A stretch of 64,000 nt of DNA from a virus: positions 19,729-83,728 of IMG/VR virus record IMGVR_UViG_3300042691_023046, one strand, 5' to 3'. Positions 1 to 64,000 of the stretch are shown here, piece after piece; the first letter of the stretch is position 1, and the number at the start of each line of letters is the position of its first letter. The notes under the pieces are model-generated. The model was not told the DNA's origin. It saw only the letters and a program-made list of their open reading frames with translations, and ran no database searches. Both the position numbers and the translations under genes were made by a program.

Positions 1-137
1 TCTGCCCCAATTAAATAAAATTTCTTTTTTTGTATCCCTCTTAAATATTTATCTAATCTAGGAAAACCCATAGGTATTCCTTTATTTAAACCTTCTCTAC
101 CATCTCTCACATACTTTAAAAAATTTTGATACATCAT
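1..137 (-). CDS. DnaB/RecA-fold replicative helicase, N-terminal fragment (cut by window edge)
   Basis: Only the first 45 or so residues are visible, starting with two adjacent Met codons. The readable part, GREGLNKGIPMGFPRLDKYL followed by RGIQKKKFYLIGA, matches the entry to the RecA-like ATPase core of DnaB/KaiC-type helicases: a short linker, the GIPMGF(x)LD strand and then the beta strand leading to the Walker A loop, which lies outside the window. Helicases of this type are conserved in crAss-like phages. It would unwind DNA at the phage fork. It lies 4 nt downstream of the preceding minus-strand gene, so the two are probably co-transcribed. The family call rests on a short stretch. Confidence 0.72.
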   Translation of the reverse strand, partial: MMYQNFLKYVRDGREGLNKGIPMGFPRLDKYLRGIQKKKFYLIGA

Positions 138-141
138 AATT

Positions 142-795
142 TTAAATATCTCCTATATTGTCTTTATTAACTCCTTCTAATTCTACTTCTTCTTGTATAG
201 CTAACCATAATTTAGATTCTAAAGCTTTTCTAATACCCATACCATTAAATTTACCTTCATTTACATATTTTCTATATTTAGAAAACATTTCTACTATAAG
301 TTTATGTTTAATAATATCACCATTTGTTATAGTATTATAATATTCATAAAATTCATTTCTATCAGGTATAATTTTAATAGCTTGTCTTTTACCATCAATT
401 GTAATCCATGAAGGATAAGCTAATAACATTTCTTCTGCTGCTTCTTCTTTATCAATGTATAGTTTATCTCTAAATGTAGGTGTAACCATGTACATTTCTA
501 AATATTTAGCATCAGAAAATACTGTTTTTCTTACTACTTTTTTTTCTTGTACAGGTATTGTTAGTAAAGTTGCTTTACCTTCTTTATTTTTACCATAATT
601 AAAAATATAATCTTTTTCTTCTAATCCATCTATTTCTTCATAACTAAATCCTCCATAAGCTTTTGTATAATGTTCTAATAATTGTTGTTTTTCTTCAAAT
701 GTTGAAGCCATTAATATTACACAAAAATATAATTGATTTGGTGTAATATCTAATTCTTTCATAATTGAATGAAATCTTTTAGCGTCATATATCAA
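142..795 (-). CDS. Unknown 217-residue protein next to the helicase gene
   Basis: I do not recognise this family. The protein is 217 residues, charged, with a helical N-terminus (FHSIMKELDITPNQLYFCVILM) that resembles the start of a winged-helix domain, and a C-terminal helical segment rich in Glu and Lys. No membrane segment or metal motif is visible. It ends 4 nt before the helicase start, so a role linked to replication, such as helicase loading or regulation, is a contextual guess only. Confidence 0.75.
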   Translation of the reverse strand: MIYDAKRFHSIMKELDITPNQLYFCVILMASTFEEKQQLLEHYTKAYGGFSYEEIDGLEEKDYIFNYGKNKEGKATLLTIPVQEKKVVRKTVFSDAKYLEMYMVTPTFRDKLYIDKEEAAEEMLLAYPSWITIDGKRQAIKIIPDRNEFYEYYNTITNGDIIKHKLIVEMFSKYRKYVNEGKFNGMGIRKALESKLWLAIQEEVELEGVNKDNIGDI

Positions 796-826
796 AATTT
801 TCCTCTCTTTCTTATTTTATACATAT

Positions 827-1429
827 TTATTCTATTAATTGTTTATTTTCTGCATTAAATTTTAATCCATGTAAAGGACATTCAATAATTTTTTGCCATT
901 TTCCACCTTTATTATTACGACCTAATTTTTTAAATACAACAGGTTCTTGTGATAAATTATATCCTCTATGAGGACATTTATTGTTTTTAATACATTTATT
1001 TTTTAATTTATCTATTTTAACTTGTCCTGCAATACCATAATTATTTAATCTAATACATTTTAATTCTTTGTATTCTATTTTATAATGTTGTTCAAAATCT
1101 ATATTTAATTTAGGTTCTAAATCATATCGTATATTAGGTGCAAATTCATGATTACTGTGAAGTTTTAAAGGGTTATTATATTTACCTGTTTCTATAAATC
1201 TAAAATCTACATGATAATGTTTATAATTTTGTCCATTTTCTTTGTCTGAATGTAGATGATTTATTATAGGATAAATATGAAGTCTAATAGATTTACGTAA
1301 TTTTAATTTATTTTTACTATTTATATACCAATTTTCATTATTTAAATAATATTTTTTAATAATACAAGGTACTAAATACATTTGTCCTATAATAGGTTGA
1401 GTTTTTAATTCATCTATTTTTTGTAACAT
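827..1429 (-). CDS. Protein with C-terminal Rieske-type [2Fe-2S] motif
   Basis: The 200-residue product has the paired ligands of a Rieske iron-sulfur centre in its C-terminal third: C152-P-H154-R-G and, about 30 residues later, C184-P-L-H187-G. Rieske domains use exactly C-x-H and C-x2-H to bind a 2Fe-2S cluster for electron transfer. The N-terminal two thirds are basic, with many His and Tyr, and are unfamiliar. No transmembrane or Tat-type signal is seen, so it would be cytoplasmic. No oxygenase or reductase partner is recognisable nearby. The motif is seen directly; cluster binding and any redox role are inferred. The start is the first in-frame ATG and lies 2 nt past the stop of the upstream gene. 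Confidence 0.78.
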   Translation of the reverse strand: MLQKIDELKTQPIIGQMYLVPCIIKKYYLNNENWYINSKNKLKLRKSIRLHIYPIINHLHSDKENGQNYKHYHVDFRFIETGKYNNPLKLHSNHEFAPNIRYDLEPKLNIDFEQHYKIEYKELKCIRLNNYGIAGQVKIDKLKNKCIKNNKCPHRGYNLSQEPVVFKKLGRNNKGGKWQKIIECPLHGLKFNAENKQLIE

Positions 1430-1431
1430 AT

Positions 1432-1638
1432 TTATTTTATATTATCTAATGGGTAAGATTCTTTGTGAAATTTTTCAACATCAAGTGTTTCTGAACCTTC
1501 ATCACCTTTTAAAAAATAAGTATAATCTTCTGCTATATTCCTTTTACATTCTTCTACATGTAGTTTAGCAAATTCAATTAACATATCTGTAGTATTATTA
1601 AAATTACCTTTATCTAAAAATTCTGCTGCTGTTATCAT
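1432..1638 (-). CDS. Small unknown acidic protein
   Basis: Sixty-eight residues, helical and acidic, no recognisable motif. Its start overlaps the end of the SF2 helicase gene by 4 nt and its stop lies 2 nt from the Rieske-type gene, so it is an integral member of this minus-strand operon. Function unknown. Confidence 0.65.
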   Translation of the reverse strand: MITAAEFLDKGNFNNTTDMLIEFAKLHVEECKRNIAEDYTYFLKGDEGSETLDVEKFHKESYPLDNIK

Positions 1639-2822
1639 TTTATTTCTTCTATTGTTTTAATCCATTTTACGTTAAAAATCTTTTGTTGTCGTTTTTTTAA
1701 CCATCCTATTTCTACAGTATTTTTTATAAATAAATTTATAAATATAGCTTCTTTACCTTTTACAAATCTAATTGTACGACCTAAACTTTGCAGAGCATCT
1801 ATTCCTGTTGAAGTATAAGCTGCTGCAATACCTACATCTACATTTTCTACATCTAAACCTTCATTTAAAGATTTAACTGATACTAAATGCTGAACATCAT
1901 TATTTACATAATCTTGTAAAATAGCTGCTTTTTCATGTTCATTTTTAATACCAGAATGATATACTTTTGAACTTGGTAATATTTTTTGTACAGCATCAGC
2001 ATATTTTTTAGTTTGACTAAATATTAAAGCCTTCTTTTCTTTTCCTAGATGGTCAAGAATTAATGGTATAATATCAACTTTTGCTTTAGCTCCATATACT
2101 ATAGATTTTCTTGTAGTAGTAGCACCATTATGTCTAACAATTCTCATTTGTATATCTTTATAATTAAAATCATTTTCTTCACAAAAGTTTTTTAAATACT
2201 GTTTGTCTTTTAAAGCTGTAAATGGATTTAATCCTTCTAAATATGGTGAATGAGCTTTTATTAAATTAGTTGCTTTATCATATTTCTCCTGTTCTTCTGG
2301 TGTAAATTCTAGTTCTAAATTGTAAACTTGAAAAGAAGAAACCCATCCTTTAGTTAGAGCTTCTTCTAATGTTACTTCTCCACAACAATAAATACCTTTA
2401 GCGTGTAAAAATGCTATTTTTTGTTTATCTAATGTAGCTGTTACTAAAAATCTATAATCACAAACAGTATTATTTAATAAACTACTAAAATAAAACGCTG
2501 CTTCATTTGTAGCACGATGTACTTCATCTATTATTAATAAATCACATTTTTGTGGTGTTGCTACATAACTATTAATTACAAATACTTTAGCGTTTAATAC
2601 ATTATTATCTATTAATAATTGATTCCATTGTGATTGTAATACTATTGTAGGTACTACTATATGTACTACTTTTTCTGGATTAAATCTTTTAATCGCTAAT
2701 ATACATAAATAAGATTTACCAAAACCTGTAACTGCTGTAATGTATCCATTTGCTTTAAATTTACTTATCCATGTATCTATTATTTCATTTTGTCTTTTAA
2801 GTTTAGATTCATTAATTAACAT
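1635..2822 (-). CDS. SF2 DEAD/DEAH-type helicase
   Basis: The protein is 395 residues. Walker A is TGFGKS at residues 32-37, the DEVH Walker B box is at 99-102 (LLIIDEVHRA), a VTATLD motif III follows, and the second RecA lobe carries ALIFSQTKKYAD and a motif VI-like QSLGRTIRF near residue 350. This is the RadD/UvsW-like layout of compact SF2 helicases, without extra C-terminal domains. Such enzymes unwind branched DNA or remodel forks and recombination intermediates. SF2 helicases are a regular part of crAss-like phage replication blocks. It overlaps its upstream neighbour by 11 nt and the downstream gene by 4 nt. Confidence 0.9.
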   Translation of the reverse strand: MLINESKLKRQNEIIDTWISKFKANGYITAVTGFGKSYLCILAIKRFNPEKVVHIVVPTIVLQSQWNQLLIDNNVLNAKVFVINSYVATPQKCDLLIIDEVHRATNEAAFYFSSLLNNTVCDYRFLVTATLDKQKIAFLHAKGIYCCGEVTLEEALTKGWVSSFQVYNLELEFTPEEQEKYDKATNLIKAHSPYLEGLNPFTALKDKQYLKNFCEENDFNYKDIQMRIVRHNGATTTRKSIVYGAKAKVDIIPLILDHLGKEKKALIFSQTKKYADAVQKILPSSKVYHSGIKNEHEKAAILQDYVNNDVQHLVSVKSLNEGLDVENVDVGIAAAYTSTGIDALQSLGRTIRFVKGKEAIFINLFIKNTVEIGWLKKRQQKIFNVKWIKTIEEIK

Positions 2823-3315
2823 GGCGGATTATTACATTTTTAAATTTACCACCTATTTCTTTACCTATTAATATATCAATAGTTCTTACTAATCTTTTAT
2901 TTCCAAAATCAGCTATTGTATAATAACCGCTAAATTTACCACAATTAATTAATTGTACTTTTTCTCCACAATAAAATTCTGCTGCTAAATCTCTTGATAA
3001 TCCTATATATCTATGTTTATATGGATTTTTTAAATCAATTTTATTATTACAAGCTGTTCTATCTGGTGAACTATCACATTGATGTATTGTAGGATTATAA
3101 GTTGTAGCTGTTACTAAATAAGCTTCTTTTTCATTACTATCTATAATAGAATAATACATATCTTTATATAAACTGTCATTATATTTATTAATTTTAGTTT
3201 GTTTTACAATATGATTTTCTAATCTAAATATACCTATTATTGTACATATAAATATAAGAACATTTAAAGTTATGTATATTTTTCTATTACTTAGTACTTC
3301 TTCTTCTTCTACCAT
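2812..3315 (-). CDS. Membrane-anchored double-psi beta-barrel (3D/RlpA-like) protein
   Basis: Residues 12-30 form one hydrophobic segment (YITLNVLIFICTIIGIF), an N-terminal membrane anchor with no lipobox. The rest reads like a 3D-type domain: ATTYNPTIHQCDSSPDRTAC, then IGLSRDLAAEFYCGEKVQL and finally YTIADFGNKRLVRTIDILIG. In this fold the conserved Asp residues come from Tyr-x-Val/Ile-x-Asp and Arg-x-Asp-Ile-type segments, and relatives include MltA-like and RlpA-like lytic transglycosylases. Two Cys pairs suggest an exported location. A cell-wall role is inferred; its position among replication genes is unexpected for a lysis gene. Confidence 0.65.
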   Translation of the reverse strand: MVEEEEVLSNRKIYITLNVLIFICTIIGIFRLENHIVKQTKINKYNDSLYKDMYYSIIDSNEKEAYLVTATTYNPTIHQCDSSPDRTACNNKIDLKNPYKHRYIGLSRDLAAEFYCGEKVQLINCGKFSGYYTIADFGNKRLVRTIDILIGKEIGGKFKNVIIRHVN

Positions 3316-4070
3316 TTTATTATTTTATTATTTATTATTTCTTGATTTTGATTTATTATTTCTAATTCATCAAAAAAGTTTAATTCTTGCAATTGTTTTT
3401 GCAACTGTTTAAGTTTATAATCATTAGGTACAATATTTCTAATTTGTTTACATAAATCAGAACATTGCATTAATCTTTTAATTATAATATTATAATCAAA
3501 AGTAGGTTCTCCTATTCTTACTTCTAAAGTACCTAAATCATTAAAATACCACCAATTAGCAGTTTTACTATAATCAAAAGCAGTTTCCCATTCTTTTAAA
3601 GATTCAGTAATATAATCATAACCTTTTGGTTGTTGTCTATAACCACTTACATTTATTTCACTCCAAATATCAGTTAAATCTGTATGATAATGTGTGCTTG
3701 ATTCAGTATTATTAATAGACATATCTTTCATTAAATTGCAAATATCATATAAACAAACCATACCTTTTAATCCTGATGGTATTCTATATCTTTGTTCATA
3801 ACTATCAACTTTTACCTCCATTATATTAGGTATTTTTTTAAATGATTCTTCATCATAATTACTCTGTTGAGAACATTCAAATTCCATACCATGACTGTAA
3901 GGTAAATAACTATCAATAATATCTATAATATATTGATTTTTAATATTTAATAAAGGTGTTGGATTATTATAAATACAATCTTCCAACACCTTTAAATGAT
4001 TATCTGTACCCTTCTCCTCTACTACCTTGTTTAGATTGTGCTGGTTTAACAGGTTCTTGTTTCGCTTCAT
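3309..4070 (-). CDS. Amidoligase-like protein
   Basis: The open frame encodes up to 253 residues. Features that fit the phage amidoligase_2 (ATP-grasp/glutamine-synthetase-fold) group are a G-M-E-F-E strand near residue 61, a Ser-Thr-His-Tyr-His-Thr-Asp segment in the middle (the usual HVHx position), and TLEVRIGEPTFDYN near the C-terminus (the usual LExR...T.D helix). These enzymes form amide bonds between amino groups and carboxylates. The ATG used here makes a 71-nt overlap with the upstream gene; a GTG at 3992 (residue 27, VLEDCIY) begins 8 nt after that gene's stop and may be the true start. Catalytic residues were not confirmed by alignment. Confidence 0.55.
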   Translation of the reverse strand: MKRNKNLLNQHNLNKVVEEKGTDNHLKVLEDCIYNNPTPLLNIKNQYIIDIIDSYLPYSHGMEFECSQQSNYDEESFKKIPNIMEVKVDSYEQRYRIPSGLKGMVCLYDICNLMKDMSINNTESSTHYHTDLTDIWSEINVSGYRQQPKGYDYITESLKEWETAFDYSKTANWWYFNDLGTLEVRIGEPTFDYNIIIKRLMQCSDLCKQIRNIVPNDYKLKQLQKQLQELNFFDELEIINQNQEIINNKIIKW

Positions 4071-4611
4071 CTATTTTAGGTTTTATTTCTTCTACAACTT
4101 TTTTAACTTCTTCTACTTTAACTTTAGGTTTTTCAGTAGCACTTTTTTCAATTAAAGCTTTTTTTTCAATTTTTATTTGAGTTTTGATATTTTCCTTAAC
4201 TTTAGCTTTAGCTACTACTTTAGGTATCATTAAAGTTTCAATTTGTTCTTCTAACTTTTTACCTGTAGGTGTAGAAACATTAGTTAATTTATTATATTTT
4301 TCAATAAGACTTAATGTTTCATTATAATGTTTTTCTGAATAATCAACAGTCATAACAACTTTATTCATAATAACATTAGTTTTACTACCTACTCTTTTAA
4401 TTTTAATAGCTATTGGTTTAACAATAGGTGTTTCAACTTTAGGAGCAACTGTTTTAGTTGCAACTTTTTTAACAGGAACTACTTTTTTAACTGGTGTTAC
4501 TTTTTTTGCAACTGTTTTTTTAGCTACAATTGGTTGAGCAGATTTAACTACTTTTTTAGCTGCTACCTTTTTAGGTGCTACTTTTTTTACTACTTTTTTA
4601 GGTGTTGCCAT
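4000..4611 (-). CDS. Histone-H1-like Lys/Ala/Val-rich DNA-binding protein
   Basis: The first 70 residues are degenerate repeats of the KKVVxKK / APKKVAAKKV type, nearly all Lys, Ala, Val, Thr and Pro, as in the basic tails of histone H1 and bacterial Hc1-like proteins. The middle section (about residues 75-130) is a mixed helical region, and the C-terminus alternates Lys and Glu before ending SKQGSRGEGYR. Such tails bind DNA non-specifically and compact it or compete with host nucleoid proteins. The gene starts 2 nt before the coiled-coil gene's stop region, in the same operon. DNA binding is inferred from composition only. Confidence 0.7.
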   Translation of the reverse strand: MATPKKVVKKVAPKKVAAKKVVKSAQPIVAKKTVAKKVTPVKKVVPVKKVATKTVAPKVETPIVKPIAIKIKRVGSKTNVIMNKVVMTVDYSEKHYNETLSLIEKYNKLTNVSTPTGKKLEEQIETLMIPKVVAKAKVKENIKTQIKIEKKALIEKSATEKPKVKVEEVKKVVEEIKPKIDEAKQEPVKPAQSKQGSRGEGYR

Positions 4612-4612
4612 T

Positions 4613-5116
4613 TTATTTGTTTGTTATAATTGAAATTGAAAATTCTGTTATTGCTTTTTCTTCATCTTGTTCTATAATTTTAGATTCTACAAAATATGTT
4701 AAAGTATCTAAAAGTTCTAATTTACTTTCATTATCCCATTGTTCATTTATTTCTATATGTGATTCTTCTGGATATTCTTCAATATCTTCTAATGTACGAG
4801 TTTTTTGAATAGAAATAATTTTTGTATTTTCTAATAAATTATTATAATTAGTAACTAATTCATTATAATTATTAGTTAATTCATTATAATTATTAACAAT
4901 TTCTTCATTAACTTTAACTAAAGCGTTATATTCATCAGTTAATTTAGATATTTCTTCATTTTTAACTTCTAATTTTTCTTGTGAATTAGTATAATTTTCA
5001 ATTAACTGGTTATTATTTTTTTCAGTTATTTTATACTGTTCTTTAGATTTTTCTATTAATAAATTTAATTCATTAATTTTTTCATTAGCTTTTCTTAAAT
5101 TGTTTATGTTAAACAT
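4613..5116 (-). CDS. Coiled-coil protein with Asn-Tyr-Asn-Glu-Leu heptads
   Basis: Of 167 residues, about 90 are predicted coiled coil by eye: regular Leu/Ile spacing and a run of near-identical heptads (NNYNELTNNYNELVTNYNNL). The C-terminal 60 residues are a separate mixed segment. No catalytic motif. It overlaps the end of the rIIA-like gene by 13 nt. It could oligomerise or partner the rIIA-like ATPase (T4 rIIA acts with rIIB), but no sequence evidence links it to rIIB. Confidence 0.7.
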   Translation of the reverse strand: MFNINNLRKANEKINELNLLIEKSKEQYKITEKNNNQLIENYTNSQEKLEVKNEEISKLTDEYNALVKVNEEIVNNYNELTNNYNELVTNYNNLLENTKIISIQKTRTLEDIEEYPEESHIEINEQWDNESKLELLDTLTYFVESKIIEQDEEKAITEFSISIITNK

Positions 5117-7767
5117 ACTTCTGTTTCCTCATTTTTTATTTGTGTTGGTGAGTTTAATAATTTAATTGGTTTTGGTGTCCATGTAATTTCTCCATGTCTA
5201 ACACTATAATTAGTTAATGGTATTTCTGTTTCTACTAATTCAAAACTATCTAATACAGGAATTACTTTTTCTTTACCTATATTTATATCTGGTTTATGAT
5301 AAAAATTAATATTAACTTTTTTACCTTTTTCTTTTAAATAATTTACTACATGAGGTAAACTATCTTCATTAATTTTTACATATCTAACTAATTCAGCATT
5401 TTTAAAATAATTATCAATATAATCAATTTTTTCTTTGATTATAGGATTTATTTCTATTTTTAATATTTCTGTATTAGATTTGTATAAACTAATAAGTTCT
5501 CTAAGAGTTTTTTCTATACTACTAGGATATTGTTCTTTAAATTTATATATTTCTTCATAAACTGTTGAAAGATAATAATTAAATTCTTTTATTTCATCTG
5601 CTTCTAAATTAAAAGCATGGTTATTTTTTATTTCTACACTTGTGAAGAAATTTTGTATTACTTTTAAGTCCATAATTTGTGATACATGATAAATGTTTTT
5701 AGTTTTTGTTTTAAGTAATGATTTTAAATTGTTTTTAGCTATTTGATAAACTCTAATAATTTGATGATTTACATTAATACATCTATATGCAGTTCTATCA
5801 TACCAATCTTTATATTTTTCTTTTTTATAAGGTTCATATTCTTTTATTATTTCTGTAAATAATTCTAAACCTTTTCTATCTTCTTGAAAACCATAAACTA
5901 TAATACCATCAAATTTATCTGTTAATTTTGTTTTATCTTTTAACTGATGTTTAGAAGTATAAGGTACAAAATGTAAATCATATCTATCATTTAATATCAT
6001 ATCTTTAACAGAAATAACTCTTTCTAATCTAGTTGATTTATTAGCTATATAAGCTTCTTTAGCAATAGCTTTTTGTTCATCTAACCATGTTTGAGGAATT
6101 TCAAATGTTTCAAAATCTTTAACATTTAATGTTTTAAATAATTCTTCTGTAATAATACGTTTGTATTCATAAACAACTTTAGCTGTACCTAATGGGTAAG
6201 ATTCATAAATATTATGTCTTTTTTCTACTGTATCACTATATGATTGTTTTTTCCAATATCTAGTTTCATCATTAAAAACAATTGAATTATCTGTTATTTT
6301 ATGTATTCCTAAATTATTGCAAAAGTTTTCATATAATATAGTATTATATTGGTGTTTAGTTTTATCTTCATTAGATTTTTTATGTATAAAACCTTTATAA
6401 TCATCTTGCAAAAATACAGCATTTTTTACATATTTTTTAAAATCAAGTGTTAATTCTTTATTTTTATTTTTAAAAAATTGAAATTCATTTTTATTAATTT
6501 TTAAAATACTAGCTTCTGATTGTTTTTCTCTACAATCTTCTAATCTTATTCTTCTAGGAGTAATAAACCAAAAAGGATTTACTCCCTTTTTTAATTTAAT
6601 TGGTAAATGAGCAATAGGTTTATAAGTAATAGGATTTAAATGATATTTTTGTTTATCATTTATTAAAATACTTGTTAAAGCAGTTATATTTAAATTTTCA
6701 AAATTTGGTAATTTTAAATAATGATAAGGACTATCTTCAAATTTCTTTTTTTTATCAGTATATTCAAATAAATCTTCTATTGGTTGTTGTTGCTCATTAT
6801 ATTTATCTACTAATTCTTGTAAAGCTAAATCAATTCTTTCATTAATTAATTTTTTAGCATCATCTGAATATTCAATAAATTCTCTAGTCATACCAACCAT
6901 TAATTCACCTATTTCAAATTTAATACCAATTGGTATATTAATAGGTTCTCTACCTATTATTCTCCAATCAACTGTATAACAAACTTTTCCAAGTATTAAA
7001 TGTATATCTTCTGCATATTGTTTATTTGTTTTATATTTAAAATAAGTTCCTTCTATAATTTTTGAATTATTAAAACTTGCAGCATGATTTCTACTATTAT
7101 AAGTTTTAAAATCAAATACAACATTATCAAAAAAACATAATTCACTTAAAGCTGTTTTAGCTATTAAATCATCTTCTTCAATATATCTTTTACTCCAACC
7201 AGAATAATTAGCATTTTCTACTTTTTCAGTTTTTAAATATATTTTAACTGTAGTACCAGAATGTTCATCAATTGGTTCATTTATAATAACAGGTGATATA
7301 ACAGGTAATTCTGATGTTTCACAATAAATAAGATAATCATTTAATAAACCATCTTTTACTGTTCTTAACTGCATTTGTTTTTGATAACCTAGTCCACTTT
7401 TACTTCCTATACCAAATCCTCCTATAGCATCATTCGTTTGTTCTTTTGTACTATCTAATAAACTACTAAATATTTTCTTCACAAACTCATAAGACATTCC
7501 TACACCTTTATCAATAAAAGCTATAAATATTCCTCCATCATCTTCATCAATTTGAACTATAACTGGTTCTGTTGAATTTATCTCTTTATGAGCATCCCAA
7601 GCATTACTTGTATATTCCCTAATAAACGAACTTCTTATTGATTTATAACTTCCTAATAATAAACTAAATAATTTACTTGTATTTTTAGTGTTTACAGTCA
7701 TTTTTATTTCATCATCTGCTGAAATATTACCTGCTGTTTCTAATAAAACTTCTGTTTTTATTATCAT
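5104..7767 (-). CDS. Large GHKL-fold ATPase, rIIA-like
   Basis: The 887-residue product begins with a Bergerat (GHKL) ATP-binding domain: N-box REYTSNAWDAH at residues 50-60, G1 box DKGVGM at 86-91 and G2 box GGFGIGSKS at 116-124. T4 rIIA has the same fold and a similar domain at its N-terminus; the rest is long, mixed alpha/beta and Lys-rich, without a histidine kinase or MutL C-terminal signature. In T4, rIIA protects infected cells from prophage-encoded exclusion at the membrane. The ATPase fold is clear; equivalence to rIIA is inference from domain layout and size. It overlaps the next upstream gene by 4 nt. Confidence 0.75.
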   Translation of the reverse strand: MIIKTEVLLETAGNISADDEIKMTVNTKNTSKLFSLLLGSYKSIRSSFIREYTSNAWDAHKEINSTEPVIVQIDEDDGGIFIAFIDKGVGMSYEFVKKIFSSLLDSTKEQTNDAIGGFGIGSKSGLGYQKQMQLRTVKDGLLNDYLIYCETSELPVISPVIINEPIDEHSGTTVKIYLKTEKVENANYSGWSKRYIEEDDLIAKTALSELCFFDNVVFDFKTYNSRNHAASFNNSKIIEGTYFKYKTNKQYAEDIHLILGKVCYTVDWRIIGREPINIPIGIKFEIGELMVGMTREFIEYSDDAKKLINERIDLALQELVDKYNEQQQPIEDLFEYTDKKKKFEDSPYHYLKLPNFENLNITALTSILINDKQKYHLNPITYKPIAHLPIKLKKGVNPFWFITPRRIRLEDCREKQSEASILKINKNEFQFFKNKNKELTLDFKKYVKNAVFLQDDYKGFIHKKSNEDKTKHQYNTILYENFCNNLGIHKITDNSIVFNDETRYWKKQSYSDTVEKRHNIYESYPLGTAKVVYEYKRIITEELFKTLNVKDFETFEIPQTWLDEQKAIAKEAYIANKSTRLERVISVKDMILNDRYDLHFVPYTSKHQLKDKTKLTDKFDGIIVYGFQEDRKGLELFTEIIKEYEPYKKEKYKDWYDRTAYRCINVNHQIIRVYQIAKNNLKSLLKTKTKNIYHVSQIMDLKVIQNFFTSVEIKNNHAFNLEADEIKEFNYYLSTVYEEIYKFKEQYPSSIEKTLRELISLYKSNTEILKIEINPIIKEKIDYIDNYFKNAELVRYVKINEDSLPHVVNYLKEKGKKVNINFYHKPDINIGKEKVIPVLDSFELVETEIPLTNYSVRHGEITWTPKPIKLLNSPTQIKNEETEVCLT

Positions 7768-8066
7768 TCTATTTCTCCTAATTCTTTAAGTAATTTTTTA
7801 GTATCTTTTGCGTGTATGTTTATACTAACATCTAAATCATCTAATTCAATAAACATTTTTAAAGCTTCTACTAATTTTTCATAATTATTACAAGCATGTA
7901 CTATAAATTCAATATCTTGTCTTGTGTGGTCAATTAAATCTTCATCAGTATAATCTTCAACTACAGTTATATTTTTTGTATTATCAATAATTTGAAATAA
8001 TAACGGTGTTTCATCTGTATTATTTACCCAATCAAACGGTAATTCACTTTTTGGTCTAATTTTCAT
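7764..8066 (-). CDS. Small unknown acidic protein
   Basis: One hundred residues, acidic, ending in a Leu-rich helix. No family recognised. It is the first gene after the terminator at 8096-8130 in transcription order, so it likely heads the operon that continues through the rIIA-like gene, with which it overlaps by 4 nt. No promoter-like TAnnTTTG site was found directly upstream. Confidence 0.65.
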   Translation of the reverse strand: MKIRPKSELPFDWVNNTDETPLLFQIIDNTKNITVVEDYTDEDLIDHTRQDIEFIVHACNNYEKLVEALKMFIELDDLDVSINIHAKDTKKLLKELGEIE

Positions 8067-8095
8067 AATAGCTATATTTTTTAATTTTAAATAAA

Positions 8096-8130
8096 AAAAA
8101 CTCTATTAATATTGCTATTAATAGAGTTTT
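8096..8130 (-). terminator. Intrinsic terminator (15-bp perfect hairpin, U-tract on the minus strand)
   Basis: AAAACTCTATTAATA and TATTAATAGAGTTTT pair perfectly around a TTGC loop. On the minus strand the hairpin is followed by eight T, the usual intrinsic terminator. It lies just downstream of the 8154-8594 gene and separates two minus-strand units. The opposite strand has only a short T tract, so it is mainly a minus-strand terminator. Confidence 0.88.
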
Positions 8131-8153
8131 ACTAATCAACATTTATTTATTTA

Positions 8154-8594
8154 TTATGAAATAGCTTCTATTTTTTGTTTTAAATTAGAAATAATTTCTT
8201 CAACATTTCTAGTTTCACTATCAATAGTAGTTAAATATAATTTTTTATTTTCTTCTAATTTTTTAATTGTTTGTTGACAATTATCAATATTATCCCAATA
8301 AATATCAGAAAAATTATTCATAGCATCATTAGTTTCTACATCTTTTAAAGTTACTTTTGCATAAGCATCTTCTAATGCTTGTTCAGCATCTTCAATTTGC
8401 TCGTCTAAAGTTTCTATATTATCTCTAATTTCTGCTACAAACTTTTCTAAATTTTTAGTATTAGTTATAATTGATTTTTGTAACATTTTTACTTGTTTTT
8501 CTAAAAAACTTTCTATTTTACCTGCTTCATCTAATTTTAAAATAGATAAAATTTTATCTTTTAAACTTCTAATTGTTATTGCTGTATTTTTCAT
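8154..8594 (-). CDS. Coiled-coil protein, unknown function
   Basis: The 146 residues are almost wholly helical, with heptad Leu/Ile spacing from about residue 15 to the end (IESFLEKQVKMLQKSI ... LKQKIEA). No enzymatic motif. It overlaps the upstream gene by 26 nt and is followed by the strong terminator at 8096-8130. A structural or scaffolding part is possible; function not assigned. Confidence 0.68.
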   Translation of the reverse strand: MKNTAITIRSLKDKILSILKLDEAGKIESFLEKQVKMLQKSIITNTKNLEKFVAEIRDNIETLDEQIEDAEQALEDAYAKVTLKDVETNDAMNNFSDIYWDNIDNCQQTIKKLEENKKLYLTTIDSETRNVEEIISNLKQKIEAIS

Positions 8595-8871
8595 TTCTTT
8601 GTTGTTTAATCATTTTTAATTGATAAGCTTGTTCAGCATCATTTATCATTCTATTTACAAGACTATTATGTATTTCATAATCTTTAATATAATGATTTAA
8701 GTTTATGTTTATAATAAAACATTTATGATATGTTTCTACATTAATTGTTTCACCAAAAAAGATATATTTTTTCTTTTGTGTAATAATTTTGTCATAAAAT
8801 ATAGTTAAATTATGAATTAAATCTACACTATAATAGTACTTATTGTTTTTTATAAATAAAGGTGTTTTCAT
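8569..8871 (-). CDS. Small unknown protein
   Basis: One hundred residues, Tyr/Asn/Ile rich, with no motif I recognise. It overlaps the downstream coiled-coil gene by 26 nt and the upstream gene by 1 nt, the tight packing typical of this block, which supports it being translated. Confidence 0.6.
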   Translation of the reverse strand: MKTPLFIKNNKYYYSVDLIHNLTIFYDKIITQKKKYIFFGETINVETYHKCFIININLNHYIKDYEIHNSLVNRMINDAEQAYQLKMIKQQRNEKYSNNN

Positions 8872-9371
8872 TATTCACTTGAATTATATAATTGTTCAAC
8901 TTCTTTTAAAGTATTGTATAATCTACTTTCTTCATCCATAAAAGGAGCAAGTTTATTTTTTGCAGTAGTTAATTTACTAATCATAGAAGAATGTGTAATA
9001 ACTTTAATTCTTAATTTTAAATCAACAATTATATCTCTTATTAATATATTTTGATTGTTTTTAAGTTCTATAAAACCTGTTTTAAACATTAATTGACTAT
9101 TATGTAATACATTATTATAAATATTTTCATAATGTGCTAATGCTCTATATAACCAAGATATATCAGTACAAACACTAATATTAACAGTATTTTGTGTTGT
9201 TTCAAAATTTGTTATAGCACTACAAATATATTTTATTTCTGGTGGTAAACCTAAAGATGCTAATTTTTCATCTATTTTTTCTATTTCTAATTTAATAGCA
9301 TTTTGCATTTGTTTTTTACTACTAGACTTTTTAATAGATATTTTACTTTCTTTTTTTACAATGTTTGTCAT
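8871..9371 (-). CDS. Unknown protein with basic Ser/Lys N-terminus
   Basis: The 166-residue protein opens with a Lys/Ser-rich stretch (KKESKISIKKSSSKKQ) and continues as long helices. No known motif. It shares an operon with the two downstream genes (overlap 1 nt). The N-terminal tail could contact nucleic acid; this is only suggested by charge. Confidence 0.62.
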   Translation of the reverse strand: MTNIVKKESKISIKKSSSKKQMQNAIKLEIEKIDEKLASLGLPPEIKYICSAITNFETTQNTVNISVCTDISWLYRALAHYENIYNNVLHNSQLMFKTGFIELKNNQNILIRDIIVDLKLRIKVITHSSMISKLTTAKNKLAPFMDEESRLYNTLKEVEQLYNSSE

Positions 9372-9376
9372 AATTT

Positions 9377-9469
9377 TTATTGTTTATTGTGATGATTATA
9401 CCATGCTTTAAGTATTAAGTTTTTAACTATTTCGTAAATAATTATTGTTAGTATTATTATTTTTATCAT
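9377..9469 (-). CDS. 30-residue single-span membrane peptide
   Basis: This short frame encodes MIKIIILTIIIYEIVKNL and a basic/His tail, so one membrane-spanning helix followed by a positively charged end. It starts 3 nt after the stop of the 46-residue gene upstream and stops 5 nt before the next start, spacing that fits a real gene in a packed operon. Function unknown. Confidence 0.45.
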   Translation of the reverse strand: MIKIIILTIIIYEIVKNLILKAWYNHHNKQ

Positions 9470-9472
9470 AAT

Positions 9473-9613
9473 TTAATTTTTTTTTGAAAATATACCAAAA
9501 TAATAAGCTTCTACTCTAGGTTTATAAATTTTTCTTTTACTATATAAATGTCTTTGATACCAATATTGTTTACATTGTATTAATCTAATTGTTTGATTTC
9601 TATTTAAATTCAT
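9473..9613 (-). CDS. 46-residue basic peptide
   Basis: A complete ATG-to-TAA frame encoding a basic, Tyr-rich peptide (QCKQYWYQRHLYSKRKIYK in its middle). It lies between the terminator at 9634-9660 and the membrane peptide gene, which starts 3 nt downstream. Codon choice (AGA, TTA, AAA) matches the neighbours. Function unknown. Confidence 0.45.
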   Translation of the reverse strand: MNLNRNQTIRLIQCKQYWYQRHLYSKRKIYKPRVEAYYFGIFSKKN

Positions 9614-9633
9614 GATTTTGTTTATTTATTTTT

Positions 9634-9660
9634 TAAAAAGAGTATCTGTATCTACTCTTT
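9634..9660 (-). terminator. Hairpin with U-tract downstream of the first tRNA-like gene
   Basis: AAAGAGTA and TACTCTTT form 8 perfect pairs around an 8-nt loop. On the minus strand the 3' arm runs into five T. It probably ends the RNA that contains the tRNA-like gene at 9718-9820. Confidence 0.7.
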
Positions 9661-9717
9661 ATTCACAATTTACTCAATACAGTGAGATTAAAACAATTAA
9701 GTACCACCTTAATTTTG

Positions 9718-9820
9718 AAAAGATTATAGGATTCGAACCTATGGACATAAATATATTGAATATCTAGTTTCATATTTATATCTATTCTAGTTTAACATTT
9801 AACCATTCTGCCAAATCTTT
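9718..9820 (-). tRNA. tRNA-like gene with an enlarged central region, identity unsure (possibly Leu, CAA)
   Basis: The minus strand shows a 7-bp acceptor stem (AAAGATT / AATCTTT), a Ser/Leu-style D-arm (GCAGAATGGTTAAATGT) and a perfect consensus T-arm (ATAGG, TTCGAAT, CCTAT). The 103-nt length is explained by an internal near-tandem duplication: AAACTAGAATAGATATAAAT is followed by a similar copy starting AAACTAGATATTCAATATAT. Using the second copy, AGATA TTCAATA TATTT gives an anticodon arm reading CAA, but position 37 would be U, which is unusual. An alternative 11-bp stem (GATATAAATAT with ATATTTATGTC) also forms. The discriminator is U and CCA is not encoded. Function as an aminoacylated tRNA is uncertain. 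Confidence 0.6.
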
Positions 9821-9827
9821 TCTTTTA

Positions 9828-9916
9828 TTAATTAATAAAGAATCAATGAATAGGAAAAGTCTATTAACCCATTGCTGCTATTCAATATATTTGCAGTTCT
9901 ATCTTTATTAAATTAA
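9828..9916 (-). ncRNA. Structured element upstream of the first tRNA-like gene (three-way junction)
   Basis: TTAATTAATAAAG (9828-9840) pairs with CTTTATTAAATTAA (9903-9916), 13 bp with one bulged A. Inside are two hairpins: CAATG / CATTG (9844-9848 / 9870-9874) with nested AATAG GAAAAGT CTATT, and CTGC / GCAG (9875-9878 / 9893-9896). The same design occurs repeatedly in the 16.5-18 kb region. No reading frame is present. The purine-rich loop on the plus strand leaves the orientation open; neighbours favour minus. Confidence 0.5.
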
Positions 9917-10011
9917 TATTTTAAATAACAAGCATTAATGTACTACGTTTAACATTTAAGTTTACTTCTTCCATATATTTACTACTTTATCTCTTATTAT
10001 TTAATTTTTTA

Positions 10012-10620
10012 TTAGTAACTAGCAGTAGTGAAATCTTTCACTTCTTCTTTAGTAGGTTCATTAGCTAATTGTAATGGTGTACCTACACTTCTATCAGCTT
10101 TAAATTTAGCTGCATCTAATTCAGTTACTTTTGTAATACTGGCTGCACTATCATAAGTCCATTCTACACTTCTGTACACTGGTAAACCTCCTACTAATAT
10201 ATTTTCATTAGTTGATGGGTTTAATTTAGGTTGTGAAACACCTTTACTACCATCTTTATTTATCCATGTTCTAGGTTCAAAAGATTCCATTTCTTTTAAA
10301 TTAACATGAATTTCTTGTTCTGCTATATTGGTAAATATTTCATCTGCTGTCGTTCCTACTTCAAAATTTACTAATTCAGTTTTAAAGTTTTGCCACATTT
10401 TAATAATATGTGAGTTCCAACCTAAAGCTAAACTCATTGGATTTTTATTACCATTGTCTGCACTTTGTACAAACATTACACTTAAATAATCTGAATTTGA
10501 TGTTTTATCAATAGCTGCTACAAAAGCATATCCACTATTTAATTCTTTTGCAAATTCTTTTTGAATTTCACTGTTTTTTGATTTTCCTGTAATTACTGTT
10601 TTTTCTGTTCCTGTTGTCAT
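10012..10620 (-). CDS. Unknown 202-residue protein, candidate single-strand DNA-binding protein
   Basis: The protein is beta-rich by eye (YAFVAAIDKTSNSDYLSVMFVQ; EQEIHVNLKEMESFEPRTW; LPVYRSVEWTY) and has a short acidic/aromatic C-terminal tail (EEVKDFTTASY). Such a layout would fit an OB-fold protein, and it stands alone ahead of a non-coding RNA locus, consistent with an abundant product. I cannot name the family; the ssDNA-binding suggestion is inference only. Its base composition is slightly more GC-rich than neighbouring genes. Confidence 0.7.
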   Translation of the reverse strand: MTTGTEKTVITGKSKNSEIQKEFAKELNSGYAFVAAIDKTSNSDYLSVMFVQSADNGNKNPMSLALGWNSHIIKMWQNFKTELVNFEVGTTADEIFTNIAEQEIHVNLKEMESFEPRTWINKDGSKGVSQPKLNPSTNENILVGGLPVYRSVEWTYDSAASITKVTELDAAKFKADRSVGTPLQLANEPTKEEVKDFTTASY

Positions 10621-10665
10621 TTTGATTGTTTTTTGTTTTTATTTGTTACTTTATTTTATTTTACT

Positions 10666-11442
10666 TTATTTATATGATTCTTTTAATTGTTTAATAATAT
10701 TTGAACCATAACTATTTTCTACTAATTTTATAAATTCTATTACTGTAAATTTATCTTTTTTAATATTAATATTATTATTTATACAAAAAGAATTTCTTCC
10801 CATATCACAACTTCCTGTTAATTTATAATGCCAATTATAATATTCAATAGCTTTATATTTTTTATTATTATTATTAAAAAATTGTTTAAATTTTATAATT
10901 CTATCTGTAATAGGTAATTTTATTAATAATTTATTTTGTAATTGTTCAACAGCTTCTTTAATTGTGTTTCCATGAGCAAATTCATTTTCTCCTTTAGCTA
11001 TATAACAAGAAATTAAAGATAAATCTTCTTGTACTATAAAACCTTTAGCTATATTATTTTTAACAGATATAATTATAGTTTGAATATTATCAATTAAATA
11101 TATTTTTTGACTATTCAATGAAATTAATCTATCTCCATCTCCATATCCATCTCCATCTCCATATCCATTTTCATATCCATTTTCATCTCCATATCCATTT
11201 TCATATCCATTTTCATTTCCATATCCATATCCATTTCCATATCCATCTCCATATCCATTTCCATATCCATTTCCATATCCATTTCCATTTCCATCTCCAT
11301 ATCCATTTCCATTTCCATCTCCATCTCCATATCCATTTCCATCTCCATCTCCATATCCATTTCCATCTCCATCTCCATATCCATTTTCATTTCTACTTAT
11401 ATATGTAAAATTTCTTTTAATAAAACATTCTATTTTTTCCAT
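10666..11442 (-). CDS. Phage protein with Gly-Asp/Asn-Gly-Tyr repeat tract and LTGSC-MGR-FC domain
   Basis: Residues 1-16 are a short leader, residues about 17-105 are a low-complexity tract built from Gly-Asp/Asn-Gly-Tyr units, and residues about 106-258 are a compact domain with KGFIVQEDLSLISCYIAKG, FAHGNTIKEAVEQLQ and LTGSCDMGRNSFC. The same domain signatures, often behind a Tyr-Gly-rich tract and beside the gene found here at 11430-11735, occur in many Bacteroidota phage genomes from memory; the function is not known. The repeat lies in coding frame, so its length sets the length of the protein. It overlaps the upstream gene by 13 nt. Confidence 0.75.
   Translation of the reverse strand: MEKIECFIKRNFTYISRNENGYGDGDGNGYGDGDGNGYGDGDGNGNGYGDGNGNGYGNGYGNGYGDGYGNGYGYGNENGYENGYGDENGYENGYGDGDGYGDGDRLISLNSQKIYLIDNIQTIIISVKNNIAKGFIVQEDLSLISCYIAKGENEFAHGNTIKEAVEQLQNKLLIKLPITDRIIKFKQFFNNNNKKYKAIEYYNWHYKLTGSCDMGRNSFCINNNINIKKDKFTVIEFIKLVENSYGSNIIKQLKESYK
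11131..11392 (-). repeat. In-frame hexanucleotide repeat tract (about 43 units)
   Basis: About 262 bp consist almost entirely of the 6-nt unit TCCATN, where the last base varies among A, C and T (minus-strand GGATAT, GGAGAT, GGAAAT read as Gly-Tyr, Gly-Asp, Gly-Asn after frame offset). Because the unit length is a multiple of three, gains or losses of units keep the frame open. Other frames read as Met-Glu/Met-Asp or His-Leu/His-Phe runs and are shadows. Such a tract should vary in length by slippage. Confidence 0.92.
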
Positions 11443-11735
11443 ATAGGCACATTTTCAATATTAATTATTGCTTTATCTGTACATGTAATAATTTGAATAT
11501 AATTACTAATTGTAGCTTCTTTATTTACAACTGTAAATTGACATTCATTTGGATTTTTAACTCCTTCTTCTGCTATTTGCTCAATAGCATTTGCACCAGA
11601 CCAATAATATAATTTTCTTACATTATTTAATTGAACTTCTAATTCATTTTTATTTACTAATGTACCAAAAAATACTCCTGCTTTATCAGCTCTTACAATT
11701 ACTTTTTTACCTATTTGATTATTTATTTTTGTCAT
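11430..11735 (-). CDS. DUF6948-like small phage protein
   Basis: The 101 residues show the order typical of a small phage family I recall as DUF6948: KKVIVRADKAGVFFGTL, then VRKLYYWSGANAIEQIAEEG, then CQFTVVNKE and a C-terminal IITCTDKAIINIENVPIWKK. It often neighbours the repeat-domain gene, as here, where the two overlap by 13 nt. No enzyme motif is visible. A joint role of the pair is likely but unknown. Confidence 0.75.
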   Translation of the reverse strand: MTKINNQIGKKVIVRADKAGVFFGTLVNKNELEVQLNNVRKLYYWSGANAIEQIAEEGVKNPNECQFTVVNKEATISNYIQIITCTDKAIINIENVPIWKK

Positions 11736-11765
11736 AATTTTAATTATTATTTTTATTTAATTAAA

Positions 11766-11798
11766 AAAGCTACTAATATATTATGTATTAGTAGCTTT
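11766..11798 (-). terminator. Intrinsic terminator (13-bp perfect hairpin)
   Basis: AAAGCTACTAATA pairs with TATTAGTAGCTTT around a 7-nt loop. On the minus strand six T follow the hairpin, so it terminates the unit ending with the 51-residue gene just upstream. On the plus strand AATTTTT follows, so it may work in both directions. Confidence 0.85.
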
Positions 11799-11803
11799 AA
11801 TTT

Positions 11804-11959
11804 TTATTTTTTACAAGAAGCTTTCATTCTTTTTAATAATGTTTTATCTTCTGGTGTTTTTTGAAATATAGTTCTATCTATATTTACTTTATTTTGATTT
11901 ATTTCAGCTTTAATAGCTGCATTGTATTGTGCTGCTTTTAATTTTTCTGCTTCTGTCAT
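11804..11959 (-). CDS. 51-residue basic helical peptide
   Basis: Complete frame with ATG at 11959: MTEAEKLKAAQYNAAIKAEI is followed by a Lys-rich tail ending MKASCKK. Helical, no known motif. It overlaps the end of the zinc-ribbon gene by 50 nt in another frame and ends 6 nt before the terminator hairpin, which supports a real 3' gene of the unit. Confidence 0.5.
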   Translation of the reverse strand: MTEAEKLKAAQYNAAIKAEINQNKVNIDRTIFQKTPEDKTLLKRMKASCKK

Positions 11960-12170
11960 TTTGATTAATTGGTTTTAATTGTTTTATTTGTTCTAATGAT
12001 AATAGTTTAAATCCTTCTCTTTTACCTAAAAAATCACATGAAATACACGCAACAGTTTTTATACTATTGTATTTTTCATATTCATGTAATTGGTCAAAAA
12101 GTAAATTACTACAATGTGGACAAGCCAACATATTGTAGTGTAATGTTTTGTTAATTAACTCGTTTCTCAT
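11910..12170 (-). CDS. Small zinc-ribbon protein
   Basis: The 86 residues hold two Cys pairs, ACPHCSNLL and ACISCDFLG, about 25 residues apart, the four ligands of a zinc ribbon. The C-terminus is basic (QNDRSRKIKSSTIQCSY). Such small ribbons often bind nucleic acids or proteins. A good promoter match (TTG, 19 nt, TACATTTG) lies at 12203-12232, so this is the first gene of its transcript. Confidence 0.65.
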   Translation of the reverse strand: MRNELINKTLHYNMLACPHCSNLLFDQLHEYEKYNSIKTVACISCDFLGKREGFKLLSLEQIKQLKPINQNDRSRKIKSSTIQCSY

Positions 12171-12202
12171 TGTATTATTCTCCTTTCTTTATTTTAGTAC
12201 TA

Positions 12203-12232
12203 CAAATGTACTACTTTATTTATATAATACAA
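12203..12232 (-). promoter_or_regulatory. Bacteroidota-type promoter (minus strand)
   Basis: On the minus strand TTG (12230-12232) is followed after exactly 19 nt by TACATTTG (12203-12210), matching the Bacteroidota -33 TTG / -7 TAnnTTTG pattern. It lies 33 nt ahead of the zinc-ribbon gene's ATG. Confidence 0.6.
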
Positions 12233-12261
12233 GTAAATTTTATTTATTTAACAAAAATAAG

Positions 12262-12480
12262 CTAACATTGACTACCTTTACCATGTAAATCTATCCAATA
12301 ATTATTTTTATTTACATATTGTCTTATAAAATGTACACTTAATACTGCTAATCCTATTCCATCTAAAGAGAGAAGAATCAGAAATATATAAACTGGTCTT
12401 ACATTAAAACAAATTGACATTAAAGTAAAAAATTGTAATATAAAAATTAAAAAGATTACTATTTTAATTGATTGTTTCAT
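12262..12480 (-). CDS. Small two-span membrane protein
   Basis: Seventy-two residues with two hydrophobic segments (about 8-24 and 29-50: IVIFLIFILQFFTLMSICF and VYIFLILLSLDGIGLAVLSV), then a polar tail. It starts 1 nt after the stop of the next membrane gene upstream. Function unknown. Confidence 0.6.
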   Translation of the reverse strand: MKQSIKIVIFLIFILQFFTLMSICFNVRPVYIFLILLSLDGIGLAVLSVHFIRQYVNKNNYWIDLHGKGSQC

Positions 12481-12481
12481 T

Positions 12482-12988
12482 TTATTTCCAATTAATTTTA
12501 GGACAATTATTATTATACCAAGATTTAGTATAATTTATTACAATATTATTAGAAGTTTTTTCTTTTATAGTTTTACTTACATCTATTATTTTATCTGCTG
12601 TTTTATATTTTGACCAATAATAACTTATAATTACAAATAAAGCTATAAATATAATTACTTCACTACATATAACAGCATTGTTATCATAACTGTAAGAATT
12701 AAGTAAATATAATACAAAATTATATAAACACCACATTACAAATATTATTCCTGCTGTAAGTATATAACCAGCTATTCCTAAACCTGTTCTACCAGTATCT
12801 ATTTTATCATAGTCTTTTTTTACAAACATACTATATATATTAACTGGTATTCTAAAAATAACATTTGGTATAAATAATAATATTGCTACTACTAATTTCC
12901 AAAATAAAGGACATAAGTTATTTGGTACTTTTTCTGAATATGTATAGTACCATAACCATACATACCATGAGTTTAATTTTAATTCCAT
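12482..12988 (-). CDS. Membrane protein with three hydrophobic segments
   Basis: The 168-residue protein has hydrophobic stretches near residues 25-50 (LCPLFWKLVVAILLFIPNVI), 72-95 (IAGYILTAGIIFVMWCLYNF) and 107-125 (VICSEVIIFIALFVIISYYW). No transporter or enzyme signature. It forms a pair with the next small membrane gene. A superinfection or envelope role is possible but unsupported. Confidence 0.6.
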   Translation of the reverse strand: MELKLNSWYVWLWYYTYSEKVPNNLCPLFWKLVVAILLFIPNVIFRIPVNIYSMFVKKDYDKIDTGRTGLGIAGYILTAGIIFVMWCLYNFVLYLLNSYSYDNNAVICSEVIIFIALFVIISYYWSKYKTADKIIDVSKTIKEKTSNNIVINYTKSWYNNNCPKINWK

Positions 12989-12991
12989 AAT

Positions 12992-13272
12992 TTATTTAAA
13001 TTTTAAAAAGTTTAACATTCTTGTTAATTTACTTATTTTTTGTGTTTGTTTTCTTTTAGCTTTTTTACTTCTCCATTTAGCTAATTTTTTAAAATAACCT
13101 TTATCACTTTTAAATTGGCTTTTAGGATAATTTTCTCCTGATTTAATACCAGTTCTAAATTCTTTATCTTCTGTAATACTAATATCTGTTTGTATTACTT
13201 CTGTAAAAGCTTTACCTGTTTTTTGTTAATACCTAATCTATGGATAGTAACATTTGTTTGTTGGGTTGTCAT
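12992..13272 (-). pseudogene. Basic 90-residue gene interrupted by a frameshift in an A-run
   Basis: Reading from the ATG at 13272 gives MTTQQTNVTIHRLGINKK and then a premature stop. One added A in the six-base A-run (T-run 13219-13224 on the plus strand) restores a long frame: TGKAFTEVIQTDISITEDKE ... KLAKWRSKKAKRKQTQKISK ... LNFLKFK, ending at 12992, 3 nt before the next gene. The restored product is very basic at its C-terminus. The break is either a sequencing error, a decaying gene or a slippage site; function unknown. Confidence 0.6.
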
Positions 13273-13312
13273 AATTGTTTTATTTAAATTGTTAATTACT
13301 AAAAGCTTGAGT

Positions 13313-13507
13313 TTAATAACCCAAGCTTTCTAAATATTTTTCATCACATGTTATTATAACACTATTTTTATAATATACTGTGTTTACTGGTGGTGCTTGT
13401 ATATCTTGTTTATTTATTAAACAAAAATGCAAGTATTCTTCTGCTGATAATTCAATTTGTTTTGTTTTTGTTACTTCTTTAGTAGAAGTTGTTGATATGT
13501 TTTTCAT
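13313..13507 (-). CDS. Small unknown protein
   Basis: Sixty-four residues, N-terminal Thr/Lys-rich (TTSTKEVTKTKQIELSAEEY), no recognisable motif. It stands alone between frameshifted and intact small genes; codon choice matches the region. Confidence 0.5.
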   Translation of the reverse strand: MKNISTTSTKEVTKTKQIELSAEEYLHFCLINKQDIQAPPVNTVYYKNSVIITCDEKYLESLGY

Positions 13508-13597
13508 TTTATTTATTAGTTATTTAAATTTATTCATTGTGTATTGTATGAGAATATTTTATAGAAGTATTTACACTTGTCCACTTTGACATAGTAA

Positions 13598-14131
13598 TTA
13601 ATATATTACAGTTAAGTAATTAGTTTTATCTTGTGTGTTAAAATTTCCATTAACTAAAATATTACACATTATATTAGCTAATTTTTCAGTTGTATGTTTA
13701 TCATAAGGATGGTTAAATTCAATATCTTCATACTCTTTTTCTATTAATTTAAATGTACTAAGGTCAAATCCTTTTATATTATCAAAATTTCCATCACTTC
13801 TATAAAAACTATCAGAACATATACTATTACCTAATCTAATTTGACTAAGCATTAATCCTCCTCTGCCACATACATAACATTTTGGTAATTCGTTATTTAA
13901 TATTTCTTGAAATTCTTTAGAATCTTTTGTTTTAATAGTATTTAAAGAATTACTCCAATATTGACAATAACTACCATTTACAATATTATTTACAATTAAT
14001 TGTAAACAATCCCAAGCTATTTCTAATCTTTTTCCTTCATCGTTTAACCAATTAAAATATTCATTTCTTTCTTCAATATTTTGAATTGGTTGTAATACAC
14101 TTTTAAATGTAATATTTGGTATTATTTGCAT
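13598..14131 (-). CDS. Unknown protein with a Cys pair
   Basis: The 177 residues are mixed alpha/beta, with a single C-x2-C (KCYVCGRGG) near residue 96 followed by RLGNSICSDSFYRSDG. One C-x2-C is half a zinc ribbon, and C112 could add a third ligand. No family recognised. Confidence 0.6.
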   Translation of the reverse strand: MQIIPNITFKSVLQPIQNIEERNEYFNWLNDEGKRLEIAWDCLQLIVNNIVNGSYCQYWSNSLNTIKTKDSKEFQEILNNELPKCYVCGRGGLMLSQIRLGNSICSDSFYRSDGNFDNIKGFDLSTFKLIEKEYEDIEFNHPYDKHTTEKLANIMCNILVNGNFNTQDKTNYLTVIY

Positions 14132-14153
14132 TATGTTTATTTGTTTTAAAAAG

Positions 14154-14345
14154 TTAAAAATATTTTTTCATTTTTGATTGTAGTAGTTTTATAATAATAA
14201 CTAACATTATCCAAATACTCATGTATTGCATAAATGTCATTTTATATCCAATTTCATCTAAAGATAATATTATAATTATTCCTATTAAATAGTATAATAT
14301 ATCTAAAAATATATATATTGTGTTATATAATTTTTTATCTTTCAT
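14154..14345 (-). CDS. Small two-span membrane protein
   Basis: Sixty-three residues with hydrophobic segments around 8-25 and 36-52 (IYIFLDILYYLIGIIIIL and MQYMSIWIMLVIIIKLL) and a basic end. It starts 9 nt after the next upstream gene. Function unknown. Confidence 0.5.
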   Translation of the reverse strand: MKDKKLYNTIYIFLDILYYLIGIIIILSLDEIGYKMTFMQYMSIWIMLVIIIKLLQSKMKKYF

Positions 14346-14354
14346 GTTGTTTAT

Positions 14355-14651
14355 TTAACAATTTGTACCACTTAGTATTTTACTAGCATCTTCTTTATTT
14401 AATTTATCAAAAGTAATAAATTCATTAAAATTGATAATTTGATATTTTGCAGCACTATTTGGATTTTCTAATATATAATCCCATTCAAGAGCAATACTTA
14501 AAATGTTATGATATTCTTTTGGTATTAGTTTTTTAAGTCCTTCTTTATTTTCATCTGTAACCTGTACAATTCTATAAATAGTTGTATCATTGTGTTTTGT
14601 AAATACACCATCAAAGATAGGTGTATGTGAAGTTTGTTTTATATTGTTCAT
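14355..14651 (-). CDS. Small unknown protein
   Basis: Ninety-eight residues, beta-rich N-terminus (GVFTKHNDTTIYRIVQV) then helical and acidic. No known motif. The following 173 bp (14652-14824) hold no gene, only a few imperfect inverted repeats such as ACCTTA / TAAGGT. Confidence 0.55.
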   Translation of the reverse strand: MNNIKQTSHTPIFDGVFTKHNDTTIYRIVQVTDENKEGLKKLIPKEYHNILSIALEWDYILENPNSAAKYQIINFNEFITFDKLNKEDASKILSGTNC

Positions 14652-14824
14652 AATTTTTTTAGTTTAAGTATTAAATAAACATTCTACATTATTATAATTA
14701 TTAAGTTAACACATTTCTAGTTGAACCTTATGCTAATAATTCATTCGCTTATAATAATTACCATTTAAGGTAGTAAAATGTTTAATATTTTTAAAGATTT
14801 TGTTCAATAAATTAGGCTTTGTTG

Positions 14825-15052
14825 TTATAATTGTTTTTGTATTTTATCAAAATAATCTTTTAATTCTTTATGTGATTCAAAATCATAATTTAAATCATTA
14901 GGATTATCATTTTTATGTGTAAAATATTGTTTTTCACTATTACTATAAGTAATTTCAATACTATCATTAACATAAGGACAACTTTTAGGTGCTGATATTA
15001 AACATATATCTAATATATATTTAATATTATGATTTAATTTAGGTTCATTCAT
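14825..15052 (-). CDS. Small unknown protein
   Basis: Seventy-five residues, polar and Asn/Asp-rich, with no motif. It starts 2 nt after the 236-residue gene, in the same transcript. Confidence 0.52.
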   Translation of the reverse strand: MNEPKLNHNIKYILDICLISAPKSCPYVNDSIEITYSNSEKQYFTHKNDNPNDLNYDFESHKELKDYFDKIQKQL

Positions 15053-15054
15053 AA

Positions 15055-15765
15055 TTATAACTTTTGTTCAATAAATTCATCAATAAAAGCAACTCTATCA
15101 TTATCACAAGGTTTACAATAGATTGTTGCTGATTTACAAAACTTAGTATTATAACTGTTTTCAAATTTTCTTAATAATTCTGTTATTTCTAAACTATTCC
15201 AACTATCTTTAATTAAGTTAATATTAATAGTATTGTCAGGATTTATTAATAATTTATTATCACAAGCAGGACAATCATCATTAAAAGCTGTACATAAAGC
15301 GTTTAATTCTTTACATTTAGTTTCATACTCTACCATTACTTTAGTAATTATATTGCCTTTATTGTATTCAGATATAAATATTTCAATAAATGATGTTGGA
15401 ATTTGTTGTACCCATACATTTTCTCCAGACTGTTCTTTTTTATTTACTAGTGAACTATCTGTTGTAGCTATTATTTTTTTACAAAATTCAATTAGGTGAT
15501 TTATTTCTTTATTTGCATTGAATATAAAATTAGAACTAATTCTTATACATTGATAAATAATTTTAGAATAACTTTCTCTTATATCATAAAACCAATCACC
15601 TTCTTCTATTTTATCATTTGAAGTAATATGTAGTTCATAATATTCATTTTTAAATGGATTATATAATTCTTCATCAATTATAGTTAAATATTCTTTATCT
15701 GAATTTAGTTTATTATTTGATTTAATAGCAATTATTGCTATATCATGTTGTTTAAAGTTTTTCAT
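15055..15765 (-). CDS. Unknown protein with a C-terminal Cys cluster
   Basis: The 236-residue protein has a C-P-A-C-D pair in its second half and, about 45 residues later, YCKPCDNDR, plus another Cys (FCKSATIYC), so two C-x2-C knuckles that may bind zinc. A central TSFIEIFISEYNKGNIITKVMVEY segment is a feature I have seen in Bacteroidota phage hypothetical proteins, but no function is known. It starts 1 nt from the lipoprotein gene's stop. Confidence 0.6.
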   Translation of the reverse strand: MKNFKQHDIAIIAIKSNNKLNSDKEYLTIIDEELYNPFKNEYYELHITSNDKIEEGDWFYDIRESYSKIIYQCIRISSNFIFNANKEINHLIEFCKKIIATTDSSLVNKKEQSGENVWVQQIPTSFIEIFISEYNKGNIITKVMVEYETKCKELNALCTAFNDDCPACDNKLLINPDNTININLIKDSWNSLEITELLRKFENSYNTKFCKSATIYCKPCDNDRVAFIDEFIEQKL

Positions 15766-15766
15766 A

Positions 15767-15988
15767 TTATTTACTTAGTTTAAGGGTATCTCCAATATTC
15801 CACTTATTAACGGAATCATATATTTCTAAATTTTGCGTACTAGCTCCATTTATAGCAAAGAAATGTATTTCATCAGTATTTCTACTTATTTTTTTTATGC
15901 TAGTTACAACCATTACTTCATTTCTATTGTCAATAGGAAAACAACTACTAGTTATTCCAATTAATAATATTATTATTAGCTTTTTCAT
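15767..15988 (-). CDS. Small lipoprotein
   Basis: Residues 1-16 are a lipoprotein signal (MKKLIIILLIGITSSC), with S-S-C at the cleavage site, giving a mature acylated protein of about 58 residues. The mature part is beta-like and has no motif. Phage lipoproteins of this size often act in superinfection exclusion; that is conjecture here. Confidence 0.6.
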   Translation of the reverse strand: MKKLIIILLIGITSSCFPIDNRNEVMVVTSIKKISRNTDEIHFFAINGASTQNLEIYDSVNKWNIGDTLKLSK

Positions 15989-16025
15989 TTTATTATTGTT
16001 TAATTGTTAATTTAATTGTTTAATG

Positions 16026-16355
16026 TTAATACAAATCTTCTGATGTTAAACCAATGATATTTGTAGCATAACCTTTATTTGGTCCAATTATTTGATTGGC
16101 TTCAAATGCTATTTTATATGCTTCTTGTCTATTTACAAATCTATTAGTATTTGTAATAAAACCTTGAATACATTTGTTCATTAATTTAACTATATCTTCT
16201 CTATTAATATCTTTCATCATTAATTTAAATGTATATATACAATTATGATGTCTTCTACCACCAATAACAAAACCTGATGTTATATTTATAGGTTGATGAA
16301 TATGTATTATATCATCATTATAATGATTAGCTGCACAAATTATATATTCTTTCAT
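16026..16355 (-). CDS. Phage protein of the GRRHHNC type
   Basis: The 109-residue protein shows a pattern I recall from uncharacterised Bacteroidota phage proteins: IICAANHYNDDIIHIHQP, then GFVIGGRRHHNCIYT, and a C-terminal RFVNRQEAYKIAFEANQI. The conserved His and Cys residues hint at metal binding. Function unknown. It is the gene next downstream of the second tRNA-like gene. Confidence 0.65.
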   Translation of the reverse strand: MKEYIICAANHYNDDIIHIHQPINITSGFVIGGRRHHNCIYTFKLMMKDINREDIVKLMNKCIQGFITNTNRFVNRQEAYKIAFEANQIIGPNKGYATNIIGLTSEDLY

Positions 16356-16379
16356 ATTTTTAATTAATTTAATTGTTTG

Positions 16380-16465
16380 TGGAGAAAACAGGATTGGAAC
16401 CTGTACCTAGTAACCAGTCTTAACTTGGTGGACATACCATTACGCCATTTATAACCCATTTCTCC
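16380..16465 (-). tRNA. tRNA-like gene, anticodon TAA (Leu) if functional, with extra bases before the D-arm
   Basis: The minus strand has a perfect 7-bp acceptor (GGAGAAA / TTTCTCC), discriminator A then CA, a perfect T-arm (ACAGG, TTCCAAT, CCTGT) and an anticodon arm ACCAA GTTAAGA CTGGT with anticodon TAA and one A-C mismatch at 31-39. The D region is about 10 nt too long: AAATGGGTTAT is followed by the similar AAATGGCGTAAT, a near-tandem duplication. A leucine tRNA should have a long variable arm, and this one has about 8 nt, so the identity is doubtful. UUA is a very common codon here. Confidence 0.6.
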
Positions 16466-16475
16466 ATTTAATATT

Positions 16476-17996
16476 ACAGGTAATTACTCCTGTTGCACAA
16501 TGTTGCTACATTCGACATGTATTTATATAAGTTGTATAAATACTATTTACTTCTTCAAGCTCTTGTAGTTCCAACTACGATAATATATTACTATATTAAA
16601 GGCATTACATAGGCTCTTATCCCTATTAAGATATTTATAATGCTGCCACCATATCTTTTACTTAAATTATTACTAAATGTTTTTACCATTACAATTCCTA
16701 TCAGTATATCTACCATCGTATATTGCACTTATTAGTATTTTCAAAGATATTTTATATTTCTCTACCATTTAACAGGTATGAATTATTAAACAATAATAAA
16801 TAAGATTTACTATTTCGGCATGATAAAACCATTACGTTATATCTTTCAAATGTCCTAATTATTATTTCAAATAATTACTCATTTATTATTGTTTTTTTTT
16901 TACTACTATTATGTTTTTTGGTAATCATTACATTAGGTCTTTCTCCTAATCTCCCCAAGTCAATTGTAGCTTCTGACTAATATCTTAAAAATGTAGGTTG
17001 TTAATTGCTATTTTTAGAAATTATATTTCACCATATTATTATGGACTAACAACACTACATTTTATATTTTAACATTAAGGTTTTATTTAATTAGACTTTA
17101 TACTATACCTTTTTATGTTAAAATATTTACCTTCTGCACTCAAACTATAAGAAGTAACTTATTATATTATTAAGTTTTACTTTCAAACTTATAGTTTGCT
17201 CATTCTTAGGAATTAATTAACTTAGAGGACATTGCAATCTGTTTAGTCTTAGGTTAATTAAGTAGTTTCACATCTTATACATTTATCTTTAATGTATGCT
17301 ATAAATAAGCTAAATAAGAAGTCTTTATATCTACATAAGTTATGGTGCATTAATATTAAATCCTTTTACACAAATTGTAATACTTACTTGATATTACTTT
17401 TATTGTAATTCAATAGCTCATGCTGCCAGACTTATAGAGATATTACAATTGTGTATTAGGAATATTTTATTTAAATTTAATCTTACAGTAGTTTGTACAC
17501 AGCTATAGTAAGCATAATACCTAGTTCTTGAATCTAAGTTTAACTTTTTGTTTTTGTTTACTGTTAAATGATGTACACCATTTACTTAATCCACAAGATA
17601 TATTGACTAGTTTTTATCTTGGTTTCTCATAATCTTACTAACATATGATTAAGTTTATAATGTTAGCAGCAAGATTTTAAATTTTTTTTATTCATAAGTT
17701 GCTTCTGTTTCTATACAACAGATAAGATTTAATAAAAAACAGTATGATATTACTAAGTTGTGCTATATCATCAAGTAAGTTTTATTTATACTTAGATTAC
17801 GTTATACTCCTGTTTTTTGAGAATTAAACTCTACAAAGTTGCACTTTGTCATGCGGTATTATTTCAACAGCAAGTCCTGCGAATTGGACAGAGTTTAATA
17901 TTTTAAATTAACTGTACAAATTGTAATAGCTGTACAGTAATTCGGGTGCATTAATTTCCCTATCATAATCCGTCACTATTACAACTGTACAGTTAA
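16476..17996 (-). ncRNA. Large ornate structured non-coding RNA region (about 1.5 kb)
   Basis: No convincing reading frame exists in this stretch, yet it is packed with strong paired elements. Examples: 16519-16527/16535-16543 (9 bp); 16602-16607/16638-16643 with a crossing helix AAGATAT/ATATCTT (possible pseudoknot); 16791-16801/16881-16891 (11 bp); 16991-17003/17047-17060 (13 bp) enclosing GAAAT/ATTTC and CCATA/TATGG hairpins; 17064-17075/17115-17126 (12 bp); 17141-17151/17188-17198 (11 bp); 17277-17283/17291-17297; 17368-17382/17441-17454 (14 bp); 17823-17832/17890-17899 (10 bp) enclosing two hairpins; 17908-17929/17976-17996 (20 bp). Purine-rich loops and neighbours favour the minus strand, with the tRNA-like gene just downstream. 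It recalls ROOL/GOLLD-type phage RNAs, but I could not match a consensus. Confidence 0.7.
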
Positions 17997-18009
17997 TATA
18001 ATTAATGTT

Positions 18010-18429
18010 TTAACTAGTTCTAAGTATTTTATTAAATTGTTCAATTGATATAGTTTTTTCCCAATCAATTCCTCCATGTTTAATAAATACTTCTTCTAAT
18101 ACTGTAATTGGTATATTACCAACTGTTCCTGTAGTATCATTTGGATTATCTCCATATTCAGACATTAATGGTTCATGTTCAGATGTAAATCCAAATTCTA
18201 CTGATTCATAAGTATGTCCTAATGTTCTATATCCATTTTCTGTACCACAATAATTACCATTATGTATTTGTAATGATACATTAAATCCATCTTTAGCATA
18301 TATTCTAGGACAATAAAAGTATTGATTATCATAGGACATTTGTTTTCCCATAAAATCTTTTTTACCTGATGTTATTGATGGTTGAAAAATAGACATTATT
18401 ATTAGTCTAAAAAATAGTGTTAAATTCAT
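18010..18429 (-). CDS. Unknown protein
   Basis: The open frame is 139 residues; the true start may be the Met at residue 27 or 31 (MGKQMSYDNQYFYCPRIY), since the first part is hydrophobic and unlike the rest. The core reads as a beta-rich fold (FNVSLQIHNGNYCGTENGYR) followed by a helical C-terminus (LEEVFIKHGGIDWEKTISIE). No family named. It is the last protein gene before the structured RNA region. Confidence 0.6.
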   Translation of the reverse strand: MNLTLFFRLIIMSIFQPSITSGKKDFMGKQMSYDNQYFYCPRIYAKDGFNVSLQIHNGNYCGTENGYRTLGHTYESVEFGFTSEHEPLMSEYGDNPNDTTGTVGNIPITVLEEVFIKHGGIDWEKTISIEQFNKILRTS

Positions 18430-18510
18430 AATTTTATAATTGATTGTTAAATTGGTTAGTTAATAAGTTTAATACAACTGCATCAAATTAATGATACAGT
18501 TGTAATGTTG

Positions 18511-18708
18511 TTATTTTTCAATTGGTTTAACATTAGTAACATTATTACCATGTAACAAACTATTTAAATTAGCATCTAATTCTTCAAGTTGTTTAGTAGT
18601 TATTAATTTTACTTGATGTGCATGATTTAATAATGTAGTTAATTTACCATAAGCTTTCATTGTTTTATGGTCTAATGCTACTTGAATTGCTTCTTGATTA
18701 TGTAACAT
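18511..18708 (-). CDS. Small helical protein
   Basis: Sixty-five residues, helical (AIQVALDHKTMKAYGKLTTL), no motif. It is the first gene after the origin-like segment and the downstream gene lies 81 nt away. Function unknown. Confidence 0.5.
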   Translation of the reverse strand: MLHNQEAIQVALDHKTMKAYGKLTTLLNHAHQVKLITTKQLEELDANLNSLLHGNNVTNVKPIEK

Positions 18709-19196
18709 AATTGTATTTATTAGTGTTGTTATTTATGATTAATTGTTTAATTTATTGTTTACAAATGTGAAGTTAAATGATGTGAATATCATGAAGATAT
18801 GTGAATGTGTTATAATAAATGTGCAATTTTTATTTAGTGTAATGAGAGTGTAGATTAATATTGTTGGGTTGTTAACATTTAACCAACCTCCATAACATTT
18901 AACTATCACATCAAATAATTATTTATCATATAACTATTATATAATAGCTATACATTTCCATCACATACCTGTTAATTTAATCAACATACATAATTACAAT
19001 TTAAGCTCCTTAAACTAATATTCTCCTACACTTTTAAATTATTATTATGTTATTAACTACACTTCATTCACACTAAATATTATATGTTTACAATTGTAAA
19101 GTTATATAATTTATAACTTGTTGTTAATCACCCATTTCTCTCTTTAGAAGCAAATAGATATACAATTATAGATACACTATTAATACACACAATAAA
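18709..19196. other. Origin-like non-coding segment with strand-composition flip
   Basis: No gene is seen in these 488 bp. From 18721 to about 18880 the plus strand is G/T-rich with few C; from about 18881 to 19196 it is C/A-rich with few G. TTTAGTGTAATGAGAGTGTA near 18833 is matched in inverted orientation by TAACTACACTTCATTCACAC near 19053. Short TATGTGAATG / GATGTGAATATC / GATGTGATAG-like elements recur on both strands, and perfect 14-bp palindromes (CTATTATATAATAG, TTTACAATTGTAAA) are present. Skew flip, iteron-like repeats and AT richness next to the divergent switch fit a replication origin, but this is inference. Confidence 0.4.
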
Positions 19197-19198
19197 AT

Positions 19199-19228
19199 AA
19201 GGAGAGTTTAACACTCCCCTTATTATTA
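19199..19228 (-). terminator. Intrinsic terminator after the 79-residue gene
   Basis: On the minus strand AATAAGGGGAGT pairs with ACTCTCCTTATT (12 pairs, one G-U) around a short loop, followed by TTTATT. It overlaps the gene's stop codon. The G-U pair exists only on the minus strand, fixing the orientation. Confidence 0.8.
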
Positions 19229-19465
19229 TTTGATTGCTGCTAACAATTCTTCCATTGTAGAATATTCTACTTCGGCTTCAATAACTTTAGCAAAATTAAC
19301 GTATTCTAATCCTAGCTTAGTGAATACTCCTGATTTAATAACTTTATCAGTTTTTAATTGCTTAACAAATTCTGCTTCTGTTCCATTGTAAAACATTACT
19401 GTATTATCCTCAATGAAATCAACTCTAATTCCTTTTTCTGCGTTACTAATTTTAATTTTTTTCAT
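19226..19465 (-). CDS. Small unknown protein, leftmost gene at the divergent switch
   Basis: Seventy-nine residues, compact alpha/beta (KKIKISNAEKGIRVDFIEDN; acidic helical C-terminus MEELLAAIK). It is closed by its own terminator, so it is transcribed as a single-gene unit from the divergent region. Its composition is more balanced (less AT-rich) than its neighbours, suggesting an abundant early protein. Function unknown. Confidence 0.65.
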   Translation of the reverse strand: MKKIKISNAEKGIRVDFIEDNTVMFYNGTEAEFVKQLKTDKVIKSGVFTKLGLEYVNFAKVIEAEVEYSTMEELLAAIK

Positions 19466-19892
19466 GGTACGGTGTATTTAATTGTTGTAGTTTAGTAAGG
19501 GTCGGGTTGTTGATGTGGTAGCCCCTTCTCTACATTTAAAACAAATTTTCAATTTTTACAAAATTTTAAAAAATAATTTTTTTATCAACATAGGGGTCTA
19601 TCATTACTTTTTTCTAATTTTATTAATTTCTTAATTTTTAAATTTTATAAAAAAAATTTTTATTGACCCTACTCATTATCACACTATATAGGTGTAAATT
19701 TATTTTCAATTTGGATTCCTTTAGAAGCCTATTCATAGGCAGTTAAAATACCCATGTTCACAGGAAACACTATATAAGTTATTGATTGTTAGTTGTTAAA
19801 GAAGTTAAATGATTGTATAATAATAAAATCTATAATTTGACAGTTTATTCAATTGATATTCAATTACTTAAAACATATTTTTATAAACAGTA
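19466..19892. promoter_or_regulatory. Divergent intergenic region between minus and plus blocks
   Basis: This gap holds no supported gene. It contains long A/T runs (19570-19670), a GGGTC...GACCC inverted pair (about 19500 and 19675), an ATAGGGGTC block, and a compact hairpin GCCTAT TC ATAGGC near 19727-19740. It separates the two transcription directions and should carry both outward promoters; only the plus-strand one at 19893-19922 could be matched to a consensus. Confidence 0.55.
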
Positions 19893-19922
19893 TTGTTTTA
19901 TTGAACAATGTTCATATATTTG
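19893..19922 (+). promoter_or_regulatory. Bacteroidota-type promoter of the first plus-strand operon
   Basis: TTG (19893-19895) is followed after exactly 19 nt by TATATTTG (19915-19922), matching -33 TTG / -7 TAnnTTTG. The ATG at 19928 follows 5 nt later, so the mRNA would have almost no leader. Confidence 0.7.
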
Positions 19923-19927
19923 TACCC

Positions 19928-20224
19928 ATGCAAGACATAGATATAATTTTACACTTTCAAGAAACATTAAATTTTTTAACTCCTCATAATATACTAAAAA
20001 TAGATATTATATCAATAGATATAAAAGTTAAAAATAATATAGGTACAATAGATATATTAGCACATAAAAATGTAGATGAAAATTTAGAAGAAGTTGGTAA
20101 ATTTAATTATAAAGGTAAATATTCAAGTGATAAAACACAACTAATGAGATATTTAACATCTTGGTGTGAAAAATATAAAGTAGAATATTATATTAATTTA
20201 TCAGATAGTAGAGAATATAAATAA
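19928..20224 (+). CDS. Unknown protein, first gene of the plus-strand operon
   Basis: Ninety-eight residues from the Met at 19928 (MQDIDIILHFQETL). The frame is open further upstream, but that part overlaps the promoter and reads as hydrophobic filler, so the later start is preferred. The product is mixed alpha/beta with a Trp-Cys-Glu-Lys segment (LTSWCEKYKVEYYINL). Function unknown. Confidence 0.6.
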   Translation: MQDIDIILHFQETLNFLTPHNILKIDIISIDIKVKNNIGTIDILAHKNVDENLEEVGKFNYKGKYSSDKTQLMRYLTSWCEKYKVEYYINLSDSREYK

Positions 20225-20225
20225 A

Positions 20226-20390
20226 ATGACAGCACAAAACATAATAGATTATTTAAATAAATTAACTTCATTTGATAAAGAACAGGAGTTAAGTATTTTT
20301 GTTTCTAATGAAAATGGAACATTTAATTATAAAAAGATAAAAGATTTATTTATATCAGCAGAAAACATATTAGTAATTACAAATGAGTAA
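20226..20390 (+). CDS. 54-residue unknown protein
   Basis: Complete frame starting 1 nt after the previous stop (MTAQNIIDYLNKLTSFDKEQ) and ending 8 nt inside the next gene's start, the close coupling typical of this operon. Helical then beta-like. Function unknown. Confidence 0.6.
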   Translation: MTAQNIIDYLNKLTSFDKEQELSIFVSNENGTFNYKKIKDLFISAENILVITNE

Positions 20391-20919
20391 ACATATACCA
20401 GATTCTCTTAAAGGAGTTAAATCACCATTTATAGATAATTTAGTTATACCTATATTTACTAGATACAACACAGAAGATGTATCTAATCCTTCTAAATCTG
20501 TAATAAAAAATGATATAATAGTAGCAACAGGAGAAACACATAAAATATCAAGAAGTTATACCTTAGAAAAAGATAGAAAAGTTGATTTATATTATGAAAA
20601 TAATGGAGAAGATTTAAAACCTTATTATACAGCTTTATCAAAAGAAGGTAGAATGTTATTAGATTATATTTTATTTTATTGTTTAAGAGAAAATAAGTTG
20701 TTGTGTTATATAGATACAAAAGATTTTATGGATAAATATATGATAAAATCTAGGACAACTCTTTGGAATAGTAAAAAGAATTTAATAAATTTGACTTTTA
20801 TTACAGCTACTTCTTGTCAGAATTGGTATTGGATAAACCCTAAGTTTATGTTTAAAGGTTATAGAAGTAAAGTAATAGAACTAAAAGATAATTTAAAATA
20901 CACAACTAAAGAAGATTAG
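20383..20919 (+). CDS. RepL-like winged-helix protein
   Basis: The 178-residue protein carries in its second half the features of RepL-type winged-helix replication proteins: a first helix (LSKEGRMLLDYILFYCL), a recognition-helix region (IKSRTTLWNSKKNLINLTFI) and the wing ending NWYWINPKFMFKGYRSK. Such proteins bind DNA and act as replication initiators or transcription regulators in plasmids and phages. It lies close to the origin-like segment, which fits either role. The fold assignment is by pattern, not alignment. Confidence 0.65.
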   Translation: MSKHIPDSLKGVKSPFIDNLVIPIFTRYNTEDVSNPSKSVIKNDIIVATGETHKISRSYTLEKDRKVDLYYENNGEDLKPYYTALSKEGRMLLDYILFYCLRENKLLCYIDTKDFMDKYMIKSRTTLWNSKKNLINLTFITATSCQNWYWINPKFMFKGYRSKVIELKDNLKYTTKED

Positions 20920-20920
20920 T

Positions 20921-21139
20921 ATGTCAATTCAAAAAGAAACAAATAGTTTTAATGGTAGTAGCTTTTCTATAAGTCATATTATAGAAATGTTAGAATTTTC
21001 ATCAAAAACTACAATAACTAAACAATATAATAAATGTAAAAATGAATTAAATTCTAAAATAAAAGGAACAATTTTATTTTATGGTACACCAGGAAAAATA
21101 AACAATAATAATTTTGAAGAATTATGGAAGAAACTATAA
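20921..21139 (+). CDS. Small unknown protein
   Basis: Seventy-two residues; a Ser-rich start and a helical middle (ISHIIEMLEFSSKTTITKQY). No motif. It starts 1 nt after the RepL-like gene and overlaps the next gene by 16 nt. Confidence 0.55.
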   Translation: MSIQKETNSFNGSSFSISHIIEMLEFSSKTTITKQYNKCKNELNSKIKGTILFYGTPGKINNNNFEELWKKL

Positions 21140-21399
21140 TAGAAAAAAGTATAATAGAACAAATAAAAGATGTTAATTCTTACTCTGAATTAACTTTAGA
21201 AACTTTTAATAAATTTATAAAAGATTTAGAAGGAAGTGCTAAACAACAATCTAAACCAGAATTTAAACTACCTTCAAAAGAAGAATTATTAAAATTAGAT
21301 GATAATAAAAGTTATATGTTTGAAGGTAGTATATTTAATGGTAAATTTTTAAAAGAATTAGATAGTTATCTTACAGAACAATTTAATAAAGTTAAATAA
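21124..21399 (+). CDS. Small acidic protein
   Basis: Ninety-one residues, acidic and helical, with a Pro-containing linker (KPEFKLPSKEELLKLDD). No family recognised. Neighbouring genes lie 2 nt downstream and overlap upstream. Confidence 0.55.
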   Translation: MEETIIEKSIIEQIKDVNSYSELTLETFNKFIKDLEGSAKQQSKPEFKLPSKEELLKLDDNKSYMFEGSIFNGKFLKELDSYLTEQFNKVK

Positions 21400-21401
21400 A
21401 T

Positions 21402-21653
21402 ATGTTTCCATTTATACAATCAACTTTAATATTACCACCTTTATTTGATGAAGAAGGTAATGAAATTAAAAAACAAGAAAATGTAAAATCTTTAATTAAC
21501 TTAGAAGATATACACACAATGTGTAATTATCCTTGTGAAATAGGTACAGCTTTATCTATAATATATAAAACTATAGATGGTAATTTTTTATATCAAGATA
21601 ATTTTTTAAGAATACATCAAGAGTTATTAAAATTTCATAATTGGAAAAAATAA
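21402..21653 (+). CDS. Small unknown protein
   Basis: Eighty-three residues with a Pro/Leu-rich start (MFPFIQSTLILPPLFDEEGN) and two Cys/His (MCNYPCEIG). No family recognised. Same operon. Confidence 0.52.
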   Translation: MFPFIQSTLILPPLFDEEGNEIKKQENVKSLINLEDIHTMCNYPCEIGTALSIIYKTIDGNFLYQDNFLRIHQELLKFHNWKK

Positions 21654-21682
21654 ACAAAATTTTATAATAACAAATAATTAAT

Positions 21683-21830
21683 ATGCCAAAAGATAAAGTA
21701 TTTACAATAGAAGAAATTAGAAATTGGTTATCAGAAGAAACAGGAATGTACGTTACTGATTTAAATAATAAAAAAAATTAATGTTCAAGAAAAGTTTGAT
21801 AAATTATTAAAAACAATTAAAAACAATTAA
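21683..21830 (+). pseudogene. Small gene split by a frameshift in an A8 run
   Basis: The first 31 codons read MPKDKVFTIEEIRNWLSEET ... DLNNKK and stop right after an eight-A run (21770-21777). Removing one A continues as INVQEKFDKLLKTIKNN to a stop at 21828-21830, 7 nt before the next start. The spacing and helical continuation show the two parts belong together, about 49 residues. Sequencing error, slippage or real decay are all possible. Confidence 0.55.
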
Positions 21831-21837
21831 ATATACA

Positions 21838-22122
21838 ATGACAAATTATTTTAAACCTAAGTATGATTTAAATACATCTTTATATATTATATTAACAAAT
21901 GATATTAATATAACAGAAGTATTTATTAGTAGAATAGAAGTTTCAAAAGGATTTACTAAAGATAGTAATAAAATAAATTATGAATACTATTATAGTATTC
22001 CTCATTATCCAGAATATTTTAAAATAAATATAGATAGTGAAGATAAATTATCAAATAGTAGAAATATAAGATTATATGAATCTGTAGAAGAATTAAAAAA
22101 TAATATAATAGTTAAACAATAA
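21838..22122 (+). CDS. Small unknown protein
   Basis: Ninety-four residues, beta-rich and polar (DINITEVFISRIEVSKGFTK; YYYSIPHYPEYFKINI). No motif. It is followed 4 nt later by the 170-residue gene. Confidence 0.52.
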   Translation: MTNYFKPKYDLNTSLYIILTNDINITEVFISRIEVSKGFTKDSNKINYEYYYSIPHYPEYFKINIDSEDKLSNSRNIRLYESVEELKNNIIVKQ

Positions 22123-22126
22123 AATT

Positions 22127-22639
22127 ATGCAAGAACAAATTAAAAAATTAAGAGTACAAATTGATGGATACTATCAATTAACTAAAGAATTAAAACCTAT
22201 TGATAGAAAGCCAGAACCATTAACTATTGAAATGGTAAATTCTAAAGAAGTAAATGATGCTGCATATTCATTACTATACTCTAAAGCATGGTTAGGTAAA
22301 GTATTAGAAGCATTAGGTACAGAAAATCCTTATGGTAACGGTTATAAAACTAAAGAGGATATTGTACCTACACAAGATGTTTCTAATGGACAAGGATTAT
22401 TTAAAGATAACTTTGAATTATTGTGGTGGAAAAATGAATTAAACCACATAGAAAAGGTAGATTGGTTAAGGTGTTCTATCGAAGATACTATTAAAAATTT
22501 ATTATTAATAGAAAGTTTATTTACAGGACATAAAACAAGAGAGTTTTCTATAGCTAGAACAAATTGTTATAATCATTTGTGCGAGGCTAAATTTGCTTTA
22601 GGGTTTGAATTAGCTAGAGTAAGAGAGGAGAATGTATGA
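22127..22639 (+). CDS. Helical protein with internal repeat, possible Acb2-like cyclic-nucleotide sponge
   Basis: The 170 residues contain two helical segments with related features: NDAAYSLLYSKAWLGKVLEA followed by LGTENPYGNGYK, and TREFSIARTNCYNHLCEAKF followed by ALGFELARVRE. The second resembles the (S)RE-S-A-T-L-EA-W helix of Acb2-type proteins, phage proteins that bind cyclic di- and trinucleotides and block CBASS defence. Position in a block of small plus-strand genes near the promoter fits a counter-defence gene. The resemblance is from memory and weak; the alternative is an unrelated helical-bundle protein. Confidence 0.45.
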   Translation: MQEQIKKLRVQIDGYYQLTKELKPIDRKPEPLTIEMVNSKEVNDAAYSLLYSKAWLGKVLEALGTENPYGNGYKTKEDIVPTQDVSNGQGLFKDNFELLWWKNELNHIEKVDWLRCSIEDTIKNLLLIESLFTGHKTREFSIARTNCYNHLCEAKFALGFELARVREENV

Positions 22640-22857
22640 ACAATAAAGAGATAGAAGAATATATTAAATGTAAAGAAAACCCTTATTACTTTATGACAAA
22701 TTATATGTATGTAACAAATTTTCATACTAATAAAAAAGAATTGTTTACAACACATTTAAATGAAAAAGAGTTTAATGAATTGTTTAAAGTTAAGATAGAC
22801 AATGTAATAACAGATAAGTTAAATAAAGTAAAAGAATTAAATCATGAAAAACTTTAA
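22636..22857 (+). CDS. Small unknown protein
   Basis: Seventy-three residues, charged, helical C-terminus (VKELNHEKL). It overlaps the previous gene by 4 nt (ATGA coupling). No motif. Confidence 0.55.
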   Translation: MNNKEIEEYIKCKENPYYFMTNYMYVTNFHTNKKELFTTHLNEKEFNELFKVKIDNVITDKLNKVKELNHEKL

Positions 22858-22921
22858 CTTCTTTCTCTTTAGAAGGAAATAAAAAATAAAACAAATCAAT
22901 AAATTTTAAATAAAATAAATT

Positions 22922-23221
22922 ATGAGTAAAACAACAAAAGAAGTTTCTAAAGAAGAAACATCACCTATTGTAGAAACAATAGAAGCAACTACAGAAGTAG
23001 TTGAAACAGTAGAAAATCCTATAACAGAAAGATTAACAGGTGAAAAAGGTGCTGATGGTGTAATGGGTACTGATGGTATATCAGAAGATTTACAAGAAAA
23101 ACAACCAGAAGTTATAGTTCCAGAAACTATAGAAGAATTACAAAAAGAAAGTGAAGTAGAAGAAGCAGAAATACCAACTGCTCCTACAGCAAATTATTCA
23201 CCAGAAAATCATCATTATTAA
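22922..23221 (+). CDS. Acidic low-complexity protein
   Basis: The 99 residues are Glu/Thr/Val-rich (KEVSKEETSPIVETIEATTE) with a short GEKGADGVMGTDGIS segment and no hydrophobic core, so it is likely disordered. Strong acidity could mimic DNA or act as a linker; no evidence for either. A 64-nt gap precedes it. Confidence 0.55.
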   Translation: MSKTTKEVSKEETSPIVETIEATTEVVETVENPITERLTGEKGADGVMGTDGISEDLQEKQPEVIVPETIEELQKESEVEEAEIPTAPTANYSPENHHY

Positions 23222-23225
23222 AATT

Positions 23226-23681
23226 ATGCTAGAATTTAAAAATTATATTGGTACAAAAAAGCTTAAAGCTACACCAATGAACAAAGAAGAATACTGTCAA
23301 TATAGAAATTGGATAGTACCAGAAAATGAAGTACCTACAGAAGATGGATATTTAGTAGAATATCAAGATGGTGGAAAACCTAATGATGAAAGACATGAAG
23401 GTTATATTTCATGGTCGCCTAAAGATGTTTTTGAAAAATCTTATATAGAAATAGTAGAAGAATCTTTTTTAGATAGAGTAATTAAAGAAGAATACGAATT
23501 AGGAGTTAAAATAACTGCTTTATCTAACTTTTTAAATAAAGATTATGTAAATAAAATAACAGGTGATTTACAATTTTCTTATTTAAATTTACAAAGAAGT
23601 GCTATGATAGCATACAGACAAATATTAATTATTAGAATAGAAGATTTAAAAAGTAAAGAAGAAAGTAAAGAACAAAAATAA
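23226..23681 (+). CDS. Phage protein with a KPNDERHEGYISWSP segment
   Basis: The 151-residue protein has an N-terminal beta region (TPMNKEEYCQYRNWIVPENE; GYLVEYQDGGKPNDERHEGY, then ISWSPKDVFEKSY) that recurs in many small phage proteins of unknown function, and a helical C-terminus with a MIAYRQILIIRIEDLK helix. Function unknown. It overlaps the GroES-like gene by 1 nt. Confidence 0.65.
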   Translation: MLEFKNYIGTKKLKATPMNKEEYCQYRNWIVPENEVPTEDGYLVEYQDGGKPNDERHEGYISWSPKDVFEKSYIEIVEESFLDRVIKEEYELGVKITALSNFLNKDYVNKITGDLQFSYLNLQRSAMIAYRQILIIRIEDLKSKEESKEQK

Positions 23682-24205
23682 TGGAAAACAAATATTTATT
23701 TGACACAAATTTAGAACCATCAGAATATGATGTTTTAATAAATCCAATACCTTTAAAGAAAACAGGTATTATATTAATGGATAAATCTTTAAACAAAGAT
23801 GAAATATTACCTTATGTGATATTAGAGGTAGGTAGTGAAGTAAAAAATTATAAACAAGGAGATTTTGTTTATGTTTTAGGGGATATAGTAGGTTATCCTC
23901 ATTTAGTAAATGATGAAGGTTTACATGTAGGTCAAGTTAATGTAGGTTTTATAAAATCAAAAATAAAAAATAATAATGAATTTATAAAACTTTATAATGA
24001 AAGAATTGATGCTTTAGTAGCTGAACAAAAAGCTATTAATGAAAGATTATTAGTACCTAAAGAACAAGGAGATATATTTTTAAATGATACTCAAAGAAGG
24101 GAATATTATAAAAAAACTAAAAAAGAACAAGAGGAAATTGATAATGATATTAAATTAAATCAATTATATTTCAAACCTAAAAATAAAAATCAAATAACCA
24201 ACTAG
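23681..24205 (+). CDS. GroES-like co-chaperonin candidate
   Basis: Residues 10-75 follow the GroES pattern: YDVLINPIPLKKTGIILMDK, LPYVILEVGSEVKNYKQGDF and VYVLGD, that is, an N-terminal V-L-(V/I)-x-P strand, the mobile-loop position (KKTGIILMD), a P-x-x-V-x-x-V/L-G segment and a K-x-G-D turn. Phage co-chaperonins such as T4 gp31 help host GroEL fold the capsid protein. The C-terminal 90 residues are helical and extra. It ends the operon ahead of a strong terminator. A moderate-confidence fold call. Confidence 0.5.
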   Translation: MENKYLFDTNLEPSEYDVLINPIPLKKTGIILMDKSLNKDEILPYVILEVGSEVKNYKQGDFVYVLGDIVGYPHLVNDEGLHVGQVNVGFIKSKIKNNNEFIKLYNERIDALVAEQKAINERLLVPKEQGDIFLNDTQRREYYKKTKKEQEEIDNDIKLNQLYFKPKNKNQITN

Positions 24206-24220
24206 TTAAGAAAAAAATAT

Positions 24221-24251
24221 AAAAGTGCTATACTATGTATGGCACTTTTTT
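24221..24251 (+). terminator. Intrinsic terminator (13-bp hairpin) closing the first plus operon
   Basis: AAAAGTGCTATAC pairs with GTATGGCACTTTT (one G-U) around a TAT loop and is followed by TT. The stem is bounded by A and T runs, so it may stop transcription both ways. It separates the small-gene operon from the late operon. Confidence 0.88.
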
Positions 24252-24276
24252 ATTACTTTTGTTTGATTAATAATAT

Positions 24277-24284
24277 TATTTTTG
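24277..24284 (+). promoter_or_regulatory. Candidate late promoter (-7 box TATTTTTG)
   Basis: TATTTTTG matches TAnnTTTG and lies 1 nt before the ATG at 24286, just after the terminator. No TTG at the ideal 19-nt spacing is present (TTTG lies 15 and 11 nt upstream), so a phage-modified or activated promoter is possible. The transcript would be leaderless or nearly so. Confidence 0.45.
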
Positions 24285-24285
24285 T

Positions 24286-24552
24286 ATGAAACATGATAAA
24301 ACTATAACAGATATTGTAGAACAATTAGCTACAGAATATAATTTATTACCTAGTGATGTATTTGAATTAATTAAATTCCAAGAAACACAAACAGTAAAAA
24401 TTATAGAAAACTCAATTGATAAATTACATAATATAAGAGTTGATGTTACAGGAAATTATAATAAAATAAAAATAATACATTTAATTAAACTAGAAATAGA
24501 TGAAACAAAAATTAAGAAAATTAATGATTGGATTACTGCCAATCAGAGTTAA
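24286..24552 (+). CDS. Small helical protein at the head of the late operon
   Basis: Eighty-eight residues, helical (ITDIVEQLATEYNLLPSDVF), ending WITANQS. No motif recognised. First gene behind the candidate late promoter, ahead of the packaging genes. It overlaps the next frame by 53 nt. It could be a terminase small-subunit candidate, as could the 197-residue gene further on. Confidence 0.6.
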   Translation: MKHDKTITDIVEQLATEYNLLPSDVFELIKFQETQTVKIIENSIDKLHNIRVDVTGNYNKIKIIHLIKLEIDETKIKKINDWITANQS

Positions 24553-24727
24553 TATTAAAATTATACCTGATTTATGGGTATTAAGACCATATAAAGAAAA
24601 AATATTTTATACCATAGATAAAGAAAACTACACACCAATAAGTTACAGAATATTGTGCTTTTCTATTGTTTATGTTACATATAAAGATATAACAAACAAT
24701 GATAAAACTAATAATATTAGAAGATAA
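24500..24727 (+). CDS. Small basic protein, uncertain
   Basis: The 75-residue frame overlaps both neighbours (53 nt upstream, 29 nt downstream). An internal Met at residue 9 would shorten the upstream overlap. The central part (IKIIPDLWVLRPYKEKIFYT) looks like a real beta-strand region. Real-gene status is uncertain. Confidence 0.45.
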   Translation: MKQKLRKLMIGLLPIRVNIKIIPDLWVLRPYKEKIFYTIDKENYTPISYRILCFSIVYVTYKDITNNDKTNNIRR

Positions 24728-25292
24728 TAAACCAGTATTTAATCCAGAAATAAGAATGTTTAAGCCTTTTAAAAGGCTACTAGAAAGAGATAAAAGTTCA
24801 AAGGGTGATGCAGATGGTAGAAAAAAACTAATAAGTACAAAAGAATTAGCTTTTATTTATTGGTTTATAGACCCTAGAAGTAATTATGTAGATGTTTATC
24901 CTGATGAAAAAATAAGAACAGAAAGAATAAAAAAGCATTTAGATTTACCAGAAGAATGGAAAATAGATGTTGATATAAAAGAAGCTATTGATTTTTATAA
25001 AGAACAAATAAATATTGATTTTGATATGATGTATTTAGAAAGTAATATATCAGCAGCAAGTAAAACTAGAGATTGGTTAATGAGTGTTGATTATAGTTTA
25101 AGAGATAGTAAAGGTAAAATGTTTTATGACCCATTACATGTAGCAAAAATAAACAAAGAAGCTGGTGGAGTTATAGAAGGATTGAAAATGTTAAAAAATA
25201 AAGCATTAAAACCAGAATCTTTAAGTACAAAAATTAGAGGTGGTGGTGAAAAATCTTTATTTGAAGATGCTGATACGGAGGATGATGAATAA
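24699..25292 (+). CDS. Candidate terminase small subunit / packaging accessory
   Basis: The 197-residue protein lies directly before the terminase large subunit and overlaps it by 1 nt. It is helical and charged, with RMFKPFKRLLERDKSSKGDA, a YWFIDPRSNYVDVY segment and an acidic C-terminus (SLFEDADTEDDE). Position and size fit a small terminase or a DNA-recognition partner, but no helix-turn-helix is evident. Conserved next to TerL in crAss-like phages, from memory. Confidence 0.55.
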   Translation: MIKLIILEDNKPVFNPEIRMFKPFKRLLERDKSSKGDADGRKKLISTKELAFIYWFIDPRSNYVDVYPDEKIRTERIKKHLDLPEEWKIDVDIKEAIDFYKEQINIDFDMMYLESNISAASKTRDWLMSVDYSLRDSKGKMFYDPLHVAKINKEAGGVIEGLKMLKNKALKPESLSTKIRGGGEKSLFEDADTEDDE

Positions 25293-27430
25293 TGGAACAT
25301 GTATTATCCCAACCTAAAATAAAAGATTTAACAAAATTAATTGATTTTGGTTTTGATACTAAATTGTTTAGTCCTGTAGCAGAGTTATTTGAAAAAAATG
25401 GTAAATATCCAGATAAAAACCAAGTAGATTGGTGGAAAGAACAAAAAAAGATATTAAAAAAAGGATATACTGTTAATGGTTGGAAAATAACAGGAGAACA
25501 TTATGGTTATTTAAATTTTAATAAAATAAAACTTACCGAAGATAAAGATTTATTAGGTGGTAAAGTTAGTAAAAGAAGAAGTGTAATAGAAAAGAAAACT
25601 GTATTTCCTAAATTTTGGGATGGTGATTATGTCTTTTATTGGTGTAAAGAAATAGCCAAAAAAGGAATGGATGAAGATGAATATCTGAAACTAAAATTAC
25701 CAATTAAAATAAGAGTAGAAACAGATATAGATGGTACAAGATATGTAGGTGGAGGTAAAAACTTATGTGTTGGTAAAAAAAGAAGGTTTGGGGCAAGTTA
25801 TAAATTAGCTTATAATGCAGCACATAATTATGAAACTAAACCTACTTCAATGACTATATTAGCAGCTTATGATATGAAATATCTTACAAAAGATGGTATC
25901 ATGAGTAAAACAAAAAGAGCTATAGATTTTTTTGATGTTAATTGTGAACCATTTAGAAAGAGAAGATTAAAGAATGACACCGAAGATATTATGTCTGGTT
26001 ACAAACAGAATGTTGGTGGTGTTGAAACAGATGCAGGTTATAGAAGTAGAGTAGCAGCAATATCTTTTGGATTAAGTGCAGATGCAGTCAGAGGACAAGA
26101 TGTTACAGATATATTTGTAGAAGAAAGTGGTAAAGCACCTAATCTTATAGCTATGACAAATGCTACAATAGATTCATTGAGTGATGGAGCATCAAAAAGT
26201 GGAACTATTATATGGTTTGGTACAGGAGGAGGAAAAGATAATAACTGGGCAGGATTTAAAGAAATTTTTTATAATCCTACAAGTTATGGAGCATTAGAAA
26301 TAGAAAACGAATGGGATGAAAATGCTTTAGGTACTTATTGTGGTTTATTTATTCCTGATTATTGGAATGTAGTAGGTTACATGAGTGAATATGGAGAAAG
26401 TTATATTAATGAAGCAAGAAAAGTAGAAGAAGCACATCAAATAGAAGTATATTTAAATAAAAATGATGCTAGAGGTTTAACAGCTAGAAAGATGGAACAT
26501 CCATTTTGTCCTGCTGATGCTTTTAATGTTACAAGTAAAAATATATTTGATATACACGCTATAAGAACTTGGAAAAACTATTTAAAATATAGTGGTTTAA
26601 ATAAAGATTTAGCTACTGTAGGAAGATTAGAAAGAAAACAAGATGGTGAGTTAAAATTTGAAATAGATAATAAAATGTTACCTATTTATGAATATCCACC
26701 ACCAAAAGGAGTAACAAAAGGAGCAGTTGTTGTATGGGATTTTCCTAAAAAGTTTAATGGTTTAATACCTGCAAACTTATATATAATAGATGTGGATGGT
26801 TATAGACATGACCAAACATCAGGAGATTCAGTAGGAGCAATATATGTTAGTATGAATACTAATAATTTAATTTCTAAAAATTTAGGAGATAGATTAGTAG
26901 CAAGTTATGTAGCAAGACCACAAAGTCAAGATGATTTTAATAAAGTGTTGTATGATTTAGCAGAATTTTATAATGCTAAAATAGCTTTTGAAAATGATGA
27001 ACCAGCAGGGATAGTAGATTACGGTAAAAGATTTAAAAAATTAGATAGAGTAGAAAGTCAATTTGAATTAGCTTATGATGAAAAACTAAAAACAGGTAAC
27101 ACAATGAAACGTGGTTTTGGTATGCACATGGGTAGTGGTAAAAATAATGAAAGAATATTAACAGGTGATGGTTATATAAAAGATTGGTTAGAAACAACTA
27201 GATATACAGATGAAGATGGTAAAGAAACATTAAATCTTCACACTATATATGATATAGGTTTACTAGAAGAACTTGAAAGATATAATCCAGAAACAGGAAA
27301 TTTTGATAGAGTAGCAGCATTTAGAATAAGAATGTATCATACTAAAGAAATGATATATAAAAATAGACAAGCACAAGTAAAAGCAAAAAGTAATAAGGTG
27401 AGTTTTTTTCACCATAATCATTTTCAATAA
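25292..27430 (+). CDS. terL: Terminase large subunit
   Basis: The 712-residue protein has an N-terminal ATPase and a C-terminal nuclease. The Walker-A-like loop is GKKRRFGAS near residues 161-169, with the variant basic loop seen in crAss-like terminases; Walker B with catalytic Glu is VTDIFVEES (271-279); a coupling motif follows at SGTIIWFGTGG. The RNase-H-like nuclease starts at LYIIDVDGYRHD, with further acidic residues at FENDEPAGIVDY. It cuts concatemers and pumps DNA into the capsid, docked on the portal encoded by the next gene, 12 nt downstream. The C-terminal tail (VSFFHHNHFQ) is unusual. Confidence 0.93.
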   Translation: MEHVLSQPKIKDLTKLIDFGFDTKLFSPVAELFEKNGKYPDKNQVDWWKEQKKILKKGYTVNGWKITGEHYGYLNFNKIKLTEDKDLLGGKVSKRRSVIEKKTVFPKFWDGDYVFYWCKEIAKKGMDEDEYLKLKLPIKIRVETDIDGTRYVGGGKNLCVGKKRRFGASYKLAYNAAHNYETKPTSMTILAAYDMKYLTKDGIMSKTKRAIDFFDVNCEPFRKRRLKNDTEDIMSGYKQNVGGVETDAGYRSRVAAISFGLSADAVRGQDVTDIFVEESGKAPNLIAMTNATIDSLSDGASKSGTIIWFGTGGGKDNNWAGFKEIFYNPTSYGALEIENEWDENALGTYCGLFIPDYWNVVGYMSEYGESYINEARKVEEAHQIEVYLNKNDARGLTARKMEHPFCPADAFNVTSKNIFDIHAIRTWKNYLKYSGLNKDLATVGRLERKQDGELKFEIDNKMLPIYEYPPPKGVTKGAVVVWDFPKKFNGLIPANLYIIDVDGYRHDQTSGDSVGAIYVSMNTNNLISKNLGDRLVASYVARPQSQDDFNKVLYDLAEFYNAKIAFENDEPAGIVDYGKRFKKLDRVESQFELAYDEKLKTGNTMKRGFGMHMGSGKNNERILTGDGYIKDWLETTRYTDEDGKETLNLHTIYDIGLLEELERYNPETGNFDRVAAFRIRMYHTKEMIYKNRQAQVKAKSNKVSFFHHNHFQ

Positions 27431-27441
27431 AAGATATATAA

Positions 27442-29811
27442 ATGGATGAAGTTTTAATAAGACCCAAACAAAAAGTTTTACAAGGAGTAAAAAATACAAA
27501 AGATTGGAAACATAACAATATTAGATATTGGGGAAGTAAATGTAATGCCACATTCTTTAATTTTAAAGATATGCTTGTTTTATTTAAAACAGCAGCAGGA
27601 ATATTAGATGAATCTGATTATACTTATATTACTAATCCTTTAAATACTACTGACCCTAAGTTAAAAGGTTATCCTGCAAAAATGAGAAATTTAGATATTG
27701 TTTCTCCTAACATTATGATGTTAATGGGGGAATTAATAGATAGATTTTTTAATCCTGTAGTAGTTATATTAAATAGTGATGTTAAAAATCAAAAACTTGA
27801 AAAAGATTATGAAATTATAAAAAACTATTTAAAACAAGAATTTATTAACGGTTTAGTTTCAGATGGTTTATTACCACAAGAACAAGCAGTAGAACAATCA
27901 CAACAAAAATTAGAAAAAGAATTAAGTAAAGATTATAAAAATGAATTAGCTATTATAGGGCAAAATGCTTTAGAATATATAATGTCGTTTAATGAAGTAC
28001 TTAGAATAAGAAGAAAAACATTTTATGATTTTATAGTATGTAGTAGGTTTTTTACATATAGAGATATATGTAATGAAGATTTAGATTATGAGTACGTTTC
28101 ACCTTTTGAATTATCTTATTTAGCATCACCTAATGTTGATTTTGTAGAAGATGCACAAGCTGTAAGAAAAAGGGTAAAAATGACAATTAATCAAATTATT
28201 GATAAATTTAGAGAGCATCCTGATTTTACAAAAGAGATTATAGATGATTTAGAATTAAATATTAGTTCAATAGGAGGAGCAGGTTTTAGTTTAAATGCAC
28301 CAGATTTAACACAACAATTTAATAGTGTATTTTTAACTAATAATTTACATTCTAGTACAGATGGTACAGGAGTAGAACATATTCAATGGACTAGTATGAA
28401 ACTAATGAAAAAAGTAGAAGGTACTAATATTGATGGTTCAAAATACATTGAAGAATATGATGAATCTTACATTCCTTTAGAAGGAGAAAAAGTAACTGAT
28501 ATATGGGTAAATTCTAAACATGAAGGTTATATTATAAATGATAAATGGGTATTAGGTGGAGAAGCTTTAGAATATCAAAGAGGTAATATTAATAATCCTA
28601 GTAAATGTAAAAATTCATATAATGGTAGAATTTTTGGTAATAATTATGTAATTCCACAATCTATTGTACAAAAAGGTTTAATTTATCAAATTAAATATAA
28701 TACTGTGCATTATTTAATGGAAAAAACATTAGCTAAAAATAAAGATAAGATAACAATCTTTCCTATGGGTTTAGTTCCAGAAAAAGAAGGTTTTGATATG
28801 TTTACTACAATGTATTATGCTGATGCACATGGATTTTTATTTATAGATGAAACTTCTGAAAAAGCTATAGCAGCTTTACAATATATGAAGGTATTAGATA
28901 TGTCTTTAGGTAATTACATACAACAGTCATATCAAATACTACAGCAAATTAAACAAGATTGGGATGATAGTGTAGGAGTTAATAGACAAAGAAAAGGAGC
29001 TATGTTAGCTTCTGATGGTAAAGGAGTATCTGAACAAGCAGAGTATAGAAGTGCTGTAATGAGTGAAGAATTTTTTATGCAGCATGAAGAAGCCATTATT
29101 AAAGATATACAATGTTTAGTTGATTTAAGTAAAGTAGCTTGGCAACATGGTAAAAAAGCATCTTTTTTAAATAGTAATAGTAAAGAAGTAATGTTAGAAA
29201 TAGACCCTACAGTATATAGTGGTTTAGATTTAGGAGTATTTGTTAAAAATAGTAAAAAAGAACAACAAAAAATACAAGCTTTTCAAAGTCAAGTTGGTAC
29301 AATTGCTCAACAAACACAAAATTTTAGTATGTTAGGTAAAATATTAGATAGTACTAATATGGCTGAACTTATTAAAGATATGGAAGAACTTGAAAATAAA
29401 TTAAATGAACAACAACAAGCGCAACAAGAAACAGAAAATAAACTTGAAGCAGCTAGATTAGAAAGTGAAGAAAAAGATAGACAATTAAAAGTTTATGAAA
29501 TTGATGAAAATAATGAACGTGCAAGAGATACAGCTTTAATATCTGCTCAAGCATCTTTATTAGGTAGTCAAGAAGGTGTAGAAGGAGTAGATGATGCTAT
29601 GTTATTAGAAGATATGAATCATAAAAGATTAGAATTAGCTTCTAAAATAGGGATTGAAAGAGAAAAAATATTAGAATCTAAAAATAAAAGAATAGATGAT
29701 AATAAAAATAAAGCAGAAGATAGAAAAATTGATATAAAAAATATGGCTAATGACTTAGCTATTGCAAAACAAAACAAAATCGGCAGAAACAAACCAACAA
29801 GTAAAAAATAA
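27442..29811 (+). CDS. Portal protein
   Basis: The 789-residue protein follows TerL and precedes the scaffold and capsid genes, the invariable place of the portal. It starts with a clip/stem-type helical region (MRNLDIVSPNIMMLMGELID), has beta-rich wing segments (LNAPDLTQQF; YDESYIPLEGEKVTDIWVNS) and ends in about 150 residues of Gln/Glu-rich coiled coil. Its length fits crAss-like portals, which are large. It forms the dodecameric ring through which DNA is packaged and to which the tail is attached. Confidence 0.87.
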   Translation: MDEVLIRPKQKVLQGVKNTKDWKHNNIRYWGSKCNATFFNFKDMLVLFKTAAGILDESDYTYITNPLNTTDPKLKGYPAKMRNLDIVSPNIMMLMGELIDRFFNPVVVILNSDVKNQKLEKDYEIIKNYLKQEFINGLVSDGLLPQEQAVEQSQQKLEKELSKDYKNELAIIGQNALEYIMSFNEVLRIRRKTFYDFIVCSRFFTYRDICNEDLDYEYVSPFELSYLASPNVDFVEDAQAVRKRVKMTINQIIDKFREHPDFTKEIIDDLELNISSIGGAGFSLNAPDLTQQFNSVFLTNNLHSSTDGTGVEHIQWTSMKLMKKVEGTNIDGSKYIEEYDESYIPLEGEKVTDIWVNSKHEGYIINDKWVLGGEALEYQRGNINNPSKCKNSYNGRIFGNNYVIPQSIVQKGLIYQIKYNTVHYLMEKTLAKNKDKITIFPMGLVPEKEGFDMFTTMYYADAHGFLFIDETSEKAIAALQYMKVLDMSLGNYIQQSYQILQQIKQDWDDSVGVNRQRKGAMLASDGKGVSEQAEYRSAVMSEEFFMQHEEAIIKDIQCLVDLSKVAWQHGKKASFLNSNSKEVMLEIDPTVYSGLDLGVFVKNSKKEQQKIQAFQSQVGTIAQQTQNFSMLGKILDSTNMAELIKDMEELENKLNEQQQAQQETENKLEAARLESEEKDRQLKVYEIDENNERARDTALISAQASLLGSQEGVEGVDDAMLLEDMNHKRLELASKIGIEREKILESKNKRIDDNKNKAEDRKIDIKNMANDLAIAKQNKIGRNKPTSKK

Positions 29812-29817
29812 AAATAA

Positions 29818-29851
29818 AAGTGTTATATCAAGTAAGGGATATTTTACACTT
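29818..29851 (+). other. Hairpin between portal and scaffold genes
   Basis: AAGTGT pairs with ACACTT across an A/T-rich interior containing an inner ATC/GAT pairing. Short T tract follows poorly, so it is a weak terminator or an RNA-processing or stability hairpin in the 83-nt gap. Confidence 0.4.
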
Positions 29852-29894
29852 GCACAGAAATATTAACTAAATTAAATTTGTAACAGAAATCAAA

Positions 29895-30983
29895 ATGGAA
29901 ACAGACAACAATCAACAATTCCAAGTAGCAGCTTCTCAATTAAAAGGTGTACAATTAGATAAACCAGTAGAAGTACCAATTATTACACCAGAACCAGTAT
30001 TAGGTGAAGATGGAAAACCAATAGCAGTAATACCAGAAGTAATAGAACCAGATTTACCTGATTTTATTAAAACTTTAATAGGTAAACAACCAGAAACAGT
30101 AGCAAATAATAATGATGGAAAAACAAAAGGTGATGAACCCCATCCAAATTTTTCAGCTATTGAAAATCTTTTAAATGATTGGGGAATTAAACCCGATGAA
30201 ATAGAAGGAGTAGATATTAAATCAAATGATTTAGATGATATAAAAAAAGTATTTTCTAAACGTGAAGAACTAATAAGAAAAGAAGCAGTTACAACATTAA
30301 GACCAGAAGTACAAGCTTTACATGACCATTTAGAAAGTGGAAAAGGTTTGGATTCTTGGAATAAAAAACAAGAAAGTATTAATTGGGAAAATGTTAAACA
30401 AAATTTAAAACAAGATGATATTGCTACTTTAGAACAAATAGTAAGAAATGGTTTAGTAAGTTCTGGTTTAAAAGATACAGTTATTAAATCTGCAATTGAA
30501 AGTTTAAAAGATGAAGATGCTTTATATACCACAGCACTTGATTTTGTTAATAAATTTGATGCAGCAGATAAAGCAGCTATAAAAGAAATAGAAGATGCGG
30601 AAATTGCTATGAATTTAGCTAATAAATCTGATATTGAAAAAGTTGTTAATACTGTAAGTGATATAGTTAAATCAGGTACTTTTAAATTATCAGATAATCA
30701 TAGTTTTAATATACCAGAAGTAGAAAGAAAAGAATTTTTAGAAACAGTTCTTGACCCTAGTAAAAAAACAGCTTTATATGAAAGTTTAGATTATAATCAA
30801 TCTTTAGCAGTAGATTATATAGTGAGTAAAATTAAAGCAGGTAAAATAGCAGATATAAAATTTGGCACAGTAGTTAAACCAACTATTGTTGTAAAAGGAA
30901 GTAATCCTGTTAAAGTTAATGGTAATGAAGTAGAAGGAGGAGAGTTGTCATTAGAAAAAATGAGAGAACGAATGAGAAACTAA
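29895..30983 (+). CDS. Scaffold-like protein upstream of the major capsid gene
   Basis: The 362 residues are acidic and mainly helical, starting with a Pro/Val/Glu-rich disordered stretch (PVEVPIITPEPVLGEDGKPI) and ending in a basic helix (LSLEKMRERMRN). The basic C-terminal helix, acidic body and place between portal and capsid are hallmarks of scaffolding proteins, which shape the procapsid and then leave. No protease motif is visible. Inference from context and composition. Confidence 0.65.
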   Translation: METDNNQQFQVAASQLKGVQLDKPVEVPIITPEPVLGEDGKPIAVIPEVIEPDLPDFIKTLIGKQPETVANNNDGKTKGDEPHPNFSAIENLLNDWGIKPDEIEGVDIKSNDLDDIKKVFSKREELIRKEAVTTLRPEVQALHDHLESGKGLDSWNKKQESINWENVKQNLKQDDIATLEQIVRNGLVSSGLKDTVIKSAIESLKDEDALYTTALDFVNKFDAADKAAIKEIEDAEIAMNLANKSDIEKVVNTVSDIVKSGTFKLSDNHSFNIPEVERKEFLETVLDPSKKTALYESLDYNQSLAVDYIVSKIKAGKIADIKFGTVVKPTIVVKGSNPVKVNGNEVEGGELSLEKMRERMRN

Positions 30984-31013
30984 TAAATATAAAAATTTTA
31001 ATAATAAAATAAA

Positions 31014-32516
31014 ATGAACGGAAAAATAGCAAATGAACTAGTCTTAACACAAGACACTTATAAAGATAGTGCTTATTCAAGCATTACTGAATTAAGTAAA
31101 GCTTTACAGACTGATGCAGAATGGTTATCACCTATAGTAACTTTTTTATCTTATACAGATACTAAATACTATATGAAGAAAAACTACCCTTTTTTATACC
31201 AAACAGAAGGTAATAAAAATGTAGAAAGTTTAACTAAATTAGGTAATGCTAATTTTGAATACAAATATCCTATTATAGGTAGATTAAAAACTACTAACCA
31301 AGTAGCAGTTACTTCTTTTTCATCTACAGACCAAGTAGGTAAAAATGGTATGCCTTTCCAAATGATATTTGCAGATAGACAGTTTTCAATAGGACAAACA
31401 GTTTATCCTTATGGTGTAAGTTCTAAATTACAATGTAGAGTATTAGTAGCACCAGAAAAAGTAAGTAATGGATATAAATATACATTTAAAATATTTAATT
31501 CAAGTCCTACTTTGTTTTTACCTTTTCAAAGTTTAATAGCAGGAGCAGTTTGGAGTGCAGGTTTAAGAAAAGTTGCATTTGAAGGTTCAAAAGGAGGAGA
31601 ATCACGTTCTCAATTACCTAGTACAGCAACTAATATGGTAACTTTAACTCGTAATACTTACAAGTTTAAAGGTAACGTAGATAAAAAAGTAATGAAATTT
31701 TCTATTCCTATAGATGGACAGAAATTTACTACTTATATGGATTGGGAATTGTTTTTAAGTAAAATTTATTTTAAAGAAGAACAAGAAGAAGATTTATTAT
31801 GGTCGCAATATGGTAAAACTGCTAGTGGAGATTTCTCTAACTATGATGATGATGCTCCTATTACATCAGGAGCAGGTATTGAGCAGCAAATTCCTAGTAG
31901 TAATTCAGATACTTATAGTTTTTTAACTTTAAATAAGTGGAAAAATATTGTACGTGAGGTAACTTATGGTATTAATGATGATATTACAGATTTACATGTT
32001 TACACAGGTAGAGGTGGTATGGAAGAATTTGATAATGCAGTTAAATCTGGATTTGTTAATTTCTTATCTAGTTCTAATGTATTAGCTAATAGTGATAAAT
32101 TTATACAAGGTGCAAATTCTTGGGATATGACATTTGGTTCATATTTTAATAAATATCGTGTAGTTGATGGACAAGTAATAACAGTACATTATCACCCATT
32201 ATTAGATTTTGGTCGTAGAGCAAAAGCAGCAGTTAAGCATCCTGTTACTGGTTTTCCAATGACATCACATAATTTCTACTTTATAGACCAATCACAAGTT
32301 GATGGTAAACCAAACTTACAATATGTAAGTGAAGATGGTAGAGAAAAAATGAAGATTGTACAAGGTATGACAGGTATGCCAGTAGGATTTACAGATAGTG
32401 TAAATGTTTCAACAGATAAAGATGAAACATCTATAGAATGGATGAAATCACATGGTATTTTAATTCGCAGACCTTCTAGTTGTTTCAAATTAGAATGTAC
32501 ATTAAGCGGATTTTAG
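31014..32516 (+). CDS. Major capsid protein
   Basis: The 500-residue protein lies after portal and scaffold and ends with TAG. It has the arrangement of a crAss-like HK97-fold capsid protein: an N-terminal helical arm, an E-loop-like region (LTKLGNANFEYKYPIIGRLK), a long spine-helix region and a beta-rich P-domain with GSYFNKYRVVDGQVITVHYH and GMTGMPVGFTDSVN near the end. The sequence is less AT-biased in codon choice than its neighbours, as for highly expressed genes. Its stop codon sits in the acceptor stem of the tRNA-like element that follows. Confidence 0.85.
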   Translation: MNGKIANELVLTQDTYKDSAYSSITELSKALQTDAEWLSPIVTFLSYTDTKYYMKKNYPFLYQTEGNKNVESLTKLGNANFEYKYPIIGRLKTTNQVAVTSFSSTDQVGKNGMPFQMIFADRQFSIGQTVYPYGVSSKLQCRVLVAPEKVSNGYKYTFKIFNSSPTLFLPFQSLIAGAVWSAGLRKVAFEGSKGGESRSQLPSTATNMVTLTRNTYKFKGNVDKKVMKFSIPIDGQKFTTYMDWELFLSKIYFKEEQEEDLLWSQYGKTASGDFSNYDDDAPITSGAGIEQQIPSSNSDTYSFLTLNKWKNIVREVTYGINDDITDLHVYTGRGGMEEFDNAVKSGFVNFLSSSNVLANSDKFIQGANSWDMTFGSYFNKYRVVDGQVITVHYHPLLDFGRRAKAAVKHPVTGFPMTSHNFYFIDQSQVDGKPNLQYVSEDGREKMKIVQGMTGMPVGFTDSVNVSTDKDETSIEWMKSHGILIRRPSSCFKLECTLSGF

Positions 32517-32580
32517 TTTATAGTATTAAAGATAGAAATATCTGGTAATATATGGAGGTTCGATACCTCCATAAACTACA
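32515..32580 (+). ncRNA. Compact tRNA-like RNA structure overlapping the capsid-gene stop codon
   Basis: Acceptor stem AGTTTAT (32515-32521) pairs perfectly with ATAAACT (32571-32577), followed by A-C-A. A perfect T-arm GGAGG TTCGATA CCTCC (32554-32570) has the consensus TTCRA loop. The 32 nt between holds not a D-arm plus anticodon arm but one long hairpin: TATTA / TAATA (32524-32528 / 32546-32550) stacked on AGATA GAAA TATCT (32530-32543) with a GNRA tetraloop. So it has the acceptor/T half of a tRNA, no anticodon, and lies on the capsid mRNA. RNase P/Z recognise such halves. Confidence 0.78.
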
Positions 32581-32588
32581 TTATTACA

Positions 32589-32645
32589 TGTATGAGAAAA
32601 AAAAGATTTAAAGCAAGAGAGTAGTTATATTTTCTCCTTCATACA
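32589..32645 (+). other. Second hairpin in the capsid-gene 3' region
   Basis: TGTATGA (32589-32595) pairs with TCATACA (32639-32645), continuing as GAAAA / TTTTC (32596-32600 / 32630-32634) with a small bulge. It lies 9 nt after the tRNA-like element, so the two together form a structured 3' region between capsid and next gene. No T-tract follows. Confidence 0.5.
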
Positions 32646-32686
32646 AGGTAACAAAAACATTATACAAATAATAAAACAACCAAACA

Positions 32687-33781
32687 ATGACACAAACAAC
32701 AACACCAGAAGAAAAACCAAGTTTATTAAAAAATAAAGCAGAAGTAAAACCAGAAATTTTAGTAGATGCTTTAGAAAATTTTACACCTGTAGCAGAATTA
32801 GGTATTAAACCAAAAGTAGATATACCATCAGAAGCAATTCCAGTAATAACTACAACAGATAAAGAAAAAAGAGTTATTAGAAAAGTAATCTTAAAAGTAA
32901 ATAGAATGGAAAATGAACATTCTGTTATGCCTAAAGATTTAAGAGAATATAGACAAAGAATTAGTTCTGAAATTAAAATGTTAGGAGGAATACCTACAAC
33001 AGATTGTATTAAAGGTTTAACAAAAGACCAAGAAGAATACTTATTACCACAAACTTTAGGTATGCGCCCACATGAAAATGGTTGGCAAGCTAGAGTAAGA
33101 GATTTTTGGTTAGATAGAAGTTTTATTATAGAAGGTGAAAAAACTTTAAATGCTAGTGCAACTATTAGAACAATTACTAATTCATTAGGTCAATCAGTAG
33201 AAATAGAAGTTCCTGATAATTTAGATGAATATATTAATTGGGGTATGGCTATGGAAAGTTCAAAAGTAGCTAAAACAAAAATGGAAAAAGATAACAGTTC
33301 GTTATATGCTGTTATAATGGATGATACAGCAGAAATCGAAAGAAAACAAATAGAAGATTTAAGTATATTAGATGCAGCAGATTTAGCTTATGTAAATTTA
33401 ATAAGAGATAGTTCAACCGAAGCTACATCTAATAAAATAGATTGGATTTTAGCTAAAATTAAACAACCTAGTGAAAATTATTATTCAGCTTCACCAGAAA
33501 TTAAAAAATTAAGAATTAGACGATTTAAAGATGAAAATCCTACTTCTTTTATAGAAGAATTAAAAAATCCAAATTTAGAAGCAGAAGCTTTAATTAACAC
33601 AGGATTAAATGAAGGAGTTATTTCATTAGATGGAACAACTTATTTCTTTGGATTAGAAAATTTAGGTACTTACGCAGAAGCAGTACATTATGTAGGAAAT
33701 GCTAATACACCAGAAAAAACAATGATATTGCAAAAATTAAAAAGCACTTTAAAAGTAGCTACTGGAAAAAAAATTAAATAA
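32687..33781 (+). CDS. Virion structural protein downstream of the capsid gene
   Basis: The 364 residues open with a disordered Pro/Lys/Glu region (about 1-60) and continue with charged, helical sequence including a conserved-looking block (TLGMRPHENGWQARVRDFWL). Position between the capsid and the next structural gene fits crAss-like capsid auxiliary or cement proteins, but no direct fold match is evident. The C-terminus is basic (KSTLKVATGKKIK). Confidence 0.6.
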   Translation: MTQTTTPEEKPSLLKNKAEVKPEILVDALENFTPVAELGIKPKVDIPSEAIPVITTTDKEKRVIRKVILKVNRMENEHSVMPKDLREYRQRISSEIKMLGGIPTTDCIKGLTKDQEEYLLPQTLGMRPHENGWQARVRDFWLDRSFIIEGEKTLNASATIRTITNSLGQSVEIEVPDNLDEYINWGMAMESSKVAKTKMEKDNSSLYAVIMDDTAEIERKQIEDLSILDAADLAYVNLIRDSSTEATSNKIDWILAKIKQPSENYYSASPEIKKLRIRRFKDENPTSFIEELKNPNLEAEALINTGLNEGVISLDGTTYFFGLENLGTYAEAVHYVGNANTPEKTMILQKLKSTLKVATGKKIK

Positions 33782-33805
33782 AAATTTTAAATAAAATAAA
33801 TAAAA

Positions 33806-35425
33806 ATGAATAAATTACTAATTTTAAGTGGTACAACAAACCAAACTTATGGTAGAAGTGCAGCTTCTACTACTAAAAATACAGGTTTAACAACTGATAT
33901 ATTAAATGCAGGTTGTGTTGGTATATATGGTTTAGTAGGTACTGATGCTACTACAGCAGCTAATAACGGTAAAAACTGTTTAGTAGGTGATGTAGCAGGT
34001 ACAGGAGTTATTACTGGTGCTGCATTTTTAGCAGGAGGTGGAGATTTTGTACAAGTAGTACAAGGTGTTAATCCATTAACAGGTACACCTATATCAACAC
34101 ATATTATAAACCCTCGTAGAGTAACTAGAATTACTAAACAAGTTTATACTAGCCCTATTAATGAAGTTTCATTTTTAGGTTGGAATGGAACAAGTGGTAG
34201 TTTAAATTTACCTACTATTACACAAGGTTCACAAGGTACTTTGTTATCAGTAGGAGTAGAACAAAATGCAAATTTGCAAATCAGAAATCAAGAAGATTAT
34301 GATACAGGAGTTTTATTAACAACTGATACAGGATACACTATATCTTCAAAACTTGTAGTACAAATGAATAGTGCTAATGGTTATTTAACTCAAAGAGGTT
34401 TTGTAACTGGTAATGGTACTCAAGCAGATTTTACAGGTACAGCTACAGCTATTCTTTATACTAAAGATTCTACTACAGCTTCTTTTGTAATTCAAGATGC
34501 TACAAATGGTTGGGTAGCTAGTACAGGTACAGTAGCAGCAGGTGATACAATAGGTATTGCTCATGCTAATATGAAATCAGTAACTTTTACAGCTACACTA
34601 TTAGGTACAGGAGCAGGTAGAACAATCGTAACAATTGGTTCAACAATATATAATATAGCAGATGCAGGTACAGCAGCTCAAAATGCTACAGCTATTGCAG
34701 CAGCTATTAATGCAGGTTCTCAAGCAACAGCCACAGTATCTACAGCAGATGTAACTATAGTATTAAATCCTAGTTCATTAGGTGCTAAAATATTAGTACA
34801 ATTAACTGCTGATGATGCAGCTTGGACTACACCTACTTTAACAGTAAATTCAACTACTGGTGATACAACAAATGTTTTACATAGAGCATTAGCAACAGTT
34901 TCAGCAGCAGCTACTTTTGAATTAGATAGACCATATAGAGGTGAAACAGGTTATTTCTTAGGATTAACTTCTACATCTTTAGGTACAGGTATTGTAACAG
35001 GTACAACTGAATGGGGTGTTAAAATGTTAATTTTAACAGCAGGAGATAAATATGAATATGCTAAACAAGGTGTTTTACAATATGCTACTTTAACTCAAAG
35101 AGAAATAACAGGAGCAGTAAATCCTTCTTATGGTTTTGGTACTGGTCAATCTGTAGCAGATATGGAAAAATTAACTGTAGTTTATCGTGGTCAAATTGAC
35201 ACAATAGATTTAAGAATGAAACAGTTACCTAGATATGCTAATTTAGCAACTAATTATGATTTTTATACTATTCAATACAGCACATTAAATGATAGAGATG
35301 CTTTAGAACAAAGTGTTGTAAATTTAGTAGATGTAGGTTTAGCAGTTCCAGTAGGACATGCAGGACAAGCAGTATTAGAAACAGTAATGAAAGCTTTATT
35401 TAGTTCTGCTGTAGTTAATTTCTAG
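33806..35425 (+). CDS. Large beta-rich virion protein (auxiliary capsid candidate)
   Basis: The 539-residue protein is Gly/Thr/Ala-rich and beta-like throughout. Its N-terminal and C-terminal parts (INPRRVTRITKQVYTSPINE; MKQLPRYANLATNYDFYTIQ) form one domain, and residues about 200-370 (alternating Thr/Ala with ATAIAAAINAGSQATATVST) look like an inserted immunoglobulin-like or repeat domain. Such decorations are common on capsid-surface proteins. Higher GC and Ala content than neighbours mark it as a highly expressed virion component. Confidence 0.6.
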   Translation: MNKLLILSGTTNQTYGRSAASTTKNTGLTTDILNAGCVGIYGLVGTDATTAANNGKNCLVGDVAGTGVITGAAFLAGGGDFVQVVQGVNPLTGTPISTHIINPRRVTRITKQVYTSPINEVSFLGWNGTSGSLNLPTITQGSQGTLLSVGVEQNANLQIRNQEDYDTGVLLTTDTGYTISSKLVVQMNSANGYLTQRGFVTGNGTQADFTGTATAILYTKDSTTASFVIQDATNGWVASTGTVAAGDTIGIAHANMKSVTFTATLLGTGAGRTIVTIGSTIYNIADAGTAAQNATAIAAAINAGSQATATVSTADVTIVLNPSSLGAKILVQLTADDAAWTTPTLTVNSTTGDTTNVLHRALATVSAAATFELDRPYRGETGYFLGLTSTSLGTGIVTGTTEWGVKMLILTAGDKYEYAKQGVLQYATLTQREITGAVNPSYGFGTGQSVADMEKLTVVYRGQIDTIDLRMKQLPRYANLATNYDFYTIQYSTLNDRDALEQSVVNLVDVGLAVPVGHAGQAVLETVMKALFSSAVVNF

Positions 35426-35434
35426 TAAATTAAT

Positions 35435-36121
35435 ATGACAGTCAAAGAAGCATATATATATATTCAACAAGGGCTGCAAAATATTGCAGCCTTTGTTTAT
35501 TCTGATGTGTTATTACCAGAATTAGATGTGTTTTGGAATGAAGGTACAAACAAATTAATAGAATTAGCTTTTCCTGATGAAAGTAACGATAATCAAAATA
35601 AAAAATATCAATCAGTACAAGCTAGTTTAGATGATTTAAGAGTATTAGAAATTTTAAATCATAGTCCTACTATAACATCAGAAGCATTAGGTAGTTATAC
35701 TACTAGTTATATAACATTACCTAGTAATTATAGACATTTGTTAAATGATACTACTACAGTTAAAAAAATAGGTTGTGAAACTTATGTACAAGCACCTAAC
35801 AGATTAACTAAAAGTGAAGATATATATAATTTATTAGAAACATCAGTTTTTAAAACAAGTGTTAAAAGTCCTATTTCAAGATTAACAGGAAATAGATTAT
35901 ATGTTTATCAAACATATAAAGGAATAAAACAATTTGATATAGGTGCTATACTTATAGATTATATTAAAAAACCTGATGTTGTTGCTTATGGTAGTACTGG
36001 TAATACAGTATTACAATTTCCAGACCAAGTTTGTTTTAAAATAATAGATATAGTATTAATTTATATAGCTATTGTAGCAGAACAAAACCCAAATAAAATT
36101 CAATTTTTAAGTAAAGTATAA
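35435..36121 (+). CDS. Head-tail connector/ring protein
   Basis: The 228 residues have the look of a ring (connector) protein conserved in crAss-like phages: a helical N-terminus (VKEAYIYIQQGLQNIAAF), SYITLPSNYRHLL in the middle, and IDYIKKPDVVAYGSTGNTVL near the end with a helical tail. Such proteins stack under the portal. It overlaps the next gene by 1 nt. Confidence 0.6.
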   Translation: MTVKEAYIYIQQGLQNIAAFVYSDVLLPELDVFWNEGTNKLIELAFPDESNDNQNKKYQSVQASLDDLRVLEILNHSPTITSEALGSYTTSYITLPSNYRHLLNDTTTVKKIGCETYVQAPNRLTKSEDIYNLLETSVFKTSVKSPISRLTGNRLYVYQTYKGIKQFDIGAILIDYIKKPDVVAYGSTGNTVLQFPDQVCFKIIDIVLIYIAIVAEQNPNKIQFLSKV

Positions 36122-36993
36122 TGGTATTAAAAATAGTACAAACAGCAGAACTTAATCAAAAAGGTAATATAATTACTTTAAAAGATATAACAGGAGCAGA
36201 TAATATATTAGATAGTACTAAATATGCTACAGGAAGTACTAATTTAAATAGAAATATACAAAACTCTATTAGTGAAGTAATAATAACTACACCTACTAAT
36301 ACTGTTTACAGTATTGTTGATAATTTAGCTATGACAACATCAAATGCTAATATTATAGCTAAAGGTACTGTGTTTCCTAATGAAAGTACAACTAAACTTA
36401 TTGCACCTACAGATATAGGATTAACTTCAAATTCTTTGTTTCCTGATGGTATTTATAAAATAGAAGTTTATCAACATTATTTGATAGATAATATAGAAGA
36501 TGGAACAGGTTATAGAATAAGTGATTTATCTTTAACTTTAGGAGGATATACTAATACAATTAAATTAGGGTATGTAGATACTTTATTGGGTAAATTTGTA
36601 GCCAATAATGATGGAGGAACACCTGCTTTATTAGCTTCTTATACACAATTTAATAATAATGTTTTAAGTGTTACAGGTGATACAATGTTATGTGATAAAC
36701 CTTTATTTACAAGTGTATTAGGTTATACATGTTTTGCTACATATAAAACAACATTATATGTAAAAAACACAACTAATTTATTAAATTGTTTTCAACCTAA
36801 AATAGCTAAAATAAGTATATCTGAAAAATCATGTTGTGCTAGTTGTAAAGATACACCACAAAAAGCAATAGAAGATATTTTTTATGGTTTGTTTATAATA
36901 GATGCACAATTTGCAGATGGTTTATATGATGAAGCTAATAAAGGTATTTTAACATTAAATAAAATATGTAATAATGAAGGGTGTAATTGCTAA
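36121..36993 (+). CDS. Virion/tail protein with Cys clusters
   Basis: The 290 residues are beta-rich for about 230 residues (an Ig-like look: YKIEVYQHYLIDNIEDGTGY) and end with two Cys clusters, KSCCASCKDTP and CNNEGCNC. Five to seven Cys in a short C-terminal region suggest a metal or disulfide site. It probably belongs to the tail connector or tube. Start overlaps the previous stop. Confidence 0.58.
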   Translation: MVLKIVQTAELNQKGNIITLKDITGADNILDSTKYATGSTNLNRNIQNSISEVIITTPTNTVYSIVDNLAMTTSNANIIAKGTVFPNESTTKLIAPTDIGLTSNSLFPDGIYKIEVYQHYLIDNIEDGTGYRISDLSLTLGGYTNTIKLGYVDTLLGKFVANNDGGTPALLASYTQFNNNVLSVTGDTMLCDKPLFTSVLGYTCFATYKTTLYVKNTTNLLNCFQPKIAKISISEKSCCASCKDTPQKAIEDIFYGLFIIDAQFADGLYDEANKGILTLNKICNNEGCNC

Positions 36994-37265
36994 TGATAAC
37001 TACAGAAGAATTAAATACTTTAAAATCAAGAACAACAGAATATTTTGCTCAATTAGGTAAAAATAATTTTAATAGTTTAAGATTTGGTACAGAATTATGT
37101 ACTACTAAATTTACTATTTTAAAAGAAGTATTAATGTATCAATGGGTTTTAAGTACATGGCAACAATACTTAGATGGTACAATAGTACCTGATGTTAATT
37201 ATATAACACAATCAGATTTAGATATTATAGTAAATAGGTTAAATTATATAATAGATGGGATTTAA
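36987..37265 (+). CDS. Small structural-operon protein
   Basis: Ninety-two residues, helical (TEYFAQLGKNNFNSLRFGTE; VLMYQWVLSTWQQYLDG), no motif. It may start at the Met at residue 3. It overlaps the next gene by 11 nt. Likely a virion or assembly factor by position. Confidence 0.55.
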   Translation: MLMITTEELNTLKSRTTEYFAQLGKNNFNSLRFGTELCTTKFTILKEVLMYQWVLSTWQQYLDGTIVPDVNYITQSDLDIIVNRLNYIIDGI

Positions 37266-37989
37266 TATATTTTCTAAAGCTACACATGAATCAGAAGTAG
37301 GAAATACTTCATTTGATAAATTATTTGATTTAAACAAATCAAATGATTGTGGTTGTAAAGATGGTAAAGATGGGCAGTCCATAACTGTAGTTTCTTCTTC
37401 TTTAGATGAAAGTGGAAATACTATTGTATTATTTAGTGATGGTTCAACTGTTACAATTAATAAAGGTAATAATGGGGCAGATGGTTCTAATGGCTCTAAT
37501 GGAATAAATGGTACAGATGGAACAGATGGTACTAATGGTAAAAGTATTTCAGTTTTAAGTCAAACAATAGATAGTAATGGTAATACAATTATTACACTTA
37601 CTGATGGAGTTACTAATTGGAATATACTTGTTAATAAAGGGACTAATGGAACAAATGGAGTAGATGGAACTAATGGTACAAACGGGGTTGATGGTATAGA
37701 TGGAATAAATGGTACAGATGGAACAGATGGTAAAAGTGCTTATGAAATAGCTGTATTAAATGGTTTTGTAGGAACAGAAGCAGCATGGCTTCTTAGTTTA
37801 AAAGGTTTAAATGGAACTAACGGTACTAATGGAACTGATGGTACAGATATATCTACATTACCTTATTACAATGAAGCAGGGACTTTAATATCACCTTCAC
37901 CTAATCCTTGTTCAACTGGTAAAACTTATATTTTAACACATGGTTGTAAAAGTGGTGTGCCAACTTTTTATTGGCAAGAACAACCTTAA
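37255..37989 (+). CDS. Collagen-like fibre protein
   Basis: The 244 residues have two blocks of Gly-x-Asn/Thr-Gly-Thr/Asp repeats (NGADGSNGSNGINGTDGTDG about residue 75 and NGTNGVDGTNGTNGVDGIDG about residue 135), the Gly-X-Y pattern of collagen-like trimeric fibres. A TVVSSSLDESGNTIVLFSDG / SVLSQTIDSNGNTIITLTDG duplicated beta unit precedes each block, so the module is duplicated. A C-terminal Trp/Cys region ends the protein. A surface fibre that may contact the host or mucus. Confidence 0.82.
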   Translation: MGFNIFSKATHESEVGNTSFDKLFDLNKSNDCGCKDGKDGQSITVVSSSLDESGNTIVLFSDGSTVTINKGNNGADGSNGSNGINGTDGTDGTNGKSISVLSQTIDSNGNTIITLTDGVTNWNILVNKGTNGTNGVDGTNGTNGVDGIDGINGTDGTDGKSAYEIAVLNGFVGTEAAWLLSLKGLNGTNGTNGTDGTDISTLPYYNEAGTLISPSPNPCSTGKTYILTHGCKSGVPTFYWQEQP

Positions 37990-38024
37990 TACTTTTTTAA
38001 TTTTTAATTATCAAACAATTTAAT

Positions 38025-38032
38025 TATATTTG
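38025..38032 (+). promoter_or_regulatory. Internal promoter candidate (-7 box TATATTTG)
   Basis: TATATTTG lies 5 nt before the ATG at 38038 in the 48-nt gap after the fibre gene. An exact TTG at 19 nt is not present (TTT is). Same spacing to ATG as the promoter at 19915. Confidence 0.45.
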
Positions 38033-38037
38033 CAATT

Positions 38038-38340
38038 ATGTGGGAATTTATAGAAAAATTAATAACAGATATTACTGTATGTACAGCAGTAACAGTAAAT
38101 AGTACAACAAAAACAGAAGCTTTATTAAATACTAGTAAAAGTTATAAATGTAAAATTATTGAAGTAAGAAATACTTCAAGTACTGATAATATAAGAGTAT
38201 ATACTAATAATTCAACAGAATATTTTACAATGTTACCACTTGAACGTAGAGTAGTTATGGTAAAAAATTTAAGCGATTTAGCATTTAGTTTAGCTGTAGG
38301 TACTACATCTACAAGAATAGAGTTAGTAATAGAAAATTAA
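38038..38340 (+). CDS. Small beta-rich virion-block protein
   Basis: One hundred residues, beta-rich (VTVNSTTKTEALLNTSKSYK; SSTDNIRVYTNNSTEYFTML), no motif. It may be a small fibre or decoration protein; first gene behind an internal promoter candidate. Confidence 0.5.
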   Translation: MWEFIEKLITDITVCTAVTVNSTTKTEALLNTSKSYKCKIIEVRNTSSTDNIRVYTNNSTEYFTMLPLERRVVMVKNLSDLAFSLAVGTTSTRIELVIEN

Positions 38341-38353
38341 TAAATAAATTATT

Positions 38354-39055
38354 ATGACTAGACAAACAGCAAGAAGTTCATTAGGTAGTGGAGGAAGTTC
38401 ATTAGTAAATGGAATACTACAAATAGCAGGAGGAGTTGGTTTAGACACTACTTTAAGAAATATAACTGACCGACTAGGAACATTAAGTCCTTTAAATTTA
38501 AGTACAGCACAAGTAAATATAGGTGGTGGTACTTCATTAGGAAGATTAGTTATAAGAGGTGATGGTACAAATCCAATTAATAGATTTGAAGATAGTACAG
38601 GAACTTTATTTTGGAGTTTAAATGCAGCAGCTACTATTCAACGAATAGGAGGTACAACTTCAAGTTTTCCAGCTATAAAAAGAAATGGTTCAGCAATTGA
38701 TTTTAGATTAGCTGACGATAGTGCTTATTGTGCAATTAGTGCTTATGATGTTCAAGTATTTAACAGTAGGTATTTTTTATTAGGTTCAAATTCGTCAGGT
38801 ACAGCAGGAGTATTAATGTCGGGCTTAGGGCAAGGAATACTTAGTTTAACAGATGCAGGAGCAACGAATGGTATTACACAATTAAGATTTGGTAGAGGTT
38901 CAGATATTGGTATTTTTAATGGAACAGGTAGTCCAGAAGGAGTAGTTACAGCACCAGCAGGTTCAATTTATTTAAATAAATTAGGAGGTGTTTTTACTAG
39001 TGTATTTGTTAAACAAACAGGAACAGGTAACACAAATTGGGTAGGTATAGGATAA
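38354..39055 (+). CDS. Tail-fibre-like protein
   Basis: The 233 residues have short Gly/Asn/Ser-rich beta motifs (GGTSLGRLVIRGDGTNPINR; GILSLTDAGATNGITQLRFG) and a C-terminal GAPAGSIYLNKLGGVFTSVF, then VKQTGTGNTNWVGIG, a pattern seen at the end of many Bacteroidota phage fibre and spike proteins (a trimer-forming end). No enzymatic motif. Probable receptor-binding or fibre part. Confidence 0.65.
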   Translation: MTRQTARSSLGSGGSSLVNGILQIAGGVGLDTTLRNITDRLGTLSPLNLSTAQVNIGGGTSLGRLVIRGDGTNPINRFEDSTGTLFWSLNAAATIQRIGGTTSSFPAIKRNGSAIDFRLADDSAYCAISAYDVQVFNSRYFLLGSNSSGTAGVLMSGLGQGILSLTDAGATNGITQLRFGRGSDIGIFNGTGSPEGVVTAPAGSIYLNKLGGVFTSVFVKQTGTGNTNWVGIG

Positions 39056-39074
39056 TATATTAAATAATAAAAAT

Positions 39075-39383
39075 ATGATAGTATTAAATGAAATAAGTGT
39101 AATAGAAACAGGTGCAGAAGTAAGCTACAAAGCTAAAGAACTTACAATTAAGTATGAAGCTGATTTAGAAACTGAATTAATTGATGGAGTTCTTACAAAA
39201 GTAGGAAAAATTAAAAGTTGGATATTTAATGAAACTGGTAACAATATAATGAGTGTTCAAAGAATTGATAATGACAAAGATTTTATTGGTAAAGATATTT
39301 TAGGAGAATTACATAAAATATATATTATACAATTAAAATCATTAAATCCTAATTTAACTTTTATAGATACTTATAATAAATAA
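39075..39383 (+). CDS. Small unknown protein
   Basis: One hundred and two residues, mixed alpha/beta, with a YKAKELTIKYEADLETELID segment. No motif. Co-transcribed with fibre and lysis genes. Confidence 0.52.
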   Translation: MIVLNEISVIETGAEVSYKAKELTIKYEADLETELIDGVLTKVGKIKSWIFNETGNNIMSVQRIDNDKDFIGKDILGELHKIYIIQLKSLNPNLTFIDTYNK

Positions 39384-39385
39384 TT

Positions 39386-39547
39386 ATGTTAAAAATTGAA
39401 ATATCAGAACAAGAAGCTCAATTAATACTAAATGGGTTAGGAGAATTAAAAGCTAAAGAAAGTATTGAATTTATTTTAAAATTTAGACTAGTTTGTGAAC
39501 AACAAATAGAAGTTAATCGAAATAAACAAATAAATAAAAAAAAATAA
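39386..39547 (+). CDS. 53-residue charged helical protein
   Basis: Complete frame starting 2 nt after the previous stop: MLKIEISEQEAQLILNGLGE, then helices with a KFRLVCEQQIEVNRNKQINK tail. No motif; similar small helical proteins with a repeated Leu spacing occur beside phage lysis genes. Confidence 0.55.
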   Translation: MLKIEISEQEAQLILNGLGELKAKESIEFILKFRLVCEQQIEVNRNKQINKKK

Positions 39548-39573
39548 AAGTTAAATAAAATTAATAAAAAAAA

Positions 39574-39894
39574 ATGACTACATTAGAAATGGCAATAATT
39601 GTGATAGGGGTTTTGTGGGGAATACTAGGAATACTAGTAGGTATAATTTGGAATGATAATAAAGCTAAAATAAAAGCTTTAGAACTAATAACAACTAATT
39701 TAGATTCAAGAGTTCAAAAAGTAGAAGATATTCAAGGTACAGCTATAAAAAATTTAGAAAAAAAGTTTGAAAAACTAGAAGATAAATTTGATATACTTAC
39801 AACAAAAGTAAATGATTTAAGTAATTATATTACAACTTCTACAAAAACTGAATTAAGAATATTAGAAACTTTAGAAAACTTTAATAAAAAATAA
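39574..39894 (+). CDS. Single-span protein with coiled coil (lysis block)
   Basis: Residues 5-27 form one membrane helix (MAIIVIGVLWGILGILVGIIW), then about 75 residues of coiled coil (VQKVEDIQGTAIKNLEKKFE; LETLENFNKK). Short proteins like this accompany holin genes in many phages. It is 1 nt from the next, a two-span candidate holin. Confidence 0.6.
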   Translation: MTTLEMAIIVIGVLWGILGILVGIIWNDNKAKIKALELITTNLDSRVQKVEDIQGTAIKNLEKKFEKLEDKFDILTTKVNDLSNYITTSTKTELRILETLENFNKK

Positions 39895-39895
39895 T

Positions 39896-40117
39896 ATGAA
39901 AACAAATGTATCATTTAAAGATAATCCTATTACTACAACAATAGGTATAATACTTATTATGGTAAGTGTAATATTACTTATTTTACCTTATTTTATAGTA
40001 TTAAATGAAAGTGTACAGTGGTATATACCTGCTGTATTAGGAGGTATAGGTATATTATTTTTGTTAGCACCAGATAAATTAGTTTCAATTGTAGTTTCAA
40101 AATCAGATAAAATATAA
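39896..40117 (+). CDS. Candidate holin (two membrane spans)
   Basis: Seventy-three residues with two hydrophobic segments (ITTTIGIILIMVSVILLILP, then WYIPAVLGGIGILFLLAPD), short loops and a charged end, the look of a class II holin. It sits between the coiled-coil membrane gene and the DUF5675-type gene. Inference from topology and context. Confidence 0.55.
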   Translation: MKTNVSFKDNPITTTIGIILIMVSVILLILPYFIVLNESVQWYIPAVLGGIGILFLLAPDKLVSIVVSKSDKI

Positions 40118-40119
40118 CT

Positions 40120-40374
40120 ATGAAAGAATTATTAGCAAAACTATGGGTTAGTATAAACCAATCAGATAGTAAAGATATTAGTATTTTTAATATTTTAAAA
40201 AGATTAAGTGAATCAAGTGAAGTTGAGAAAATTGTTATACCTAGTAAAACAAATGAAGAAATATACGCTATAGTATCTCCTAGTACAGGATTAATGTTTA
40301 TTGATAAAGATATAAATAAAATAGTTTTTTATAATGGAACAGGTTGGGAAACTATAGTATCAGAAGTACAATAA
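40120..40374 (+). CDS. Small unknown protein
   Basis: Eighty-four residues; a conserved-looking IVSPSTGLMFIDKDINKIVF strand region with YNGTGWETI at the end, a pattern seen in phage fibre or lysis-block proteins. It starts 2 nt after the candidate holin. Function unknown. Confidence 0.52.
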   Translation: MKELLAKLWVSINQSDSKDISIFNILKRLSESSEVEKIVIPSKTNEEIYAIVSPSTGLMFIDKDINKIVFYNGTGWETIVSEVQ

Positions 40375-40385
40375 AATTATAAATT

Positions 40386-40817
40386 ATGGAATTAGAAGTA
40401 AATATATTTAAAAAAGCTGATACTTATAGAGCAGGAAAATTATCTATTAATGGTAAATTTTTTTGTTATACTCTTGAAGATAAAGATAGAGGATTATTAC
40501 AATCAATGTCTATTGAAGAAATAGCTAAAATAAAAGTACCTAAACAAACAGGAATACCTTTAGGAAAATATGAAGTAACAATTACTATTAGTAATAGGTT
40601 TAAAAAACCTATGATTCAATTAATGAATGTAAAAGGTTATGAAGGAGTTAGAATACATGCAGGAAATACATCAGCAGATGTGGAAGGTTGTCTTGCAGTA
40701 GCTTATGAAGATTCATCTGATGGATTTGCAAGTAATAGTAAAGCTTGTGCTGATAAATTATTTAAAGATATTGAATTAGCAATTAAAAAAGAAAAAATAT
40801 GGATAACAATAAAATAA
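40386..40817 (+). CDS. DUF5675-like lysis-block protein
   Basis: The 143 residues show ysINGKFFCYTLEDKDR, IPLGKYEVTITISNRFKKPM, MNVKGYEGVRIHAGNTSADV and EGCLAVAY, the signature of DUF5675, a family common in Bacteroidota phages. Its His (RIHAGN) and Cys (EGC) form a pair that recalls L,D-transpeptidase-like sites, and it stands where an endolysin would be, but no activity is established. It overlaps the next gene by 19 nt. Confidence 0.72.
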   Translation: MELEVNIFKKADTYRAGKLSINGKFFCYTLEDKDRGLLQSMSIEEIAKIKVPKQTGIPLGKYEVTITISNRFKKPMIQLMNVKGYEGVRIHAGNTSADVEGCLAVAYEDSSDGFASNSKACADKLFKDIELAIKKEKIWITIK

Positions 40818-41152
40818 CTAAAACATTATTTTTATTATTATTGTTATTTATAGTATTATTTAGTATAGTAATTTATAAATATATTAATTTATCAAATACA
40901 AAAGATATACAATATGACAATTATGAAATAGAATTACAATTAAAACAAGATAGTTTTAATAATTTACAGAAACATTCTGATAGTATAGAAATTTTATTTA
41001 ATTCTAAACAAGCTACAATAATAAACAATACTTATATATATGAACAACAAAATAAAAAAATTGGTAGTGCTAATGTTACTTTTACTGACAGTTTGTTTAA
41101 AGCAAACTTACAGTCAGATTATAAAAAGTATGGACACCTTATCACAAACTGA
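40799..41152 (+). CDS. Single-span periplasmic coiled-coil protein, spanin-like
   Basis: The 117-residue protein has one N-terminal membrane segment (LFLLLLLFIVLFSIVIY, residues 9-26) then a long polar/coiled-coil region ending ANLQSDYKKYGHLITN. That topology fits an inner-membrane spanin. The next frame begins inside its 3' end, the usual nested spanin layout. Not confirmed. Confidence 0.5.
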   Translation: MDNNKITKTLFLLLLLFIVLFSIVIYKYINLSNTKDIQYDNYEIELQLKQDSFNNLQKHSDSIEILFNSKQATIINNTYIYEQQNKKIGSANVTFTDSLFKANLQSDYKKYGHLITN

Positions 41153-41438
41153 TAAAAAATTAATTAATATTGTACATAATATAGTTGTACAACAAGATTC
41201 AACTATTAAAAATTTAGATACATTAATTGTTTTTCAAAAACTTATGTTAGTAGATAAAAACAAACAAATAATAGTTTTAAAAGAAATTAATAAAATTAAA
41301 GATAAACAATTAGGACAAACTACTAATCAAATTATAAATTTATCTAAAGAAAATAAAAAATTAAAAGTATATAAACAAATAGTATTTGTTGTAATACCTA
41401 TAGTTATAATAGAAACTTTAATAATTATATTTAAATGA
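41040..41438 (+). CDS. Membrane protein overlapping the spanin-like gene; start uncertain
   Basis: From 41040 the product is 132 residues with a hydrophobic signal-like N-terminus (KLVVLMLLLLTVCLKQTYS) inside the preceding gene and a C-terminal membrane segment (IVFVVIPIVIIETLIIIF). From the internal Met at 41130 it would be 102 residues with only the C-terminal span. The C-terminal half (Lys/Gln coiled coil then TM) is real; which start is used decides whether an overlapping Rz/Rz1-like pair exists. Confidence 0.55.
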   Translation: MNNKIKKLVVLMLLLLTVCLKQTYSQIIKSMDTLSQTDKKLINIVHNIVVQQDSTIKNLDTLIVFQKLMLVDKNKQIIVLKEINKIKDKQLGQTTNQIINLSKENKKLKVYKQIVFVVIPIVIIETLIIIFK

Positions 41439-42064
41439 AATTTTCAACTTTTGTAGATATATTAGCTGTAGAATTAAAAAAACCTTTTGATGCTGTTACT
41501 AAAGCTATAGTAACAGAATTAATTATCTCTAGTAGAGAACAATTAATTAGACAGCAGTATGAAAGAGATAAATCATTACCTATTAATGCTATTGTATCTA
41601 CATGTTTTACACTAGAATTAAAACCTAGTATGGATTGTTGTGAATTAGATTTAGGTTGTCAATTTTTAAGAACAGTTGATAAAATACCATTACCAATAGA
41701 TATTAAAGATAATACTTTATTTAACTATGTTGGTGGTATGACAGGAATGGTAGGTTTTACTTATTTAAAACCTGATGAAATAGGAAAAGTTAGATATAGG
41801 AAATTTAGTAGAAATAATATATTTTATACTTGGATAAATCAAAGAATAGTTATTATAAATAGTGTAACACTAGAAGAAGTTAAAGTAAGATATGCTCCTG
41901 CAAATCCTTTAGAATTAGCAGAAATATCTAATTGTAGTGGTAAACCTTGTTATAATTTAGAAGATGAATTATTTATAGAAGGACATTGGGAAGATGCTAT
42001 TACTAAAATGATATTACCTAAATTAATGAATGTACCAGAAGAACAAATAGTAGTAGATAAATAA
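41435..42064 (+). CDS. Connector/ring protein
   Basis: The 209 residues have a helical start (STFVDILAVELKKPFDAVTK) and a beta region including CCELDLGCQFLRTVDKIPLP, then NRIFYTWINQRIVIINSVTL-like strands (HNIFYTWINQ), then an acidic helix. It falls in the crAss-like set of proteins between lysis and tail-barrel genes that form stacked rings. It overlaps both neighbours by 1-4 nt. Confidence 0.58.
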   Translation: MKFSTFVDILAVELKKPFDAVTKAIVTELIISSREQLIRQQYERDKSLPINAIVSTCFTLELKPSMDCCELDLGCQFLRTVDKIPLPIDIKDNTLFNYVGGMTGMVGFTYLKPDEIGKVRYRKFSRNNIFYTWINQRIVIINSVTLEEVKVRYAPANPLELAEISNCSGKPCYNLEDELFIEGHWEDAITKMILPKLMNVPEEQIVVDK

Positions 42065-42723
42065 TGAAAACATACGGATTACCTCAATTATATATAGATT
42101 ATATAAATACTCCACAACATACAAAATTAGTAGAAAATGTAAAAAGATTATCAGTTAATCCAAATAAACTAATATCTGAACATAGAGTTAGAAAAGAAAA
42201 AATAGAAACAATAACAACTTTAAATCAAGATGTACACGCTGCTATTATAAAAAAATTTAATTTAGCTATTAGAGAAAAAATATTAAAAGGTTATTATTAT
42301 AATTTTGGTAAATTAGGAGGTATTTGTATGGGTAGATTTGAAAGAACTCATACTAAAACAGCAGTAGATTGGAAAAAATCTAATGATTATAAAAAACAAT
42401 TAATAGCAGAAGGTAAAGAACCTGCTAAAAAGATAAGTAAAGATGAAGATGGTAATCTTATAATGACTAATGATAATTATTGGTTATTTTTTAGAACAGA
42501 TGAATATTATGTAGCTTTAACTACAAAAAAATATTATTATCCTCCTAAAGAAAAAGGAGGAAAAGTTAATTACTACAATTGTTTAGTAAAAAATAATTAT
42601 TACTGGAAATATACAGTATTAAGATTATTTACAGCTAGAATGAATGAGTTATTAAACAATGGAATTATAAATCCAAATTTTGTAAGAACATATAAGAAAA
42701 AACCAAAAGTTAATGGAAACTAA
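42064..42723 (+). CDS. Basic structural-block protein
   Basis: The 219-residue protein is basic (LISEHRVRKEKIETITTLNQ; Lys/Tyr-rich middle TTKKYYYPPKEKGG) with a conserved-looking FNFGKLGGICMGRFER-type segment (YYYNFGKLGGICMGRFERTH). crAss-like genomes have a similar basic protein here; function unknown. It overlaps the next gene by 11 nt. Confidence 0.58.
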   Translation: MKTYGLPQLYIDYINTPQHTKLVENVKRLSVNPNKLISEHRVRKEKIETITTLNQDVHAAIIKKFNLAIREKILKGYYYNFGKLGGICMGRFERTHTKTAVDWKKSNDYKKQLIAEGKEPAKKISKDEDGNLIMTNDNYWLFFRTDEYYVALTTKKYYYPPKEKGGKVNYYNCLVKNNYYWKYTVLRLFTARMNELLNNGIINPNFVRTYKKKPKVNGN

Positions 42724-43615
42724 AACAATCAGCAGTTACTATATATTACAAAGATTATCAGCTAATCATTCATTTAATTTAAGTGCAGAAGAAGCAAACA
42801 TGATTGATTGGATAGGGCAAGCTATGAGATTTATAGGTAAACATGTTGGTTTTACTACTAATATATGTAGTAATGTTTATGTAGAAAATTATAAAGTGTG
42901 TTATCCTTCTGATTTAGAAGGACTTTTAGCAATTTTATATAATGGGGTTTTATTACCTTTAGGTTCAGATATATCAGGAATAGGTTTTAGTAGAGCTATA
43001 CCACAAGAATCTATTAATATAGTGTCTAACAATGAATATATATTAGAATTAAATGGTTATAAACAACAACAAAAAGAATTAGTTAGTATGTATGCTTCTG
43101 CTCCATTACAATCTACAGCAGATTTAATAAATGAAGTATCAGCTAAAATAAATAGTATTGAAACTTATATATCAGGTATAAATCAATCATTAGCTAAAAA
43201 TGTAAATCAAACAGGACAATTTTATAATACTAAATTAAATTTTATAGAAACTTCATTTGAAACAGGTTATATAGATATTATTTATGTGGGTTTTCCTATT
43301 GATAATAACGGTTATCCTTTAGTAATAGATAATGAATTTTATATACAAGCTATAGAATGGTATATTATTTTAATGATGATACAAAAAGGATATAAACACC
43401 CTATTTTTGATTATAAATATGCTAAAGAAGAATTTTGGGGAAATCCTACACAAAGAACAGTAGGTTGGAGAGCAAAAGCTTCAAATAACGCAGCTTTTCC
43501 ATCTATACAAGATAATGAAAGATTTGCTAGAATGTGGACACAATTTAAATTTAGACGTGAGTTACCACTACAATTATTTAATAGAACAGAACAACCTTAT
43601 GGAACAATATATTAA
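42713..43615 (+). CDS. Connector/ring protein
   Basis: The 300 residues begin with a helix (SADEEANMIDWIGQAMRFIG-type, here SAEEANMIDWIGQAMRFIGK), have a coiled-coil middle (VSAKINSIETYISGINQSLA) and a conserved beta region (YIDIIYVGFPIDNNGYPLVI), then an aromatic C-terminus. Ring proteins of crAss-like phages have this pattern. Likely part of the head-tail interface. Overlaps the next gene by 1 nt. Confidence 0.62.
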   Translation: METKTISSYYILQRLSANHSFNLSAEEANMIDWIGQAMRFIGKHVGFTTNICSNVYVENYKVCYPSDLEGLLAILYNGVLLPLGSDISGIGFSRAIPQESINIVSNNEYILELNGYKQQQKELVSMYASAPLQSTADLINEVSAKINSIETYISGINQSLAKNVNQTGQFYNTKLNFIETSFETGYIDIIYVGFPIDNNGYPLVIDNEFYIQAIEWYIILMMIQKGYKHPIFDYKYAKEEFWGNPTQRTVGWRAKASNNAAFPSIQDNERFARMWTQFKFRRELPLQLFNRTEQPYGTIY

Positions 43616-46600
43616 TGAAACACATTGGATTAGAAAGAGATTTAAGTAATGAAGATATACCAGTTAATCATAGTATTGATGCTAAAAATGGTGTAAACTC
43701 TAAAATAAAAGGAGCTTCTATTAATGAAGGAGGTTTTAAAATTTATCAAAAAGCAGGAACAGCACAATCGTATAAATATAATTTACCTGTTACATTAAGT
43801 TCTGTAGTATATAAAAGAAAACCTATAGGAGAAATACTTATAGATGATGATACTTTTGTTATATTCAGTTTAGGTTATACATCTACTGTAAGTAGTACTG
43901 GTTTATTTAGTTTTAGTGAAATAGGGTTATTACAAAAAAATGGTAATTATATAGCTTTAATAAATGATTATAGTAATACTGAAAAATTTAGTTTTAATCC
44001 TAGTTTTCCTTATACAGGAGAATTTACAAGAAATTATTTAAATGAAATATTAATAGTAGCTACAGATAATAATTTTACTCCTTTATATATTAATATAACT
44101 AAATTATTAAATAATGCTATTTTAACAGGTTCACCTTTAATATCATTTGTGTTAAATGATTATATAATGTTTCCTACTGTAAATATTATAAATACAAGTA
44201 TAAAAATTAATGATACAGGAGGAACATTAGAAAACGGTGTTTATTATTTAAGTTATATTTATGAAAATGAAGATTTATCTATTAATAGTATAGGTTTATT
44301 TGATAATCCTATTAGTATATTTAATACTACTTTAGGTAACACATTATCTTCATATAATAAAGTAAAAGGAGATTTAACTTTAGAAAATACATCTAAATCA
44401 CTAAGTTTAACTTTAACAAATGTAAATACTAATTTTAAAAATATAAAAGTATTAGCTTTAATAAAAAGAAATGGTGTAACATACAGTAAATATATAAGTA
44501 ATATACCTATAACTAGTAGTACTTTAAATTTCACAATATCTAATTCAGAACAAATAGGTAGTGCTATATCATTAAGTGAAGCTTTAACACCTACACTTAA
44601 ATTTAATAAAGTTTATAAATTTACTCAAGTATATAATAGATTATATGCAGCTAGAACAAGTAATAATAGTTTAAGAAGTTTTCAAAAATATGCTAATACT
44701 ATAAATTTAAAATGGTGTAGTAAACTTATTTCTCCTTTAGATGGAGATAATGCAGCTAAAAAAGAATTTAACTATGATAGTAAAACTTTTGCTCATAAAG
44801 AAGTTTATGCTATGTATATACATTTAGTTTTAACTGATGGAACAGTAACAGAAGGATTTCATATACCTTATAATAGATTAAATAGTGCAGCTATAACATC
44901 AGCAGGTTATAGAGCAGCTTCTACTTTAGCTACAAATCAAGGTTTATCTGCTTTAAAATTTCAATTAGAAGATACATCAGTATTAAATTCAGTAAGTGGT
45001 AGTGGTTCAAATAGTGGTGCTATAGGAGAATTTGGATTTTGGGAAAATCAAGATGAATTTTATCCTAATACAGATGATTTTGCTCCTGTTAGTGGCTCAC
45101 AAGATTTAAGAGGACAAAAAGTAAGACATCATAGATTTCCTTCTATTAATTGGTTTAAACAAAATGTATATAATTTTAATAAATATGGTACTTCTCAATT
45201 AGACCAATTAGGAATATTAGTATCTAATGTTAATATACCTACAGCTATAAGACCCTTTGTTAAATCTTGGTTTATAAGTTATGCTCAAAGAGATTATAAT
45301 AATTCTACAGTAGTAGGACAAAGTATAGTTTTATATGAAAGTAGTGATTTTGATGCTGATAATTCTACTTATAATACTTATCCTATAGTTTGGAGCAGTG
45401 GTTTTAATTTTAGAGCTAATTTTGGTACACCAGTAACTCCAACTGAATGTTTAACTGGTGTTTTCTCAAAAACTACAGATAAAACTTTATTAAGATTTTA
45501 TGATTTAAATTTACTTAAAAATAGAGTAGATATAAATCCTAGTTATGTGTCTAATGAATTAATGTTAATATCTGATTGGGATTATGAAGTAATAGCTAAT
45601 TGTAATGGAGGACATATAGATGGTAATAATGCAGCTATATTTGAAATTAATTATATTAAAAAAGCTGGTGCAGAATCTATATCTACACATGCTATAAATT
45701 ATTTAGGTAATAACATAGATGTTAGATATAGAAAAATAAATAGTTATAAATATTTAGAAAATAATGTAATAGACGATATTATAAAAAACAATACTTTAGA
45801 AAATACTTTATTTTTAGATATTGATTCTTCTAATGGTTTTAAATATATGCCTATTAATGTAGGATTATCTTCTGTAAATAATATAGGTTCTTGGTTTCAA
45901 CAAAGTTCTTTTTGGAATACAGTTAAATATAGAACTTATCTAACTACTTTAATGAATTTATATGTTAATTGTTATAATAGTTTAGATAACCAAAAACTTG
46001 TAAATACAGGCATATATTTTGATGTTTCTTTAAATAGTTCTAGTGCTATATATAAAGGAGATAATTTTACTAATTATTATAGTTTTCATACATCAGGTTG
46101 GGGAGGTGCAGGTTCACATCAATTATATGTAAATGCTGATGGTTTTAAAGGTTTAAGAAATATATTTACTCATGTATGTGAAACTCCTGCAAATATAGCT
46201 TTAAGAAGTAGTGATAATAATACACCAACTAATAAATTTTATCCAGAATCAGCAGCAGATTATATTAAAGATATAAATAGAGAAGAAATAGTTGTTAATA
46301 CATTATATAACAGTGATTATTCTAGTATAAATAACATAGGTACATTAATACCTTATCAGTTTAATAAAGAATTTTCTATTGATGATTTTTACAAAATTAA
46401 TAGAAATATAGCTGAACAATCAGAATCTTTAGATATAGGTTGGAGAACATGGTTAGCAAATGATTATTATATAGTAGCTAGAAATAAAGGCAAGATTATC
46501 AACATAGAAGGTTATGATAGAACTTTAATTATACATACAGAAAACTCTTTAATGTTTACAGTAGGTAATGAAGAATTAAAAATTGATACTTCAACAGCTT

Positions 46601-47769
46601 TTGTTGGCTCTGGAAATATTTTTGAAAGACCTGCCTATGAATTATTACCTTCTAAAGAAGGTAATTTTGGTACTCAACATAGATTTTCATGTAAATTAAC
46701 CTCTTATGGTTATTTTGGTATAGATGTGGAATCTGGTATAATGTTTATATTAAGTAAATCAGGAGGAGGATTTAATATAGAAGTAATTAGTAATAATGGT
46801 TTTAAAAGATGGATGTATAATAATTTAAAATATACTAATATTTTAGAATCATTGACAAATGTAACAGTAACAGATGATAATCCTTATTTTGGTTTTGGTT
46901 ATACTGTAGGATATGATAATGAATTTAGAAGATTAATTATAACTAAAAAAGCATATACTCTAACTGATACAGGTTCTATAGCAATAGGTTTAAATTACTT
47001 AGAATATTTAAATAATAGATGGATATTAAATAATAACGAAGAGATTACATTTGACAATGTTACATATTTTATAAATAAAGGGTTTACTATTTCTTATGAT
47101 TTAGATGCAAAAAAGTTTACTTTTTTTCATGATTACTATCCTAATAAATATTTTAATAGCCGAACAGAAATATTTTGTTTTAAAGAAAAACAAACTAGTG
47201 TTTCACAGGATAATAGAATATTTAAATTAAATCAAAGTAATAAAGGTATATATGATAATACAACAATTATAAATGTAGATAGTGGAACAGAATCAGCAAC
47301 ACCATATCCATTTTATATTGTACCTGTAATTAATCATAATTCAGATACTTTTCAAGCTATAAATTTATCATGGATAACTAGAGTTTTTAATAATAGTGGA
47401 GGATTATTACCTCAAGAAACATTTACAAAAGTTTTAGCTTTTACATCATATCAGTCAACACCTGATACAAATGTAGTTATTTTTAACTTTACTAATTATT
47501 TTGATGCTAATACTAGAAATATAAAAAATGAATGGTTTTATAATAAGTTAAGAGATTATTTAGTTGATACTAATTATAACTCTGGTGTACCTTTTATTAA
47601 TAATTATTCTGAACTAAATTCCAGTTTAATTGATGTGTCTAAAAGTTTTGAAAAAATTAGACCTCTGGAAGATAAGTGGTTAGCTGTAAAATTTACTTAT
47701 GACAATATAAATCAAAATGAAATACATATATTGCAAATTAGCGCAATTATAACTCCTATAAATAGATAA
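43615..47769 (+). CDS. Tail-barrel/muzzle protein
   Basis: At 1384 residues this is the second largest gene. It is beta-rich and Asn/Tyr-rich throughout, beginning with a conserved N-terminal GLERDLSNEDIPVNHSIDAK, and shows no enzyme motif. In crAss-like phages one protein of this size closes the tail barrel at its outer end (the muzzle). It follows the ring genes directly and precedes the internal virion proteins, as in that group. Highly expressed virion proteins usually tolerate this Asn-rich composition. Confidence 0.75.
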   Translation: MKHIGLERDLSNEDIPVNHSIDAKNGVNSKIKGASINEGGFKIYQKAGTAQSYKYNLPVTLSSVVYKRKPIGEILIDDDTFVIFSLGYTSTVSSTGLFSFSEIGLLQKNGNYIALINDYSNTEKFSFNPSFPYTGEFTRNYLNEILIVATDNNFTPLYINITKLLNNAILTGSPLISFVLNDYIMFPTVNIINTSIKINDTGGTLENGVYYLSYIYENEDLSINSIGLFDNPISIFNTTLGNTLSSYNKVKGDLTLENTSKSLSLTLTNVNTNFKNIKVLALIKRNGVTYSKYISNIPITSSTLNFTISNSEQIGSAISLSEALTPTLKFNKVYKFTQVYNRLYAARTSNNSLRSFQKYANTINLKWCSKLISPLDGDNAAKKEFNYDSKTFAHKEVYAMYIHLVLTDGTVTEGFHIPYNRLNSAAITSAGYRAASTLATNQGLSALKFQLEDTSVLNSVSGSGSNSGAIGEFGFWENQDEFYPNTDDFAPVSGSQDLRGQKVRHHRFPSINWFKQNVYNFNKYGTSQLDQLGILVSNVNIPTAIRPFVKSWFISYAQRDYNNSTVVGQSIVLYESSDFDADNSTYNTYPIVWSSGFNFRANFGTPVTPTECLTGVFSKTTDKTLLRFYDLNLLKNRVDINPSYVSNELMLISDWDYEVIANCNGGHIDGNNAAIFEINYIKKAGAESISTHAINYLGNNIDVRYRKINSYKYLENNVIDDIIKNNTLENTLFLDIDSSNGFKYMPINVGLSSVNNIGSWFQQSSFWNTVKYRTYLTTLMNLYVNCYNSLDNQKLVNTGIYFDVSLNSSSAIYKGDNFTNYYSFHTSGWGGAGSHQLYVNADGFKGLRNIFTHVCETPANIALRSSDNNTPTNKFYPESAADYIKDINREEIVVNTLYNSDYSSINNIGTLIPYQFNKEFSIDDFYKINRNIAEQSESLDIGWRTWLANDYYIVARNKGKIINIEGYDRTLIIHTENSLMFTVGNEELKIDTSTAFVGSGNIFERPAYELLPSKEGNFGTQHRFSCKLTSYGYFGIDVESGIMFILSKSGGGFNIEVISNNGFKRWMYNNLKYTNILESLTNVTVTDDNPYFGFGYTVGYDNEFRRLIITKKAYTLTDTGSIAIGLNYLEYLNNRWILNNNEEITFDNVTYFINKGFTISYDLDAKKFTFFHDYYPNKYFNSRTEIFCFKEKQTSVSQDNRIFKLNQSNKGIYDNTTIINVDSGTESATPYPFYIVPVINHNSDTFQAINLSWITRVFNNSGGLLPQETFTKVLAFTSYQSTPDTNVVIFNFTNYFDANTRNIKNEWFYNKLRDYLVDTNYNSGVPFINNYSELNSSLIDVSKSFEKIRPLEDKWLAVKFTYDNINQNEIHILQISAIITPINR

Positions 47770-47772
47770 AAC

Positions 47773-49458
47773 ATGGAATATTTAAAAAGCATTTATAATT
47801 ATAAAAATTTATTACCTAAATATGGTAATGGTATTTCATTACAAGGAAGTAATACATTTAATTCATCTATGAATGATAAATCATGGATGAAATCTTTAGC
47901 AAACAAAAATATTGCTAAATCTGGTGTAGGTTTTGGTAATATGGATGCAATAACAGGTGTATCTAATATAGTTATGCCTTTTATAGAAAATGCTACTACT
48001 ACAAGTCAAACTGACATGTACGGTAATAAATTTGAAAAAAAAGATGTAGGAGTAGGAGCATTAAGTGGAGTAGCTAGTGGAGCAGGTTTAGGTACAATGA
48101 TAGCACCAGGAATTGGTACAGCTATAGGAGCAGGATTAGGAGCTATTTGGGGAGGAGCTACTACTGGTATGGAAAATGACGAAAATTTAAAAGCTTTAGC
48201 AGAAAGTAATAAAAAATATTCAAATAGTATGTTTGATAATGCTAAACAAACTCAAAAAAATTTAGTAGCACAAGGTTTTAATTCACAAGGTACAACAGGA
48301 ATGATGTATAAAAAAGGTGGTAATGTTATAAAACCACAGTATGAAGTAGAACAAGGTGAAGTAATACAAGGTAATAATGTTGAATTGGAAGCAGGACATC
48401 AATTAGCTTCTGATATACATAAAGTTGATGGTAAAAAACATGAACAAGGAGGAGTTAATGGTAAAGGTGGAGAAATAGTAAATTCTGATAGTATAGTTAT
48501 TGGTGATGATTTTGCTAATTCTTTAAAACAATATAAATATAATTTTAAACCTACAGATACAGTTGCACAAGTAGCTGAAAAACTAGGTAAAGATAAAGGA
48601 AAGTATGAAAAAAACTTAAATTCTAAAGATGCTTTAACTGTTAAAACAGCTAATGTAATGATTAAAAGAATAGATGAATTAAGTAATGCTAATTTTGAAA
48701 ATCAAGAAAATATTAAAAGAATACAAGAAGAAGGAGAAAATATGCAAGCTTATAAAAAAGGTGGTAATTTACCAATGTATAAAAAAGGTGTTGATATACC
48801 TATAGAACAATTATTAAATACAGGAGTAACAGCAGCTAATTATTTAAATGCTGATAATCAAGGTACTAATATTAAAAGACAAACAGCTACACCTAATTAT
48901 ATAAAAGCACCTAATAATTTAAGTTTTGAAAAACAAAATATTAATAATGAAATAGCTAATACTAAAACTGATATGATTAGAAAATCTGGTAATATCAATG
49001 AAACAAGTGCTAGATTAGCTAATTTAACAGCAGCAGGTTTAGAAGCTACTAATAAAGCAGTAGTTAATCAAAATAATTTAGATTTACAAACTAATAATAT
49101 GAATATTGGTATTGGTAATGATTATAAAAATAGAGTAGCTGAAAATGCTAATGCTGATGCTATTGATATGTTACAAGGTAAAAATGCTATTTTAACTAAT
49201 AAACAAAATGCTATAAATACAGGTTTAGCAGGTTTTATACATAATAGAACTACACAAGAAGCTTATGATATTGAAAAGCAAAAATTAGCTATAGCTAAAA
49301 TGGATGGTGGTAGAGGTACAGCAGATAGAAGTACAGCAGCTATAAGAAAAATGGTAGAAAATGGTAGTTTATCTCCTTCTGATTTTGAAAGAATGACAGG
49401 AGAAAAATATACGGTTAAAAAAGGTGGTTATATAAAATCAGGAAAAATGTATTGTTAA
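47773..49458 (+). CDS. Internal virion protein with glycine-zipper hydrophobic segment
   Basis: The 561 residues contain a Gly/Ala-rich membrane-like segment (GALSGVASGAGLGTMIAPGI, then GTAIGAGLGAIWGG, about residues 95-130), and the recurring MYKKGG motif (three times), VEQGEVIQGN and VDGKKHEQGGVNGKGGEIVN. The same set occurs in proteins of crAss-like phages at this place; glycine-zipper segments often insert into host membranes during DNA entry. It is closed by a terminator. Probably packaged cargo. Confidence 0.7.
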   Translation: MEYLKSIYNYKNLLPKYGNGISLQGSNTFNSSMNDKSWMKSLANKNIAKSGVGFGNMDAITGVSNIVMPFIENATTTSQTDMYGNKFEKKDVGVGALSGVASGAGLGTMIAPGIGTAIGAGLGAIWGGATTGMENDENLKALAESNKKYSNSMFDNAKQTQKNLVAQGFNSQGTTGMMYKKGGNVIKPQYEVEQGEVIQGNNVELEAGHQLASDIHKVDGKKHEQGGVNGKGGEIVNSDSIVIGDDFANSLKQYKYNFKPTDTVAQVAEKLGKDKGKYEKNLNSKDALTVKTANVMIKRIDELSNANFENQENIKRIQEEGENMQAYKKGGNLPMYKKGVDIPIEQLLNTGVTAANYLNADNQGTNIKRQTATPNYIKAPNNLSFEKQNINNEIANTKTDMIRKSGNINETSARLANLTAAGLEATNKAVVNQNNLDLQTNNMNIGIGNDYKNRVAENANADAIDMLQGKNAILTNKQNAINTGLAGFIHNRTTQEAYDIEKQKLAIAKMDGGRGTADRSTAAIRKMVENGSLSPSDFERMTGEKYTVKKGGYIKSGKMYC

Positions 49459-49494
49459 TAAAAATTAATTCAGTTTTCATACAGTTTAAGTTTT

Positions 49495-49529
49495 AGGCAA
49501 AAAATATTTATTTATTTTTTGCCTTTTTT
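49495..49529 (+). terminator. Intrinsic terminator after the internal virion gene
   Basis: AGGCAAAAAATA pairs with TATTTTTTGCCT (12 bp) around a TTTATT loop, then five more T. It separates the tail genes from the last, polymerase-containing unit. Confidence 0.88.
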
Positions 49530-49546
49530 ATTTGGTTTTTTTCTTT

Positions 49547-49554
49547 TATTTTTG
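49547..49554 (+). promoter_or_regulatory. Promoter candidate for the virion-RNAP unit (-7 box TATTTTTG)
   Basis: TATTTTTG is followed by TAT, exactly as at 24277 (TATTTTTGTAT), and lies 28 nt before the preferred start at 49583. A TTG at 19 nt is not present. It directly follows the terminator, so a new transcript must start here. Confidence 0.5.
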
Positions 49555-49582
49555 TATTGCAAAAATTAAACACGCTATAAAC

Positions 49583-51886
49583 ATGGATTATGTAAATAAA
49601 CAAAATTACGTGCCAGTTGTTCGCAACTATGTACAAGGTGCTACAGCAGAATATACAGATTTACAAAATAGACTTAAACAAGATTATGATAATACAGCTA
49701 GTCAATATGATGCTTTACAAGAAGCTAAAGATAGTATGAAATATATAAAAGGTAGTAAAGGTGATGAAGAAGCTTATAAACAAGCTTTTGATTTAGCTTC
49801 TAAAGAGATAGATGAAGCTGCTAGAGTAGGAGATTATGAAAATAGAGGAAGGTTAGCTAGAAAAGCTATTAAAAATTTTCAAGAAAATTATAATCCTATA
49901 TTTAGTAGATATAATCAATATCAAGAAAATATAAAAAAAATTTCAGAAATGAAAGATTTAACAGAAAATGATAAATTTGCAGCTATTAAATCTTTAAATG
50001 AAAATTATATAAATAATCCACAATATAATGAAAAAGGTAAAGTTGTATTAAATAATTGGCAAGAATATTTACCCCATAAAAATGAAGATAGACAAAAAAT
50101 AATAGGTGATTTTGCAGATAAAATAACTAAACAAGAATGGGCTAATTTACCTAATATACAAAATATAAAAGGTTATGATTATTTTGTTAAATTAGCTAGA
50201 GAAGAAAGAACACCAGAAAGAATATATCAATTAGCTTCTGCTTATGCTGCTCAACAACCAGAAATTCAAATGGATTTAGAAAGAGAAGCAAAACTTTTAC
50301 CTTATAAACAAAATATAAAAGATATAACTAATTCTAAAGAATTTCAAAAATGGGTATCACCAAAAATAAATTTTAAAAATAAAGAAGAAGAAGATAATTT
50401 TAATAATAATTTATTAAACGGTAATTTGCAAAAACAATTTTATAAAGAAAAATTATTACATAGTGATTTAGCAACAACAGCAGAAAAATTAAAAATACAT
50501 AATTTTAAATATGATTTAGATGGTATGACTGAATATGATAAATTACGTCTTAAATCTAAATATGATAAAGAAGTAGCTTCTGAAAATACTGTTTTAACAG
50601 AAGTAGGTAATCAAGATATAAGTGAAGATTTTAAAACTCAAAATGAAAATATAAATATTCAAAAGCAATCAATAACTTCTAATTATAATCAAATGTTAGA
50701 AAGTAGAAAATATATTTCTGATTTAGTAAAAAAAGAAAATGAAGATAAAGTTTTAGAAGATTTTTATAATAATAAACCAATAGAAGAAATATCTAAAAAA
50801 TATAATGTTGATGGTATTAAATTATTACAATATTATAATGATTATAAAGAAGCTCAAGATAATTATATAAAAGCTGATAAAAGTAAAAAATATAGTGAAA
50901 GATTTTTAAATGATGTACAACAAAATAAAAATTTAAAAATTAATGAAAAATATGACAATTATTTAAAAAATTTTAGTAATACTGATAATAAAGGTCGAAA
51001 ATATCAAGATAATGGAGAACTTGGTATTATAACAGCTTCTTCAAAAACTAAATTTACAGAAGCTACTTTAAAATATTTAAATGGAGAAATAATAGACCCT
51101 AAAGTATATAGTAGGGATTTAGTTCAATTTGTTGAAAATAACTATGAAAAAGAAAAGGATTCTAAAATTTTAAATAAAGTAGATTTAAAATATGGTATTC
51201 AAGCAGAAGGAACAGCTATAGGAGAACAGATGAATAATATAGCTAAAGGTATTGAAAGTAATCCTATGAATTATAAAATAGCAGGTCAAGATGCTAATGT
51301 TTATACTAAATTAGTAAATGATGGTAAAATAGATGCTTCTGATAATAATCCTCAAATAAAAGTAATAGAAAAAACTTATGGTTTAGGTACAGTTAATAAT
51401 AACCCTTATTATTTAATTAAATTGAAAGTTGGAGAAGGTAAAGACAGTAAAGAAGTTTCTTATAAAATAGATGCTAGTTTAAATAAAGAAGTACATGATA
51501 GAGGTATAAAAGAATTATATGATAAAACTAAAGATAAATCTGTAAAAGAACAAATAGAATTTGATTATGTTCAAAAACAAATGCCAGAATATATTGATGC
51601 TTATAAATTAGAAATTGGTAATAGTCCAGAATTATCTAAAGGTGTTATTATTAACGGTAAAAATGCAGCAGATGGAAAAGTAGCACAATATAAAATAGCT
51701 AGAGCAATTGAACCTTCATCTAAAAACAATTTAATAAATAAAGATGGTAAATATACAGGAAAATATGTGTTATATCAAAATACTCCAAATGGATGGCAAT
51801 CAGTAAAACAACAAAATAATAATCAATTATTATTTAATGATATTGATGCAATTTTTACAGAAATAGGTAATATAGAATTAAATTAA
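49583..51886 (+). CDS. Large helical internal virion (cargo) protein
   Basis: The preferred start is the Met at 49583 (MDYVNKQNYVPVVRNYVQGA), giving 767 residues; the frame is open 51 nt further upstream but that part overlaps the promoter. The protein is almost wholly helical and charged, without membrane segments. Its place just before the polymerase matches the cargo proteins ejected with the polymerase in crAss-like phages. No enzyme motif seen. Confidence 0.68.
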   Translation: MDYVNKQNYVPVVRNYVQGATAEYTDLQNRLKQDYDNTASQYDALQEAKDSMKYIKGSKGDEEAYKQAFDLASKEIDEAARVGDYENRGRLARKAIKNFQENYNPIFSRYNQYQENIKKISEMKDLTENDKFAAIKSLNENYINNPQYNEKGKVVLNNWQEYLPHKNEDRQKIIGDFADKITKQEWANLPNIQNIKGYDYFVKLAREERTPERIYQLASAYAAQQPEIQMDLEREAKLLPYKQNIKDITNSKEFQKWVSPKINFKNKEEEDNFNNNLLNGNLQKQFYKEKLLHSDLATTAEKLKIHNFKYDLDGMTEYDKLRLKSKYDKEVASENTVLTEVGNQDISEDFKTQNENINIQKQSITSNYNQMLESRKYISDLVKKENEDKVLEDFYNNKPIEEISKKYNVDGIKLLQYYNDYKEAQDNYIKADKSKKYSERFLNDVQQNKNLKINEKYDNYLKNFSNTDNKGRKYQDNGELGIITASSKTKFTEATLKYLNGEIIDPKVYSRDLVQFVENNYEKEKDSKILNKVDLKYGIQAEGTAIGEQMNNIAKGIESNPMNYKIAGQDANVYTKLVNDGKIDASDNNPQIKVIEKTYGLGTVNNNPYYLIKLKVGEGKDSKEVSYKIDASLNKEVHDRGIKELYDKTKDKSVKEQIEFDYVQKQMPEYIDAYKLEIGNSPELSKGVIINGKNAADGKVAQYKIARAIEPSSKNNLINKDGKYTGKYVLYQNTPNGWQSVKQQNNNQLLFNDIDAIFTEIGNIELN

Positions 51887-51888
51887 TC

Positions 51889-54800
51889 ATGCCAAAAACA
51901 CCAGAAAAATCAAGAAGAATAGGTATTATACCTATAGATAATTACAACCCTAAATCAAATGTAGTTAAAAATACAATAAGTCCTGATTTAGGTAATTTAA
52001 GTAAAGTTAAAGATTACGGTTTTGACACTTCATTATTTGGAGAAACTTCTTTAAATAATTTAAATGAACCTTTAGCTTTAAATCAAAGTTTTTTAGAAAG
52101 ACGTGCTAGAAATTTAAGTAGAGGATTAGCAACTTTTGGTACAGCAGCAGCAGAAACAATTGGTACTATCGCTAGTTTACCTTATGCTTTATCTAAAATA
52201 GGTACAGAAGAAGGATTTATAGAAGGTTTGACAAATAACTCTTTAATGAAAGGTATAGAAACTTTACATGAAGATATATTACAAAATCAAGAATTATATT
52301 ATACACAAGATGAACTTAATGATAAAACAATATCAGGTTGGCTTACATCAGGACAATTTGCTGATGATGGTGTACAAGGTTTAGCTTTTTTAGCTTCACA
52401 ATTTATACCTATGAAATTAATAGGTAGTTTAAGTAAAAGTGCTACATTTTTAAGTAAAATAGGTAAAAGTGGTAAAATATTACAAGAATCAGGTGTTGTT
52501 TCTAAATTATTAGAAGCTAAAACATTAAAACAATTAAGTAATTTATCACAAGCTGAAAAAGCTGCTATGGCAGCAGAAGGAATAGATTTAGTTAAATTGC
52601 AAAACACTATTGGTAATATTCAAAGAATAAATCAAAAAGTAGGATTAGGAGTTGGTGCTATAGTAGGTAGATTAGGAGAATCTGCTATGGAAAGAAATCA
52701 AACTTATAATGAAATTTATAAACAACAAATAGAAAGTGGTGTTTCAGAAGATGAAGCTAAACAAATAGCTATTTCTCAATCTAATAATGTATTTTTAGGT
52801 AACTTAGCTTTAGCAGCTTTAGATTATCAACAATATACTTCTATGTTTGGTGCTTTTAGTAAAAGTGGTAAAAAAGAAGTTATTAGTAATGTAACTGATG
52901 ATGCTACAAAATTGTTATTTAAAGATGGAGAAAAATTAGCTGCTAAACAATTAAGTAAAGCAGAAAAATTAAGTAATTATTTATGGGGTATAGGTAAAAT
53001 GTCTAGTAGTGAAGCTTATGAAGAATTACAACAATATTCTTTTCAAGAAGTAGCTAAAAACGCAGCTTTAAAATATAATAAAACAGATTATACAGATGAT
53101 ATATTAAATTTTTTATCAGAATCTATAGGAGATTTACCTAAATCTATATCTACTTTAGAAGGACAAAAAGCAGCTATACTAGGAGGTTTACTAGGAGGAG
53201 GAATGACTGCTATTAATACTATAGGTCAACAAACTCAAAAACAAGAAATAGCTAATTCAATAGCTACAGATTATAATAATAATGCTATTTATGAAAAAGA
53301 AAAATTAGACCCTACTAAAAGATATATAAAAGATGCAGAAGGAAGAACTGTTTTAAATAATGAGTATTTATCAGGATTAAATAGATATACTCAAATTGAA
53401 GAAAGAAAAGCTATAGCTGCTAAACAAAAAGATTTTATAACTTGGGATAAATTAAATAATTTACAATTATTTGGACAAGTAGAATCATATAAAAATGCAG
53501 GTATGATTGAAGATTTAAAATCTAAATATGAAGAATATAAAGATTTAACTAATGAAGAATTAGCAACTCAATTAAATACAACTGTAGATAATATTCAAGA
53601 TAGTAGAAAAACAACAGAAGAAATATTAACTAAAATTGATAATTATAGTAATTTATTAGATAATGTTAATTCTGACCCTACATTAGGTGCTTTAAATAAA
53701 GATGCTCAAAAAGTAGCTGCGACAAAGTTATTTAATTATGAAGAAAACAAACATCAATTAAATAAAATAAATAGTAAACTATTGGAATTAGATGCTAAAA
53801 ATACTACTTTTATAGATAATACTACTTTTGATAGTGAAACAGATTTACAACAATTAGGTAACAGACAATCTAAATATGAAAGTTTAGAAGGTTTAAATCC
53901 TAGTGAACAAGTAGAATATAAAAATTTAAAACAACAAAAAGAAGATATTATAAAAGAAAATAAAGAAGTTTTAAATTGGTTTACAAAAGTTAGAAAAACA
54001 GATAATCTTATAAAGTTTAATCAAGGTATAGATGATTTTTCAGCTACTAAAAAAGAAGAATTAGTTCAATCAAAAAAAGATGCTATTTTACAATCACAAT
54101 CAGCTAATGATTTTTATAATGATAATATTATAAAAGATAATGATGGATTTGATTCTAGTGAAATTGAATTGTGGAGTGATAATAGTAATGTACCTATTTC
54201 TTTTTCTTTAGATGAAAATGATAAAACTGTATTAAAATCAAAAGATGGATTTAATTTAAAATTAGATGATTTTTTAGCAAATACAGCAGCTAATGAAGGT
54301 AAGTATGTACAAATTGATGAAAATGGGGAACAAGGTTCATTTACTGTTAAAATAAATCCTGTTAATAGTATTAGAACTAATAGAATAAATAAACAAGAAA
54401 TTGAAAAAACAGAAGCAGCTATACAAGCTTTAGAAATAGCTAGAGAAGATTTAAATAGAAGTATTAATAATATAGAAAACAATAGTTTTACTAAATTACA
54501 AAACGCTTATAAAAAATTAGATGTTTTAACTAAAAAATTATCTTTATTTAGTAATAATTATAAACAAACTAGAGAAGAAGTAATTGCTTTAGTAAAAGAA
54601 AAACAAGAATTAGAAAATCAAATAACTGAATTAGAAAAAGAAGTTAATGCTTCTGAAATTAACTATAGTAATGTATTAGAAGGTTTAGATTATTTAAAAA
54701 CTCAAAGAGATAAAATAACAAACCAAATTAATATATTAAAAAAAGAAATATCTGTTGCTAAACAAAAAAAAGGTGTAAGATATAAATCTGAATTTTTTGA

Positions 54801-57800
54801 TAAATATAACAAACAATTAACTACTACTAATGGTTTAATAAAAGATATAGAAGATATAGTTAATGATTTACAAACTTCTATAAAAGAAAAAAAAGAATAT
54901 TTAGGTAATTTATATAAAGTACTAGAAGCTATAAATCAATTTATAGAAAAATCTTTATATGATATGATTGGTGAAAATAATATTATCAATCAAATATTAA
55001 ATGATAAAGGTATTAACACAACTACTGATTTAGTTAATTGGTTTAAAAATTACAATGATGGTTATAAAACTAATAGTAAAGCAGAACAAACAGAATTTAT
55101 AGAAACTTTTGTAGAAGTGTTAGGTATTATAAAAGATTCTGATTTAAAAAAATATACTAATGAATTAAATAAATTAAAACGTGAAATAAAAGCTTTAGAA
55201 ACAGAAATAGATAAAATAAACGATAATAAAGAATATAAATTATTAAAAACTAATTCTAAAAGATTTGAAAAAGTTTTAAAAGATTATAGTGATATTTTAG
55301 CTAATAAACAAAGAGTTAAAACTGTAGTAAATAAAGGTGAAGAAACTATATTAGTAAGTGAAGCTAAAGATTATGATGAAGGTAAAGATATAGCTGTTTA
55401 TGGAATGTTTTTAACAGCAGGAAATGATTTACCTACTTATAAAGAAGTTGGTAACAAAGAAGCTGTAAAAACATTAAATCCTAATCCTGACCAAAATAAT
55501 TTTTTTAGATGGTTAGAACATGAAAGTCATAATTATAAACCATCACAATTACAGTTAATGACTGTACATATAAATGATAGTGTTTATGGTAAAGGTAAAA
55601 AAGATTCTATATTTAATGATATAACTGATGATAGTCAATATGATAATGTTGATAATATAAGACTTATTTTAATAGATAAATCTACAGGAAAACCTATAAC
55701 TTATTTAAATGGATTACCAGTAAGTACTAATTTAAGAACATCAGAAAATTTAAATTTTTCAAATGGAGCAGGTAAATATTATTCTAGTGAATTTGAAAAA
55801 GGTTCAAAAGAATATAAAGAACAAATAAAAAATGCTCAAATAGAATTAGAAAAAATTAGAACTTTAATTAAAGAAAATCCTAATAAAAACTATTTCACTA
55901 ATGTAACAGAATTAAATAGAGGTAGAACAGTTAATAATGATAAGCCAACTACAATTGTAGGTAGCTTAATTAAAGATTTAAGTGATAAAGAAACTAATAA
56001 AATAGAAATAGTACCAGTTACTATAGCTGTACAAAAAGGAAAAAGGTTTGTTGATATACCTTTAGGTCATGTTGTTATTAAAGATACTAATAGTGATAAT
56101 AATTTTACTACAGCTATAACTAGAAAGTTAAATACTAATGAAGCTAATACTGTATTGTTTTTAGTAAAACAGTATATTAAAACTTATAATGAAACAATAG
56201 GAAGTGATGAAATTAAACATAAAGCAGCTAATGTATTAAATCCTAGCAATACTTCAAAAACAAATACAGATTGGAGTGTACTTACTTATATTAAAAATAT
56301 TGTATATTTAAACTCTAAAAGTATTAATCCTATTTCAATTGAAAGTGGTAAATTATTTATAAATGATAAACTTATAGAAGTAGAAGAATTATTATCTGGA
56401 GAATTAGACCAATCAATAATAACTCATTTATTACAAAAACCTTTACAAGTAAATACTAATGCTAATGTAAATAATAAAAAATATCAAGAAGCTGTTTTAG
56501 AAAACGGTAAAATAAAAATTTACAATCATCCTAGTTATAAACATTATTTATTAACAGGTACTAAAGATGCACAAGGTAATCTGATAAATGAAGCACCATT
56601 AAAAGTAATGGTAAAACCAAATATTAATCCTTCGCAAGCAGATATAGCTACTAAAGGTGAGATTAGAAGATTTGTTAATGGAAGTATAGCTTTTAGTAAA
56701 GATTTTGTAGCAGCAGGAGAAAAAACTACTGAAAATAGTGTTAAAAAAGTAGATTTTACAAAACCAGATTTAACAGAAACAATTTCTACAGAAACTAATG
56801 ATAAAACAACTAAAACTTATAGTAGTGATAAAGGAGATATTACTTTAACTTATGAAGGTGATAAATTAACAAATATATTAATAGAAAATAATGAAACAGC
56901 AGAGCATAATACTAATATATTAAATCAAGTATTAACAAAAGAAGGTGGTCAAAAACAAGTAGAAAATTTACTTAAAACTTTTAATGCTGTTGAAATAACA
57001 GAAAAATTTGAAGAAAAAGAAGTTGAAGTTATACCATTTGTAAATGCTTTAAATATTAATTTTGATGAAATAGAAACAAAAATTGTTGATAAAACTAAAT
57101 TACCTTTGTTAGATAAAGTATATAGTAATAATGGTACTTTAATTAATTTAGATGAAGCTAGACAAAATTTAGCTAATTTATTAGGTATTGATTTTGAAGA
57201 AATAAATGGAGAATTAATTGATGGTATAGCAGGTGGTAGAATTTTACAAGATGGTAGAATATTATTATCTAGTTTAGCTGAAAAAGGTACTGAATTTCAT
57301 GAAGCTTTTCATAGAGTTTCACAATTTATGATTAAACCAGAACAAAAACAAAAACTATATGATGAATATAGAAAAAGAACTGGTTTTAATGGTAATAATA
57401 AAGCTACAGAAGAAATGTTGGCAGATGATTTTATGGATTATATGTTAGATGGTAGTAAAAATATACCTACAATAGAAAAATCATTATTTAATAAAATTAT
57501 TGATTTTATAAGTAAAATATTTAATTTAAATAATCAATATAAAACAAATGATAATATATACAATTTATTTGAAAGTATAAAAAGAGGTGAATTTAAAAAT
57601 CAACCTATGATAAATACTTCAATGGATTATATGATGTTAAATTCTGTTCAACATGATAAAGCTTTACAACTACATGCTTTTTTTACAGAAGTATTGTTAG
57701 ACCCTGCTTATAAAGGAAAAGCTCTATATAAATTATCACATGAAGGTATAAATAGTTTAGAACCATTTTATACTTATATATTTGATAATTATTATCAACC

Positions 57801-60800
57801 TATGAAACAAGAATTAAAAGATGCTATGGTAGCTCAACATGGTATTTATTTAAAAAGTTTAGGTATTAATGCTAAAACTAGAAAAATAGGTATTGATAAA
57901 GATGGTAATGAGTTTTTAGTAGATGACTTTGATACTGATAGTGAATATAATGATAAATTAGAAAATAATGATATAAACGCTTATGAAAGTTATACTAAAG
58001 GTAGTTCTTATAAAGAAAGTTTTACAAAAAGTGTTTCTAGTAATATGTATAAATCTATTAAGTTTATTATATCTAGTGTAACTGAAACTGTTAAAAATGA
58101 TAAAACAGGTAAAATGGAAATAAGAGCAGTTGATTTTGTTAAATTAGTTAATAAAATAGCTAATTTAAGTGCAGATTCAATAAGTTATGACCAAATGATG
58201 AATAAATTAAAATCTAGTGGTGATGCTCAAATTCAACAAGTAGTACAAAAATTAGGTGTTTGGGAACAAGATTTTAGTTGGAATGAAATAGAACCATTTA
58301 GGTCTTTTAATGAAGTGTTTGCTAAAAATAAAAACAATTTTTTTAAAACATTAAAATATGAAGAAGTATTAAATAATAAAAAAACAGGAACAATAAAATA
58401 CAAAGCTGTTAGTGGTAATACTACTAAAAAAGAAAATAATTTAAAACAAGAATTTTTAAATATTATAAATACTTCAACTGATGGTATTATGATAGATAAA
58501 GGTATTAGAAAAATGATACCTTCAATACAAGAATATAAAATTACTACAGTAGAAAATGCAATTCAAGTTTTAAGTGGTTTAGGTATAGAATATTTTAATA
58601 ATTATTTAGATGAAATAAATGATATAAAAGGTTTTGGTCAAGAGTTAGTAGAATGGGTTAAACAATTACAAAAAGATAATAATTTAATACCTGCTTTTGA
58701 TGGTACAGTAGATAATGCTAGATTAAAAAGAGTATTAAGTTTAGCTGCACAATTAACACCAGAAATTGTTGAAAGTAGTGCTAGTACAGCTACAGGTGTA
58801 ACAGTACATGGTTTACAAAATAATAGTTTTTTTACTGATACTATGAACAGTTTAAAAAACGGTATTATCCCTTCTCATTTAGAAGGAGATATGTATGCTA
58901 CTGATTCAATGATATTAAAAGTAGTAAAAGATAAAACACATACTGTTGAAGTGGGTGTTTTAACAGGTATTACTGATGATATAAATCAAGGTGAAGAAAC
59001 AAGTAGTTTACATTTTAATGATTTCCTTAAACAAGAATTTATATCAGTAATTGATGGAAATTTCCCTTTATTACCTACATCTAGTTTAACTACAGCAAGA
59101 ACATATAGTATTGTTAATAAAAAAAATAATAGAAATATGTTATATTTAGACCCTAAAGGTTTAAGTATGGAAAACATAAAAGCTGAATTAGTTGAAAGAT
59201 TAGTAAGTTATTATGATACAGATAAAAATTTAATTCCTGATGAAGCTAATCAAGGTGAATATATTGTTAATGGTACTGATAAATTAGGTAAAATTACATT
59301 ATTTAATGATATAGTTAAAAGTGATAAAACTAAAGTTGAAGATATAACTGATTATGTAAATCAATTAGTAGATGAAACTATAGAATTTTTAAAAGATAAT
59401 CATATTGTAACAAAAACTTATAATCCTGTTAATACAAATGTTTTAGATAATGTTTTTGGTAAAGGGGTTGATAGTGATACTATAGTAGCTGGTTTTGTGG
59501 CTAATTATATGATTAGTAATATAGAACAAACTAAAGTTATATTTGGACATCCTGCTTTATTTAAAGTAAAAAATGATAAAGTAGATATGATTGATATGTT
59601 AAAAAGATATAGAGGTACAGTAGGTGAAACTACACCTTTAATTATTGATGAAACTGTTAATCAGTGGATGGATAAAAATATGCCTAGATTAGATGGTAAA
59701 ACTAGAACTGTTACAGGAGATAGTAATTTAGATAATACTTTTGCTTTAGTTACAGTTGAAGATGTTAAATCATCATTAGCTGATACAGTAGGAGCAGCAC
59801 AAAAAGAATTAAAAGAATTATATATTGCAGAATATGGTAATAATGAAGAAGCAGATGCTTTTGGGTTAGTATTTGATGATTTTTATAGAGATTTTAGATT
59901 TAGGTCTAATAGATGGGAGCAGTTTGAAAATGATAATTGGGTAAAAGAAAACAATGGAGAAAAACCAGATGATAATTATTTTACACCTCCTTTAAAACCT
60001 TTAATTAATGGTAGTCAATCAAGAAGTACTTTTTTACCTATTTTTGGTAAAACAGCTTTTTTAAGAATTTCAAAATCATTAATAGATAGTTTAACTCAAA
60101 AAGATGATAAAGGTAATTTAATATATCCTCAATTAAAGTATTTAATGGACAATATATCAGAATTAAATAAACAAGGTGTTTATTTAGATGTAGTATTGTT
60201 TAGTTCAGCTACTAAAGTAGGAGCAAAAAAGAATAAAACTACTGGTAAATTACAACCTTTTTATGATAAAGAAGGTAAAATAGCTAAAATTGATACTAAT
60301 TATATAGTAAATGTTCCATTAGAAACTTTAGGTATTATTACTGAAAATAAAATAACAGATGATAAAAAATCAGTTACAGCAGGTTCTCAAGTAGCAGTTA
60401 TTCAATTAGGTAATACTTATAATGAAGGTGTAGCAGTAGATGAAAATATTGTAGTTGATGGTAAAACTATATCAATTAAAGATGCTGTAGAAGAATATCA
60501 AAATGTTCAAAATGAATTAACTGATAGTATTAGACATAAGTTAGAAAAAGATTTAGATATTGTACATACAGCTCAAGGTACTAAATTTAAAAATAATGGT
60601 TTAAAATTTAAAAATTTCTTATATTCACAAATTAATGATACTAGACATTCACAAAATAACATAGAAGGTTTAGAAGAAGCTTTAAGAGAATTAAATGAAA
60701 CTAATGATATAGTATTAGAAAGTTTAGTTAATTATAAAAAAATAGAAAATGTTTTATCTTCTATAGTTGAAAGTAGAATAGTAGCACAAAAAAGATTTGG

Positions 60801-63450
60801 TAAAGCTATGGTTCAATTTCCTTCATCTGGTTTAGAATTACAAGCTAGAAAATATGATGAAAAAACAGATACTTATATAGCTAATGGTTTAGAATTTTAT
60901 ACTAATAAAGATGGTAAACATGTAATACAAGTTTATTTACCTTATTATTTTAAAGGTGTTCCTATGACTATTGATAAATATGATAGTAAACTTAAACAAA
61001 TGTTTGGTTTTAGGATTCCTACAGAACAATTAAATTCTATAGATGTTATAGAAGTAGTTGGTTTCTTACCAAAAAGTTATGCTAATACAGTTATTGTACC
61101 ATCAGGAATTTCAACTAAAGTAGGTTCAGATTTTGACTTTGACAAGATTAATATATATTATCCTAATTTTGATGAAAACAATAAATATATTGAATATAAT
61201 GAAGAAAATTTAAATAATGGTTATTTAAGAACTAGAGCTTTACAAAATAGATTATTAGAATTATCAATTGGTATTGTAAGTGCTGATTTTAGAAAAATAC
61301 AACATTTACAACCTAATAGTGTTAAGCAAATTAAAGATGTAGTTGTAGCTAATATTAGAAAAGCTAAAAATAAACTAGGTATAAATGAAAAAGATTATAC
61401 TGATTATAAATTAAGTGATTTATTTTCATTTAAAGTTATATCTGATTTAAAAAATAAATTTTGGTATGGTAAAAGTTTAGTTGGTATGGCTGCTTTACAT
61501 AATAAAAATCATATATTTGGTCAAATAGCAGGTTTAGAATTAAATGGAATATTTAAAGATAAACCTGTAGATATTAATTTTCAAGGTATTGATAAAAATG
61601 ATAAAGGTAACTACCCATTAGGTAAAATAAATGATACAGATGGAAATTTAATAACTGCTACATTAGGACAAACAGTTTCAGTAGTAGTAGATATAGAAAA
61701 AAATCCAGATATTTTACCTGTATTAAATTTAAATTCCGATACTATAAATACAGCAATGTTATTAAATAGATTAGGAGTTTCATCTGAAAATGTATATTAT
61801 TTTTTATCACAACCTGTTTTAATGGAGTATGTAGATTTAATACAAAAAGGTAATTTATCAAAATCAGAAATAAAAAAGAACTTACAAGATAAATATAAAA
61901 AAGAAGTAAAAGATAAAAGCACATGGTTGTTTACTAAAGAACAATTATTAAGTTATGATAGTAAATATCAAGCACAAGTGTTTGCTGATTTTTTAAATTA
62001 TGAAGAATTAGGTAATGAATTAAGTAATTTTCAATCATCAGTTTCATTTGACACAAAAGGGTTTAGAAATAATGTAGAATTAAAACTTAATATTAATAAA
62101 TATAATAAAGCTAAAGATAATGAATTATTTGTAAATAGAGATAAATATATAGATAGTTATTTAAAAGGTTTTATTGATAATGTATCAGCTACAACTAATT
62201 ACTGGAATAGTTTATTTTTAACTCAAAGATTACCACAAGAAATAGATGAACAGATAACAAATTTTTATAACAACTTTTCAGAAAAATGGGGTAAAAATGA
62301 AAAAAAAGTACAACTTGCTATGTTATTTAAAGAAGATTTATTATCTTACATGCTTCAAAGAGCAGAAACTAATAATGGTAAAATGGTTGATAAATATGAT
62401 TATTTATTTAAAGGTGAAAATTCATTACCTAAACGATTATCTAAATTTATTAAAAATAATCCTCAATTTATAAATTTAAGAACAATTGTTCCTATTTTGA
62501 CTAATACAGAAAACGAGTTAAAAGAAACTAAAGATAATTTAAAAATTAATAATAAAAAATTATCACCACAAGAAATAGATAATATAGCAGATAATATAAA
62601 AGATATTATAAATTTAGATATGCAGTTAGCTTTAGATTTATTTGATTTTCAAATAATGCAGTCAGGTTTTAATACTACAACTTTATCATATTTAAGTGTA
62701 TTACCAAATATTAATAAAAATGTACAAACTGGACAACCTATGTTTGGTTTTAAAAATTACATTTCTAATTTATTTAGTAATTTTAACATGAATGAATTAG
62801 ATTTTGAAGAATTTAAAACATTGTTTTATTTAAATAATTATACTAATGAAATATTAGTACCTTTTTTAAAGAAAAATGTAAGTTATGAAAATGGATTTGC
62901 TGAATATTATTATGTTATAAATCCTAATACAGGTTTATTAACAGTACCAGAAAATAGAAGAAATAATGAAGCAGTTAAAACTGGTAATAAAGAAGAAGGT
63001 ATTACTATTTGGGTAAGTGTAGAAAAAACTGATGCTGATGGTAATATTATAAATAAAGGTTTATATAGACCTTTACAACCTAGAGGTTCAACTAGAATAG
63101 GTAAAGATTATAGACCATTGCAAAAAACTATAACTAAACCTACTAATTTAGAAAAAACTACTAATAAAACAGTTGAAAATAATCAACCTACTTCTTTACC
63201 TTTAGAAGCAAAAAAGAGAATTGTTCAAGAATTAGCTAGTTATTATAATAGTTTAAGTGTAACTAGAAAATTAGAATTAAAACAAAAAATAATGCTAACA
63301 GGTGATACTAATATTATCAATGATGTTGAAGATTTTAAAATGTACAGTATGGATATTATAAGTGCTGTTTTAATAAAATCGCCTAATATAACTGAATCAG
63401 ATTTAAAAAAAGAAGTAAGTGAAACTTTAAAAAAATGCTTTAAAGGATAA
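51889..63450 (+). CDS. Giant virion RNA polymerase polyprotein with zincin motif
   Basis: At 3853 residues it is the largest gene. Residues about 1-480 are helical with Gly/Ala hydrophobic stretches (LGGLLGGGMTAI). Residues about 850-1150 are coiled coil. HEAFH at 1804-1808 (GTEFHEAFHRVSQF) with a downstream EEMLADDF is a gluzincin-like HExxH motif. DFDFD at 3081-3085, in the setting GFRIPTEQLNSI ... VPSGISTKVGSDFDFDKINI, matches the metal-binding DxDxD loop of the multisubunit-type single-chain RNA polymerases of crAss-like phages. It would be packaged and injected to transcribe early genes. The zincin could mature the polyprotein. Much longer than the roughly 2200-residue phi14:2 enzyme. 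Confidence 0.88.
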   Translation: MPKTPEKSRRIGIIPIDNYNPKSNVVKNTISPDLGNLSKVKDYGFDTSLFGETSLNNLNEPLALNQSFLERRARNLSRGLATFGTAAAETIGTIASLPYALSKIGTEEGFIEGLTNNSLMKGIETLHEDILQNQELYYTQDELNDKTISGWLTSGQFADDGVQGLAFLASQFIPMKLIGSLSKSATFLSKIGKSGKILQESGVVSKLLEAKTLKQLSNLSQAEKAAMAAEGIDLVKLQNTIGNIQRINQKVGLGVGAIVGRLGESAMERNQTYNEIYKQQIESGVSEDEAKQIAISQSNNVFLGNLALAALDYQQYTSMFGAFSKSGKKEVISNVTDDATKLLFKDGEKLAAKQLSKAEKLSNYLWGIGKMSSSEAYEELQQYSFQEVAKNAALKYNKTDYTDDILNFLSESIGDLPKSISTLEGQKAAILGGLLGGGMTAINTIGQQTQKQEIANSIATDYNNNAIYEKEKLDPTKRYIKDAEGRTVLNNEYLSGLNRYTQIEERKAIAAKQKDFITWDKLNNLQLFGQVESYKNAGMIEDLKSKYEEYKDLTNEELATQLNTTVDNIQDSRKTTEEILTKIDNYSNLLDNVNSDPTLGALNKDAQKVAATKLFNYEENKHQLNKINSKLLELDAKNTTFIDNTTFDSETDLQQLGNRQSKYESLEGLNPSEQVEYKNLKQQKEDIIKENKEVLNWFTKVRKTDNLIKFNQGIDDFSATKKEELVQSKKDAILQSQSANDFYNDNIIKDNDGFDSSEIELWSDNSNVPISFSLDENDKTVLKSKDGFNLKLDDFLANTAANEGKYVQIDENGEQGSFTVKINPVNSIRTNRINKQEIEKTEAAIQALEIAREDLNRSINNIENNSFTKLQNAYKKLDVLTKKLSLFSNNYKQTREEVIALVKEKQELENQITELEKEVNASEINYSNVLEGLDYLKTQRDKITNQINILKKEISVAKQKKGVRYKSEFFDKYNKQLTTTNGLIKDIEDIVNDLQTSIKEKKEYLGNLYKVLEAINQFIEKSLYDMIGENNIINQILNDKGINTTTDLVNWFKNYNDGYKTNSKAEQTEFIETFVEVLGIIKDSDLKKYTNELNKLKREIKALETEIDKINDNKEYKLLKTNSKRFEKVLKDYSDILANKQRVKTVVNKGEETILVSEAKDYDEGKDIAVYGMFLTAGNDLPTYKEVGNKEAVKTLNPNPDQNNFFRWLEHESHNYKPSQLQLMTVHINDSVYGKGKKDSIFNDITDDSQYDNVDNIRLILIDKSTGKPITYLNGLPVSTNLRTSENLNFSNGAGKYYSSEFEKGSKEYKEQIKNAQIELEKIRTLIKENPNKNYFTNVTELNRGRTVNNDKPTTIVGSLIKDLSDKETNKIEIVPVTIAVQKGKRFVDIPLGHVVIKDTNSDNNFTTAITRKLNTNEANTVLFLVKQYIKTYNETIGSDEIKHKAANVLNPSNTSKTNTDWSVLTYIKNIVYLNSKSINPISIESGKLFINDKLIEVEELLSGELDQSIITHLLQKPLQVNTNANVNNKKYQEAVLENGKIKIYNHPSYKHYLLTGTKDAQGNLINEAPLKVMVKPNINPSQADIATKGEIRRFVNGSIAFSKDFVAAGEKTTENSVKKVDFTKPDLTETISTETNDKTTKTYSSDKGDITLTYEGDKLTNILIENNETAEHNTNILNQVLTKEGGQKQVENLLKTFNAVEITEKFEEKEVEVIPFVNALNINFDEIETKIVDKTKLPLLDKVYSNNGTLINLDEARQNLANLLGIDFEEINGELIDGIAGGRILQDGRILLSSLAEKGTEFHEAFHRVSQFMIKPEQKQKLYDEYRKRTGFNGNNKATEEMLADDFMDYMLDGSKNIPTIEKSLFNKIIDFISKIFNLNNQYKTNDNIYNLFESIKRGEFKNQPMINTSMDYMMLNSVQHDKALQLHAFFTEVLLDPAYKGKALYKLSHEGINSLEPFYTYIFDNYYQPMKQELKDAMVAQHGIYLKSLGINAKTRKIGIDKDGNEFLVDDFDTDSEYNDKLENNDINAYESYTKGSSYKESFTKSVSSNMYKSIKFIISSVTETVKNDKTGKMEIRAVDFVKLVNKIANLSADSISYDQMMNKLKSSGDAQIQQVVQKLGVWEQDFSWNEIEPFRSFNEVFAKNKNNFFKTLKYEEVLNNKKTGTIKYKAVSGNTTKKENNLKQEFLNIINTSTDGIMIDKGIRKMIPSIQEYKITTVENAIQVLSGLGIEYFNNYLDEINDIKGFGQELVEWVKQLQKDNNLIPAFDGTVDNARLKRVLSLAAQLTPEIVESSASTATGVTVHGLQNNSFFTDTMNSLKNGIIPSHLEGDMYATDSMILKVVKDKTHTVEVGVLTGITDDINQGEETSSLHFNDFLKQEFISVIDGNFPLLPTSSLTTARTYSIVNKKNNRNMLYLDPKGLSMENIKAELVERLVSYYDTDKNLIPDEANQGEYIVNGTDKLGKITLFNDIVKSDKTKVEDITDYVNQLVDETIEFLKDNHIVTKTYNPVNTNVLDNVFGKGVDSDTIVAGFVANYMISNIEQTKVIFGHPALFKVKNDKVDMIDMLKRYRGTVGETTPLIIDETVNQWMDKNMPRLDGKTRTVTGDSNLDNTFALVTVEDVKSSLADTVGAAQKELKELYIAEYGNNEEADAFGLVFDDFYRDFRFRSNRWEQFENDNWVKENNGEKPDDNYFTPPLKPLINGSQSRSTFLPIFGKTAFLRISKSLIDSLTQKDDKGNLIYPQLKYLMDNISELNKQGVYLDVVLFSSATKVGAKKNKTTGKLQPFYDKEGKIAKIDTNYIVNVPLETLGIITENKITDDKKSVTAGSQVAVIQLGNTYNEGVAVDENIVVDGKTISIKDAVEEYQNVQNELTDSIRHKLEKDLDIVHTAQGTKFKNNGLKFKNFLYSQINDTRHSQNNIEGLEEALRELNETNDIVLESLVNYKKIENVLSSIVESRIVAQKRFGKAMVQFPSSGLELQARKYDEKTDTYIANGLEFYTNKDGKHVIQVYLPYYFKGVPMTIDKYDSKLKQMFGFRIPTEQLNSIDVIEVVGFLPKSYANTVIVPSGISTKVGSDFDFDKINIYYPNFDENNKYIEYNEENLNNGYLRTRALQNRLLELSIGIVSADFRKIQHLQPNSVKQIKDVVVANIRKAKNKLGINEKDYTDYKLSDLFSFKVISDLKNKFWYGKSLVGMAALHNKNHIFGQIAGLELNGIFKDKPVDINFQGIDKNDKGNYPLGKINDTDGNLITATLGQTVSVVVDIEKNPDILPVLNLNSDTINTAMLLNRLGVSSENVYYFLSQPVLMEYVDLIQKGNLSKSEIKKNLQDKYKKEVKDKSTWLFTKEQLLSYDSKYQAQVFADFLNYEELGNELSNFQSSVSFDTKGFRNNVELKLNINKYNKAKDNELFVNRDKYIDSYLKGFIDNVSATTNYWNSLFLTQRLPQEIDEQITNFYNNFSEKWGKNEKKVQLAMLFKEDLLSYMLQRAETNNGKMVDKYDYLFKGENSLPKRLSKFIKNNPQFINLRTIVPILTNTENELKETKDNLKINNKKLSPQEIDNIADNIKDIINLDMQLALDLFDFQIMQSGFNTTTLSYLSVLPNINKNVQTGQPMFGFKNYISNLFSNFNMNELDFEEFKTLFYLNNYTNEILVPFLKKNVSYENGFAEYYYVINPNTGLLTVPENRRNNEAVKTGNKEEGITIWVSVEKTDADGNIINKGLYRPLQPRGSTRIGKDYRPLQKTITKPTNLEKTTNKTVENNQPTSLPLEAKKRIVQELASYYNSLSVTRKLELKQKIMLTGDTNIINDVEDFKMYSMDIISAVLIKSPNITESDLKKEVSETLKKCFKG

Positions 63451-63454
63451 AAAT

Positions 63455-64000
63455 ATGAAATGTATAAATAGAAATCATCCAAATTATATAGCTATAGCTA
63501 AAAGTTTAAATAACGCTGTAGCAGCTAACATGTTAATTAACAAATGGCAAGAAGAAACAAGTAATGATAATATTATTCCAACTATTAGTGAATTTAATAG
63601 TTGGAAAGAATTAGCACCTACTGAAACAGCTTTTACATTAAATAATGATTTATTAGAAAATGTACTTGTAAAAGGTAATGAACAATTATATAAAGATAAT
63701 AATTTATTAGCTGCTGACGGTCAACTTAAAAATTTAAGTAATTTAAATAAAAAAGCTTTAGATAAATGGGTTGACGAATTAAATATTAAAACTGAATATA
63801 AAGGTAAATATCATTTTAAAGTAAGTTATATGCCTAGTGGTACTAAAATCCTTATACAAAAATATAAAGATAATAAAGCATCACAATTAGAAACAAAAGG
63901 AGTACCTGATGAACAGTTACATGAGTTAATGCAACAATTTTGTGATAAATTAGGTATTAATGTTAATATAGTTGATGCTGTTGATAGAGATGGAAATCTA
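63455..64000 (+). CDS. N-terminal part of a second large virion protein (cut by window edge)
   Basis: The frame starts 4 nt after the polymerase gene and is open for 182 residues to the window end. It begins MKCINRNHPNYIAIAKSLNN followed by a Trp-Gln-Glu-Glu helix and an IIPTISEFNSWKELAP segment. crAss-like genomes have further long proteins after the polymerase gene with similar openings (Cys-x-Asn-x-x-x-P), so it is likely another large, packaged polypeptide. Function not determinable from this part. Confidence 0.65.
   Translation, partial: MKCINRNHPNYIAIAKSLNNAVAANMLINKWQEETSNDNIIPTISEFNSWKELAPTETAFTLNNDLLENVLVKGNEQLYKDNNLLAADGQLKNLSNLNKKALDKWVDELNIKTEYKGKYHFKVSYMPSGTKILIQKYKDNKASQLETKGVPDEQLHELMQQFCDKLGINVNIVDAVDRDGNL

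Follow-up and report, generated by a model that had tools for sequence, protein, structure and literature searches.

What kind of molecule, if any, does the longest gap between open reading frames (ORFs) in a divergent crAss-like phage encode? The window, by which we mean the whole stretch of 64,000 nt analysed (positions 19,729 to 83,728 of IMG/VR record IMGVR_UViG_3300042691_023046), belongs to an 83.7-kb virus contig whose capsid protein matches Pfam Crass_capsid (E = 5.5e-56) and whose terminase matches PHROG 6681, both being 32–36% identical to the closest relatives found. The gap extends from 16356 to 18009 (1654 nt). An earlier note on this DNA had described about 1.5 kb as gene-free and would have counted a conserved protein frame across it against an RNA; the description is borne out, as there is no ATG-initiated ORF of at least 45 amino acids (aa) in the 1654 nt, and no protein frame crosses the region, the longest stop-free run in 16465–18005 being 58 codons compared with 66 (5–95%: 48–92) in shuffled sequence. 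If TAG and TGA are taken as sense codons, only a few frames become open, of at most 98 aa and mostly containing recoded stops. A recoded or short protein gene was thus rejected, since the open frames are no longer than in shuffles and recoding reveals none.

The genes on either side are separate, complete and on the minus strand. Upstream lies a 139-aa ORF (18010–18429) of no named family, which has no match in Pfam or PHROG and homologues at 47–58% in other IMG/VR contigs; downstream is a 109-aa ORF (16026–16355) assigned to phrog_839, a label that carries no function. The RNA proposed below would run in the same direction as both, and, as neither is part of an interrupted host gene, an intron was rejected. 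Elsewhere on the contig, the second-largest ORF-free gap (18709–19225, 517 nt) contains several short palindromes and has a minus-strand folding z of -2.2, and a 258-aa ORF at 10666–11442 (minus strand) carries a long run of GYGDGDGNGYG-type repeats.

Pairing beyond chance and the order of domains

When helices are counted as perfect Watson-Crick helices with arms within 150 nt, the region contains 13 of at least 9 bp, whereas 30 dinucleotide shuffles give 3.07 ± 2.08 (maximum 10) and 37 windows taken elsewhere in the genome 0–10; four reach at least 11 bp, compared with 0.27 (maximum 1) in the shuffles. The earlier note's observation of ten or more long, tiled helices is borne out, and its further claim that pairing exceeds what AT-rich DNA yields by chance is confirmed by folding against shuffles: at a span of 200, the minus strand has z = -5.0 and the plus strand -8.7 (best of 14 control windows, -3.3 and -3.1), and unrestricted folding gives -4.2 and -6.5. 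Windows of 150 nt are merely mildly unusual, D1 (below) excepted. It is from these unremarkable windows, and from the ease with which AT-rich DNA pairs, that one might argue for chance structure in spacer DNA or for a decayed gene; this is extremely unlikely, with helix counts and energies beyond the shuffles and all control windows and with ends that are 94–96% conserved across diverged phages, and it is largely refuted for D1, D2, D7 and the tRNA-like structure (TLS), though not for parts of D8–D9.

Pair probabilities resolve the region into a row of well-defined domains, given here on the minus strand. D1 (17903–18005), a conserved 5' hairpin, consists of 12 bp, a G.U pair with a bulged U, 9 bp and further inner pairs (z = -6.1; helix probability 0.92; sequence pattern TGTAATAGTGACGGATTATGATAGGG), and is followed by D2 (17823–17899), a 10-bp stem around two hairpins (z = -4.1). 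D3–D6 (17064–17819), a multibranched, lineage-specific expansion with z = -3.1 on the minus and -4.1 on the plus strand, divides by pair probabilities into subdomains at 17802–17584, 17581–17342, 17321–17131 and 17126–17064. D7 (16988–17063) is an 18-bp bulged helix, with arms AAATGTAGTGTT and CCTACATTTT, around two short hairpins (z = -4.6). A second lineage-specific expansion, D8–D9 (16466–16986; z = -2.4 minus, -3.2 plus), includes a 17-bp helix (16894–16878/16804–16788; probability 0.98) and, in D9, the last domain (16504–16727), outer stems that are weak (p about 0.19–0.5); the pseudoknot proposed earlier at 16602–16657 stays putative, with rival helices predicted there, one at p = 0.55. 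The three domains in which an outer helix had been seen to enclose two hairpins are recovered at 17899–17823, 17063–16988 and 16894–16788, with outer-helix probabilities of 0.92–0.98. On the minus strand D1, D2 and D7 are the strongest blocks, the expansion blocks are weaker yet below chance, and the folding-energy z of the tRNA-like block at the 3' end is neutral.

Overall, z is stronger for the plus strand than for the minus strand, and wobble pairs within the shared helices (6 vs 7) favour neither. Strong folding of both strands, greater by z on the plus, together with many AT-rich perfect palindromes and no promoter-like excess, is what might be expected of an element acting as double- or single-stranded DNA, such as a replication origin or a packaging or protein-binding region. 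We nevertheless regard such an element as quite unlikely: direct repeats and iterons do not exceed chance in the element, its helices are bulged and its junctions multibranched, a tRNA-like cloverleaf stands at one end, and D1 folds more stably, by 7 kcal/mol, on the minus, gene-sense strand than on the plus. A promoter and terminator scan of the region gave no signal above chance. Internal duplication, suggested by repeats such as GGTGCATTAAT and ACAAATTGTAATA, was rejected as the self-alignment score is below that of shuffled controls, and enrichment of k-mers (GTAATG and others) is not significant once the number of words is allowed for.

A compact relative in a second phage

An exact 21-mer from the D1 helix matched a single viral contig, L170 (IMGVR_UViG_3300048672_000387, genome G067), where the element is compacted into about 0.4 kb and its parts follow in the order D1-D2-D7-TLS, as in the window. 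D1 is 96% identical over 132 nt (L170:4793–4924) and the TLS 94% identical over 109 nt (L170:5098–5206), and these are the two longest nearly identical DNA stretches between genomes whose proteins share 24–48% aa identity and whose coding DNA reaches 71–78%; the only further near-identical DNA is 36 nt at 49117–49152 and 39 nt at 15983–16021. The latter, an A/T-rich leader (CAATTAAATTAACAATTAAACAATAATA...; L170:5192–5230, 95% identical), precedes a start codon, and similar stretches precede other ORFs, which may reflect a shared translation or promoter signal. The D2 stem is kept in L170 with a smaller interior and one compensatory change, from C-G to U-A. Both D7 arms are also present, in order and complementary, directly after D2; such a complementary pair did not arise once when the L170 interior was shuffled 4000 times. 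Missing from L170 is about 1.2 kb of the middle, namely D3–D6 and most of D8–D9. The check for covariation that the earlier note had proposed among homologues had just two sequences to work with, and its yield was the compensated pair in D2; because two sequences give this one covarying base pair, the case for the middle domains is an energetic one. Without D1 the L170 interior is no more stable than chance (z = -0.7).

The ORFs beside the element differ between the two phages, while the orientation of the element relative to its neighbours is the same, co-directional in both. The near-identity of D1 and the TLS may be due to recent exchange instead of constraint. In another reading, a tRNA or tRNA-like gene with a conserved leader hairpin sits at a spot prone to recombination; function would then be confined to D1 and the TLS, which serve as homology for exchange, and the 1.2 kb between them would be a passenger. 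That strong conservation is limited to the ends, that the middle is wholly different in length and that the flanking genes differ between the phages would all fit; the middle itself, however, exceeds chance in structure (z = -3.1/-4.1 and -2.4/-3.2), D7, which lies inside it, is conserved in L170, and the absence of a gene is unlike ordinary cargo, so that we consider the passenger reading unlikely.

The TLS (16380–16464, minus strand; sequence pattern GGCGTAATGGTTATGTCAACC) has a 7-bp acceptor, a 12-nt linker, a D-arm, an anticodon-like arm (UAA) and a T-arm. What stands of the tRNA-like gene proposed for this end is the cloverleaf, whose acceptor, D, anticodon and T arms appear in the minimum free energy folds of both homologues, with D-loop and T-loop motifs and the 12-nt linker after the acceptor common to both phages. 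What does not stand is its recognition as a tRNA: it scores 21.0 bits in the window and 24.2 bits in L170 against the Rfam tRNA model (RF00005), for which the gathering cut-off is 29, and ARAGORN makes no tRNA call at 16380–16464. A further unusual tRNA lies at 9718–9820 of the window, on the minus strand. It scores 31.2 bits, is 103 nt long owing to some 30 additional bases in the anticodon/variable region, and is followed by structured flanks and a hairpin resembling a terminator. In L170, another tRNA-like, strongly paired non-coding stretch (L170:4440–4570, minus) lies just upstream of the short element, on the opposite strand.

Searches for other relatives returned little. The element had no significant match among phages and plasmids, nor did a 19-base D1 pattern among genome contigs, two other exact patterns among viral contigs, or the L170 element among 56 records; a covariance model of D1–D2 (R1) matched this contig alone among 47 related viral records. 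Following the neighbouring proteins into other contigs (L002–L005, L130, L133–L166) led to short gaps without convincing similarity to the element; an apparent gap in L004 proved to be a coding gene and the end gap of L003 to contain a tmRNA. DNA matches of 19–28 nt in three genomes (G055, G052, G053) were taken as chance, the one inspected lying inside a coding ORF. The tmRNA of L003 (5700–6101; a 121-kb virus contig, G002) scores 90.8 bits with Rfam and encodes the tag GTSNVDRVAEGEAILASIFGEVAIAA. A 744-nt ORF-free gap in another contig (L094:2916–3659, G001) folds well (z = -3.7/-5.0), is unrelated to the element and adjoins an ORF with similarity to an endonuclease VII-type protein.

A candidate structured RNA and how it might be made

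We think it somewhat probable that the minus strand of the locus encodes a structured phage non-coding RNA whose ends are invariant and whose small D2/D7 core is, in this phage, supplemented by about 1.2 kb of inserted domains. The minus strand is indicated by the multibranched architecture, the TLS on that strand, the stability of D1 and the co-directional neighbours. Our confidence goes no further because there are two sequences, the ends may have been exchanged, z is stronger on the plus strand, the middle of the L170 form is unremarkable, and transcription is a prediction. More tentatively, the two forms may represent a new class of phage RNA in which whole structured domains are gained or lost (0.3 to 1.5 kb) between an invariant 5' hairpin and a 3' tRNA-like end, and it is with similar caution that we suggest such an RNA could be a capped scaffold with interchangeable middle domains.

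Under the structured-RNA reading, the element would most likely be transcribed together with the neighbouring genes. The long duplex of D1 might then provide one processing or protection end, through RNase III-type cleavage, and the TLS the other, through RNase P/Z. By analogy with GOLLD and ROOL, the released RNA could be a structural, possibly multimeric RNA or a ribosome-associated decoy during infection, and a cage or scaffold function would likewise be borrowed from that analogy.

To our knowledge, very large structured RNAs of phages fall into few described classes, and it is not yet settled what ROOL and GOLLD do. A further class in crAss-like phages, if it is one, would come with a minimal natural form of about 0.4 kb and an expanded one of about 1.6 kb, the comparison of which would show the essential parts and open expression, processing and assembly to direct tests. 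In any case, non-coding DNA that is 94–96% identical between phages whose proteins are 24–48% identical needs explaining, whether by very strong constraint or by recent transfer.

Comparison with known RNA families

Both loci (window 16250–18100 and L170:4400–5250) were compared with Rfam by cmscan, up to E = 10. GOLLD is a large phage non-coding RNA found near tRNAs, which can lie inside it, and has one well conserved and one variable part; ROOL, likewise large and from phages, has multi-branch domains and frequently lies close to tRNA islands; and both form cages (Nature 2025, PMC12286853). The earlier note had allowed for either a distant member of these families or a new class. ROOL and GOLLD are reported to occur in phages, beside tRNAs, and to have large structures of many domains (PMC12286853); sharing these traits would suit an RNA of either family that had drifted beyond the models; however, neither covariance model, nor that of any other large-RNA family, matches the window or L170 at E <= 10, and the L170 form, at about 0.4 kb, is below the usual sizes of both. 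Distant membership is thus not borne out and is very unlikely, while the suggestion of a new class stands, and the short, independent homologue in L170 adds to its support.

Like GOLLD, the element lies in a phage, here a crAss-like one, and has a tRNA-like structure at 16380–16464. It differs in lacking a match to the GOLLD model, which covers a conserved 3' region, in being conserved at both ends and variable in the middle, and in length (about 1.5 kb, with a short form of about 0.4 kb, compared with roughly 0.8 kb). With ROOL it shares large size, multi-branch domains, a phage genome and a tRNA-like neighbour, but there is no model match, the length is different and the tRNA-like domain here belongs to the conserved unit. 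A member of ROOL would further be expected to form a homo-oligomeric RNA cage, and one of GOLLD to increase in expression as lysis approaches. A tmRNA would also join a tRNA-like domain to other RNA domains, and the short form is tmRNA-sized; in the element, however, the TLS acceptor closes locally within 85 nt, and neither Rfam nor ARAGORN finds a tmRNA in the window or L170, ARAGORN being able to call the one in L003. Group I and group II introns are without an Rfam match up to E = 10 in either locus.

The acceptor and D-arm of an ordinary tRNA are normally joined by a linker of 2 nt. The TLS resembles an ordinary phage tRNA in its 7-bp acceptor, its 5-bp T-arm with a TTC-AAT loop and its D-arm with a TAATGGTA loop, and departs from it in the 12-nt linker, a long variable loop and a sub-threshold score; unlike bacterial leucine tRNAs, whose anticodon UAA it shares, it does not have their long variable arm. 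By the tests applied, the element is not a ROOL, GOLLD, tmRNA, intron or standard tRNA, and it is therefore described as what it looks like: a large structured RNA of phages, new in kind, whose ends are conserved and whose middle varies, similar to GOLLD and ROOL in context while standing outside both families.
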